Shown here: piece by piece, positions 1 to 64,000 of the stretch | How the letters are laid out: the number at the start of each line of letters is the position of its first letter | Position numbering within the stretch: position 1 is the stretch's first letter | From: Antedon mediterranea | Taxonomy: Eukaryota; Echinodermata; Crinoidea; Comatulida; Antedonidae | Length of the DNA: 64,000 bases | Direction: 5' to 3' | Assembly (NCBI RefSeq): GCF_964355755.1 | Contig: NC_092675.1 | Coordinates: forward strand, 811,001 to 875,000 | Made by a program: the position numbers and the translations under genes | The notes under the pieces: model-generated | The model's database searches: none | What the model saw: the letters and a program-made list of their open reading frames with translations, nothing else | What the model was told of the DNA's origin: nothing

Positions 1-119
1 TTAAATGTTTGCATAGCGAGTGCCTCTCACGCCTGACGACTATCAAATGCATTAGTGTATATGTGCATGTTTTTTTAAATGTTTGCATAGCGAGTGCCTC
101 TCACTCCTGAGGACTATCA
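1..119. repeat. Direct repeat pair, about 44 bp each
   Basis: A segment beginning ttaaatgtttgcatagcgag at position 1 recurs at position 76 with only a few substitutions, a period of about 75 bp. It lies at the window edge, in what should be an intron of the large minus-strand gene, and may be the end of a longer tandem array to the left. Confidence 0.8.
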
Positions 120-252
120 CATCATAAATTGATCGAAACTTTAATTAACAGTTCTTTTCTGAACTACAACTATATCTACATATGTGGTGTACCACAAACA
201 TATTGTGTATATTGGTATTCAAAATAGTCATCTGGTTGTTGTCCTAGCCTAC

Positions 253-999
253 CTTGACAAGAGTTAGGTCCAGTTGCCGGCTGGACAGAGTTTACTCCTT
301 CTGGACATAAACTACATACAATGTTGCCATAGCCCTCTGCATATGAGTTTCCTGGGCAGACAGAACATGGTTGGTAGCCATCAGTTGAATAATACCCTGG
401 GCTGCATTGTGCTGGTAAAACATAAATAAAAATTGTATTAATTTTTTATCCAAGATGGCACATCAGATTTTCTTTCAAAAAGTAATTTATTTTAGTATTA
501 ATGGTTCTGAATCGTCTTCCCCTTAATAAAAGCAATTGCCATAAACTTGTAATAAATTACTATAACCTACATCCTAGCGTTGTAAATAGATCAACATCAC
601 AGAATTAATATGATTTTTTAAAGTCATGATTCAATCTCCAGATCCTGATAAATCATAGAGATATTATAGTGAGGACGATTAAAGTATATTGATCGTAATG
701 TCGAGAAGCTCAACAGTTCTTTTCAGAACTATATTTACGTGTCTGCAAACTTTACTATCAACATAGTGCTAATATCTCTATGGTTTAATGAATATTCACC
801 ACACAAACAAACAGCCTCTCTAAATGTTAATAATATTACTTACAAATACATTCAAAAATGCTCTTCCGCTGTATTTGTAGAGTTGTATGGCCTTTTGGAC
901 AAGCGGAGCAAGAAGTTTCTCCATATAACTGTTGGTATGTTCCAAAAGGGCAATTGACACAAGTTCCATTTATCTCATATGTTCCTGGCGTACATTGTA
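253..999 (-). CDS. Mosaic gene exons 36-37: two ephrin-receptor-like Cys-rich modules
   Basis: Exons 844-999 and 253-411 encode modules of the GCC2/GCC3 (ephrin-receptor-like) type: [20 protein letters not shown] ... CSACPKG, and [10 protein letters not shown] ... [11 protein letters not shown] ... CSLCPEG. They occur in SVEP1 and SCUBE proteins. The last exon ends in phase 1 with donor gtaggc at 252-247, so the gene continues past the left edge of the window. Confidence 0.85.
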
Positions 1000-3900
1000 C
1001 TGGAAATAAATATTATTGGAATTTTAATAGGCTCATCCATCATGCAAAGTCTATATGTCATCTTGCCTTTAATTGGATTGTTTTTATCGCCAATTCCATA
1101 TATCAACACAATTTATATTAATCAATAAATAGGCAAAAAACTTCTTAATATTAGTTTATATTTGTTTTTATATTTTATAAGAGTATACCCACTTTTGTTC
1201 TTGTTCTTCACTTTTTCTGGTTTTTTGTCTAACTTTTTGCAATTATTATTTGGCTTTAAAAGAAAAAACTAAAACTGCAACCTATCTTTTAAATAGTATA
1301 AAAACATACTTACAGCAGAAACTATCTCTGTAAGTGTATCCAGGGTCACATTCTATGATAGTATCCTCCAACACTGGTCCAGAATCAATAGTCAAGTTTA
1401 AGCACTGTGCTCTGTATTTGACATCAATATTTGACCACATCTCATAGTTTGTTTCTGTGTAGTAGTCAAGTACATGCTGCCGACACTGTGTAAGTTCTTC
1501 AGTAGAGACATACCTGACGTTTGCACCTTTGTATCTCAATCCTACAACAGCACTAGCCTACATATTTAAACAAATGACTTTAGTATAAGCATAATATAAT
1601 CTATATGGATAGTAGTTAATCACAGTCACATTTTTTGGTACTTAATTTACTTTTTTTGCAGTACGCAACACCATTATACATTTACAAATTAGTGCTTATG
1701 CCTATTAAAACATTTATTAGGTTAGTAAATTAATTATATCAAAGATGAAAATGTAGGTCTACCTGAAACTGTTTGGTTCTATAGATTTATGTAATATATG
1801 AACTTTAGTTTGTAATAGACGTAGAGGGCAAATACAGTACATTATATTTAATTCAGAATTCTTGCACTGACCTTTGTGAAATCACTAATTTCTCCAATCT
1901 GCAAGCACAAATATAATACAAATATTAAGTTATATATTAATTAACAGTATTTTATTGGTGGTTAAATCTGGTTAAACATTATATAACTGATTGATGGCAG
2001 CCAGAAAATATGCATTATTTTTTTTTTCAAATTCATCTTCAATCTTATACTTTTACCTTTTATTTCCTATAATTTGTCTTCTGTATATTTTGTGATCAAC
2101 AAAAAACTATCCAATATCATGCAAAAAGTATCGAAGCATACCTGATTGATGTGTTGATTCATTGAAAGGGTAATTGCCACTGACACTTCTACAGAAAAAT
2201 TAGCAGCAATCCGTTGGCAGACTTCTGAACTGAAGAGTACATCTACAAGTGATTCTTGGACTAACAGGTTAAGATTGGCAGCATAGTCAGGTACGCATTC
2301 ATTGTCATTTGTGCCGTTAGCGGAATAATTGGCTTGTATGATGTCCTCTTGGACTGGAGGTTCTTCAACTGGAATACGTAGGTAATAAAATGTATAATCA
2401 CAGCCCTGTAACTATTTTATGTTTATATTCTACGACGATCAGTCAAGCAATTCAAGTATTGAAGTGATCAATCAATCAAATTAACCTTTCTTTCTCTTAA
2501 GGTAACGGTTTTATGTAGTAAAGCAAAGTTAAGAGGGGCAACATCTTGGAAAGCAAAAGTTTCTAGAGTTCTGTCAAGAAACAGAACATACTGAAATATT
2601 TTTTGAATATAGTTCAATTCAAAAATTTGTTTCCCACAAGACAAATCTTTTTGTTAGTTTGTTTTATTGGTTTCACCACACATTTTAAAATAAAAGATAA
2701 AAATTACAAATTGCAAAAAGAAAATTACAATAAACAAGAAAAACACAAAAATGTGCGGATGGAGGTCAAAATAAGTTGCGGACAACTTTAAGTCGTGACC
2801 ACCAGTTAAAAAAAAAAAAAAATGAAAGTATACAATAGCAGTCCGGCTTACATTAAAAATACAGAAGCTTAAATTGCTAAGACAATAGTACAATTACAAG
2901 ATGAACAATATGATAAGGTATTCAATTCAATTAAGCGAAGAAGAAAGGAAACGAGAAGAACAGGAACAGGAGATTTAGTTACCATATGCTGCGACCAAAG
3001 ACTTTTTTAGGTTAGATTTGAACAAAGGTAGATTAGGAAGAGATTTTAATGAAATACTTAATAAATTCCATAGTTTTGGACCATTATAAAAAATCGATTT
3101 TCTTCTTAAATGAAATGTATGCTTTTCAGATAAAATATTTGTTTTAGCAAATCTTGTATTGTAATTGTGAATATCAGGTTGTTGTTTAGGAAATAAAGAA
3201 ATAATATGATTTGGTAAAGAGTGATTTTTTAGACGATACATAAAAATATAAGTTTGTAATTTGTGTAAATCAAATACATTAAGTATATTAAATTTATTAA
3301 ATAAGTTTTTGGTGTGAGCTATTCTGGTTGACCCTGCACAAATCTTGATAACCTTTTACATGACTATATAAAATCTGGCAATACAAATATGCATTTTACA
3401 TTTAAAACGACACACTAAAAATGTAAAAATAATTCTTTATAATTAATAATATAATATTTACTTGAACAACCAGGAGTAAGAGGATCAGGTGTCCATCCAA
3501 TTCCTTCCTGACAAAAATATTCGATAAATGATGACGGAGGATCATACACAAATTTAAAGTCGTTCTCTTGACATGCAATGTTACATCCAAAACCAGCACC
3601 AAGAGGGCCAAATGTAAAGGTTGAACAGCTCTTGTAACCATTAACAGGATCTTCTAAACTCCACTCAGCACATTGTACAGACACTAGAAATTATTAAATA
3701 TCATAAATGAATTACACAGTACAGTACTAGGAGAATAATCGAACCCTAAAAGCTTCCCATCATGCATTGGAGTGATTTTCAATTATGGTTTGTATGTGTA
3801 TGGGATGCGTATAGCTAGTGTAAAAATTGTTCACTTCTTTTATACAACATACATATCAGATATAGACATTGCTAATTATGTTTATAATTAAAAAACTTGC

Positions 3901-6900
3901 ACTGATGAAGGGCTAGTGTTGCCCGAAAGCTCTGCTAATTTTTCTGGCTGTTTTACATTATCGTTTTGATTTGGCCTTGGCTTATTTTATTTTGTATCCC
4001 CATTGAGATCCAGCCACTGATAACCACATTGTCATTTTTTCAGTAATTTTTGAATTTAATTTTTTTTAAACATGCATCCTTACCATTGACAAACACAACA
4101 AACTCACAGGTCACAATATTGTCAGCAAAATCTGCTGCAGTAACTGTAACAGTCTGGTATGAGCCTAACTTCACCACTGTCCCATTGACAGGTTCATAAG
4201 TGACGTATCGCACTGCGTCATTGTCTGATACAAGTATCGATGGCCAGAACATTGGAGTGGTGATAATAGGAATTTGATTTTCATCACTTACGGGCGATTC
4301 AATAACAATCAAGTCATGACATTCAAGTAATGGTGGCTCCTTGTCTATAAAAAAATGATTATTCAAATCAAATCACAGTTATTACAGTCTTACAATATAA
4401 ATAATCAATAATACAAAAGTATTTTATTAATGTCACTAACATTTAAAACACATATACTTTAAAGATGTATTGTCCCTCAAAAACATCACTTTGAATAGGC
4501 CATTTTGCAGTTTCACTTCCATAAGAAAAACAACGGGGGAAAAAAATTATTTCACCTATAAAAAGACAAAATAAACAGTTAAATTACCCAAAAACTCATT
4601 GTCTTCCAGACAATTTGAAAATTTTTTGCTTTAAATTACATTTTTCTCAGGTAAATAAATTTTTTCCAGACCCAATTTTTTTGTGAGAGTGAATAACTAT
4701 TATGTGACATTAAAATAACATATTAAAAAAAAAAAAAAAATATTTGTTTAGGGGGACAATATATCTTTAAGTGTGCCAAGAAGGGTCAAAAGAGGTTGGA
4801 AGACCACTGTCACCACAAGGCGTGCTACACCAACACAGCTTAATATAAATATTCATTAATAAAACAGGAATAGCTTTAAAAGGGATCTATTAATTTTTCA
4901 ACATATAATTGCTAAAATATTAAAACACTGAATATAAAGAGATTAATTTATTCAATGAACATTATATATATTTCATTGAAGGTAAACAAAAAATGAAAAA
5001 AATTCTGTAAATGTTTTTGTATTCTTTTCTGTTACTTGACTGTCATAAAAGGAGTAATGAAAATATACTATTTAGTAATTAATTTGTAAATTGCTTTATA
5101 TTTGTGGACTGTTTGAAATAATATATTATATTACATATTTTCACAGCAAAATATACACTATATTGATATGGCAACTGTACTAGACTACAAAAACACTTAT
5201 AGAAGATGCATTAAAAGATAATTACAAGCTATGATAAATTGATAGATCAATTTAGACAAATTGCTTTAGAAGTACTTTAATTATATCATCATTGTTACTT
5301 TATTTAAAGACTATCTCAAAAATTAAATGCTTTAAAAGTTTCATTAATTCAAGAGGATAATTTACTTTTCACAAAACATATTATTGCAAAGATTTTGATT
5401 AGTAATAGGCTAAAACGTTATTACGTCATTGAGGACTATAAAACACTTTAACATTCAACAACATTTAGTTGAGTTATTGAGTTCATATTTGAAGAAGAAG
5501 AAGAAGAATACTATAAAGTATGACAGCTACAGTAAATCTCCTCTACAGTATTATTGGGTCTCTAGGCTTATCCACTAACGGTTTTGCAATTTTCATTCTG
5601 CTACGCTTGAAAAACCGGTTTAACTCTCCAAACATTTTAATTCTGAATCAATGCATTATTGATTGTATGGCATCATTATTTTCGATTTGTCAGTTCGTGG
5701 ATGTAAGTCTAGGAGATTCGTTGTGGAAGTCTAAAATTAAGGCTTGGCTCTACTGTTGTTTGTGGTTCAACCATTACATCTTTTGGTCGTGCATTTTTGC
5801 CTCAACAGCTAATCTTGCAGTCCTCACAATGGATCGCTACTGTTCGGTGATATACCCGTTGAAATATAGCGCAAAAAAGAATAATAAATGGATCAAGGTA
5901 GCTTTGATGTTATTTCCGTGGATCTGTGGCCCGTTAGCGGTAAGTTACTGGATCATGGTGCACAGAGTTGGTGACAGAGAGTGCATAGTAGAGTGGTCAA
6001 ATATTAACGCTCAGAGAGCTTCAGGAGTATTTACTTTTCTGTACATGGAAATTGCCCCAGTTACTTTGATGGCATTTGTATACTACAAAATTTTTCAGTC
6101 ACTAAAAAGTCGAGTCGGAGAAAGTAGTGCTATTGGGAACGCAAACAGTGCAGCCAGGAGACTCAATGTCATCAAGACAATGGCACTTGTAAGCATCATA
6201 TATGCAATTTGCTGGACACCAAATCAAATAGTATTCTTTTACTATCTGTTGGGTGGAGACTTGGATCTTGATGGAATTATGTATTACGGTACAATAGCTC
6301 TTTCTTTGTTGAACAGTGTTGTGAATCCTATCATCTACACTTTCAAGTATAAAGATTTCCAAGAAGGTTTAAGAAAGACTTTGTCATGCCTTTTCAATCG
6401 TAGTTAAGGAACTTTCAACAATTGAACAAAATTCAACAATAAGGACCGTTCGATTTGCATTTCCTCGACTGATAACCTAGGCGATTTGCGCACGAAATGT
6501 CCACTTAAATTTAAACATTCAAATTATGTGTGGATGAGTACCACCTCTAATACAATTTAATTAAATCCATAGTAAATTTATGTGAATGAGAACACAACAA
6601 TAAAGTATTAAAATACAAAATTATGTGTCCTTATTTTTAAAATAATGTTTATAACTATAATCGGCCACTGTTTTCTATGACAACTGAGTAATCTTTTCAT
6701 CTGCCATTATAGACAGATGACTTCTGTTCGGACTCTAATAATGGAGATTCTAAGTGCTGGAGAATGGAGCCGTGTAAATAGTTCATCTGAATTTCTTCTT
6801 TAAAGATGTATTGTCACCCAAAAAATGACTTTGAATAGGTTATTTTGTAGTTTTAATAAAGTTAAGTTAGAAAAAAATGGGAAAAAACAATGTTTTCACT

Positions 6901-9900
6901 TAAAAAAATTTAAATTACAGTTTTTCAGATAAATTTCTTTCGATTGATTTTTATAAAAATAGATAACTATTATGCAACATTAAAATGGCATATTCAACCA
7001 AATATTTAGATTTTTTTTTTAAGGTGTCAATATATCTTTAATGGTTATCTTAGAATATTTTATAGACCATTTTTTGTGTAAGCGCTCAGAAACATTGTAT
7101 TAGGTGTTATTATAAGATTACCTTTATTATTATTATTAACCATTGAATTATAATTTTTTAGATTAGATTTTTGCTGCCAATGATACAAATTGCAATTTAC
7201 CAAAATGACGTGGATTAAGGCAGAAGACACAATTAAGCAATCTACAGAAGTTCCTGCCAATTTTTTACCTTGAGAAGTAATTCTCGGTTGCAACATCACA
7301 ACCTCCAGATCACTGAAATTCCTGACGCCAAGCTTCTCCACAGTAGTTATAAATACAATTATCATCCTATTGGTGCTGTACCTGCTTCTATACTGGAGAT
7401 GAATTTAACCCCTTTGTCAGCACAAGCTCGGTGGTCTAGAGGTATGAACGCCTGGCTAGTGATCTGGAGGTTGTGGGTTCCAGTCCCACCCATTAATTTC
7501 ATCCAAATTGTTCAACATAATCATAGAGCATATCTGATTTTTCTTGATCAAACAGAATCTATGGGGTTTTTGGGGACTCAAAAAAAAAAGAAGGAAAACA
7601 GAAGGAAATGAAAGAGAGGCAAGCAAACCCTATAAATTGGCATTTCAAATGTAAGCATGCAAAATTCTGTCTGACAAAGCACCATTCTCATTTTTATTAT
7701 ATTATATTATTTTGCATCACAATATCGTATAGTGGATAGACGGTTACTTCTTACACTTTGCATTGTGTTCATCTACCTCAAAATTAAACATAACTTATAT
7801 ATAGATAGTACTGATATACATTTTTACAATAAACAACAGTAGCATAATATGATAAAAGTATACAAATAATGTTTATGAGGTGAACAATTAATTGTTATAT
7901 TTAACGAGGTAGAGTCACATTGTTTTATAACACACCTAGTTTATTAAAGTAAACTTTTATTTAATCAATCTGCTGCTAAGACTTGCATTTCGCCTTTCTC
8001 ATTATTAGAACTATGAGATACTTTTTTATATTGAAACGAAATCCTCATTGAGCCTGCAAAATAGTATGCAATGTAAATGTAAACTTTCTCAGTTTTCAGT
8101 TCAAATGTGTGTTATGACCCACAGTAGCCATGACAGTGCATTGCCAATAAGAAGACAAATTCCGAATCTTTTCAAATAGTGTTTTTTTATCATGTATGTG
8201 TATGTTTATGTATGTTGAAGGATGAAACTGTCAGTCAGGTCAGTCACTAATTTTGGTTTGTCAATTTTTAAAATAACATCTGAAGGATGTGTTTCATTGA
8301 AAGGTATTGATTTAATATATTTATTTCAACCACATCCAACAGTGAAAAATTGCCAATTACAGGATGCCTTAAAACTCTTAAGATATAAATATAGATATTA
8401 AATAAATAAAATGTTAACTTTTAGTTAAACCAGTTGACAAGTACTTAGTTGAAACGTAGCAAGTAAGTACTTGTCAACTGGTTTAACTAAAAGTTAACAT
8501 TTATTTATTTAATATCCATTGAAACCAGATGAAATTTTTTGAGAAAGTATAAATATAGAATTAAAAGAACATAAAAATACAAAACATGAAACATAAAAAA
8601 TGGCAAACTTAAATCGATTTAAGAACTTTAGACTTAAATTGGACAAAGTGTAAAAAAAATATCGATAGTCTTATCTTAATATCGATAGTCTTATCTAAAT
8701 ATCGAAAGTCTTATCTAAATATCGATAGTCTTATCTAAATATCGATAGTCTTATCTAAATATCGATAGTCTTATCTTAATATCGATAGTCTTATCTTAAT
8801 ATTGAAAGTTTTATCTAAATATCGATAGTCTTATCTAAATATCGATAGTCTTATCTTAATATCGATAGTCTTATCTGTATCAACAATAAGAACACTTTCA
8901 AACATAAATTTTAAAAACATCTACTTAGTAAACTTGAAGAACAACAAAGTCATGCTTAGATCCTGAGCAAAATATTTTCAATCACTTTAGTTTGTTTATT
9001 TCTATTTCATACTTCTTCGTTTTCTTTCTTAGTTTTGTGCTTTTTTAAATTCTTTTTTAAAAATATTATTTCATCATCTATTCATCTTCATATGTTTCTC
9101 TTTTGATGTTTTATCATTAGACTGTTACTTTATATATTGACCTCTGTTTTAAAAAATATGTAGGCCCTACAGGTATGATGTATGGATTTGAAAAAACAAG
9201 AGTAATATAATAATCTTGCATATACAAGCAATATTAATTAATTACTTTCATAGAAAAAACAAAATAAAAAAATATATATCTATATAGTATACCAGGCCAC
9301 TGTTACAAGAAATGACACTAACAAAGTTGAAACGTATGTTGGACTGAAAATACTTTTAAGTGTAGATACAAGTCTGAGTTTTTATTTTTCATTTATATCT
9401 ATATAAAGCGATTTTAATAGGTTTAAAATATGGATACCTCTAAAACCTTTTACAATAACAAAAGATTTACTGTCTGACTGAATGTCATATTTAATTGAAT
9501 GTATATTTCGAGGGTGGTTTTTAAAAGTGTATTGAAAAGAAACAATTATACAGCCTAATGTTGTTCAACATTATACATTACTTGATGATTGATTTCTGTA
9601 AACGCTTTTACAGTAATCTTAAACTGAATTAAATGAATATAGCATTAAGTACCTTACAGGATATTAAAGCACAGACTTAATGATAATACATAATTGAGTA
9701 AAGCCTAAACTAAAACAGCCAATACACAATGAAAGTTTAGCTTTCTTTCATATATCTGCCACAGCTTAGTAAAGACATAATCAGCAGAGTTAGAAGATAG
9801 ATTTCATAGTGGAAATACAACTGAAGTAAATATATGGCATCAACTAGTACTTTACTATACAGCATATTTGGTTCTTTAGGATTGTTCACTAATGGTTTCG

Positions 9901-12900
9901 CAATATTCATTCTCCTACGTTTGCAGAATCGATTTAACTCACCAAATCTTTTAATTTTTAATCAATGTGTGGTTGATTTCTTGACATCTTTCTTCTCAAT
10001 AATTCAGTTTGTTGATAAATTTAATAATCCGTTGCCAGAGTCACCAGTGTTGGCGGCCATCGTTTGTAGTAAGTACTTCTTCTGGTCTTGCATTTTTACT
10101 TCAACTGGCAATCTGGTTGTTCTAACAATTGATCGCTATTGTGCTGTAATACATTCTTTAAAATACAATCATGTCAAAAACTACAAGTGGGTCAAATGTG
10201 CTGCTCTAGTCACACCCTGGATTTGTGGCTTTACTTTTATTCTTTACTGGGTTGCAATCCATAGAGTCGTAGATGGAGTTTGCTTCCAGAAGTGGCCAAG
10301 CGTCCAGTTTCAGAAATTGTTTGGATTTTTGAATTTCTTCTACATAGAGCTGGCTCCACTTGCTATTATGCTATTTGTATATGTTAGAATCTTTAATTCT
10401 CTCAAAACACGTGTCGGAGAAAATAGTACAACCAGAAATGAACACGGAAACACTGCCAGAAGAATGAATATTATTAAAACCATGTTGATCGTCGGCGTCA
10501 TATACATGATCTGTTGGACACCAAATCAGATAGCGTTTTTGAATTTTACTTTCGGTGGTCAATTTGATTTCAATGGTATTTTCTATTACGTAGTAGTGGT
10601 ACTTTCTCTATTTAACAGCTGTGTAAATCCTATCATTTATACTTTCAAATATAAAGATTTTCAAGAAGGACTGAAGAAGACTTTAGTATGCCTCTTGCCA
10701 AGAGATACAACTTAAGACCCAACTGCAGTTCTACAAGTTATAAACGTTTCAGTCAGACATTCATTTGTAAAATCTAAAAACAATTAGTCTTATGTTTACG
10801 ATGTGATAGGACAGAATTTGAAAGGTGTTGGACATTAAAAACTTTAATTTATTAATGTTTAATAGCAAGTCTGGTATTCTGGTCCATTTTAGCCCCTGTT
10901 CAACCTTCCCTTCCTTAAGAAATTCAAGAATATACCTTTCAATAAAAGATCAACTACAGTAACTAATGCTAATAAATTGCATAGCATCTTGATTTAAAAT
11001 CTATTGGCAGGTACTGTAGGTTAGTTTTAAACTTGTTTTCAATAGATCACACAATATATATTTTCATAATAGCAACTGCAGAAAGTCAATGCTTATAACC
11101 ATCTTCACTGTAACCTATATCAGGGCTCCTAAGTCACATAGATTCAGCATATTGCATTATACTAGTAGGCCTATACAACGACTTGTATATACATTTGATA
11201 ATATTTGTATAAAAATTGTATTCAATGTTATTCTCATAAGATACATCATTATGTAATTAAAAAAATGAGAGTTATTTTAAAAGAGTCAAAATGTATTTCA
11301 AGAGTAGACCAACAAAAAAAAAGTAATGAATAAATAAACAAGGCCAACAGCCATTAAGTCGCGTGCTACAATGCATAGTGATACCGGACCGACAGACAGA
11401 CCGACAGAAAGACCGACAGACAGACAGACCGACCGACCGACCGACATAGTGAACTATACTGACCAAAATTACTGAACATGTTTAAAAATGTTGAAATGTT
11501 TGAAAACATTTATATTTTTTTAATTTACACGTGCGTAGCCTGTCACTTTTGACGTGCTCGTATAACGTAATTTCGAGTTGAAAAGTAAGTCAAGAAAACA
11601 GAAATCGGGCAAAAAGAGTGCGCAATAACATTTAACGCGCAGTGCGCGCGCAAAAATATGCGCACTCATGGCAATTTTGTAAACGCTTAAAATTGCCTGA
11701 AACGTACTCTTATTTCATTGAAATTTTGAAAATTTTAAGCGCGCGTACGCATGCGTTACATGTGCTACGCACGTAATTGTATTGCCATATGATGATTTAT
11801 GCCCTGAAATTTATGAGTACCAAATTTTATTTAATTGTGATTCATGGTTGTGAAGATATGATTACAAACGTGATTTCGTTAAATCGTGCGTAGACCGCGT
11901 AATTTTTTATTGCGCACCGTGAAAACATAACCACATTGATTCCTGGCCATAAGGAATATACTGTGAAAAATTGACCTAGCTAGATTAAACTGATATCAAG
12001 ATAAGGTCAGAAAGCGATAAAACGCATAGTGATACCGGACCGACAGACCGACAGACAGACAGACAGACCGACAGACCGACAGACCGACCAACCGACCGAC
12101 ATAGTGAACTATAGAGTCGCTTCCACGTGACTAAAAATAAAGAAAAAGTGTTAAATGTTTTATTTGAAGTTTTTTCACTCATTGGTGTAATTATTGGTCC
12201 ACAAAAAAAAAACAACAGATAATTACTAATGGATGATATATCATATCTACCAAATTTAAGGCAATGTAGAATAGTTTGAAAATATAATTTGAATTTGGAT
12301 AACGTCATAGTATAAAGTTGGCAAGTTTGACAATATATATACAAAAACTTGTATACTGTAGGTAAATGTATATAGGTATACCAATTGTTCAATTCTTCTA
12401 CCGCCATCTTCATTATTCGATAAATTAATTGCAAATATCATAGGCCTACCTGAGTAGATTCTTTTTATTTAATTTGAAAATTGTGGGTCAAATTCATAAA
12501 AGTACCAGGGTCTGGCATGAGTGGTGGAATGGTTTTATAAAGATTTTTTTAATAGCGAAAGTTTTATGGTGTTTGTCAGTATGTAATGATGCATGAAAAC
12601 AGTATCCATGAAGACGGTTATGTAGGAGAATAGTTACAAATTGAATTATATATAGATACTGATTTTCTTAAGAACATACTTTGAAAATACTTTAAAAGCT
12701 TTTCAAGGGAATCTTTAATAACCTAATATTGTTCACATATTTTAAATAAAAATGTGTCCTTGAATAAGTAACAAGATCAGCAAATTCTAAAGTCTTAATC
12801 ATTTGAAAGCCATTAACAAAGTATCTATAATTGTATGCAATTTCCTATATCTATTGACAAATGAATATATATCGATTACAGTATGATTGAGAAGACCAGG

Positions 12901-15900
12901 TCCATGAGAAGACACTTCATGAGACTATAGGGTGCTCTGTGATTTGTTGACAGATTACTATTTAATTATTAATTATTTAGGCATTATATTGCCAAGGATA
13001 AACTTATACAAAGAAAATTTATTTGGAAATTGAAACCAATTGAATTAAAAAAACAATCTTTGTCAGTGGAGTAGTTTTTTGTCGTGAAAAAAAAATCCTT
13101 ACCATGAGATCGGTAACCAAGCATCTAAACTGCTTGAAAGCTAAAACTTCACTTCAGATAAGTTATGTAGATTGAATTGAATTACCGAGATCATAGTAAT
13201 TTTCTACTTTGAAAACATTTTAAAAGCTTTTCAAGGAAATTTTTAATAACCATATTGATTACATTTTATAACGGAAATTGTATCCTTGAGTCAATTTAGA
13301 CACATAATTGGCATGATGCTTACAAACAAATTGTTTAAGTTTGAGTATAATATATATATAGGCCTACTGAATGTAGAATATAATGAAAATGGATGTAAGA
13401 TGAAAGTTTGATTCATGGTTTAATACACTTACGAATTAAATATATGAAATACGTTGAACCAATAAGCAGCAGAGTTCTGGAGTGGATGTACCAGCATACT
13501 CTATATGAGGCAAAAAAAAAAAGAAGTTGCCTGCGACACGTAAAACAGTAGCTTCTTGACTAAGAGAATATTTTTTTTCTGGAAGCCTAAGCCACACTTG
13601 AATAAAGTGACATCAGAATTAAACAAGAGACAATAGAAAAACATGGCAGCAATAAATGCAGTACTTTACAGCGTGTTTGGATGTCTGGGATTGTTCACAA
13701 ATGGTTTCGCAATATTCATTCTTCTACGTTTACAGAATCGATTCAACTCGCCAATTATTTTGATTTTAAATCACTGTGTGGTAGACTTCTTGACATCCTT
13801 CTTCTCAATAATTCAGTTTGTTGATATATTTACCACTCCGCTACCAGAATCACCAGCATTGGCGATCATTGTTTGTAGTAAGTACTTCTTCTGGTCCTGC
13901 ATTTTTACATCATCCGGCAATCTTCTTGTTATAACAATTGATCGCTACTGTTCTGTAATATATCCTTTAAAATACAATAAAGTTAAAAACTACAAGACGG
14001 TCAAAGGTGCTGCTCTAGTCATACCCTGGATTTGTGGCTTTACTTTTATGCTTTACTGGCTTTTAATCCATAAAATCGAGGATGGAGTTTGCATTCAGAA
14101 GTGGCCAAGTGTCCAGTACCAGAAATTGTTTGGTTTTCTAAATTTCCTCTACATCGAACTGATTCCACTTATTATTATGCTATTCGTGTACATAAGAATC
14201 TTCATCTCTCTTAAGACACGTGTCGGAGAGACCAGTACCGCAAGAAATGAAGCAAACACTGCCAGAAGAATGAACATTATAAAAACAATGATGATTGCTA
14301 GCATTACATACATGGTTTGTTGGACTCCAGGCCAAACATCATATTTATATTTTACTTTTGGAGGTTACCTAGATTTTGATGGAGTTCCATACTACATTGT
14401 GGTGGTATTTACGCTATTAAACAGCTGTGTAAATCCTATAATATACACCTTCAAGTATAAGGATTTTCAAAAGGGTTTGAAAGAAACTTTTTCATTCCTA
14501 CAACAAAGAACAGAGAACTAAAAAGGTTAGGAAGGTAGTAACACAACATTTTTTTGTAAATTTGTAATTAAATGTGATGTGGCCATATTATATGGACATG
14601 ATGATGTCGTATCACTACCACAGTTAAGCATATCACTACCATATTTAGGCACATCACACTTTTTTGTCAAACTAGTTTGATAGTATACATACAGAGCTTA
14701 TTAGCCGTGTTCTGATCATGCGCACAATTACTATTCCCTCGACAGAGGTGCGTATCGATTAATTTAATTAATTTATTTTTAAAAATTTAAAACATATTTA
14801 TACAGGATAAAAACCTATAAGGTATTGTATATGTAGTACCTGTTTTACATATGGTCCTGTTTATAAAAAATTAAAGGTTAACAACAATCTTTAAAACTTG
14901 CTAAAACAATAAAATAACAATACTAACATATATGTACATTTACGATAAAAGGATTAAAAATGCTAAATATTCAGATACCATGTCCTGTCACAGTTTTACA
15001 ATTCTTATTATGAATTGATTGCAGGCATCAAGTTGAGCAAGTTAAAAATGTGATACCAACAAATGAATGAATAAATAAATAAATAAATAAACAATATTAT
15101 TTACTCCAAAACAGATGATACATGTATATGATTCATAAAATGTAATATAAAAAGAAGCAGTAGTGCCAGTATGATGGTGTCCCTTCCTTTAATGAGTGTA
15201 TGCGAAAATCTATCTATGGCTTCATGCAACGTATGTTGAATAGTTGTAATATTCTTGTTGCTTGTGTTTGCACACATGTTAAACATTAAACTAAAACATG
15301 TATAGTAGAAGTATCCTATATATTTAAGCTTAGAGTTTGTGAATTTTCTTTTTTCTTTTTCTGTTCGTACGTTTGTTGATATGGATGAGATTTTTCCGAA
15401 ATAAAAATAAATTGAATTGAATTGAAAAAAATAAATAGACATTATGACATAGAAATTATCAATTTTATCTATAATTGTTAGATAGTGTGTTGAGTTCTTT
15501 TATAACTAAACATGTGTAGATTTTTTGTTTTTGATCTTTTTTTATTCCAAATTTTGGCACTGTTATAGCTGATACTGTTTTGTATTATTCTTTTATTTAA
15601 TAGTGTAATGAAGTTTAATTTATATTAAATTCACAATGTTTTCTCTTTCTTATGCCATACTTATGAATAAAGTAATAGAAGCTGTTTATTATGAAACTGA
15701 AGGGTTAATTTTACAGTTCCGTGATGTCCTAGGCTGGGTTGAAAAATGTGTAAATAGTACTAGTCCGGCTTGATCATTGCTATCGTTATTTATTTTCAAC
15801 AATTTAAAAACTCAGTGACGTTACATGACATCGACTGGAATGTGGCTGTGCGCCAATATACATGATATATGCGCGTGACAGCGCCGTGACAACGAAAAGC

Positions 15901-18900
15901 CGCTAATGCTATACGCGCAAAATGACCTGACCTTGAAACTGAATGATTCTAAAGACTTACCAACACAGATCGGTATGCTTGCATTCCATTCTGGTCGTCT
16001 GAACCCAGGTGGTGAATTAAACATTGTCACTTCCATTTCTTCAGTATACCTCTCTTGTGCCTCTGTAACATCCATGACACCATCAGTAACCATATTTTCA
16101 GTAATTTCTTCCTCTGAAGAAAAAGCAATGATCAATTATAATTAAATTCATAATATTAGGCCTAATAGAATTAGGATATAAAACACTTTTTCAGTAACAA
16201 ATTGATTTTGTGCAAATTGAACAATGACACCTGGACACCACTTGTGATCATAGTAGTATTGATGCCATGTAAAGAGTTATATGTATGCTGTGAACAGAAA
16301 TTTAAATACCTGTAATGACTGGATACTCTGTCTGTTGAATCTGCCTTCGACGTCTGAAGGGGAATGCTGATAAATAATAATAAAACAAATTGAACATGAG
16401 CTTAACAGTAGTGGCATGTAGTGTTAACGTTCTTTCCCTTTCAGAAACACAATAAAGGCTCTGCCAAAAATAGTGCCACTTTTCTTGATATCTTTATATT
16501 GCACTCTGTAATTTAACTTCTTTTCTTTTTAACTTTTCTTTTTATTCACTCACTTTTATTTACATTCTTCATTACAACACATCATAATCGTTAATAATTA
16601 TCATTGTAGTATTTCATTATTATATTTCAATAAAAACTGTGTAGTGAAATAAACGTACGATTTTCAACTGGAGTTTCACAAAATCTGCCTTCGTAATCAA
16701 ACCCACACTGACAGAAAAAATCACCGCTGCCTACTAGACAAATTTTACCATTCATACACGGGTTAGGATCACAAGGGGAACCTGCAGAAACATCAATGAG
16801 AAAAAAATAATAACTTCTATAAGTAATAGAAAGTGTATTTTTTGCATGAAATAAACATTTTTTGCTTGTACATTAAAGTAATACAGAACAATACTTTGAA
16901 AAAATAAATTTATTGTGAGTAAATGTAGATTGAGAAAGACACTAAAAAGCAAAATGTAAATACACACTAAATGTAAATTCAATTCTTACCTTCGGTAGTG
17001 GGTATGGCTGAGGAAAGATGACCAAAGGTGATATCTATCTGGGGAGTTGTCCATGGTGCAGTGGATGCTTTATTTTCTGAAAAAAGAAAAACAGTAAATT
17101 TCTTGAAGAATGGCTGTGTGCTTCTAGTTGAAACAATTGTTTATTTCATGGGTATCCACATAGTAGCTGGTATTTTTATTTCTATAGTACCTGGTATTGC
17201 TGTTGTAACTGGTACAAGTATTGTTGAAGGAACTGGTATTGGTGTAGATGGCAGTCCAGAACTGGTTATGTCTGGACTAGTGAAAATGTTGAATTTCGTG
17301 GTCATCATATTTGCAGCAGTTGTGAAATCTTCTGATTGTGTCGATAGTAGTAAATGTTCATTGGTGCTTGCTGTACAATAAAAAAAACATTATTTATATT
17401 AATTTAGGGCAATAAAGCTGATAAAAACTACAATGAATTATCTCTACTAAATGTAGCAAATTGGATAGGAAACATAAAGATTGTACAAGAAAGTTAATGT
17501 AACTCACACATAGGCATTTCTTCACAGATTTGCCCATAGACTCCTTCTGGACAAACACATATGAAATCATCTTCATTTGAATAGCATTGTCCTTCATTAA
17601 GACATGGCTCATTATCACAAGGATCATCTTAAAAGAGAAAAATAAATCAGAATCCCACATGTCAACAACAACTAAAATGAAAGCACTCGGAAACTGAGTG
17701 AAGTACATATCAGGGAAAACTATATTCAGAGTAAACGGGCTCAATACTTGATATTTTAGATACTGAGTGAAGCACTTGGCAAAACAGGGAAAACTACTGT
17801 ATATTCGGAGAGAGAGAGGGGTCAATACTTTATAGTGTTTTGTTTCACTTTTTGACAATCCCGTCTACCCCTAAAGTGCTCTGTACCTTTACTTTATTAT
17901 TTATAAAAGACGAAATTAATTAAATGGAATATTTTGGTTAAAAGAATACAGTGGGAGTGCTATTTAATATCTCATATGGAAGATACAGGTAAGCTAAATT
18001 TTAATATAATAAGCTTTTCCTGAAAATCAATAGCAAAATTCTATTTTGCCAAGTAAAAAGAATCATTAAAAAATATAAATATCAATACAGGGTTGATCTT
18101 CTTCACAGTCATGGCCGCAGTATCCGGGTGGACAATAGCATAGATATGTGTTGTTGTCTTGTTCCATGCAAATACCATCATGAAGACATGGATTAGGTTC
18201 ACAAGAAGAGGTACCTGTCAATCAATAAGTCACTAAATCAATAATTAACTAAGCATCAACAAAACAGAACTAATAAACAAGCTGAAATGAAGACTTTTTG
18301 GTATGAAATTGTCTTGAGACATTGGCCGAAGATTACATTTATTTATATTTTTTCTACTGCCTTTTTGAATTTTTGTATTGCTATATATGAGTCTGTATAA
18401 TAAAGATTTTTTGAATTGAATTGAATCAACAAACATGGAAAGAACTAATAACAAGAATAGGGCAAGAATTGAAGCATGGAAATAACATGAAGTGGTAAAT
18501 CCAGTTTGGCTATTATTTTTCTAAGATAGATTATTCAAATATGGAAATAGGTTTGGTGGTACGAAATGTACTGAATATTACCTTCTGTTGTGCTGTAGAG
18601 GGCTGTAGGTCCGAATGTAGGGGTCATTCCATCAATAATACACTGAATAGGGTCCTCTTGTTGTGGTCTGAAGCCCGGTTCAAGGCACTCATACCAAACA
18701 ATGGTACCAACATCATAGTTGGATGTTGATTGATATTGGATGGCATTATTAGGTGTTCCAGGGTCTTCACATTCTGTTGCTGAAACGTTAAAAAAATACC
18801 ATTTTTTAAATTGCTTTTGTTGTTACTGAAGTTGATGTGCTCTTAAAGTATTAAGATGAAAATTTCGACCATCAAGAAATAATAAATATGAAGTATGCTT

Positions 18901-21900
18901 ACGTTGACAAATACAATCTGTTCCATTCCACCAGCCAAAGCCCCATCCCCAGCCCCATCCCCAGCCATAACCCCATCCAATGCAACCAATACCGGCTCCA
19001 TCTCCTCCACCTCCACCACCCCCTCCTCCTCCACCACCTCCATCACCTTGTTCTCCAGTACAGGCACAAATTTCACCTTGACCTCCTCCACCACCTCCTC
19101 CTCCGCCTCCACCTTCACCCCAGCCTGTGCCTGGAGGACATTCTACAAGAAAATCAATAATAGTGATCAATATATTATACATTTATTTAAAAATCTCTTG
19201 CTCTCTTTCTAGAGCTTTGTTATTGTATACCTTCACAATAGCCAGGGCTCCCACTCCATATCCCATTTTCAAGGCAGTACCTCACCAGAGGTCCATGGTA
19301 CCCATATGTTTCATCACATTTGGTATATGCTTCACTTCCAAACGTTGTAAGGTTATTCTGGTATGTTACACTGCCATACTCAGGTGCCATCATTGCTCCA
19401 CAATCAACAACTGTAAGAGGAAAAAAAAATTTGTATCGGAAAACTTCCCTTAATTAACATAATAATGAATAAAACGTGTATAAAAAGTAGGTATACTTAA
19501 TTTCCCTTTATTTATTTTATCCCTTTTGACCCCAAGATTTATTAAACTGTTACAGAAATACATGGAAATGATTGGCTGTATCCTACTTACTTGTGCATTT
19601 TGGTTCAAAATCTGACCAATCATAATGATTGTTACCAGTGTCCTCACAAATACGATTACTTGGTCCTGTAAGCGTATAACCTTCATGGCAGTTGTAGCTA
19701 ACTTGTGAAAGACAAGAGTAAGACTCCAAAATAGGCTCATAGAAGCCATCATCCACTTGTGATGGTGGAAAACATTCAATACCTATAAACAAGATTGGCA
19801 TTATGGTACATATTTTAAAATGCAAAAATTCTGTGTACTACATTACTTAAACACGCATATTTATCTTGTAATTGTATGTTTCTGTCCAAGAATTTTCCAT
19901 TTTATTTCATATCCACAAAAATTAAAATCAATCGTGTGCAATATAATAAACTAAATTCATATTAAAGGCATGAAAATGGAAATATAAGTTCGACCTTTGG
20001 TTACTTTTTTTGTGTTACCCTGAATTCATTCTTTGTAATTTATATGTTGTGTTATTTTGTGAATTCGAATAAAGAAATAAAATAACAATTAAAAAAAAAA
20101 AATATATTTTAGTAAAAATATGTGATTCTCCAACAACTCATACAGAACCTGTACATAAATAATACCTATACAGCTTGGAAATTCAGAATCAAAGCCATCA
20201 CTGCCACATGACAAGACAGCATCATCACCAACAAGCTCATAGCATGGATCACAACGGAACTCTATAGTATCTCCCATAGGGATGGCGATGTCAGTAACAA
20301 CCTCAACTCCATCGAGTACAATAGTGCCTATATAGTTGTATGTTTTATCAGGAAGAATAACTACGCCATTCTCAATCTTTACTGGAACTGGGCAAAGGTT
20401 AGCTACATTCAAAATAAAACGTTATTTTTTAACCGTTAGCAATTCTATATAAATAGTATGATGCTTATCTATTTCATGCAACAATACTAAAAAAAGAAGT
20501 AAAGTATGATTAAAGTTGGTTATGATAATGATCCATGGTTAAAGTCACTTACAAACACACGTTTTGCCAATAACATAGCTGTCTTCATTTGAGTAGCCTG
20601 ACTCGCCTGGTGGTAGATAGTAACCATTGGTTCCATTCATAACATAGAGATCATATCCTGGTTCACATGAACAGTTATAGCTTGCTGGATAATTATGACA
20701 GAGTTGATTACAGTCATTAAGGTTTTCATCATCGCATTCATTGATATCTAGAAGAAAAAAAGGAAAATCCGATTTCTCAATAAAGAACTTTTACGAACAA
20801 CTTCAATCAAGACAAGACTTTTTGTAGGCTTTGGAAGTTATTAAAAAAAAGCACACGGTGCCATCGTCACCACTGTTGGGTTCACTCTAGATGCTTAGAA
20901 ATTGAATCGTCAGACCATCACTTACCAGTTAATCATTAATCCAACCAATTAAGTTATTACATGTGAAATGTGTCAGAAGACACAAGAAACATTTTGGCCA
21001 GTTAGGTTCGCTTTACACACTTTGCATCATCATTCAGATGAAATGTGTATCATTGATTTGTTCATTTGAGAAAAAAGATAGTCTATTGGTTCGTTTAAAG
21101 ACTCAGGGAAAGTCTAGGACTAAAGAATATTTCATGAGTAAAGTTTATCTTTATTGGGATTAATACAGATGTATAGGTTTTTAGTACTGTTATTCAAAAA
21201 TAGATACACTACCATCGCAGGTTGTTATGTCTTGTCCGTTATTAAATTGATAACCAGGTGGGCAAATACAAGAGTACGATCCTTGAATGTTGCGACATGT
21301 AGCAAGACCTTTACATCTGTTATCACCCTCACATTCATTTATATCTAATAATAAAACAATGTTAGGATATTTAAAATAAGAAATGTTGAATGAGCTGCAA
21401 TGAACACTTCTTCATAATACAATATAATATACTAGTAACTTTAATTTCTAGAAAATTTTAAATATTTTTTAATCAAATTGTTTGAACTCTTTTCCTACCT
21501 ATGCAACTTGGGAGTGGATCATCCCATGTTGTGCCTTCACATTTGACAGTTCTATCGGCGCCCTCGGGTAATTGGTAGCCTCCGTAGCACAACGCAGTGG
21601 TTGTTTCACCAATGGTAAATGGTGCGCTCGTGGCCAAGTAAGTGGTAAAGTCATTGTACTCAGGAACCGGGCAATTAACAGCTTAAAAGAGAATATAATG
21701 GAAATTTTTATAATACCATCCAAACAAACTATTTTCACATAATTGTATGTAGCACAGCTATTAAGCCTACGGGGCTACTATCTATATATTCTGTTTTGGA
21801 AGGGTGTACAAATTGATAGTGATTGGTAGTTATGTATGACTTCTCACAAGAATGAATCATAAAAAAAACAAAACAACATAGACATATCATTGTGTCACTT

Positions 21901-24900
21901 AACATTGACACCTAAAAGAAATGGATGAGAATAAAATTTGAATCTTGAATCTTTGAAATATGTAGTACCAAGACCTTACCGACACACGAAGGAGGACCGG
22001 AAGACCATTCAGCGTTATCTTGACAAACACTATATGTTGATCCGCTTGGACTGTACCCAGGATCACATCCATAACTAACAGGCGAGTTTATTGGCCAGAC
22101 TTGGCTGCTGGTGTCAACAATGTATCCATTCTCTGGAACAGTTGGTTCATTACAAGAAGCCACTAACAAAATAAATAACAAATTAAAACAAATATATATT
22201 CTGTATGTTATGTTGTATTCTCATTCACTCAATAATTGTTATTCACTATATAAACCAATGAGGGCACCATCATCCTTTGTTGAAATATCACATTAATTAA
22301 CATAATATTGCTGTGTCTACATGCAGTAGGAATCTGCAATTTTTCACTTTTTTCCTTCAAGCATTCCCATATTCTGTTATTTCAGTAGGGATAGAGTATA
22401 TCTCTTGTTTGTTTTACAAATCGTAAACTAATTTGAAAAAAAAAGTGTGATGTGCTCAAATATGGTATAGTGATATGCCGAAAGATGGTACATCATCATG
22501 TCAATATATGGGCATATCAAATGAAGTTTGAGACTGTAGACAGAGCTTTAGTTTGAAGCACATACAGGTACATCTAGGATATACTGGTCCCCATGTGGTA
22601 TCAGCTTGACAATAAACAGATGCTGTGTTTTCAATCTTGTAGCCAGCATTGCATTCATAGATTGCTTCTCCACCATACTCCCTACTGGAAACTGCTACCA
22701 GTCGACCATTGCTGATGGTGCTTGGCTGTCCACAACTTATTTCTGTGATAGTCCAGGAAGAGAAAAGTTTTGTATATATATATTTTTATTTTGAATTATG
22801 TCTTGGTAGTTAATAATTGTTAACTTGTTAAAAAGTTTGGAAACATATCTATCAATAAATATTGTCATAGCTAGAACTTTAGAATACGTTATGTGCACAG
22901 TATTGCGTACATATATTGCATACACATTTCCAAACCTTACGCTAGCTGAACTGCAAAAACTTCATTGTCATAAAGTTTTATAGATATTTGCTACAGTTGG
23001 GTAAAATAATTATGGATGTACTGTTAAAAATGTTTAGATAAATAAGGCATAAATAAGATACCAATGAAAAATGGTACCAACCTGTACATGATGGTGGGGC
23101 ACCATGTCCATCATAGACATAGCTCCACAATCCTTGGTAGTCACATGTTATTGTATTATAACTTGCATCAGGATTATAATAACCATTTCCACATGTGATA
23201 GCGACAACTGCACCCCAATTCCGGGATGTTGTACTCAGTGTGGAGCCATCATCTAAGTTCAACTGAGGGCAGTCTAATTTCAGAAATAATTGTACAGATT
23301 AAAGCAATTGCTTTCTTTATTTAATTAGTATTTTCACCTACAAATTGTAATGGAGTTATAGCTTGGTGAATAATGCTCTTGCCTTTCAATCACAAGATCC
23401 AGGGTTCAATCCTGACCAACTTATTGCTTATTGTTGTTACCCACGATTATATACAACTCTACTGAAGCCTTAACAACTACACTCCCTAAGATTTAGTTTA
23501 TGATACACTTCCTGGGCCCTAACTGGTGAGTAAACGTGCTGTTCTAATATACCATTTCTGGAAAGGTTTTATATTATCATTTGAATCTTTCAGACCTCTA
23601 TTTTCAATAGTTTCCAAAACCTAGTTCTTGCAAATGGTTTCAGAAGATTTGAAGAAATATTACATTAATTAAAATAGAATGGACTGACCTTTTGAATACC
23701 TAGCATAAAATCCTGATTTTGTTCTACTTCTGCTAGAGACAAATAACAGTGAAAGTTGTGGTCCAGTGGTGTAGATGTCTCCAGGCACATGATCTCCTCT
23801 ACTACTTCCTGTCACTCGCGTGATAAAACCACTAAAAACATCACCACTATCATAAACCTAGGAAATGTATTTAGTTAACATTGTGGCATTGAAATAAACT
23901 GGCTAATCCTTGCTTACCATCTTGAAAATACATTATTTCAAAATAATTAAGAATGAAAATAAAGTGAATACAAATAAAATACTTATTTGTAATAGGCAGA
24001 TGAAATTATATACACTGTCTTGATTCTCAAACTTTACATTTACTAGAAAATTTTAAATTACAAAATATAGACGTACATTTACATAGTCATCCTGAGTTCC
24101 GTCCTCAAACTCAATCTGCTCAAACCGGAGTGTGAAAGCTTCTCCAGATGGCTCAGTAATAAACCAAGAACACTGGATATCTTCTGGATAATCATGGACT
24201 CCATATCCTGGAGAGGTTATTTCTCCATACCCATAGGAAATATCTATACCCTCACAACCTGTTAAAGAGATAATAGTAAGTATAAAGATATTTCTGCATA
24301 ATTAATATTATTAAGTATATGATTTCAGTAAACGGTAGTGAGAAAATAGGAAAACACACAAATTAATAATACAAGGCAACATAAAAAACCAATGATCATT
24401 TCAATAAAATGTTAATTCTTAACTTCTTACCTAACCAGTATTTGGCGGTGAATCCAAAATATGTCGTCAGAAAATTTGAGTAAAAATTCACCATCATGTA
24501 CTTGTGTTTGCCAGAGGAGATAATCACACGTGGAAGTTTATTACCCGAAAACCAATCAAATAAATGTTTATTATCTATTTTCTGTTCATCATATACAGTG
24601 ACGTAATCAAGGTCGGGTTCGGTTTTAAAATCCAGAAACTTTTGGAAAAAAATTACAAAATTGTAAAAATTAACTTTTATAATTAAGGTCACTTTTCATA
24701 TAAGCATATTGAGTATATGCTTTGAAAATAAAATATTTGAATAAAAAAAAACAGGTTTTATACTCAAAATAATTAGCTTCTTTATGTTTCTTCGAGAACA
24801 AGTTTAAATATATTCTAGAGAAAACGAATTCACTAAAATCTCTATTTTTAATCATTTTGTAAATGTGTCCTTTGTTGTTGAAATTGAAATAAAAACTTGC

Positions 24901-27900
24901 ACCAATATAAATAAGATCAACCAACTTTATTATTATCATTTTTAAAAATAACATTTAACTACTTTTTATATGTATTTTTAATATTTGTTTTTAATGTAAT
25001 TTTGTTGTATAAAACTGAACTTTGAAAAACATTACACAAGTTCTGAAAGTGTATAAAGTATAAAGAATAAAATAAATAAATTCCCTTTTGACAAATTGCA
25101 AACAAATGTGAAAAAAGATTGATTTCTCCACATATATAAAACAATAAACTTCAAATGTTTAAATTGTGAAGGAAATATGTTTGATTTAATAAAAAAGTGT
25201 AAAGTGTAATTACACCTTTACATGTAGTTAACAAATCAGGTAAACATATTGAATAAATATTGATTTATCCACATATATAAAACAATAAACAATTAAACAT
25301 TTGTGAAGGAAAGATGTTTAATAAATAAAAAATACATTATAATACCTGAAGTGTAATTACACCTTTACATGTAGTTGTAATTAGTTCAGGTAGACATATA
25401 CCACTGTTACTTCCACTTCCACTGTCGCTACATTTATCACTCTTGCTACCTTTGCTTGAATGACTGGTGATTGAACCATCTACCTCAACTGCACACGTTG
25501 TAATGATCCAATAACAGCGAACATTATTTGGATAGTTCAATCCCAGCAAGTAACCAGGACTATTTAAGTACTTTGCTGTGGTGGTTGCTTGAACATTTCC
25601 ACCACAATTATCTTCAACTGCATAAATAGAGAAATGAAAGCCTAATGTTTCATTGAAATACACGGTCACTTATAATTTTACATAGTTGTACTGATAAGCA
25701 ATTTTTAATAGCATAGATTCTTGCCATTTAAAGAGCTTGTTAAAAATTAACACTTAGTTAAAAACTCATAAACATTCAGTATATACCCAAACACACCAGG
25801 CTACTTTCTAAACTTTTAATTAATTAATCCACTACTTTTATCATGAATAAAATGCAAAGTCATTTAAAAGGGCGGCGCTCAGGATTTGGCTGTGGAGTAG
25901 CATACTCTCAAAATGTTTACAAAAAGCTGACCATGCAATAGAACAATTTAACATCACCATTAAATATCATTAAATGTGCAATAGAACTAATAATGAATGA
26001 CACATTGTACAAATTAACCAATAAACTTGCCTGCTTCCCAGTTGAGTCTAAATCCAGTGTAACTGACTGCCTGGTTTGATTTGAACGTCACAGTTGCAGA
26101 GTTGCTTGTAGTCAATGGCACATTCTCCTGGTCACTTGAACCGGAATATTCTGAAAGCCAACTGAGGTCATACACTGTCACCACATCATAGCCTTGTTGC
26201 AGGTCCAAGGTATCAAACTGAAGAAGAATTATTATTATGGCGTTTTATTGTGAAAATAAATATTAACAATATAATATTGATTTTTAAAGCTTATCGGATA
26301 AATAGAAAAGGATAGTGAAGATTTAGACCTGTAAAATATGGAATATAAAAAGAATATAGTTGTGAGCTGGTAGCTAAAGAACATTAAATAAGAAAGTTCA
26401 ACCTAACCATAATATGGAAAATAACTCTAAAAGTTAGGCCTATGAATGATTAGGTATATTATATGCACAACTTAAACACTCAACTGAGTGTATGTGTACA
26501 GTAGGTTTTGTATCCAAGCTTCTAAAAAAATTGACAAAGGAACAATACAAATATATTCTGATGTCAATCGTTGCTGTGTACACACACTATTCTTTCTTAT
26601 TTGTACATTGTCTATTCATCAAGCGTGTCCAACAGTTTTTCATGTTATGACCAGAACTTGGATTACTTTTTTTCTTTTTTTCCTTAGAAGTTTTGTTTGA
26701 TTAGAGGGAGAGAAGTTCATTTGAAACCTGTACACAAATGTTTTAATGTCATCTGAGAAGTAAAATATCATATTTATGAAGTGCATGTAGTCAAACATGT
26801 TCTTTTCAATAACATTATCTAACATACAGTTGCGACCAACATTATCAATAGGAAGAAAAATGTAATAATGCAATAGTTACAATATCATTCTTTATTTATT
26901 TTTATTATTTATTAAGGGCAGCATACTTTTAAGGTATTTTTACAAAAATAAAGGATACTTACTGTACCTTTTAAACTAACTAAGAATAAGAATTGTCTCC
27001 ACAATTCTTCAATTATGTAGGCCTATTTATTTATTTTTATCCATGCAAAATGAAAAAGAAACCATTGAAAATAAGGTTTTACGAAAGAAAAAAGAAATTA
27101 TTTTTGATTCTAGCATCATTCTAGAGTTCATTGCCTTAAATAGAATATGGAATATTTAACTGAAACCAAATTTCAAAATAATAGAACACAGTAACCACCC
27201 CTTCCCAATATTTGACCCCTTATTGTCATTTGTTTGCCAGTCTTCGTCTATAGATCAATATTTACAGAATGGGCTAACAAATCATATTCCTTAACTTTAG
27301 GTCAGATGATGACCCAGTTGAATATACTTTTAAAAAACAAAAATTTATACTTTAAAAAAGTTATGGTATGTACACATATGTACTGCATGTTTTTGTGCAT
27401 CAGCAGTGGTCTTTAAATGTAAGCCACCAATTCATTGAGACGGTTATTAGGCCTACCACAAATGTTTTTTTCATCGTGTCTGTCTATATCATAATTAAGC
27501 AGAATTGATAGATAAAGCAAATACATAAAGTGTACATTTTCTTACAGTAAATGATATTTTGGTACCAACTGGAGTCCTTATGGCCCAGGTGCATTCTAGT
27601 AGTGGTGGATATTCTATAGGGTACCCTGGACTTGAAATGCTACCTGATATTCCGTCGATGTAACTACCACAGGAACCTGAAAAAAAAATTATTATTACGT
27701 CATATGTTTTATATTCAAATAATTTAATTTCAAGTCCATGTTGTTGTCGAATACTTGGCACAACTTGAAATGATTATGAATATTTAAAAAAAGTGACTAA
27801 AGAAAGAAATAAAAAATAAACTTTGAGTTTCCAGAAATAAAATTAATATTCTATTTCAAATAATTCAAATAAATAAATAAATAAAAAAAATCTCCTAAAT

Positions 27901-30774
27901 GACTTTCTAAAGGATATCTTTAAATATTTATTGACTTAAGTAAGATACTTTACTTTTCTCACTTAAGTAAGGTTGTTGAATACATTCATTCATTCATGCC
28001 CGAAGGCTTTTCTTCAATAACTAGGCCTCCAGCCATTTTAACATAAAAATCATAACATTTAACGAGGGTTTTATAATACATCTCTATACTGGAAAGCATA
28101 ATAAACCACTGAATAAACCACTGTAGTACTGTAGAGTAGTATATAGAACAATACAAAATAACCCATTTTTTAGCTCTAAACTTGTATTTATGAGCCAGAG
28201 ACAGTAACAGTCAAAACAAATATCTTACCAGTACATGACAACTCATCCGCACTGTCTGTGCAATCTGATGTTCCATCACACACCCAAGAAGGTGAAATAC
28301 ACTGGCCACTAGTAGGACAGCGAAATTCACCTAAAAGAATTTTTTCATTTTATCAAATGTTCAGTAAATTTGTTAAATTCAACAACTTGATTAATAAATA
28401 TCAAGAAACTGAGTTGTTCTAAAGGGAGTTAAACCAGAGTAGAGATTCTATTTTTTAACCTCATATTGCCATTTTATGTTGTTTTATGGCAATAAATAAG
28501 GAGTTGGTCTAAGATTCAAAAATACTTTTACCCTGTTTCACACAATATGGAGTGGAGTTGTGGCTTGGTGGTTATAATGCTTGGCTACCACTCCAAGGGT
28601 CCTGGGTTCAAGTTTTTCTAAGGACAAAATTACAACTCCGCTCCCAAAGACTTGTAATAAGACTTTGTTTATGTAGAGCATTGTATATATGTTTATCTTG
28701 CGAACCTCTGAGGGTCCCTAATAATCAGCAATTGCTTGATGGATAATAATTTAATGGCAATTTAATTATACTTACCAACTTCACAAGCATCCAGTTGGCA
28801 AACAAAAGGATTTAAGTTATTGCAATCGGCATATTCCCATTTATAGCTTTCCTCTTCAAGAATCATTTCGGCACAACCCTCCAGTCTGTCCACTGGCTGC
28901 AGGTCAGCCCACTGACCATTGTATGTTGTGGATGAAATACCATCAGACCACATATAATTACCATTTGTACCCCAGAAGCCTAGAAATTATAACATTTGTA
29001 TTAAAATTAAGTTCATGAGTCAACAAAGGTGTGTGCTATTTAATATTTAAGATCAATAGGCATGGGTTGTTGTATACTATTCGTGTACAAACAAACTCCA
29101 TGATGACATTATAAAATGTTTGTACGTTATCATTCAAACAAAAACAAACTAACATACAAACATACCTCTTTTCCTATGTAATATTAATAAAACTTTGTTC
29201 TGGTCAATTCAGAGGATAATAATCTGAAGTACAGTAAGTATGTGAACTACCATATACTTTTCAATTATGGTACGTACTTCCCTAGGTCTCAGGATTAAGA
29301 TCTATTGTAAAAACTAGATCTTCATCCATCACTATTATACACTCCTTCAACCCACTCTATTGACATTTAACCTGGAAGTCAATTTTCCACAATGTACTTT
29401 GAACTATTTTATTATAAATTTGTTATTCAAATGTTACAGATGTCTACGTACCAACCCAAATTGTGGAATCATCATAAATTCCGGTTGCATTTTCTGCGAT
29501 TTTGGCTGCTATCAGATTATCAGAATAATCATTGATAATCACTATATGTGCTCCAAATCTAAGGAAACAAATTAAAATTAAATAAAGTTTTTTCTCTTTT
29601 TTTTTCATTCAAAGAGCATTATTATTATATTATTATTTGACTTTAGGCATTAATTGAATGTCTGCTCAGACAGACTGATTTAATTTCGTTTTACTGTATC
29701 TGTTTGCAAGATAGTGAAATACTACTGCAGTAGGCTACTTACTGTTGACATACATTTTCAGCATCCTGCCATGGTAACCTGTTAGAAAATGCCTTAAAAC
29801 ATCTACCAACTTCTAGAATCCACCCTTCAAAAGCAAAAACCAAAAATGACTGTCAAACACATTCATCAACACATAGTTCGAGTTAGGCACACAGGCACAG
29901 AACAAATTCTAAACTGCCCGGTGACGGTGAAAATGTATTAATTAACTTGAAATGATAAGATGAGAAAATCTGTGAGATTTCCCAACCAAGATTCAAACCC
30001 GGAACCTTCTGCTTGATGTCATAACTAGTGCTTTGGTACAGTATTGTTCAAACTTGATTGGAAACTCTCGAACAGAAGGTGTAACGGGCTACTCCTTCAA
30101 AAAGATCCTCTCTTTTATTTTTTAAGTGTAGACTTGCCCCAAGTCTGTGTATTCATTGTCTTTTTTTTAATTTATTTGTTTTTGTAAACAATGATGTTTA
30201 TTGTTTAAAATGGGAAGTAGTGGTACTTTGGATTTTTGGATCTTTCTAACTAATAGGATAGGCCAATACCATTTTTATTCCTCCTCAAAATTAAATTGAA
30301 ATATGGCACCATTCACAATGGATGGATGCAGAAGATTGGGCCGTTGGGCCACAAATTTGTTGAGATCCATTAATTAATTGAGATTAGTTAATCCAACCAG
30401 TGTATAGCCTATATTACCTTCTGAGCATTGAAATTCGATAACATCATTTGTTATCGTGTTTCCCAATTCCACTTGCTGAAAAAAATAGTAGAAGAATACT
30501 TTATAAATAAGTAATCAAAACACAGATGGAAACAATGACACAATCATCTGAAGGGGTAGAGAGAGGTGAAGGTGAGTGTCAAATGACTCTCCACATCCAC
30601 ATTTCTTTGGAAATATATACTGCCACACACATAATTGTCGATGAAAAAAAAGTAAAATAAACTTACACAATCTACCTGACCAGCGTTCAAGATCAATACT
30701 ATACAGTTTATGAATAAGAGGTCCTTTACAAAGGATGACATTCTAGACATACACATTCGTATCTGCTTAGACAA
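253..30774 (-). CDS. Large secreted CUB/sushi/EGF/HYR mosaic protein gene, 37 exons seen, 3' end off window
   Basis: I joined this gene by splice sites. Exons in transcript order: 30667-30774, 30418-30475, 29743-29824, 29452-29558, 28776-28979, 28229-28330, 27546-27676, 26031-26217, 25346-25617, 24431-24638, 24077-24258, 23689-23857, 23082-23273, 22566-22742, 21980-22162, 21499-21681, 21213-21344, 20553-20747, 20166-20402, 19591-19782, 19231-19410, 18903-19142, 18582-18779, 18089-18214, 17508-17627, 17191-17370, 16990-17076, 16659-16781, 16310-16366, 15961-16113, 4084-4344, 3462-3683, 2142-2368, 1872-1898, 1314-1557, 844-999, 253-411. Lengths and phases chain without a break (6,061 nt). Most module exons are phase 1-1, as expected for exon-shuffled extracellular domains. 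The closest known architecture in the 3' half is SVEP1-like (sushi, HYR, ephrin-receptor-like repeats), but the N-terminal lectin/LDLa/CUB set differs. Likely role: secreted or matrix adhesion or recognition protein (inferred). Additional exons inside the 11.6-kb intron cannot be excluded. Confidence 0.85.
1314..2368 (-). CDS. Mosaic gene exons 33-35: linker region before Cys-rich repeats, with 27-nt microexon
   Basis: Exons 2142-2368, 1872-1898 and 1314-1557 encode a region with few Cys and several N-glycosylation sequons (NYS, NGT, NFS, NLT). The middle exon is only nine codons (IGEISDFTK) but has clean AG and GT borders and phase 0-0. The last part, [13 protein letters not shown], leads into the ephrin-receptor-like repeats. 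SVEP1-like proteins have a comparable low-Cys stretch at this point; I cannot name a domain with certainty. Confidence 0.72.
2860..3362 (-). mobile_element. 5'-truncated LINE, C-terminal end only
   Basis: Reading minus from 3355, an open frame gives [19 protein letters not shown], then [24 protein letters not shown] and [11 protein letters not shown], ending at a stop near 2975. This matches the C-terminal tail of the reverse transcriptase at 36410-37522 (NTRF/NTRN and GPKLWN blocks). A stop codon lies just upstream at 3357, so only the 3' end was inserted or kept. It sits in the intron between exons 32 and 33 of the mosaic gene, in the same orientation. Confidence 0.8.
3462..4344 (-). CDS. 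Mosaic gene exons 31-32: HYR domain and sushi-like module
   Basis: Exon 4084-4344 is a hyalin-repeat (HYR) domain: DKEPPLLEC at the start, the [16 protein letters not shown] motif and CEFVVFVNG at the end, with an immunoglobulin-like fold in known members. Exon 3462-3683 is a sushi-like module with an extra Cys pair ([16 protein letters not shown] ... [10 protein letters not shown] ... GCS). HYR followed by sushi is typical of SVEP1-like proteins. Both exons are phase 1-1. Confidence 0.85.
4459..4770. mobile_element. MITE, copy 1 (terminal inverted repeats)
   Basis: The ends are inverted copies: TTAAAGATGTATTGTCCC at the left and GGGGACAATATATCTTTAA at the right. The interior is AT-rich and non-coding. 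A second copy lies at 6800-7041. The terminal TTAA may be a target-site duplication, but I cannot prove it from one locus. Confidence 0.8.
5420..5444 (+). promoter_or_regulatory. Core promoter of GPCR gene 1: CRE-like site plus TATA box
   Basis: TTACGTCA (CREB/ATF-type half palindrome) is followed by TATAAAAC at 5437-5444, about 75 bp upstream of the ATG at 5520. The spacing to a plausible initiator near 5470 is normal for a TATA promoter. No equally clear TATA box precedes the other two GPCR genes. Confidence 0.6.
5520..6407 (+). CDS. Rhodopsin-like (class A) GPCR 1, intronless
   Basis: The 295-residue protein has seven hydrophobic segments and the class A hallmarks: N20 in TM1, D48 in TM2, DRY at 105-107, W134 with P133 in TM4, C80 and C155 for the extracellular disulfide, CWTP at 231-234 in TM6 and NPIIY at 269-273. 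The N-terminus is very short, about six residues before TM1, so the ligand probably binds within the helix bundle. It has no introns and is one of three tandem paralogs on the plus strand, nested in an intron of the minus-strand mosaic gene. Echinoderms carry large tandem families of intronless orphan GPCRs, several with sensory expression. The ligand is unknown. It is more distant from GPCRs 2 and 3 than they are from each other. Confidence 0.92.
   Translation: MTATVNLLYSIIGSLGLSTNGFAIFILLRLKNRFNSPNILILNQCIIDCMASLFSICQFVDVSLGDSLWKSKIKAWLYCCLWFNHYIFWSCIFASTANLAVLTMDRYCSVIYPLKYSAKKNNKWIKVALMLFPWICGPLAVSYWIMVHRVGDRECIVEWSNINAQRASGVFTFLYMEIAPVTLMAFVYYKIFQSLKSRVGESSAIGNANSAARRLNVIKTMALVSIIYAICWTPNQIVFFYYLLGGDLDLDGIMYYGTIALSLLNSVVNPIIYTFKYKDFQEGLRKTLSCLFNRS
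6599..6604 (+). terminator. Polyadenylation signal of GPCR 1
   Basis: AATAAA lies about 190 bp after the stop codon of GPCR 1, in an AT-rich 3' UTR; a plausible signal, not proven. Confidence 0.5.
6800..7041. mobile_element. MITE, copy 2
   Basis: Related along its length to 4459-4770, with the same ends: TTAAAGATGTATTGTCACCC at the left and GTGTCAATATATCTTTAA at the right. It is shorter by about 70 bp, mostly through loss in the A/T runs. It lies downstream of GPCR 1. Confidence 0.8.
7425..7565 (+). mobile_element. tRNA-derived SINE fragment
   Basis: A box A-like TGGTCTAGAGG (7432 onward) and a box B-like GGGTTCCAGTCCC about 40 bp later have the spacing of a tRNA promoter. There are no pairable acceptor arms, so this is not a functional tRNA gene. 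Confidence 0.65.
7566..8393. other. Intergenic/intronic DNA between GPCR 1 and 2, no gene seen
   Basis: AT-rich sequence between GPCR genes 1 and 2, inside the host intron. I see no open frame with family features and no RNA gene. Structured repeats follow at 8394-8516 and 8659-8877. Confidence 0.6.
8394..8516. repeat. Near-perfect inverted repeat (hairpin), about 53-bp arms
   Basis: The left arm 8394-8447 and right arm 8464-8516 are reverse complements with only a single-base indel, separated by a 16-bp loop. The arms share gttaacttttagttaaacca and run into AT-rich ends. It may be a foldback element or a hairpin transcript; the near identity suggests recent origin or homogenisation. Confidence 0.92.
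8659..8877. repeat. 20-bp tandem repeat, about 11 copies
   Basis: Units of atatcgatagtcttatctaa repeat in exact 20-bp register with a few substitutions. Each unit contains AGATAAG on the minus strand (a GATA-factor consensus) and the palindrome ATCGAT. It lies about 1 kb upstream of GPCR 2. Confidence 0.95.
9834..10715 (+). CDS. Rhodopsin-like (class A) GPCR 2, intronless
   Basis: A 293-residue receptor with the same plan as GPCR 1: TNG in TM1 (N20), VVDF in TM2, DRYCAVIH at the end of TM3, PWICG in TM4, CWTPNQ in TM6 and [16 protein letters not shown] in TM7 and helix 8. The N-terminus has only about six residues before TM1. By eye it is closest to GPCR 3 (same [11 protein letters not shown] and FNFF/FNFL segments). 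The third intracellular loop is short and basic with [13 protein letters not shown] Gq, Gi or Gs preference cannot be read from sequence. The ligand is unknown. Confidence 0.92.
   Translation: MASTSTLLYSIFGSLGLFTNGFAIFILLRLQNRFNSPNLLIFNQCVVDFLTSFFSIIQFVDKFNNPLPESPVLAAIVCSKYFFWSCIFTSTGNLVVLTIDRYCAVIHSLKYNHVKNYKWVKCAALVTPWICGFTFILYWVAIHRVVDGVCFQKWPSVQFQKLFGFLNFFYIELAPLAIMLFVYVRIFNSLKTRVGENSTTRNEHGNTARRMNIIKTMLIVGVIYMICWTPNQIAFLNFTFGGQFDFNGIFYYVVVVLSLFNSCVNPIIYTFKYKDFQEGLKKTLVCLLPRDTT
10941..10946 (+). terminator. Polyadenylation signal of GPCR 2
   Basis: AATAAA about 225 bp after the stop codon of GPCR 2; position is plausible, use is unproven. Confidence 0.45.
11361..12115. repeat. Pair of (GACC/GACA)n tracts with shared flanks bracketing a CpG-richer segment
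   Basis: Two tracts of the same kind, 11375-11447 and 12028-12101, are built from gaccgacagaccgacagac-type units. Both are preceded by gcatagtgataccggaccga and followed by ccgacatagtgaactata. The segment between them (11520-11940) is unusually rich in CpG and gcgc runs for this neighbourhood. The arrangement suggests a repeat with direct terminal copies, or two insertions of one element. No protein is encoded. Confidence 0.8.
12640..13300. repeat. Duplicated block upstream of GPCR 3
   Basis: The sequence around 12680-12765 (ttttaaagcttttcaaggga-like core, then a run ending gtgtccttgaataag) recurs at 13208-13290 with substitutions. This looks like an old local duplication in the GPCR array. 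The remaining 12116-13640 has no recognisable gene. Confidence 0.6.
13643..14521 (+). CDS. Rhodopsin-like (class A) GPCR 3, intronless
   Basis: A 292-residue receptor, the third tandem paralog. It has TNG in TM1, HCVVDF in TM2, [17 protein letters not shown], a changed TM6 motif CWTPGQ (Gly where the others have Asn), and [16 protein letters not shown]. The short N-terminus and ECL2 Cys (GVCIQKW) match GPCR 2. The [11 protein letters not shown] stretch differs from the CWTPNQI of the other two near the ligand-facing side of TM6, which could mean a different ligand preference (inference). Confidence 0.92.
   Translation: MAAINAVLYSVFGCLGLFTNGFAIFILLRLQNRFNSPIILILNHCVVDFLTSFFSIIQFVDIFTTPLPESPALAIIVCSKYFFWSCIFTSSGNLLVITIDRYCSVIYPLKYNKVKNYKTVKGAALVIPWICGFTFMLYWLLIHKIEDGVCIQKWPSVQYQKLFGFLNFLYIELIPLIIMLFVYIRIFISLKTRVGETSTARNEANTARRMNIIKTMMIASITYMVCWTPGQTSYLYFTFGGYLDFDGVPYYIVVVFTLLNSCVNPIIYTFKYKDFQKGLKETFSFLQQRTEN
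14580..14665 (+). repeat. Dispersed repeat, copy 1
   Basis: The block with gacatgatgatgt, tatcactacca, catatttaggcacatcacac and a T run matches the reverse complement of 22432-22530. No coding potential. Confidence 0.7.
14700..15950. other. Host-intron DNA after GPCR 3; LINE tail-like end near 15350-15430
   Basis: AT-rich sequence without a supportable gene. Around 15350-15430 a T-rich stretch leads to an aataaa-like site and ttgaattgaattgaa units, the type of simple tail that ends LINE copies in this window (compare 18290-18425). A short a/t tetranucleotide run lies at 15062-15095. Confidence 0.5.
15961..16781 (-). CDS. Mosaic gene exons 28-30: EGF module, basic furin-like site, acidic linker
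   Basis: Exon 16659-16781 is an EGF module ([12 protein letters not shown] ... [12 protein letters not shown]). The short exon 16310-16366 encodes [10 protein letters not shown], a run of four Arg that fits a furin-type processing site in a secreted protein. Exon 15961-16113 is acidic and ends [10 protein letters not shown] in phase 1. It joins in frame to the HYR exon at 4344 across an 11.6-kb intron that holds three GPCR genes on the other strand. The joined reading, [13 protein letters not shown], is the usual lead-in to an HYR domain. Confidence 0.8.
16990..17370 (-). CDS. Mosaic gene exons 26-27: Ser/Thr/Pro-rich stalk
   Basis: Exons 17191-17370 and 16990-17076 encode a Cys-free sequence rich in Thr, Ser, Pro and Ile (for example [19 protein letters not shown]). 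Phases 1-1 fit both neighbours. Such segments are typically O-glycosylated spacers; glycosylation is an inference. The exon 26 donor choice (CCAG|gtacta) is the one that keeps frame, because reading on hits a stop within 20 codons. Confidence 0.75.
17508..18214 (-). CDS. Mosaic gene exons 24-25: two EGF modules
   Basis: Exons 18089-18214 and 17508-17627 encode EGF modules with the classic CxxxPCLxxGxC start ([12 protein letters not shown] and [12 protein letters not shown]) and CxCPxG endings. Both are phase 1-1 and lack the DINEC calcium prefix. Confidence 0.93.
18240..18426 (+). mobile_element. LINE 3' end with (TTGAA)n tail
   Basis: The sequence ends with tataataaagattttttgaa followed by ttgaattgaat repeats, resembling retrotransposon 3' UTR tails elsewhere in the window (15350-15430). 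It sits in the intron between exons 23 and 24 of the mosaic gene. No reverse transcriptase residues are visible here. Confidence 0.45.
18582..18779 (-). CDS. Mosaic gene exon 23: incomplete sushi-like module
   Basis: The exon begins [13 protein letters not shown] and continues with YECLEPGF and IQCIIDG, giving three of the four expected sushi Cys. The final Trp-x-Cys is missing, replaced by a Thr/Ser-containing tail ending YSTTE. Phase is 1-1. A diverged or disulfide-deficient sushi module is the best reading. Confidence 0.75.
18903..19142 (-). CDS. Mosaic gene exon 22: Gly- and Gly-Trp-rich Cys-framed segment
   Basis: This 80-codon phase 1-1 exon begins ECPPGTGW and ends NGTDCICQ, with CAC and GIGC in between. 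Two runs of about 11 and 13 Gly are followed by an alternating [17 protein letters not shown] tract. Splice sites on both sides are clear (acceptor after cttgtag, donor gtaagc) and keep the frame. I know no matching domain. Gly/aromatic repeats of this type occur in structural and adhesive secreted proteins, but the function here is unknown. Repeat-length slippage in the GGN codons is likely between individuals. Confidence 0.75.
19231..20402 (-). CDS. Mosaic gene exons 19-21: three sushi modules
   Basis: Exons 20166-20402, 19591-19782 and 19231-19410 encode sushi-type modules. The first is unusually long (79 residues) with an insertion before its second Cys. The other two show the usual four Cys and W-x-C endings ([18 protein letters not shown]). 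Confidence 0.87.
20030..20102 (+). mobile_element. Poly-A tailed insertion end
   Basis: A stretch ending gaattcgaataaagaaataa followed by an A run looks like the 3' end of a retroposed sequence inside a mosaic-gene intron, with two overlapping polyadenylation signals. Its 5' limit is not visible. Confidence 0.35.
20553..21344 (-). CDS. Mosaic gene exons 17-18: two calcium-binding EGF modules
   Basis: Exons 21213-21344 and 20553-20747 both begin DINEC, the hallmark of calcium-binding EGF modules, and carry six Cys (for example [11 protein letters not shown] and [11 protein letters not shown]). The second has an enlarged last loop rich in Gly, Tyr and Ser. Both are phase 1-1. Confidence 0.9.
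21499..23273 (-). CDS. Mosaic gene exons 13-16: four sushi (CCP) modules
   Basis: Exons 23082-23273, 22566-22742, 21980-22162 and 21499-21681 each encode one complement-control (sushi) module with four Cys and a Trp before the last Cys (for example [12 protein letters not shown] ... WGPVYPRC). All are phase 1-1. Sushi modules act as rod-like protein-binding spacers in complement regulators and adhesion proteins. Confidence 0.92.
22432..22530 (-). repeat. Dispersed repeat, copy 2 (inverted relative to copy 1)
   Basis: Reverse complement match to 14580-14665, extending to the gagctt segment beyond each copy. It lies in the intron between exons 14 and 15 of the mosaic gene. Confidence 0.7.
23345..23530 (+). 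mobile_element. tRNA-derived SINE
   Basis: Box A-like gcttggtgaataatgctctt and box B-like gggttcaatcctg are about 40 bp apart, followed by a non-tRNA body. It is inserted in the intron between exons 12 and 13, on the opposite strand to the host gene. Confidence 0.65.
23689..24258 (-). CDS. Mosaic gene exons 11-12: CUB domain 3
   Basis: Exons 24077-24258 and 23689-23857 encode a third CUB domain: [19 protein letters not shown], the aromatic strand IQCSWFI, an acidic DDYVNVYDSGD segment resembling calcium-binding CUBs, and the closing SGFYARYS strand. The phase 1/0/1 exon layout is identical to the first two CUB domains, so the three probably arose by duplication. Confidence 0.88.
24431..25617 (-). 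CDS. Mosaic gene exons 9-10: CUB domain 2 with Ser/Gly insertion
   Basis: Exons 25346-25617 and 24431-24638 form a second CUB domain ([20 protein letters not shown], then [10 protein letters not shown] and [11 protein letters not shown]). The first half is longer than usual because of a Ser/Gly/Lys-rich insertion with extra Cys around 25400-25480. The intron just downstream of exon 9 carries a decayed duplicate of the exon's end (25190-25245). Confidence 0.85.
25115..25400. repeat. Local duplication carrying a decayed copy of a CUB exon end
   Basis: The block around 25129-25250 (cacatatataaaacaataaa, then gtgtaattacacctttacat) is repeated at 25271-25376, where it includes the last codons of exon 9. 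The first copy, 25195-25245, lies downstream in transcript order and has lost the reading frame, so it is an intronic pseudo-exon fragment. Confidence 0.8.
26031..27676 (-). CDS. Mosaic gene exons 7-8: CUB domain 1
   Basis: Exons 27546-27676 and 26031-26217 form a CUB domain split by a phase 0 intron. Visible motifs are [18 protein letters not shown], then YDVVTVYD and a terminal [12 protein letters not shown] domains are beta-sandwich binding modules in secreted proteins. The second exon ends at GCAG|gcaagt, so its intron uses a GC donor instead of GT; the phase (1) then matches the next exon exactly. Confidence 0.88.
28229..28330 (-). CDS. Mosaic gene exon 6: LDL-receptor class A module
   Basis: A single phase 1-1 exon encodes about 34 residues with six Cys and the calcium-binding signature [16 protein letters not shown]. 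All the acidic calcium-cage positions of the LDLa family appear present. Such modules usually bind ligands through basic residues on the partner. Confidence 0.92.
28548..28750 (+). mobile_element. tRNA-derived SINE
   Basis: Box A-like tggcttggtggttataatgc and box B-like gggttcaagttt are present, and the 3' part ends in gagggtccctaataatcagc, resembling the 3' end at 46430-46530. It sits in the intron between mosaic exons 5 and 6. Confidence 0.65.
28776..30475 (-). CDS. Mosaic gene exons 2-5: C-type lectin-like domain
   Basis: Exons 30418-30475, 29743-29824, 29452-29558 and 28776-28979 together encode one C-type lectin-like fold. Visible family landmarks are a first Cys in FQCSEGW, a WQDAENVC helix segment, the IWVGF strand (WIGL position), and the terminal pair GCAEM and NPFVCQ. 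The calcium/sugar sites look non-canonical: QPV stands where QPD or EPN is expected, and WEYADC replaces WND. Calcium-dependent glycan binding is therefore doubtful, and protein or lipid ligands are possible. The next exon is an LDL-receptor A module. Confidence 0.85.
29930..30060 (-). mobile_element. tRNA-derived SINE fragment, minus strand
   Basis: On the minus strand a box B-like ccgggtttgaatcttgg follows a box A-like region near 30050. No cloverleaf can be closed, so it is a SINE remnant in a mosaic-gene intron. Confidence 0.5.
30667..30774 (-). CDS. Mosaic gene exon 1: signal peptide
   Basis: This first coding exon carries several in-frame ATGs (for example at 30774, 30756 and 30741 on the minus strand), then a hydrophobic stretch [11 protein letters not shown] and a plausible cleavage region. 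It ends in a consensus GTAAGT donor in phase 0. The ATG at 30741 gives the most typical signal peptide length; the exact start cannot be decided from sequence. The hydrophobic segment directs the protein to the secretory pathway. Confidence 0.65.
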
Positions 30775-32191
30775 AGAATCTGGTATTAAGCCACAAACTG
30801 CCTTGTATTATTACTTCATTAAATTCCGATTTTTAATGAAGTCTTCTGGAAAATGTGATATTTTTTCCCTGTTGTGAACACACACTGGATGTGGTATGCA
30901 TAGTGGCCTATAGGCTAAAGACACAAAACAGCGAATTTAGGCCCTATTATTAATATTTGTTTACCGAAATCCAAAGAAAAATTAGCCAAACAAGTATTAT
31001 TGTCACTGTATTGAAGATTTAACCAATCAGTAACAAGCAAATATTTATTGTATAACAACGTTTAAACATATAGTCCACTTAACGTAGGCGGCAGGACCAA
31101 ATTGTCTTTCTTTCTTTCTTGTGTCATGTAGGCCTACTTATTGAAGTTCAATGAGATGATTGTTCCATTCCTAACATTTTGATTGATTTTGATGTCTGTA
31201 TTTTTAAATATTTTGGTTTTTTTTCTTTTTCACTGGTGTAATTTTGTTATTCATTGTAAAGGTTATACGTGTGTGCAGAGAAACAGTAAAACTGAAAACA
31301 TGTCAGCTAAGATTTAGAATTGGAACCACACACAACAACATAAATTGAATAAAACAATACAAAAAGGATCATAATAGTCGACATCTTTAAAAAATCGTGA
31401 TATAAAAATATAACAGTGTTATAAACTGAATTAGGATTGCAGATACAACAGGCCCCGACATGCATTAAGAAGTACACTTTATTTGAAAGTTAGGTCTGTG
31501 GTAAACCATGTCTTGTCAGAAGAAAATAATGATTGAGTTATTGTTGTATATATTGTTAAAACTGTATACAATATTTAAACAAAGACATCCCTTTTTTTAA
31601 TAGTCCAATTTGTGTATACGAAATAGGCCTACTGTTGTAGATACGTTATATAACGTTATCCATAATAATAATAATAATATTATGTATATTATACATTATA
31701 CCATGATTTTGATGAATTACAGCGATACATCAGCTGGTACCATCACAAACTGGGTAAATAAATAGTAAAAAATGAACATGCAAATAAAATGATGAATATT
31801 ATGTATGTATAAAATCGCAGCATTGATGTTACGTAAGGTTGATATCGATGAAATACCTAGTTAGTGCCTGGAAAAAGAAATCTACAAAAAAGTTCATGAA
31901 CAAGCAAACAAAAGGTAAAACAATCTTTATAATATAATACATCATTAATTTAAATCTACTGGCGATTGTATTGAATTCGATTGCAAGTTTATCGATAAAA
32001 GACGCTCTATTACAACCTAATGATCGTAATGCCGATTATATAAGTCGGTGAATTAAGTCATTATTATTCACCAACTATGCCACCAACCCGCATTAAATAC
32101 CAAGTATGCATTGTAATTAATTAGTTTATCAGGTATTCTTCATTGTAAGGTGTGAGACAACAAGGGAAGAACGATAATAATCAGTGAAATC
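30775..32191. other. Head-to-head intergenic region between the mosaic gene and the SOD gene
   Basis: About 1.4 kb separates the two start codons. The region contains a ctttctttctttctt run near 31107, an aataat run near 31667 and a TATA-like site at 32037. No open frame with family features. It must hold promoters for both genes, which may share elements. Confidence 0.6.
32037..32044 (+). promoter_or_regulatory. TATA-like box upstream of the SOD gene
   Basis: TATATAAG lies about 150 bp upstream of the SOD start codon at 32192, which would give a short 5' UTR. It is the best TATA candidate in the divergent region; other start sites are possible. Confidence 0.4.
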
Positions 32192-34432
32192 ATGAGGAAT
32201 TTGGGATTTGCCGATGTATTTTGTTTGTCTGTATTAATGGTGTACGTTTCCGTTGGCACAGCCAGATGCGCTTCCGCTTGTAAGTATTGCAGTTTATTTC
32301 TAGAAGAGAGACTACCATTTAAATCATTATAAACATTATAAATGACGTCTGTATAGAGTACATGTACATATAGCTATTGATTGATTGTTGTAGTTGTTTA
32401 TATAGCGTTTAACCGTTGTTTAGTCTTATAATATTTTTGAGCTTGTCAACAAAACGAATTTCCCATGTGAAGCAATACAGAGAGTTAAATAAAAATATGT
32501 TTATTGTTATATTTTTGCAGATCGTAACCCGCTGAAGGTGAGTAAAATTGTTAATGTTATAGAGAATTGCTTGTTTTTTTTCAACGTTAGCTATTGTGCC
32601 TTGGCACAGTTAACTAATCGTCACTGTGATGAATTTGGATGATTCGTAAATTGTGATATTAACAAGATTATAATACGAGGTTTCGTTGGTCCTTTAAAAT
32701 ATCATTATGAATACCAACATAAAATGTTATAGTTTCAATAAATTCAGAACAGGAAACACCTAGTTGTTTTAAAGTTCAACGTTAATTGAACACAAGATAT
32801 AATTCTTAAATTTAGTGATTGTTTTTATAATCAGTACACTCAACATATGTAGGCCTATGATATGTAGAGTCATTTTGTTGCAATTTTTTGAAAAAATAAC
32901 AGTGCAGTTTGTTGAATAATGGTGATAAACTGTGCAACAATCATGAGTTAGGCTTTTGTCTTTCATCTTTTGTCGCTACCATAATATGAGAGATATAATT
33001 ACCATAACGTTAACATTAACTCTACTTAATAAATACTGCAAGAAAGCAGTCTACTTTAATTTACATGTTTAGTGTAAGACATTATAAGACATACACTTTA
33101 CAATATTCTTCTCTATGTTTAAGTCAAAATCAACACCTGTACTGTACGCCAGTTGTGAAGTACGGCCAAATGCAGCATTGGATCTCGAACTAGCTGAAAC
33201 AAATGACGTAAATGGACGTATTTTCCTGACACACGAGGTAGGTAGATATATTCTCACATGATCCCTGTCTTATCAACGTCGATTTGTTAATATAAAATAG
33301 GTAGATTGTACACTATTCCTTTCAGTCATCCTGTGACGTTCCAAACAAAGTCACCGGTTCAAACGAAATATGTTAAACATAATATTATTCATTTTGTATT
33401 CAAAGTTGGGTAAAGACATTGAAATCCAAGTGGAACTTGAAGGGTTAGATCCCACAGGATCTCTGCTTCACGGTTTCCATGTGCACGAGTATGGCGATTT
33501 AAGCGATGGGTGTGACTCAACAGGTTCACATTTTAATCCTTTTGAACAGGATCACGGAGGACCAGACGATATTATTCGGTTTGTTTTTTAAATCCTTATT
33601 TACAGAACTGATTTGATTCTCTCATTGCTCCTTTGAAAACAATGGTATATTATTACTATACTATTATTATTAGGCATATTGTTTTAAATTGATTTAAACA
33701 ATATACTGGTAATTGCGTTTAAAAGACTTCTTTTCACTGGATAACGTAATACAGAAATCGCATAAACTTAAGTAGCGCTTTCTCAGGAGCAGTTTTGTGG
33801 CGTGTAAGTTCTTTTTTAATTTTACTCATAACATCGTTATTGTTTGCTTTCAGACATGTTGGTGATTTAGGTAACATTGAACGCGACGCATATGGTCGGG
33901 TTTCTACCACTATAACTGATGATCTGGTGTCTCTTTGGGGGATGAACTCAGTTTATGGAAGAGCTTTCGTGGTACGCCCTATATTTTAATAACATCAATG
34001 TTACATTCAACTATTAAACACAGCTGTCAATAAAATTAAGCGGATTTGTGCTATATTAGGCCTACATGATGTGTAATTCATAATAAATAAGATTATTTCT
34101 TCGCTTTACAACATTCGTCATCTTTATGTCAAATCCTCTCCTCCAAGAGTTACACATGGCATTGAAATTAGTTCTATTGTAAACCAGTCTGTAAATGACC
34201 ATGAATCACGTTTGACGAACTGGAAATCGAATCAAATTGTCAAATTATTCGTTCACAGTTTAGTTTACTAAGATAATTAGGCCTATATAACAATACTGTT
34301 TGTTACTTGTAGATCCATGCCGACGAAGACGATCTTGGAGATGGCGGGTACGATGATAGCCTGACGACAGGACATGCCGGTTCTAGGCTTGCCTGCTGTG
34401 TCATTGGTCGTGCAACAACTGACGATGAATGA
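32192..34432 (+). CDS. Secreted Cu/Zn superoxide dismutase, six exons
   Basis: Exons 32192-32279, 32521-32537, 33124-33237, 33406-33578, 33854-33971 and 34313-34432 join in frame to 209 residues. Exon 2 is a 17-nt microexon. The protein starts with a signal peptide (hydrophobic [15 protein letters not shown]) and then the Cu/Zn SOD fold. All active-site residues are visible: Cu ligands in GFHVHEYGD, the bridging His in GSHFNP, Zn ligands in QDHGGP and RHVGDLGN, the fourth Cu His in IHADEDDLG, the guiding Arg in GSRLAC, and both disulfide Cys (DGC and LACC). It converts superoxide to oxygen and peroxide, here outside the cell. It is divergently oriented from the mosaic gene. The intron after exon 4 has a suboptimal donor (CG|gtttgt), but the frame fits. 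Confidence 0.93.
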
Positions 34433-34435
34433 ACA

Positions 34436-35620
34436 GTTTGGTATGCCGTGCGTTGTTATGCAAATGAGTTTGTGCAGGTGTAGTGAAGATGGTATTGTTA
34501 GTCATTCGCGGTCAACACGCCACACTGTTAAATGTTTTTAATCTTTATTAGAAATTCAATTCATGTAAAGACACAATTTTCTGGACGGGAACCTAGCTGC
34601 TTCCCTCTTTTAGTTTGCAAAATTACAATCTCGAATAGAAGTCCATCTGGAAAAGAAGCCCACCCAAAAGTGTACTAACAAATAAGGAGCACTTTTCGCA
34701 TCTTTTTTGGGGTTTTTAATGGATAAATGAATGCCATACAACTTTGTTTCTGATTTTTTTTTTTTAAAGCCCCTCTTGTTTAGGCACAGGCCTGATATTT
34801 TCAACCCTCTAAATATCTCTCCTTCAAAATAAAAGAAAAACAATATTTATTTTATATAAAAAAAAACATTTCTATATAGATGTTTCAACCCAATCTACTA
34901 GAACTGACAGCACTCAAACCTGAGTTCCATTTTTTCGGCCAGGAACCTATGCAGCTCTATTTTTCAAAATTGTCTTTGCTCAGCACCAAGCATGGTGGGG
35001 TACTGAAGATTCTTATACATGTTGTTTGAAAAAATAATAGATGTCATTTCCGGAGACCTTGCAGCTCTATTTTAAACAGTTTTGTATGCCGTGCGTTGTT
35101 ATGCAAATGAGTTTGCGCAGGTGTACTATGGGGAAGATGGTATTGTTAGTCATTCGCGGTCAACACGCCACACTGTTACATGTTGATGTTGTTAATCTTT
35201 TACATTAGAAGATTGTTCAAACCATGTAAATAAAACATTTTCCGGCCGGGAACCTAGTAGCTCCCCTCTTTTAGTTTGCAAAAAGTAATCTCGAAAATAA
35301 CTGCATGTGGAAAAGAAGCACACCCAAGAGTACTAAAAATGAAGGAGCACATGGGCTTCTTTTCGAGGTTTCATAGAAGTCTATTTAATGAAAAATAATG
35401 CCATGCAATTTTGTTTCTGATTTTAAAAAAGGTCCACTTGTTTAGGCCTGACATTTACAAACCTCAAAGTATCTCTCTTTCAAAATAAAAGAAAAACAAT
35501 ATTCATTTTGTTTATTTATTTCTTTGTTATTTAAACAAAAATACCCGTAGAGGTTCGAACCCAACCTACTAGAACTGGCAGCACCCAAAGCTGAGCATTA
35601 TCCGTTAGGCCACAAAGTAG
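34436..35620. repeat. Tandem duplication of the SOD 3' flank
   Basis: Segment 34436-34930 is repeated at 35085-35600 (period about 650 bp). Shared blocks are tatgccgtgcgttgttatgc, cattcgcggtcaacacgcca, gggaacctag, ccctcttttagtttgcaaaa and aaaagaagc-cacccaa, ending in a tRNA-like segment (35540-35615, minus strand, box B-like gggttcgaacctc). A third copy of the beginning is at 38195-38282. No protein is encoded. Confidence 0.85.
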
Positions 35621-36409
35621 TACTGTACATGACTAAACAGCTGATAATAGTCTATTTATACGTGTATTACGTAATTCATCATAAAAATCCCATTAACCTT
35701 GTTGGATTTAAAATTAAAATTGTAATGATAATAGTATAATCATGCAAGTACGAAGAAATAAATACTGGCAAATAAATTTTAATTTAAAAATCATGATAAG
35801 TTTTTTTGTTTCGTTTTCTTTCTGTTTTTATACTTGTACTATTATTGTTGCTCTTTTGGCGCTCCATAGAAACAAAAACATTGAGCATGGGGGAGCTCGA
35901 GGAGTTACATTGTCATTACAGTATACAAAGAAACACATCTGTAAAATCATCAATTTAAAGGATTTATTTATTTGTTATTATGTGTTTCTCCTTCTGAAAG
36001 TACTTATAAGTCCTAATTTTAAAGTGTGGTGTTCAGGATAAAGTTAGTCAACAAATTTGGAGTCAAAATACAAGAAAGGCAGGTGCGTAAGAAAAACATC
36101 CTCTGAAGCAACACAATGGAGTAAATATATACCAACAAACAACCCGTCAAGTTTGTTTGTTGTAAAGAAAAAATATACATTTACTCAACGGGCGAAAATA
36201 ATGTGAGTTTATCTATGTTTTGCGGTAGTATTAAATTATATTTATGGTAATAAATGAAACCTACTGTGTTTAAAATTATGTATGGATAAACAAGTATTGT
36301 TTTTAAGCTGTAGTATATCTTAGTATTTGTAATCTTAGGTGTTGGGTCTTAGCTTTCGTGATCTTAGGTCTTAGGGGGTCTGAGCTTTCGTGGTCTGAGC
36401 TTTCGTGAC
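35621..36409. other. No gene seen; short degenerate repeats before LINE
   Basis: AT-rich sequence with no supportable gene. At 36335-36410 the phrases gatcttaggt, tcttaggggg and tgagctttcgtg(g/a) are repeated several times, forming an imperfect minisatellite directly at the 5' truncation point of the LINE. Confidence 0.55.
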
Positions 36410-37798
36410 ACCCCAAAATTGCCCCATTATGGAATAAGAGGCGTGGTTCTTGATTGGTACCGAAGCTACCTTAGAGAAAGACAACAATTTGTACAAATTG
36501 GGAAGTGTCAGTCTGTAACCATAATAATAAAACAAGGCGTTCCACAAGGGTCAATCCTTGGACCCCTGCTGTTTTTGATTTTCATAAATGACATGTTTTC
36601 TGTAAGTAATGTCGTTGATTTAATAATGTTTGCAGATGATACGAATATGTTTTTACAACACAATGATATCGTCACTGCCTTTACAATAATGACAAATGAA
36701 CTAAATAAAATTGAGAAATGGTGTAAAACTAATAGATTAACTATTAATACAACCAAGACTACGTATATGTTATTTAGTGGAAAGAATACCAACATTGACA
36801 CATCCCAATTTGTACTTTCAATAAATAGAGTTTCAATAGATAGAGTAGGCCTACCATATACTAAATTTCTCGGTGTCGTCATTGATGAGAAACTGAACTT
36901 TAGACACCATACAAATGCAGTTTCTTGTAAAGCATCCTCAATAATTGGTGCCATGTGTCATATAAAAAAATTAGTATCTACTGAAGTGTTACTTACCATA
37001 TACAAGACACTTATATTACCAGTGTTGACATATGGTATTATTGTATGGGGTGCGGGGAACAAAGACAATTTGGATCGCCTTCTATTGCTTCAGAAAAAAG
37101 CTCTTAGGATCATTTGTAAGGTAGACTTTCATCATCCCTCTTCTCAGCTCTTTGTGAAAACGGGCACATTTAATATATTTGATTTGTATAAAAACAGTGT
37201 TTTAAATTTTATGTTTAAATACCAAAAAGGACAACTTCCAAAATGTTTTAATTCTTTATTCAGTTTATTTGATAATTATCATACATATAACACTCGAAAT
37301 AAAGACAATTATTGTATAAAATTAAAATCAACTAATATGGGTCAGCAAAGTATAGCATATAGAGGACCTAAGCTATGGAATCAACTTATAAGAAATATAA
37401 GAGAGAGTGAAAATATATCAATATTTAAAAAACTATTACTAAATAAATGCATTAATAGTTATAAAGAAACAATATATCTATGCGAAAACAACATTTGTAA
37501 AATATGTCTAACTTTAACTTAATTACTTACATTTTCGTATATATTCTGAGACTGATGTATATATATATGTTATATTATAGTACGTTGTATTTTCCTTCAT
37601 TTATTTACTACATGAAAACATTTTTTGTAATATATTTGTAAATTTATATTTTAAGTTAGGGTGCCACAGATTAAAAGCTTTGCTTGCTTGTGGTTATCCT
37701 GTTTTTCACACTTTATTGTACTTAATCCTTTATTTATATTTTTAAGAATGTTGTGTGAAAAATAAAAGAATCAATCAATCAATCAAAAAAAAAAAAAA
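36410..37798 (+). mobile_element. 5'-truncated LINE with reverse transcriptase, jockey/CR1-like
   Basis: The open frame 36413-37522 starts within the reverse transcriptase domain (LPHYGIRGVVLDWYRSYL), continues through GVPQGSILGPLLFLIFINDM and the catalytic FADDTNMF, and ends with the C-terminal NTRNKDN and YRGPKLWNQL blocks. There is no true start codon, and the endonuclease half is missing. A 3' UTR, an aataaa signal and a (tcaa)n plus A-run tail finish the copy at about 37798. The frame is intact over some 370 codons, so the insertion is probably young. It is related to the remnant at 2860-3362. Confidence 0.92.
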
Positions 37799-37802
37799 AC
37801 CA

Positions 37803-38090
37803 AAATGATCAGTCAGCTCAGTCGCCTGAGCGTCGTGTTCACAACACGTATGTCGTGGGTTCGATTCCCACGCTGGTCGGTGGGTTCGATTCCCACGCTG
37901 GTCGGTGGAATAGAGTTAAAGGCAGGCGGCCACTGTGTTTGGGGTTCACAGAATTATACGTCCCCCTTTCCACCACACATCATGAGGCGACAACATCAAT
38001 GCATCTGGTGATGTGCTGGAAACGACCCCCAAAAGGCTGTGGCAGGGCCTTAGTGCTGAGGCAGGGAGAGCACATTTAACATCTTTTTTT
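37803..38090 (+). mobile_element. tRNA-derived SINE with duplicated box B
   Basis: tcagctcagtcgcctgagcg (box A-like) is followed by gtgggttcgattcccacgct, a near perfect T-arm. The gggttcgattcccacgctgg unit is duplicated in tandem (37856-37902). A SINE body and T-rich end follow. It lies directly behind the LINE poly-A tail, so it inserted into or beside that tail. Confidence 0.75.
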
Positions 38091-38194
38091 TTAATTTAAT
38101 TTTTTTTTTCAACCTGTATTCGATCTCGTAAATGTTATGTTTGCCGCCCTCAATTAAAAAAATGAATTTTATATTTTCATCGCAGGTGTACGAA

Positions 38195-39440
38195 ACGGTT
38201 TGGGTATGTCGTGCGTTGTTATTTAATGGTTGTGCAGGTGTAGTGTCAATTCGCGGTCAACACGCCACACTGTTAAATTTGGATTTTGTTCATCAACGTT
38301 GCTAGCTACATTGGTAGCGAAAATGTCCCATTCATGCAAAATATTGTATTGTAAAATGTTATGAATAAACGTTTATGGTCGCATTGTCCCCAGAATAAAT
38401 GAAAATATTATTTTAAACAGATAGTTTGTCAACAATGGTTTTTGGATGGGGTTAATGGACAGTGAAATAAGAACAATTTGCAAAGATGCCGATTTCTAGA
38501 CCAATTTTGAAGCTTTGACTAATTCCGCCGCCGGGCTAGGCCTTAGGCATATACGAAGTCGAGTTTTTAAAGTAGAAAACCCCACCTACAATTTTGAAGT
38601 CGCGTCTGGATAGTTGACATTTTAACATTTAATATCATAATTATCATAGGTGATTATGTATAGTAATAAGTATAAGTAAAAGTGCAATTCTGGGCTCTAT
38701 TTTCATTATTAGCTCTGCCTCAACCATGGTGGGCTAGTACTGGAGATTTAATATTTAATTTCATATTTCAATGAATAGGTGCACTTTCCGGGGAGACTAA
38801 ATAAGTATTTATCTTAGACAAACGCAAGTTATTAAAATCACTGATATGGCTTAAAACTATTTTTTTCTTTTGCATTACGGATGGAGTAACCGATATTGAA
38901 CATATTGAAATACGTTAATAATAATAATAATAATAAGATTTATATAGCGCACATATCCACAAAAAGGCTCAAGGCGCTTGTGAAAAACCATGAAAAAACA
39001 TATAAAAATACATTACCCCCATTCACGTTATGAATAAAAGTTTACGGTATGGCCGCACCATTCCAGAATTTATATGTTTTAAACAGATAGTTTGTCTCAG
39101 TTCTTGAATGGGGTTAATGTAATTTGTTTCTCTCCACAAACAAGAGTAACATGGCACTGGCATTAGTCTAAAGATAAATAATGGCACCATGTTTGAATGA
39201 ACTGGAAATCGAATCAAAGTTTTCAAATTATTCGACCAGTTTTCTTACTAACAATAGAAACATGATAAATGTTGCTCTTTCACTTCCACCAAGATAATTC
39301 ATAATTTTTGTTACTTTACTTTGTAGATTCATGCTCGGTATGGTAGTCTGACGAGGCATGTAGCTACTAGACTTGCCTGCTGTGTTATTGGCCGTGCAAC
39401 AAGTGACGATGATGATGATCAAAACTGAATGAATTGTAAT
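38195..39440 (+). repeat. Duplicated SOD 3' region, degenerate
   Basis: 38195-38282 matches the start of the repeats at 34436 and 35085. 38690-38800 matches 34965-35060 (ccatggtgggctagtactgg-like). 39110-39435 matches 34080-34440, including the last SOD exon. The order indicates an old tandem duplication now separated by the LINE and SINE. A short aataataat run with a tttatatagcgcacatatcc block sits at 38918-38995. Confidence 0.75.
39327..39428 (+). pseudogene. Duplicate last exon of the SOD gene, open but altered
   Basis: After a preserved acceptor (ctttgtag) the frame reads IHARYGSL, then [20 protein letters not shown] and a stop. It keeps the Cu-binding His, the Arg before LAC and the disulfide Cys, but has lost the conserved DDLG Zn-loop support. 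It is in the same phase (0) as the real exon 6, so it could in principle be an alternative last exon. More likely it is a decayed duplicate. Confidence 0.7.
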
Positions 39441-39628
39441 GAAAATAAAACTAAATTTATTTAACGAAATTAGATAAACATAAAAGATTAATATAGCCCT
39501 ATCTTAAATAATAAAATAATTTACAGAATTATAATTGTGAAAAAAAATACTAGTTCATATATTGAATTAAATACAACGTAAAAAATGTTTAGAAACAAAA
39601 ATACATTTGAAATATTCAATAAATGTGT

Positions 39629-42115
39629 TTATGCTTTTTGTGATGTAATAACAACTTTCTCTTCTTTCTGTTCACCAGTCTTCCGTTGAGTATCTGTGCC
39701 ATTCAACTGATCTAGTTCAGGTATCTCGTCCTCTCCAGAGTGATTTATGTCCTCATGTCTGTCTTCGTATCGCCTGTTTTGCTGGTAATAACCTCGACGT
39801 TGATCGTCCTGCTGACGACTGAAACCATTACCTTGATGATCCCGTCGATAATGTCCTCTTCCTCTTCCACCGAATCGTTTGTTATAGTATTCATAATATC
39901 CAACTACATCTTGTGATTGTTCGTTATAACGACGATCTCGTTCGGTGTTTCTTCCTCCCCTGTGGCTGCTACCACCATAACGTCGAGTGGCCCAACTATC
40001 TCTTGGCTGTGCTGCTCCGTTCAAGTGTTGCTGCTGATGAATCCGCTCGCTTAGATCACTGATGTTGGCTTTCTGTACGTTACAGTCGTCGAAGAGGAGC
40101 TGGTGACTATTGGTGAGATGATCGAGTCTGGAATTTAGGTAAGGTATCCACTGTCCAAATTGAGTCTCCAGCACGGTTAGACGTTCGCTCATTGTGAGTA
40201 GGTCTACACCTATTTGTTCGTTTGTAAGAATTGGAGCCCAGCATACATCTAAGTTTTAAACATAAATATATATATGCGCGGTCATAAAACAAATATATTA
40301 ATTTACATTCAATAAAAAACGAAAATTCAAAACAGTTTATAAATATTTAAAAAATAGTTAGGCCTAATATAGTTGTATAATTGTAACATATCACGTGGAA
40401 CATTAATTGTTAACCGGAATATGAAGAACTAACCCCCATCGGCTGTCGAGTACTGCACGTATTGGGTTGTTGGGTCACTGCTTACAGGGATAGCGGCTGT
40501 TTGTTGTTGAAAATCGTGTGTACTTCTTTCGATAGCGTTATTTGTTACTGAATTTTCCGATTCGTCGGGAACTTTCATATGCTCAGACTCAAAACGGTTG
40601 GTCTTCTCTGGTTCTAGTGCAGCAGTAGGTATAGCCTTAAGACGTGTATCATCCTCTACCAAATCATTTGCTATCTGGTGACAAACTGTCGTCTTCTGAA
40701 GAGTTTTAGTTTGATCCATGGATTCCTCAACTTTTGTTTGTGAATAAGTAGCTGATGTTTGGGTGCTTGTTTGAACATCTTGGTTGACTTTATTATTGGT
40801 TACTTCCGCAACCTCTACTAAAGGGCAACTCTGGGAAGACTTTTCAGTACTATCGATCTCATTCACCACCAATGCCTGGTTATTCACGGCAGACCAGTCA
40901 AAAACAGGTTGGTCATTGACTCTGGATAAGTCCGGCTAAAATAAAAACAAAATCGTTTAAAAAAACAAATTATTGTTAACGAGTAGCGACTTTAATCTGA
41001 AAAATAGGTTGGGGTGTACTAGAACCGCTAATAGAGGTTAAAACCCAGTTTGTATATTGCAAAGACCAGTCAAGCTACATAAACGACTTCCAAAGCTAAC
41101 AAACCTTTTCATCAATCTTTACATCATTTTCGTCATCGGTTTGATGATATCCTTGGCTACTGTCACCTAACGACCTCTGTGCGCCGACGACGGTCACTGC
41201 ATCTGCACCAACGATCACGTATTCATCTTCCGTGTTTGATGCAGAGATGTGTGGCTCAGGACCTGCAGTGGTTGAATTTTCGTCGTATTGCATTCCATCC
41301 AGTTTCTCCTCTTCGTCACAATGCTTACTCAAGACATTCCCATCTTGGTCGTCCTTTCCGTCGTCATCGTCGGTGTCAATTTCTTCATCAGGATCTGTTG
41401 CATCATTGTTGTTGTTGCAATTCTGCCGGAGAAGAAATAATTAGACTTGTAGGCGTGGTATAAAGGAGAAAGATGGTAGGCAATTACATAAAAAAATAGA
41501 TAAAGAATATAGAATATTAAGTTAGCTAGTTAGGCACGTCCCCAATGCAATCAAGGATAGCCTAGGCCTAGCCTATAGTAGTATGGTAGGCTAATGATAA
41601 TTTACCGAGTTTAACTGAAGTTGCAGATAAGGAGTGTTGAGTGAGTTGTCCTTCTTCCTGGGTCCAATTTCTGTAAAATCATCGTCTAATCCGAAAGAAA
41701 ATGATTTACTTGTCCCAATGATCCTTCCATTCTTGCGGGAGTCTGCGTAAACGAACTTAAATTGACCCACTTCTTGAGATGGCATCATGGTATCTTCTGG
41801 AACGGAAGAGAGATCAAATTTGACTTGAAAAAGGACAGACCATCTGTAACGAACACATTCCTTCGGTATAGGTTGAAGACATAAGCAATCTTGAAGAATT
41901 TTGCCAGCCGCGGTGGCTGGTAAAATCCCGACAACATTCCGATCCAATAGGCGAGAACGTTGGACACGACATTGGACTATGACTGAGTTTCGGATGCTAT
42001 ACGTGCGTCTCACATGTTCAAATTCTACTTCCTGTCTTCTTTTTCGTTCAAGGCAGGTTGCCTTTTTATCATGTTGACTTACAACCATGATTATGTAACT
42101 CCCTTTGTTGCTCAA
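39629..42115 (-). CDS. SKICH-domain protein with LIR-like motifs and RGG-rich C-terminus, four exons
   Basis: Exons 41606-42115, 41105-41422, 40434-40935 and 39629-40248 join in frame to 649 residues. Residues about 29-142 match the SKICH fold of NDP52, TAX1BP1 and CALCOCO1: VEFEHVRRTY, a DRNVVGI segment and the diagnostic FKFVYADSRKNGRIIGTSKS. Exon 2 is very acidic and contains EDEYVIV (238-241). Exon 3 contains DWSAV (W290) and ALVV (297-300), which resemble LC3-interacting motifs. Exon 4 begins with a helical SERLTVLETQFGQW segment, then an Arg/Gly/Tyr-rich tract (RRYGGSSHRGG, RFGGRGRGHYRRD). The zinc fingers and long coiled coil of CALCOCO proteins are absent. Known SKICH adaptors act in selective autophagy; RGG tracts bind RNA. 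A role in RNP turnover is inference. The start could be M1 or M10. Confidence 0.82.
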
Positions 42116-42119
42116 TCAA

Positions 42120-42690
42120 TGCAAGTGAAAAGAAGTGCCGGGCCCTATCATGTACAATCAAGCAGCCACTACCAAAGTAATGTTTTTGTTTGATCCGTCC
42201 AAATGTTTTATTCCAAAGTGAACACGTGTAGAACATAAAAAACAACGCTCTACGGGTACGCGCATGGATTACGCGCTGTTGCCCGATGAACATGCATCGT
42301 CAAGGAGATAAAGGATTGTACTTTAAACTAAAAGCAATTGTACTGTAAAACATAATAATATAAACATTTGTGTAGCGTTGTCTATAACTGTTGCACGTTA
42401 CTACCTATTAATTTTAAGTATCCGTTATTTGTTGTAGAATCATCAGATTTACCTTTCCATTTTTACAATTAATGTTTCATCAGACATACCGACTGAACTT
42501 TTTTTTCATTGTTTATTGGCTCTCTGTGCGCATGCCCAGTTCACAAATTCCCATTTAGACTCTCTTTCCATACGTTCTTTGGGGTGTGCGCATGCCCAGT
42601 CCGAGAAAAAGAAAACTAGTTATAAGCTACCGCGCGTTATAGTTACCTTGAATATTATAATTGCCTAAAGGCGCGGCGCAAAAAAAAAGA
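42120..42690. promoter_or_regulatory. CpG-containing upstream region of the SKICH gene with two NRF1-like sites
   Basis: TGCGCATGCCCAG occurs at 42527-42539 and again exactly 60 bp later at 42587-42599; this is close to the NRF1 consensus. Several CpGs (acgcgcatgg, ggcgcggcgc) lie around them. The second site is part of a block (42559-42681) repeated in diverged form at 60991-61131, so it may belong to a mobile element, not the gene promoter. Confidence 0.5.
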
Positions 42691-43891
42691 AGAAAATCTT
42701 CGACATCAGTTATGTAACTCTAAAGGTTCACTAAATAAGTTAGAAAATTTACAATACCAAATGGCTAGAATTATTTTGAAGGCACCAAGAAACGTCGCGA
42801 AAGCGGCATTGATTGGTGACCTAGGATGGGAGACACTCTACACCATCCAAAATAAATTTAGGATGTCCTATTTTAACAGAATTAAAAATATGGACGACCA
42901 AAGGTGGCAAAAACTACTATGTAGATCTATAATGGATGTAGAAGATAAGGTGAAATGGAAGTGGATTAACCATATCAAAGATTTATTATGTAAATTTGAT
43001 TTAGGAAATAAGTTTAATTTAAATCCGGAAAGTCAATGGTTCAAGAGTTTTACACATGCCAACTCTCTAGAAAATATCAAGGAATGGTTAGAAGGTGCAA
43101 AAACAAAGTCAACCCTCTCCGAATATTTGAAATATAAACATGAACCTAAAGCAGAGACATACATGTTTGATATGGTGAATTTTGATTCCATTAGTTTAAA
43201 GTTTAAAGCGAGGTCTAACTCTCTTGATTTAGAAGGTAGAAAAAATACATGGTCAGAAAATGAGACTGGTTTTTGCAAGCTATGCAACAATCAGTTAATT
43301 GAAACTACAGACCATTTTCTACTTGAATGTTCAAACCTTAAAAATGTAAGAGAAACACATTTTAACTTACTAAAAATGGATTTATTATATTGTGGTTATG
43401 ATACATTCTGGGAAAATTTTAGAAGTGGTACAATCGAATACCAACATCATATTTTACTTGATGACCTTTATTTAGAATTTCCATTTGAGAGAATCGGTGA
43501 AATTGTAGACTATCACTGTAAACAATACTTAACTGCTGCATGGAGACATAGAAAGACTACACTTAATATATAATATATAAATATTTACCGCCCACCATAT
43601 TATCTACTAACATTATTTTACCATTTATCTAATTCAATAATATATTATATATATATTTTTTTTTTTTTTTTTTTTTTTTTTCCTTCAAAATTATATAATG
43701 TAACCTAAATCTAAATAAAATAAATAAATAATACAGTACTAAAAATAAGACTAAATAGTATAATAAAAATTGTATCACATTTAATTAAATTACAAATAAC
43801 TATTAATATTAAATATAATAAGAACAAATAATCATATAAAAGTTGCATTTATTTTAATAATAACAGTATAATAAATCAATTAGCAGTTATA

Positions 43892-43922
<31 letters not shown>

Positions 43923-44228
43923 TTTTTAGTAATAATAATGATAATATATTCGCTTAAACTTGAAAATATTTATAATACTGATAATAAATAGATAATAACA
44001 TTAACTCCATCATATAGGTTAAGTATTGTTCGATATGTAAGATTACCTTGTTTTTACTAATTTCATTTTACTTGTATAATTCGCTTCTTAGTTAAGACTT
44101 AAATGTTATTTTTTGATACTTTTCTTTTTGTTTTTACATTGCCTTGTAAATGAACGCACCGTCTTATAAACGTGTGCCGCTGATACAAAAGCGTTCGTTC
44201 AATAAATTTATCTTTATCTTATCTTATC
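42690..44228 (+). mobile_element. LINE 3' end: C-terminal zinc-knuckle region and (TTATC)n tail
   Basis: An open frame runs from about 42693 (in-frame before the ATG at 42761) to 43573. It shows the post-reverse-transcriptase signature LNKLENLQYQMARIILKAP, then GDLGWETL and a CKLC-x9-H-x4-C zinc knuckle (CKLCNNQLIETTDHFLLEC). No catalytic reverse transcriptase part remains. The 3' UTR holds a T run, an (AT)n run, and ends caataaatttatctttatct followed by ttatc repeats. It belongs to a different LINE family from the copy at 36410. Confidence 0.82.
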
Positions 44229-44459
44229 AGTGACGGTTTCAAATGCTATGTTTGCTGCCACCATTTAAATGCAACTTGTGTCAAAGGTTATGTTGTAAAA
44301 TTATAAGCTGGAAGAGTGGGAAATTTGATCATCACAGGCCTTCTTGGTTTTCGACATGACAATCTTCTTTAGATAAATTAAGGTAAGTTACAATATCAAT
44401 CAAAACAATTTGTAATGATAACACTGACATGCTTATATTAGAGGCCTAGGACTTACTAC

Positions 44460-44725
44460 TTTATTGTAGGTAGGCTAGGCCTAGGCTAGGCCTACTCTAG
44501 CTAGCTAGCTAGTAGGTACTCTCTAGTAGGCCTACTACTCTTCTCTTTTATAGTGTAAAGTATGTACAGTACTATCAGTAGAGACTATTTGTTAGTATTA
44601 TAATAAAATAAGTATAGAGTAGTAGTAGTAGGGCCTATACTAATGTTATTGAGGTTTCAGTCAGTCAGCAGTCAAGTAGGCCTATCATACAGTAGTTCTA
44701 TACTAGCCTAGGTTACATAGGCTAG
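44460..44725. repeat. Low-complexity cluster of TAGGCCTA and CTAG motifs
   Basis: Overlapping gtaggctaggcctaggct, ctagctagctagctag and tagtaggcctactact phrases dominate this stretch. It is the densest cluster of the TAGGCCTA palindrome in the window. Confidence 0.75.
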
Positions 44726-44799
44726 ACAGTACTATAGTATTAAGTTTAGGAGGCCTCATTATTGGCATTGACACTTCTTGCACCAATTTTGGACAATAA

Positions 44800-44961
44800 A
44801 TAAGGTTTATCGCAAAATAGCGTGCACTACACAACATGGTGGAAAGGATTTGGGAGCAAATGTCAAAACGAGTATGTGAATGTTGTTTGTACATACGCAT
44901 AGTGACGTTTGCTCCCAAACCCTTCCCTCGCAAAATCAAGTTTTTCTAAGATAAACCTTAT
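44800..44961. mobile_element. Foldback element, about 75-bp imperfect arms
   Basis: The outer ends ataaggtttatc and gataaaccttat are inverted copies. Inner arms 44841-44876 and 44891-44926 (tttgggagcaaatgtca versus tgacgtttgctcccaaa) pair almost fully around a short loop. The whole can form a long hairpin, as in MITEs. Confidence 0.8.
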
Positions 44962-44995
44962 GCATTCAAAAATGTCCAACATGTTTGTACAGTAC

Positions 44996-45178
44996 GTGTG
45001 CAATTTGAACGATTTGCGAAAATTTAAATTGCACAAGGATTTCTATGCGCAATTTGAATCAAAATACTCAATTAAAAATACCCACCACAATTTGAAATTG
45101 TGCAAGAAAATCCTTGCGTAATTTGAAAATGCGCAAGAAACTTTTGCGCAATTTGAAATTGTGCAAATTACGCATAGC
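44996..45178. repeat. Scrambled direct and inverted repeats of a GCGCAATTTGAA motif
   Basis: The core aatttgaaattgtgcaa and its variants (ttgcgcaatttgaa, gcgcaatttgaatc, aaattgcacaaggattt) occur at least six times in both orientations. Local secondary structure is likely; no coding function. Confidence 0.7.
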
Positions 45179-45179
45179 A

Positions 45180-47540
45180 TGTGCCTACATTAACTGTATA
45201 TCTTGTGCCTGTAGGGGCCAGTACGTATGATTTATTGCAGGCATTATTCAAACAATGCGGGGTGTTTATGGTTCAAGTGTCTAACTTCAGATTTATAAAA
45301 AAAAGTTTATTCACTTATTCATGTTTGCCGCATTTCTTTATCATACAGTATTTTATATTTGATTCGTTAATGGTTCAATGTATGCTGTCTAAAGATATAA
45401 ATAAATTTATCCAAAGTTATTCTTATCTTACTTCATTTTTGCCTCTATTTGGTCTTATTAGAAAAAAATAATGATGATGTGAAAGAAAATTTATAGAGGT
45501 GTTTATTGGTTGGACGGGGAGGGGGGGAGGTGGGTTTTATTTAAAGTGGGGCGTTTATTCAAATAAATATGGTAAATAAGTTTAGATTAATTATTAATTG
45601 TTTTATTTTCTTATTAAAGAATGTCAACTAAAACTGTAGAAGATCACATTGTAGTTTAATAAACTTTTTAGTATGATTAAAAATAATTGAATTATCCCTG
45701 TGTGTGTAACAAACATTGAGGGATAAAAAAAAAGTTTAAAAGTAGGTTAATAATTAAAAATTTGGGTTGCATCCAATACTTGACTGAATTGATAGACAAT
45801 TTCCCAGATAAATAAAATGATGAGCAAAAACAGATTAACAATGTCAAGAAAATCTACAAACATTTCATCTCTTTTTTAACAACTAATATCTTTATAGCAT
45901 TAAAAGGAAATTATGACTGGAAAATTGAGCATTGTCGCGAAAGATTTCTAATGTTTCAGCTGTGCACGGTGTCCATTTCAACAAGATCTGACAGGACAAA
46001 ATGTGTATTTGTGTGGTTTATGTAAAAGGCAATTTAAAAATAAGCGACTTTTAAACAATTTAATTTAATTTAATGTCAATTCAATACTGTATGAATTATG
46101 TTAGAAGCTAATCAGTATAAATTGAGTTGATAATAACTTACTGACATTAAATAGCCTTATGGCATTTAGCCAAATATAATGTGATGTTAATCTCTGAGTG
46201 AGTGGTTCATTATTTTTCATAGTATATTAAATTTCAATTTGGAAGGTAATCATGTTCAGCTTATTTATTATTAGGAAGAGTATTTGTGGGTATACTGTTC
46301 AGGTTATATTTTAACTGTAACTGTACCTACAGTACACTAGTACTAGTAGTGTAATATAATCACTCTTTATAATAATTATATTTATTTTAATTTAATTTTT
46401 ATTGTTACATGTTTATGTCTTGTCATGATGTATTTCTGTGAGGGTCCCAAATGATCAACTTCGGCTGGATGTACAACCCTTGTAAAATATTGTTGAAAAA
46501 AATAAATAAAATAAATATATAAATAAATAATAATATCAAACTATTTAAATATACATTAAGGTCATTGGTTCAGTTTGTACTCATTAAAAAAAATAATCCT
46601 CTCTGCAAAATCCTAGTCTATACCTTGATAAAGGTAATACTAAAAGAATGTTATCAATAATGTTTTTGGGTTTACAGTATACTGTCTCTCACTCATTGAT
46701 TGGAATTAATAGGCATTTGGCGGTTTCCAGGTAAAAACAGTACTAGACTACCAACACCTCTGTACAGTACTGTACTGTATGTGTAATCTGATAATAATAT
46801 ACAGTAATAAAAAATGTGTTGGTAAACACAGTATATATTTTTTTAATTATATGAAAATTAATGAAGAGTGCGGGATGAAGAATTAAGGAGGACTAAGAGT
46901 TTAGAATTGTGAACGTGCTAGACCTAATTTTCCATCGTTTTTGCTTGCCTACAGTACTGTATGGTACAATACAGCAACTCCTCGGAGAGATTCAGGTCTG
47001 CATTGAATACAGTACAAAACTCTCAAAATGTCCCTTTCACCACCAATGAGAGTTGAGCCTAGTACAGTAAACCTATATTATTTATTGTAGTTTATCCTTT
47101 AAATCATGTTGGTATAGACTTAGCTACAAAGCATGTTCTTAGTACATGTTAAAGAGACATAAAAGATGTTTTACTTATAAATCTTATTTCTTCTTGACAG
47201 TACAAAATAAATATATACAGAATGGATTCTTAAATCAAATGAAAATGACTTGAGATTATGTTCTGCTGGATCCGAAAAGGTTAAAGTTCAAAGACTGGTC
47301 ATCTCAGTTATTATGCCTGTCGTTATTTAAATGATATAATATTCAGAAATATTTTTGGTTTTTACAATTTCAGATTTGGTTAGGTTTACATCAGTGATAT
47401 CATAGTGTTGACCAAACTAAGTAGACAAAACAAAATAATATTACCTGACCTGAAAAATTTAATTAATTAATAAAACTTAATTATTTAAATTGACACCTGC
47501 TTAGTCACAAAGTTACATAACATTATAATAAAAGTACAGG
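45180..47540. other. Gene-free region with a retroposon 3' end
   Basis: AT-rich DNA with no supportable gene. At 46430-46530 the sequence gtgagggtcccaaatgatca, then an aaataaataaaataaat tail, resembles the 3' end of the SINE at 28548-28750. A G run lies at 45517-45531. Confidence 0.5.
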
Positions 47541-48192
47541 ACATGGTAATGTTAGTATACAACATGGTAATGTTAGTATACAACATGGTAATGTTAGTAT
47601 ACAACATGGTAATGTTAGTATACAACATGGTAATGTTAGCATACAACATGGTAATGTTAGTATACAACATGGTAATGTTAGTATACAACATGGTAATGTT
47701 AGTATACAACATGGTAATGTTAGTATACAACATGGTAATGTTAGTATACAACATGGTAATGTTAGTATACAACATGGTAATGTTAGTATACAACATGGTA
47801 ATGTTAGTATACAACATGGTAATGTTAGCATACAACATGGTAATGTTAGTATACAACATGGTAATGTTAGTATACAACATGGTAATGTTAGTATACAACA
47901 TGGTAATGTTAGTATACAACATGGTAATGTTAGTATACAACATGGTAATGTTAGCATACAACATGGTAATGTTAGCATACAACATGGTAATGTTAGCATA
48001 CAACATGGTAATGTTAGTATACAACATGGTAATGTTAGTATACAACATGGTAATGTTAGCATACAACATGGTAATGTTAGCATACAACATGGTAATGTTA
48101 GTATACAACATGGTAATGTTAGTATACAACATGGTAATGTTAGTATACAACATGGTAATGTTAGTATACAACATGGTAATGTTAGTATACAA
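47541..48192. repeat. 21-bp minisatellite, about 31 copies
   Basis: Units of acatggtaatgttagtatac plus one base repeat without indels; the only common variant is gttagta versus gttagca. Unit length is divisible by three and contains no stop codon in several frames, so long artificial open frames appear on both strands (MVMLVYN or NITMLYT repeats). These are not genes. Each unit holds two small palindromes, AACAT-n4-ATGTT and GTATAC. Confidence 0.97.
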
Positions 48193-48199
48193 CTTGCTT

Positions 48200-50900
48200 T
48201 AAATGAAAATAAATTAATATTGGAAAAAAAGCAGAATTAAAAAAATGAGTAGGTTCCACACGATTCTCCATACTACTACAGTATATCTTAGATTTCTCGA
48301 GTACCTGTAATACAGCATCACATGGGTTGCACGGCTGCCTAGTATCATACAGTAAACCATGATACACATAAGATTCTGTATTGCTGAATTTTTTATACTG
48401 CACAAATATTATCGTACTATATCAGGAATATCTATGATCAATTTTCAGGAAAAAAAAGTTCTTACGTATGATTTAAAAGTAGTACTAGTAGTAGGCCTAC
48501 TGTATGTAAACTTATTTGTTATTATTTTGTTAGACAGTGATGATAATATAATTATTCCTTCAATTCAATATTTTTAGTGCATTATCCTTTCTCCTTTGGA
48601 TTAAATGACTTACAAAGATACTTTAATTTGCGGACAGCCAAATGAATCGATTACTGTCTCACAGATGTGAATTTTAATTGGCTGACCTACATTAGACTGT
48701 TGACTTAATAAGGACAGGTGTAAATGGATTGGCTTTAGAAACTATTACCTGGCTTGAGTATCTAATTGTCCAGTTTGCTGACCTTTCCAAATGAATTTTA
48801 GTGTAGAATGATCAGAAGCTATTTTGTACTGTTTGATACAGTACTGTGGCGTAAATATTTAGATACTTCAATTTAAAAGCGTGTACCAAAATTGAAAATG
48901 ATTTTTATATTCATAATTTTGTTTGACCACTATGGTAAAGTTCAACAAAATGATCTTCTCTTATACCATACTTTATTATATAACCAAATAAAATGTTTTG
49001 GACTTTAGAATATTTACATATGGATATTAGTAAACACAATTGTGGTAACCATTGAAAATAGAGTTTAAAGTGAGAAGAAATCCCCAAAACCACACACCTA
49101 CCACGGTAGACTCCCAGGAAGATTTTATGCTCTTTTTTTGTTAAATTGTTGTTTTCCTTTGTTGATGATTGAAAGCGATGACATTGACAGTAAACTTTTA
49201 AATCAAACAAGCAGAGAAAATGTTGAGAAATGTAGATTGAGATGTTATGGATACAGGAATCAGAGTAAAACAATAGGTACAGTATACAGTAGATACAAAT
49301 GGTAATAAATACAAGGGTCAAATTGGAATCCAGTTTATCGGATTTTTAAAATATAATTTGGGAGGACTAAACCTAAGGCCTACAGTAGAAGGGATGGCTA
49401 TTTTTTGTTATGCTACATACAGTATAATTTGTTTCTACTAAGCCTTGTTTGTATTGTTTCATCCTTTATCCCCATCATGTTCATACATACAGTACAGTAC
49501 CACTCATAAATGATTGTTTTATAATCACATTATGGTGCCTAGAAATCAAAGATATGACATGACCCAAATTATATTGAAAATATTGTTTTTGTGACTGTTT
49601 ATATATACAGAATAGTTTTGATTACCAATGTCTCATTTTATCAGTAGACACTGCTATCGAGTCAAAAACTCCTCAATTTTCTATTTACTGAAATTAGTAC
49701 AGAAAAGTGAGAACCTATTGTTGATAGTACAATCTTTGTTGAACTGTAAGTAAGGCCCCTAAACACAGAATTAGGACACTTTATTGATTACATTTCTTTA
49801 GATATTTGTGTAAGCAGACGTTAATCTACATTTAAGCATTAAAACTTTGAAATGACATATTTAATTTAGGAATTAAGAACTATTAATATCCTTTTCATGT
49901 AGTTTCAAAATTGAAAATCTATTATACAACTTCATATCATTTCCTTTTGTTTATTTTCCACATATGTTTCCATGGAGATCTTTTGAAAAAGCCCTTTCTC
50001 TTAGTTCAATTTCAACTTCTCAAATCTCTTTGTCATTTTTAAATGTCTTCTGTTATTGAATTGATATCAATATTTTGTTGAATCACATTTTTAAGATAGA
50101 TAGATCATATTGTTTGATAATTACAGAGCAGGTGATAAACTTACCGAGTAATAATTCATATTTCATCGTGTTTACTTCCGATTTTTTTTGTATTTTATTC
50201 TTTCAATTAAAAAAAAAATCTGAATTACTATATACAACTAAAGCACATGTAAGAAACAGTTTTTGAACATGAATTTACATTAAAAAATTACATTCATTCA
50301 AACCAGAAAAAAAAAATAACATTAATCTGACTGTAAAAATACAGTATAGTAATAGCTAAGCAAAAAATAAAAACTAAAAGCTGAGCTTTTAAAAAATTTG
50401 GTCAAAATAATAATATTTAGTTGTATAAATATATACCTAGTTATGCATTCAAATTATTCATAGAACAGTATAGGTACTGTACGGAAACTGTTGATACCTA
50501 CAGCAGTAACAATGCACACCTATATTGTAAAAATATCTATAAATTGTTAAAATTGTTAATATATCGTAGATACATCTTTAAAATACAATTACAACAAATT
50601 GAATACATAGTTCAGAATAATGAATGTTTATGAATTTAATTCGCTGCTTCCACCTGTAATTAATGTTGAAGGCTAGATGATGGGAAGCTTGCCATTAAAA
50701 AATACATCACTACACTCTGATTTGGTTGTGGACTAAAAGAGACTACTTTAAATGAACCCGAAACAACAGTCGCCAACCTTAATTGGCAGAAACTAACTGG
50801 TGCCATGTTTTAGAAAATAGAACCAAAAAATAGATTTTCTACCATGCAATATAACTATGACTGAACAGTACATGATACAAAATTAACAAATCAAATGGCA
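48200..50900. other. Gene-free region between the two minisatellites
   Basis: AT-rich, with many TACAGTA/TACTGTA motifs (48277, 48350, 48838, 49279, 49488, 50340). I see no open frame with domain features and no RNA gene. Confidence 0.55.
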
Positions 50901-50907
50901 AAGGTGA

Positions 50908-51599
50908 TGTAATAGTATAGGTAGGCAAGATTGTAATGTTGTAATAGTATAGGTAGGCAAGATTGTAATGTTGTAATAGTATAGGTAGGCAAGATTGTAA
51001 TGTTGTAATAGTATAGGTAGGCAAGATTGTAATGTTGTAATAGTATAGGTAGGCAAGATTGTAATGTTGTAATAGTATAGGTAGGCAAGATTGTAATGTT
51101 GTAATAGTATAGGTAGGCAAGATTGTAATGTTGTAATAGTATACAGTAGGTAGGCAAGATTGTAATGTTGTAATAGTATAGGTAGGCAAGATTGTAATGT
51201 TGTAATAGTATACAGTAGGTAGGCAAGATTGTAATGTTGTAATAGTATAGGTAGGCAAGATTGTAATGTTGTAATAGTATAGGTAGGCAAGATTGTAATG
51301 TTGTAATAGTATAGGTAGGCAAGATTGTAATGTTGTAATAGTATACAGTAGGTAGGCAAGATTGTAATGTTGTAATAGTATAGGTAGGCAAGATTGTAAT
51401 GTTGTAATAGTATACAGTAGGTAGGCAAGATTGTAATGTTGTAATAGTATAGGTAGGCAAGATTGTAATGTTGTAATAGTATAGGTAGGCAAGATTGTAA
51501 TGTTGTAATAGTATAGGTAGGCAAGATTGTAATGTTGTAATAGTATAGGTAGGCAAGATTGTAATGTTGTAATAGTATACTGTAGGTAGGCAAGATTGT
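50908..51599. repeat. 32/37-bp minisatellite, about 20 copies
   Basis: The basic unit is tagtataggtaggcaagatt followed by gtaatgttgtaa (32 bp). At least five units carry a 5-bp insertion, giving tagtatacagtaggtaggca (51138, 51206, 51342, 51410) or a ctgta form at 51577. The long forms are interspersed among short ones. The open frames across it are artefacts of the repeat. Confidence 0.97.
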
Positions 51600-51789
51600 T
51601 CAGGTATGCTTGTTTATTCTTACAGTACCTTAATCTAAATACAAATGTCAATGTTTGAATCTATTTGCAATGTAAAACACCCATGATTAACACAAATGCA
51701 ATATAATTTTAAAGCACATAAAAAGAAATTGTGAATTTGAAGGTTTAATACTTTCTAATCATGCAAGTCTTATCACGCAAATTTACAAA

Positions 51790-52065
51790 GTAAGGACCCA
51801 AGGCAATTTACATTATTAGTCCCCCATCATTTGAACAAATTGCCCAAGGAACTTGTGATCCCAGGGGTATGTTTCACAGAATCTCATTAGTGCTCAAGTA
51901 AGTCTTAAACTAAACTCCCAGGTACTTATTTAATCCATCAGGGTGCATAGAGACAAAGTAGATAAAATGTCTTGCCAAAGGATAAACAAAATGGCTTCCC
52001 TGGGAATTGAACCCCCGACCTTTCATTGAAGGACCCAATTTTGCTGTTGCTACACGAGAAACATT
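51790..52065 (-). mobile_element. tRNA-derived SINE, minus strand
   Basis: The reverse complement has gtcgggggttcaattcccag, a strong box B, near 52005, with a box A-like segment before it and a body reaching down to about 51790. This arrangement is common in marine invertebrate SINEs. Confidence 0.65.
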
Positions 52066-53599
52066 GTCCTACACAATGTTAAGTTTTTGGAATTCTTATC
52101 CAAACATGAATCAAAAAAATTAACCGATGTCGGCTTGTCTCACTTCAGATGTGGGTTTCACAGCTCATACCACTTTAGGAATAGGGATGTTCAGTGTCTT
52201 CTCAATTTGAGGGGAATATTGTCAGTTTATCCAAGTAAGCCAGACTATTGTAGTAGAATGAACAACTTCACTATTGTAAGACTGAAACAATCAAAATTTA
52301 AGAACTAAATAAAAAAACGTAGTCTATATTTAAAATTAAATATATTATTTAAATAATCATAGATACATTTAAAAATTATAATATTTTACAATATTCAAAT
52401 AATGAACTTTTATGAGTGAAATGGTACAAATAATTTCATGAGGTGAAAGATAAAAGTTTGTATTTTTACGAGGCAAACATCCATTGAAATGGCAAGAATC
52501 TACTCAGTGTGTTTTATACAGTATTCTATTCCAAAATCTTAAAACAATTTTTGTTAGAAGATACAAACACCTGGAAATTGTATTAGTTTGAACTTTGATA
52601 TGTTAGTCTTCCTATAGATGGCCGAAAAAGATATTGAATTTCTCAGATCCACCATAAACTTTACAGTCTGTATATTGATTATGATTGTTTATTGATTAAT
52701 AAAGAACAAATGAAAAATGACAACCAGGAATATTCTGATAAAGGTAGCAATAGCATTGACCTGTATTGAACTCAATTTTGAATGTTTGTTTTTATATTAT
52801 TTCTTAATGATTCGACTGTTAATATGACATCAATACAAATTTGTGATTTTGCTTCTTATAATTTATAGGTTAGCTATAAAATACATCCATAAAAACGTAT
52901 TTAACATAGTATAATCCTGCAATGCACAACTTACAATAGCAACCTAATTAGAGATATTCTATCCATCCAAGAACACTGTGTAATTAGGTTTGAGGAATTG
53001 AGCATACAAATGGGCCATAAGGGAGCTTCCTAAATCCTGGGCTATAAACTGAATTTCTCCCTTGATGTTTCGGATATGCTAAACAATATTCAGGTTCGCT
53101 ATTGTTGGAGATCTGTTCTCAGGGGACAGAAGTGTCAACCAAATTCACTGTCTCATGAAATTAAACTACTTTCCATTTTTGTGGATTTATTTTCTACATC
53201 ATCATCATACATTTTGAATTCTTCGCTTCTTCGTCTCTCCAGAGAAATGTGTAAAATTTAAGAATTCTTTTCATAATTGCATTGTATTGTAAATTTGTAT
53301 GATTTGTATTTTATGTGGTTGATGATATACAGTATTATACATAAATTGGTTATATAAATTGAATAATATACAGTATGTCTGTATTTCAATTTAAAAAGAT
53401 TTCAATTAAACAATTTATTCAGGGTTTCTGATTAAATTTTCTGCTACAGTAGCTACAGTAATGGAAAATCTTTTGTAATTGATTTTTCCCGGTTACTTTC
53501 CACTTGTAATATTTTTTAGGATGTTTCTCTAAATAAATTGTATTGTATTGAACCAGGATGTCAACAATAGCAATAGCATCCCACAATGCACAAGAGAAT

Positions 53600-53780
53600 T
53601 GCAAGAGACATGGATTCAACACTATCTTGCCATAGTGGTTAAATCATTAGGCAAGATACTTTACCCTCATTACACCGTCCTTCAGATTGGACATAAAGCT
53701 GTTGGTGCCATGTTCATACACATTTTACACTACTCAAATGGAGTAGATGGAATCGTCTGCCGGTGTGCTGATCATGAAGA
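53600..53780 (+). mobile_element. SINE-like fragment
   Basis: The phrases attaggcaagatactttacc, cagattggacataaagctgt and tggtgcc resemble the conserved body of the SINE at 58915-59215. The tRNA head is not recognisable. The apparent open frame here is not a gene. Confidence 0.5.
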
Positions 53781-53789
53781 CATTAGGGT

Positions 53790-56700
53790 GTAGAGTGCCT
53801 AACCTACAGTCAGTTTCTTCTGAGGACGATTATTAATAATACTGTACATTTAGAACACCAACTTTAGGTAATTATATTAAAATGCCATGTCACAAGTACA
53901 GGTTTTGGTATTATAAAATAAACAAAATACATTGATGATAATAACAATATTATTGTAATCACATAATTATGCTAAGAAATTCTTTCTTTACAATAATATT
54001 TTCGGTAATCTCTTGTATGTGTTTCTTAATCCTTATTGTGCTCCTATTAATTACTCCCTATTTCACACTGTCTTCTCATCATGTAATGAGAATTTCCCAA
54101 GACAGCCAATCACTACAACCATTAGACCTAACTGTTAGAATTTCATATCTATCAATTAAAATGGATTACTGTAGCCCAGTTATCATTTAAGATCTCATTA
54201 ATTGCGCTGTACATGAGATACATCTTCACCAATCAGCTAATGGTCACTTGACCAGTAGCCAATAACCATGTAGTAGGTCACTGTTTAATTTATATCAAGT
54301 AATACAGTATTGCTTAATAATAGTTACTACATTGTTCTGTTTTAAATCATGTTAGCAAGTGTTATCATTGCTAGTAATCCATCACCTGAACAATCATCCA
54401 ATGGTCACTTCTTCCCACAGTCATTCACTTTAGGTGTTTTATTGGCCAGATTAATGTAAAAGTTTGTCGGGTAACAATTTCATAGGATGATTCATCACTC
54501 AATTGGTCAACAGATTTGTTCACTCATTTGTTAATCCAATCGTCAATTTGATATCCTTTTTCAGGGGTGCTAACTAAAATGACCCTCAGTCTGGGGGAAC
54601 AAGATATAGCCTGGGGGATAGTAGCTATGGCATATTTTGTCTACAAAGCAAATGATAACACAGCAGGCTACTTTAATGTAACACTGTCCTTGCCGCTTGT
54701 CACTTACATGGCCAAAATGAAGCTGGTTGTTTTTCCATTCAAAGATATTATTTTTGAAATAATTTTTAGTTACAAGTACAGTAAGAATAAAACAACCAAG
54801 AAAAAATTTAAAAAATGTTTATATAAGATAGAAAAGATGCCACAGCCTTTTAGTGCAGAAACACAATTTTAGAAAACAGGATTTACCAGGATAAACCAAC
54901 AATTAGCCTGTGCTCTCTTGATAGAAAGCTATGATATGAAAAGATTGAGCTACTTGAATATAATGGTGGTCTTTAATTAGGATTGGTCTCTCAATGTTTT
55001 AGTTCGAGGAAACTTTATAAAATAAATTCTTCAACAAATTACTTTACTTTGCTATGAACATACATTTAATAGTCTTCATTATTACTTAGTTTTTTAACTC
55101 AGAATTTATAATAAGGTAATTGTTACTTGATGAATTCTGTTTGTAAATCTCAATTTATAATAAGGTAATTGTTACTTGATGAATTCTGTTTGTAAATCTC
55201 AAATTATAATTTCATAAATACATTTTTTAAATTGAATAAAGTTTTTTTGCTTTTGATTTTTTTTGATTGACATTTGTCAGTTTTTAAAAAAGGTTTAAAA
55301 TACTGTTTATTTACTGTAAAAAAAAGTTATCATTACTATAAATACTTACAGTACTAGGAATGTTTTACTTGACACGGAAACTGCATTGTCGGAAGGAATT
55401 AATGAAGCAATAAATTATTCGTATTAATTAATTAGTATTTAACTTTCTTTCCTTATCATCTTTCCTGTTCATACACATGATCAAAGGCTAGAGTGTCATG
55501 GGAACAAATCATAAAAGAGCATTACATGATTTGAACTAATTACATTCATACATTATAATGTTGTTATAGCACTTTTATTATTGACATGCGCAGAACACAT
55601 TATTCGACTCTGTACATTATTTTTTTCAAAAAATTGTCAAATTTTAACCTTTTTGTTTTTCGATAAAATGGGTTACTATAGCATAATTGACATGTGTAGA
55701 AAACATTTGCACATATTTATTATGCTACAGTATAGTAACCAGTTTTATAAATAAAAAAGGTCGTAAATTGGCCATTTTTCGAAAATTTCCCGGTACTAAT
55801 ACACTGATATACAACTGATCCGGATTTAAAATCGTTTCTCTAAGAATTTTGTCAGATGAGAATGTAACATCTTAGAAGCAATATATTTGGTATGCTACCA
55901 ATTGTTTGTGAGGTGGTTTCCCGAATGATCGTAAAATCAAAACGGTACTGGGTATGACCAACTAGCGTTCTTTTCACCAACTAGTCATCCATTCATAGAA
56001 GTACTGATGTAGTAGTCTATCTGTAGGGTGACCATAGAATGTGATCCGAGACATAACTAACTACGACTTTTAGTTGATAGAAGATTGAAACAATTTTTGT
56101 TAAGAAGAGTTGTACTGTATGTGGATGTTTAATGAAATTATGCCAATAATGTTACATACTGGGCATTATAGTATGTTTGTTAGTATAAACAATTTTGAGT
56201 TAATAAGATATACTGTAAGGAAGAATAGCAAAGAGACTATGGAGCGGCTATTCCTAAATATACAATACTAAGTAGTTTTAAATTATAAATTTTAGGCGAT
56301 CTTGTCAAAGGTCAAGTGCCTATAGCCTGCCACGTTTCGAATATTCAATATTGAACTTGATCTGCCGTGGTTCCATGGTATCTTTATATGAAAATGGTAG
56401 AGTGGATAGAAAATAATTAATTAAAAATTTACCTTAAAATGGTTTTGAACTGAACCGGTGGATGTCTTGTCATTGTATGGTTTTAGTTTAAAAAATGTAA
56501 TTCAATAATATTTGTTTATTAATATAATTTGTCCATTTTCATTATAATATTCTAGGTATTATAGATGCAGATTTGAACCTAAACCAACTAAGCATAACAT
56601 GTTTGAATATGCGGCATCAAACAGGATATCTATGACATCACACCTCCAGTGACTCTGTCGTCAGTAATGCGCTCCACTTGGCCAAGGAACTAAGGAAGTG

Positions 56701-57430
56701 TCTCAACTTTAATACATACGGTATACACACACACATCTAGACACTTGCTGCATATGAGGCTTCTTTATTGACCCAAGTGCAAATGAAACGTATGTATGTT
56801 ATTATATGACGTTGTACATTTTGTGGGTTTTAATGTTCTTTACATGTTTTTGTCTTCTTATTTCTATTACGTTGGGAATTTAATCATTGGTTAATGATTC
56901 TTTCGGTAAGTACAAATTTTATAGCATTTTTTAAGCAACCATATATTTTTTTTTAAGTTTATATATTTTTCAAGAAATGAACAATTATGTAATTCTATGT
57001 TTTTTTTAAATATAAAAATGATTGTTTATTTTCCACATTAAATATAAATTAATTATTTAAAATATTTTAAGTTAGAATTCATAGAATCTATGGTAACAAT
57101 TTTATAGATCAAAATTGATAACTTAATAACTTGTAATTGTTAAAAAAGTTTCAGAGGTTTCTTGATTAAAATGTAATTCAGAAACTGCCATGTTTTAATA
57201 TTTTATGTCATTTCTTAATTTTTAAAAATACACATACAAATAAATGAATGAATTTACCTCTAAATGTTTCATGACAGATAGACAAGGTAGACAAATTTAA
57301 TAATAAGCTTAAATACATGATTTAATGTGCAGAGGTTGTAGACATGACATGTGTAAAGTTATGATTTATTGGTTGAAACAGACTATTTATTGAATTTCAT
57401 TTTATTAAGTTTATCAAAGTGAATACTGAA
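53790..57430. other. Gene-free region; 48-bp tandem duplication at 55108-55205
   Basis: No supportable gene. A 101-codon open frame at 54567-54872 has no family features and Lys-rich low-complexity ends. At 55108-55205 a block starting ttataataaggtaattgtta is present twice in tandem. A CpG-bearing stretch at 56620-56710 (ccagtgactctgtcgtcagt) stands out from its AT-rich surroundings but has no open frame. Confidence 0.55.
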
Positions 57431-57517
57431 TATTACTACAGTACAATCAAAGCACAAGGTTTTAGTGCAGTATTATGCGTATTTGACTGCAGCAGCAGAT
57501 CTAGCTCCTAAAACTCC

Positions 57518-57596
57518 TTACTGTTTATATGTGAGCAGTGAGAGTAGATCATTGCCAGGTGCTTGAGTGACCAGCCAAATACGCTTCATGTGTTTC
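57518..57596 (-). CDS. Candidate terminal exon of an unidentified gene
   Basis: After a good acceptor (pyrimidine run, ttttttag) the minus strand reads GKHMKRIWLVTQAPGNDL, then LSLLTYKQ and a stop (phase 2 start). TTTATT at 57388 and 57363 on the plus strand would supply polyadenylation signals about 130 bp downstream. I do not recognise the protein. A possible first exon with a GTAAGA donor lies at 58200-58240 on the same strand, but its phase does not join directly, so further exons would be needed. This may be chance. Confidence 0.3.
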
Positions 57597-58059
57597 CTAA
57601 AAAGGAAAATAAAATTAACTTTTGCTTATTCGCCTTAACAACATAGAATTTAATTAACTTTGTAATTTCATTTATCAATTGTCACAAGTCATAATATGCA
57701 AATTATACTATACAATAGATTGCTTTGTAGTGTGGACAGACTATAAAGTATAAAACCTAATAATGAGGTCATAAAATACAATAATAATACAGTTATTTAT
57801 AAAATGTACGGACATTTTTTTTTTTAATTTAAAAAATGTAATAATTTTTTGCTGATAATATTATTGAATGGTTTCATTATTAATATCAAAGATTAACATT
57901 TTATACACAAACAGTGGACTTAGTAATTTTAAACTTTTTCCATGAGTTTCTAATGACGTTTCTGAATTTTTTTAAATTATTTGTAGTTTTTACTGATATT
58001 CAAATTCAGTTTAGATGTCTAAAGTCTAATTAATGAGCTTTCGTTTTTGCGACGACCAA

Positions 58060-58270
58060 CAACCAACGAGTTAACTACATCATGTTAATTTACTCTGCGC
58101 ATGCAGGGAATTTGGGACGTGCTTCCTCGCTATATCCCTTGATACGGTCTTGGTGTTTCTAGGTGCGGGCGTTGGATGACGACACTACAGTTGACTTGTT
58201 CTTACAGACGAGGTCGTCATTCGTGGCAAAGCAGCTCATGTTTCTTCAGTTACATTTGTCATGGTTGAGT
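58060..58270. promoter_or_regulatory. CpG-bearing island, possible promoter or exon
   Basis: This segment is clearly less AT-rich than its surroundings, with several CpGs and an NRF1-like ctgcgcatgcag at 58097. On the minus strand a short frame, MSCFATNDDLV, runs into gtaaga. On the plus strand an acceptor (cttgttcttacag) precedes DEVVIRGKAAHVSSVTFVM. Neither is proven. Confidence 0.35.
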
Positions 58271-58914
58271 GCTTTTTATAGACACAGTATAGTTGATTTA
58301 TTTACACGTTAAACATAATACATTTTTTAGAATCTATAATTTTAAATGAAATCATCCTATTGTCTCTCAATGACTTTTGTATCTTGCGTATTCATGGTAA
58401 ATGATTATGCTCAAATAAATTCATGTTCTGCTTTAATTAATGTGGATTTAATCTGTTTTCAATTACTTTGAAGTGATTATGATGCAGACTTAGCACATTG
58501 AAAGTACAGGACAGTACATTAATATCTAGAACTCTGCAATAGTTTAAATGGAAGCACTTTGTCAACTTAGTATCAACATCACTTTAAAGAGTTGTATTGT
58601 ACTTCAAATTATATGGGCTTTGTTTATTCATTCATTTCTTTTTTTTAAATTATTATTATTATTTATTTCATATTTCATGGTACCAAAAATAGGACCGACG
58701 CAGCAGTAACACACACAAAATAAATAGAAATTAATTTCTACCAAGGACGTAATTTCATCCATATTGTGTCCGTGTATTTTTACGATATCCCAAAAAGTTT
58801 TTCTCTGTACAGTAAAAAACAATACTTGGGTGGTTTCTATGTTGAAATTAGGTAGAGTTGAAGACTCTTAAAGTTAGTAGGGTTTTCCTGCTGATCTCCA
58901 CACAGAACAATTAC

Positions 58915-59215
58915 TGTGAGTGAGTGGCCGAGGGGTTAAGACAGTAGAACCGTAATTACGTAGCCATAACATCGGCAGGGGTTCGAGACTCACTCACTCC
59001 ATGGTTCTGGTGGTAGAACGAGTCTTCTCGGATAAGGACTATAAACCGTAGGTCCAGTGTACACATCTAGCTCGTGTGCACTTTAAAGAACCTAGTACAT
59101 CTTTCGAGACGAGTAGGGGGTTACCCCGGTGTATTAGTACATCACAGCCACTGATCACCAACTGGGCCCTCTGGGAGACCAGTCTTTGACTGAAGAGGTT
59201 ACCCAGTATAAATAT
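58915..59215 (+). mobile_element. tRNA-derived SINE with conserved body
   Basis: gtggccgaggggttaagaca (box A of Ser/Leu tRNA type) and caggggttcgagactcactc (box B) are followed by a body with cggataaggactataaaccg, taggtccagtgtac and gtgcactttaaagaacct. Similar bodies are widespread in marine invertebrate SINEs. The tRNA fold is incomplete, so it is not a tRNA gene. Confidence 0.8.
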
Positions 59216-59219
59216 AAAT

Positions 59220-60305
59220 ATCAATTCAATATATCCTTAATAATAATAATGATATTTATTCGGCTATGTTTTACATTTCATCTTGCCAGGAACAAGAGTA
59301 TCAAATTAAATGAAATAGGTTATTGCTGTATACTGCAAAGATTATTTATTATGAAATTCCAATCTAATAAACAAACAGATTAAGTCTAGTCTTTTAAGTT
59401 TATACTCGATGTAAAGAGTGTACCTATTTCACCAAATAAATTATTAAAGCATATATTATATTGAAATGAATTTTGCATGAGTAGTACGGCCATTGGGGAT
59501 TTGCTATCTTGATCATTTCTAATGAATATTGCAACCAAAAGATTTTCCGTGTAGGAAACCTGTCAAATGTTTATGACAATGAAAAATGTTTGTTGAAAAT
59601 GAGATCTTCTATATTTCAGTATTATTAGAACTCACCATCTGCTCTGGCAATTTACTCCAGTGAACTTCTCTTCAACTATTCTAATTTAACACATGGTTTG
59701 TGTATTATCATAACAAGTTTTCTGTTTAGTGTCTCTACAAAAACTAATTTATTTGATTAGGCATTTTTTTATATTTAATTTGAGTCATTTATAATACTGT
59801 TAATTTTCGTAATGTAAAAGTCTCTGTTTGAACAAAGAACATTGATACTTTATTTACAAAAGAGGAATTAAGCTACAATCTAAAAATGGAATGTAACAAA
59901 AGATTTTTGATGAAAAGATTAGATTAAACAAGACAAGACAAGGGAATTCCCCTAAAATATAAGAAACAATGAATAAACATTTTCCATTTAAAATATATAG
60001 CCATTTGTTTTCACAGCCTTATTTCTTTGAGATGTGTTAATGTGTGATTTTCAAACTATATAATGTAGTATCTCCTAACTGAATAAAATAATTTTATTTT
60101 CACACTATCAAAATAATTGCGACTATTTGAAATTTTCTCATCAAAAAAAAAAAATTTCTTACAAAAAATACCACTCGACTTTTTCAATTTTAATTATTCT
60201 TTCTTTAAAAATAATGATTTATTCAATCAATTATTGTTGTTTAACAATTAGTAGTAAACAGTTTGTGTAACTTAAATATATTGTAGTCGGCCTACTGTAC
60301 AAAAC
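59220..60305. other. AT-rich, no gene seen
   Basis: Only homopolymer runs and AT-rich sequence; nothing I can assign. Confidence 0.6.
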
Positions 60306-60308
60306 AAA

Positions 60309-60765
60309 AATGTAATCCTAAACTACTGTACATATTCCGGGGTAGGGGGGGGGGGCCTTACTCTCTAGATATCGTTGCATGTAATCCTAAACTACTGTAC
60401 ATATTCCGGGGTAGGGGGGCCTTACTCTCTAGATATCGTTGCATGTAATCCCAAACTACTGTACATATTCCGGGGTAGGGGGGCCTTACTCTCTAGATAT
60501 CGTTGCATGTAATCCCAAACTACTGTACATATTCCGGGGTAGGGGGGCCTTACTCTCTAGATATCGTTGCATGTAATCCCAAACTACTGTACATATTCCG
60601 GGGTAGGGGGGGCCTTACTCTCTAGATATCGTTGCATGTAATCCCAAACTACTGTACATATTCCGGGGTAGAGGGGCCTTACTCTCTAGATATCGTTGCA
60701 TGTAATCCTAAACTACTGTACATATTCCGGGGTAGGGGGCCCTTACTCCCTAGATATCGTTGAGA
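60309..60765. repeat. About 65-bp GC-richer minisatellite, 7 copies
   Basis: Each unit contains catgtaatcctaaactactg, tacatattccggggtagggg, a G run of variable length, ccttactctctagatatcgt and tg. Differences are mainly G-run length and a C/T change in aatcc(t/c)aaac. The unit is far more GC-rich than the surrounding DNA. Confidence 0.95.
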
Positions 60766-60990
60766 CCCACCGTACTGTAAACAACATTTCTAATTTCCCA
60801 GCCACAGACAAACATACAGTACTCGCTATCAAACAATTTGCCAAACAATATTTATCATGAAGAAAGAATGTTTCAAACATTATTCAATGATAAATTGATG
60901 GTATTTAATATACACAGACTATTTTGAAAGCCAAAACAAAAAACATTGTTTATTGAACAAGTCTATACAGACTAATCTACATACATCTCA

Positions 60991-61131
60991 GACTCTTTTC
61001 TCGCAGATGTGCTTTGGGGTTTGAGCATGTCCAGTTCGAGTTTAGTACTATAAGCTTTCGTGTGATACAGTTTCCCAATGCTTCCGTCCTCTTTGATTAT
61101 AACTGCCTAAAGACGTGGCGCGAAAATACCA
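60991..61131 (+). repeat. Diverged copy of the 42559-42681 block
   Basis: Shared features in order: gactctttt, gctttggggt, gcatgtccagttcgag, ataagct, and gattataactgcctaaagac followed by gtggcgcgaaaa. The last motif fits an E2F-type GCGCGAAA. The function is unknown; the pair may be mobile-element ends. Confidence 0.65.
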
Positions 61132-61683
61132 TGCAAGCTCAATAGAGTATCCTAAGCACAATTGACATTAGTAATATAAATTGGCTATGAATTCTATAGT
61201 AGTGTGGTACTCACTCTTAAAGTACCGGTTTACATCAAAGCTTTTTTTTTCATAATCCCCTCAATTACTGATTTGTTCTACACCATTGGATTTTCTTCTT
61301 CTCATTTCTCTTTTTCTACTTTTCCTTGTACATTGCAATCATTAGGATTCGATGTTGAGAATACTACATAATGTATATATTCCTTTCTATGCTTGTCTTT
61401 AGGCAGTCAGATATGCTGAAGGGGCTTGATTGTTTTTACACCAGTAATTTTATCGATTTAGAGTACATAGGGTTTTGAGTAGGCTTGAGAAATAAATTTG
61501 CTACACTGTGTGCACTTTATTTCAGTCAATTGTTAGGTCATTGATGTATCTCATATAAAATTACATTCAACCTGGATTGACATTCATGCAGTTTACAATA
61601 TTTACTGTAATATTATAACTCATCTGACTGTATCTTATGCTATTTCAGTTAATTGGGTTTCAGTATTAGTTTTATTGCATGGT

Positions 61684-61740
61684 ACAAGTTCTATTCAATG
61701 GTTCTATTCAATGGTTCTATTCAATGGTTCTATTACACTG
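61684..61740. repeat. 14-bp tandem repeat, about 4 copies
   Basis: The unit ttctattcaatggt repeats in exact register between 61688 and 61732. Confidence 0.9.
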
Positions 61741-62361
61741 CAGATCATTGTTGTAAACATTTTTTTATTTGGTGCTTTGTAATGAATGTTTGTATTCATT
61801 AATAATTAACACTCATGCAACTCATACACTAACAACACCAAAATATCCACAGTGCCTTGGTGGCAGTTTTCAAATATAGATTAAAACAGTAATTTTGATA
61901 ATCCATGTGTATGGCTGCGTGACGTGCAGTAGGAAAAATCTGTATTTTTAAACAACCATACAAACTGTCTACTTTATAGATAACCTTTCCCCTTTCCCTC
62001 ACTTTCACCTTCAATGATTTCATTTTAGGAAATGAGTTAGGATGAGTCTAATGAGTTTCAATAATTAGATAATCAATTATTTGATGATTAAGCTTGTTAT
62101 CTTAAGGGGTTAAGGAAACTGATGTGCAGGACCTACATGTACACATGCTAATTCAAAATTTATCTTTCATTTATTTGTGTGACATGTCAACAAGGTTACA
62201 TAAAGATTTATTTTTATGTAATGTCTTTATTCGAGTGATTTATACATTATGGTTTAGTTAAAATATTCATCATAATAGTTAATATTTATGTTTATTTAAT
62301 GCCTAGAAAAAGTGTATATTTCATGGGTGGGCATATGATGTTAGAATAGTACATTATTGTA

Positions 62362-63188
62362 GGGCCTGTTTCTATTGAAAAATAAAAAAAGAACGGTTTT
62401 TTGGAAACCGGTTTCGGCTGTTGTTTATAAATAAAGATCGCGTTGCAGCTCAATTTTTACTCCAATAAAACCGGTTTTTGTCCATGTGCGTTCGTTATGA
62501 ATGACATCATTATATACACCACAATGCAGTTCGTTAGGCGGAAGCGTGATTGGATCGAGGTCATGTTTACTTTTTTTCGCATAAGCGCGATCCCCAAGAA
62601 ATAGCATCCATTTCATCATAGAAGGGGGAATTATTACCTGAAACGTTATTGTGGTCCTTGGTTAAAGTATAGGTACTATGATTGGCCTCTGATATTGTCA
62701 AGTTGAACTCGTCTAGCTTTCACACGCTTTACAATATTCTTAAAAACATGTAGGCCTTGGGCCTACGTGAGTCTTTCTTCCGACTCCCGACAAGTCCCCT
62801 CATCTTCTTCCCTTCACATATTTTTTACAAACCTCGTAATGGCATCGGTCAACATTTTTTAGTTAAATAAAATACTCACTATCTAGAGAAATAAAGGTTT
62901 GACTGCGAGTTGACCGCAATCGTCCCAGTGCAGCAGACTGGAGAGTTCAGTATTTGGGGTCAAATTGAGACCGCGATTGTGTTGCAGCTAAAATTTGCTC
63001 CACGGAAACCGGTTTCAGAACGGTTCTTTGCGATCGAGACCGCAATCAATTGGGGTTTTTGAAACCGTTTTTAAGATCGGTTCTTTTTTGTGGTTTTTTG
63101 TGGGGACCCATTTCTGCTGGCAAGAAAAAACGGTTCTTGAAAAGAACGGTATTCAAAACCGTATTCTCTGCTCTATAGAAACAGGCCC
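62362..63188. mobile_element. Non-autonomous DNA transposon, 827 bp, with terminal inverted repeats
   Basis: The ends GGGCCTGTTTCTAT and ATAGAAACAGGCCC are perfect inverted copies. GTA is present directly outside both ends, a possible 3-bp target-site duplication. Subterminal blocks with aagaacggtttt and aaccggttt occur on both sides in inverted and direct form. No transposase is encoded. The family could be PIF/Harbinger-like, but this is uncertain. Confidence 0.82.
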
Positions 63189-64000
63189 GTAGAGGGATGT
63201 TCAAAAAACTTGTTATTCTTTCATATCTTTTCATCTGGAGAACATGGGCTAGTTGTTAGTTTATCCAGGTAGACTACCAATACCACCACCATTGATTACA
63301 AAAGATTACATAATAGATATGGTTTGTTTTAGTACATCAGTATTGTAGTAAAGGAAATAATTTAAATAAAAAATACTAAAAACAGAACACTCAGGATACT
63401 TATTCCAACCCGACACTTTTTTCCCAGCATTGCCACGCCCTTTGGTGTGCCAATGTCTTTAGGAGCAAGCGTGAGGAGTACATTACATAAATTGTTACTA
63501 TTTGAAGTTCTCAGGTTATTTTTAAAAATTAGTTAAGCAAATTATATTTTTGCTAAGCCAGTTTGATCAATCTGACCTTGAAACCTTTTGACATTATTAA
63601 ATTGATCATCTTTGTCACATACACTACTGAAACCAACTATACAATCAGTTATAGTTTAATTTCAACCTGTATTTATAAGATATACTGTACTAGGTTTTTA
63701 ATTTTGGTTATCATAGATAATCTTGTTGTTTGTCCTTGTGATTATCTCATGAATTCAAATAGATAATAATGAGGTGTACTGCAGTATTATAAAACATAAT
63801 TCAGAATTAAATACATGGTAATTTGTATGATTGACCAAACATAACCCTTTAAGCTACCGTATCGGTGCCGACCAATTTCAATAGATTCATACCAGGCGTC
63901 AAATTCATACAACGTGCCGAATGAAGCACACATTGTGTACATTCATGTGCGGCAAAGCGGAACCACTTTTCACAGCCTACTAATCCCTTAAGCGCGCTAT
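63189..64000. other. No gene seen at right edge
   Basis: AT-rich to 63840, then a CpG-bearing stretch (accgtatcggtgccgaccaa, aagcgcgctat) at the window edge that may be the start of a repeat or promoter. Nothing can be assigned. Confidence 0.5.

Follow-up and report, generated by a model that had tools for sequence, protein, structure and literature searches.

A predicted four-exon gene of the crinoid Antedon mediterranea with a putative SKICH-like N-terminus and an arginine/glycine/tyrosine-rich tail

A locus within 64 kb of Antedon mediterranea DNA (the window, whose numbering is used throughout) raises the question of whether its open reading frames (ORFs) form a single gene whose product has a SKICH domain at one end and an RNA-binding type of tail at the other, and whether such a protein could connect RNA granules with autophagy. 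An initial annotation, made from the sequence, had proposed four in-frame exons encoding a SKICH-like N-terminus, acidic linkers and an Arg/Gly/Tyr-rich C-terminus. It had designated this combination an unrecognised architecture.

The four exons were confirmed. They lie on the minus strand, are separated by GT-AG introns with compatible phases, and join into an uninterrupted frame of 640 amino acids. The features are given below, with splice sites marked by a slash.

41606..42088, minus strand: exon 1, aa 1–161, with the ATG and the entire putative SKICH-like domain (about aa 21–133)
41423..41605, minus strand: intron 1, 183 bp, TCG/GTAAAT ... CCGGCAG/AAT, phase 0
41105..41422, minus strand: exon 2, aa 162–267, an acidic Asn/Asp-rich linker with the LIR-like DEYVIV at aa 227–232
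40936..41104, minus strand: intron 2, 169 bp, AAG/GTTTGT ... TATTTTAG/CCG, phase 0
40434..40935, minus strand: exon 3, aa 268–435, a low-complexity linker that includes an LVV core as well as WSAV (aa 281)
40249..40433, minus strand: intron 3, 185 bp, GGG/GTTAGT ... AAACTTAG/ATG, phase 1
39629..40248, minus strand: exon 4, aa 435–640 and the stop
39456..39461, minus strand: polyadenylation signal AATAAA, 168 bp 3' of the stop codon

Exon 4 comprises a predicted short coiled coil (about aa 445–480), an R/G/Y-rich segment (aa 511–595) and an acidic tail (aa 596–640). Translation would start at the first ATG of the reading frame, which lies at 42088 in a good Kozak context (ATAATCATGG); position 42115, where the initial annotation had ended the gene, is the limit of that ORF. 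Each of the three introns contains stops in all three frames. The ORFs of the region's minus strand (208, 174, 168 and 114 codons) exceed those of shuffled sequence: when the region was dinucleotide-shuffled 1000 times, the longest ORF averaged 93 codons and reached 168 codons in seven shuffles, and not one shuffle had four ORFs of at least 114 codons on the minus strand, as the real strand does. Codon usage, trained on a small set of 1254 codons taken largely from G protein-coupled receptors (GPCRs), was best in the claimed frame for exons 2, 3 and 4, and did not favour the frame of exon 1. Exons 1 and 4 each matched only themselves in the 354-Mb genome, with no paralog of either, which indicates a single-copy gene, and no relatives were found on the viral contigs searched.

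It is very unlikely that two genes are present, the first ending early after exon 2 or exon 3 and the second consisting of exon 4 with its own start at Met454 (MSERLTVLETQF...). Such an arrangement would make use of the in-frame ATG in exon 4 and of a minus-strand AATAAA at 40794, inside exon 3, and since introns 1 and 2 are both of phase 0, the frames alone are no proof that exons 1–3 are joined. However, exon 3 has no stop before its GT donor, the phase of this donor (phase 1) is that of the exon 4 acceptor, exon 4 is open from the acceptor to Met454, and the three introns are of similar length. The stretch 39629–42088 thus looks like one ordinary four-exon animal protein-coding gene, as predicted from its sequence.

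Whether the N-terminus is a SKICH domain is less clear-cut. Exon 1 matched the Pfam SKICH family (PF17751) with an E-value of 0.0031 and 18.4 bits over profile positions 3–103 of 103, and the trimmed domain did so with an E-value of 0.0012 and 19.7 bits over positions 2–103; both scores are below the curated cut-off of 23.4 bits. SKICH was the only Pfam family matched by either query, and the full-length 640-aa protein gave no reported match to Pfam. The stretch used for the controls and for a second fold prediction was the following.

41654..42034, minus strand: SKICH-like stretch, aa 19–145

None of nine control sequences (eight shuffles of the domain and its reversal) matched SKICH in Pfam. 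In the C-terminal half of the domain, QFKFVYADSRKNGRIIGTSKSFSF aligns with YQFCYVTHKGEIRGASTPFQF. Two further comparisons separated the domain from random sequence poorly. Against a shallow homemade profile built from TAX1BP1, NDP52 and two SKICH genes of this genome, it ranked 14th of 5002 sequences, the rest being its reversal and 5000 shuffles; hhalign assigned it a probability of 2.7%, a value reached by three of 150 shuffles. A search of NCBIfam gave no match, and phmmer found no SKICH chain in the PDB; the sequence matches that it did return, such as hepatocyte growth factor (E 0.14), were discarded as noise.

Structure prediction added little. AlphaFold, run on the single sequence without relatives, produced models with a pLDDT of 39 for exon 1 and 44 for the trimmed domain, which are too poor for use. 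When the model of the trimmed domain was nevertheless compared with 350,542 PDB chains by Foldseek, the SKICH domain of NDP52 (3vvw_A) came first, but the match was not significant (E 0.78, TM-score 0.20) and is a hint only.

A rival to be weighed is the reading that the gene is real and single but that its N-terminus is a lineage-specific or other β-sandwich, in an orphan protein of unrelated role. We regard this as unlikely, though to be taken seriously: the sub-threshold Pfam score, the near-random rank against the shallow profile and the lack of a confident model all suit it, and both genuine SKICH genes in this genome have much higher scores and an intron within the domain, whereas the present domain lies within one exon. 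What it does not account for is the coverage of the whole SKICH profile (103 positions) at a Pfam-wide E-value of 0.0012, the lack of any other matching family, the clean controls and the alignment described above. On balance, we regard a divergent SKICH-like domain as somewhat more probable than not, though short of established. The sequence that had been termed diagnostic of SKICH does not deserve that term; what stands of the original assignment is a remote full-profile match.

The two genuine SKICH genes represent known families. One (G000:C2:39243000-39252900, minus strand) is a canonical TAX1BP1/CALCOCO-like gene whose SKICH domain scores 96.4 bits; it also has coiled-coil exons, and its protein ends in a C-terminal pair of zinc fingers; a genome search for Zn-C2H2_12 gave two matches at this gene and none at the window gene. 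The other (G000:C3:34216500-34226400, minus strand) is INPP5K-like, with 5-phosphatase motifs (PAWTDRILW) followed by a SKICH domain of 84.7 bits. Given the presence of both in the same genome, the window gene is probably not their ortholog and, judged from these comparisons, is probably an additional diverged SKICH member or a convergent look-alike.

The selective autophagy receptors of the CALCOCO family (TAX1BP1, NDP52/CALCOCO2 and CALCOCO1) are similar to the window protein in having an N-terminal SKICH or SKICH-like domain, disordered parts, a linker with a LIR or, in the window protein, a candidate LIR-like motif, and a coiled coil C-terminal of that linker. In the window protein, however, the SKICH match is remote and below the Pfam cut-off, the coiled coil is very short rather than extended and central, and an R/G/Y-rich tail occupies the place of the C-terminal zinc finger. 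INPP5K/SKIP-type inositol 5-phosphatases share only a SKICH(-like) domain, which they carry at the C-terminus, and no exon of the window gene matched a 5-phosphatase catalytic domain in Pfam. By combining a SKICH-like domain, an acidic linker, a short coiled coil and an R/G/Y-rich tail, and by lacking zinc fingers, the protein departs from the canonical family, and to this extent the architecture proposed initially is retained, although without a diagnostic SKICH sequence and without the RGG tract that had been ascribed to it. A literature search for SKICH together with RGG returned only an unrelated review, and in a search on SKICH in invertebrates the word SKICH was not used among the matches listed.

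Between the N-terminal domain and the coiled coil lies a low-complexity linker of 293 residues (aa 146–438), whose acidic character, as first described, was borne out by 61 Asp and Glu against 19 Lys and Arg. Although DEYVIV conforms to the extended LIR pattern, a match of this kind also turned up by chance in 18% of shuffled linkers. The LVV core in exon 3 resembles the atypical LIR of the CALCOCO family, which is found in the place corresponding to this linker. A simple hydrophobic-heptad scan placed the heptad peak of the whole protein at aa 445–474, and the short coiled coil around it probably dimerises the protein, as far as the heptad pattern can tell. Neither this coiled coil nor DEYVIV had figured in the initial annotation.

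The C-terminal segment is rich in Arg, Gly and Tyr, as had been stated: its 85 residues (aa 511–595) include 18 Arg, 13 Gly and 10 Tyr. To call it an RGG tract was an overstatement, because it contains one RGG (aa 531) and four RG in all (aa 531, 563, 565 and 586). When the RGG classes were applied (tri-RGG and di-RGG repeats with gaps of 0–4 residues, and di-RG as the weakest class), the tail matched neither the tri-RGG nor the di-RGG definition and fell into the di-RG class through RGRG. RNA contact by such a tail is not excluded, since G3BP1 is itself listed in the di-RG class. Like G3BP1 and other RNA-associated proteins with RG/RGG tails, the window protein has an Arg/Gly-rich low-complexity C-terminus with RGRG, and it differs from them in its low number of RG and RGG motifs, its SKICH-like N-terminus and the lack of a detectable RNA-binding domain: exons 2–4 gave no Pfam match at all, whether to RRM, KH, a zinc finger or any other RNA-binding family.

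The tail also brings to mind a nuclear or mRNA-processing protein, or a coactivator-type protein, whose SKICH-like domain would serve for binding other proteins and which would have no part in autophagy. mRNA-binding proteins commonly have R/G/Y-rich tails with acidic ends, and the original description of CALCOCO1 was as a coactivator. The negative Pfam result for exons 2–4 speaks against such a role, which we consider doubtful and less probable than a non-SKICH orphan.

We tentatively prefer, at a little short of even chances, a scaffold with a divergent SKICH-like domain, a disordered linker, a dimerising coiled coil and an R/G/Y tail. In such a protein, a SKICH-like β-sandwich (aa ~21–133), if the fold is as supposed, would dock a protein partner, and the acidic disordered linker of about 300 residues would join it to the coiled coil (aa ~445–480), which may make the scaffold dimeric. 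The disordered R/G/Y tail with its acidic end could then contact RNA or ribonucleoprotein (RNP) condensates through charge and aromatic contacts, so that the scaffold would bring whatever machinery is bound by the SKICH-like domain to RNA-containing assemblies. To suppose that the partner is the autophagy machinery is a speculative step, and the role of an RNP-autophagy adaptor is a guess.

In its specific form, this guess would have the SKICH-like domain recruit TBK1/ULK, the LIR bind ATG8 and the R/G/Y tail bind the granule. The SKICH domain of TAX1BP1 recruits TBK1 via NAP1, as well as RB1CC1, and requires A114 for this (PMC8523161); that NDP52/TAX1BP1 SKICH domains recruit NAP1-TBK1 and RB1CC1/FIP200 is in favour of the adaptor, as is the location of DEYVIV between domain and coiled coil, where the family has its LIR. 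NDP52 has been reported at stress granules and P-bodies (PMC9265587) and is reportedly needed for the turnover of AGO2 and DICER (PMC4006050); a SKICH–RNP link in autophagy is hence an existing idea, and these reports also count for the adaptor. In the window protein, however, the position of A114 is occupied by Thr (IIGTSKSFSF aligned with IRGASTPFQF), and the same interface is therefore less expected, though another is possible. The frequency of chance LIR matches, the missing ubiquitin-binding zinc finger and the solitary RGG also weigh against the adaptor, which we consider quite unlikely.

A further variant is a lineage-specific SKICH protein without zinc fingers, in which the R/G/Y tail would replace the ubiquitin-binding fingers and the protein would act as a direct, ubiquitin-independent granulophagy receptor that delivers RNP condensates to autophagy; we consider this improbable. 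On present evidence this is an unannotated, fast-diverging gene whose layout is suggestive. If both the SKICH assignment and the joined transcript hold, the same animal would possess, beside a canonical receptor, a SKICH protein that dispenses with zinc fingers and long coiled coils, and, if this is true, a system for asking whether a SKICH receptor can select its cargo through RNA instead of ubiquitin.

The gene is flanked by retrotransposon remnants: a reverse transcriptase ORF at 36368-37522 (plus strand; RVT_1, E 7e-15) on one side, and on the other an ORF at 42626-43573 (plus strand) that is weakly similar to zf-RVT. At 37807-37879 (plus strand) Rfam matched a tRNA with 43.6 bits, which was not called by ARAGORN; the match overlaps a 25-bp duplicated stretch (37855-37908) and is possibly a tRNA-derived SINE. 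Elsewhere in the window there are minisatellite arrays at 47541-48193 (21-bp units), 50908-51579 (32 (202) bp) and 60310-60762 (64 (193) bp), and exons with a Sushi repeat and a HYR domain, typical of extracellular genes, at 20089-20421 and 4040-4372 (both minus strand). Three tandem intronless genes for rhodopsin-family GPCRs of about 295 aa lie on the plus strand at 5517-6407, 9825-10715 and 13637-14521 (7tm_1, E 1e-29 to 1e-31).
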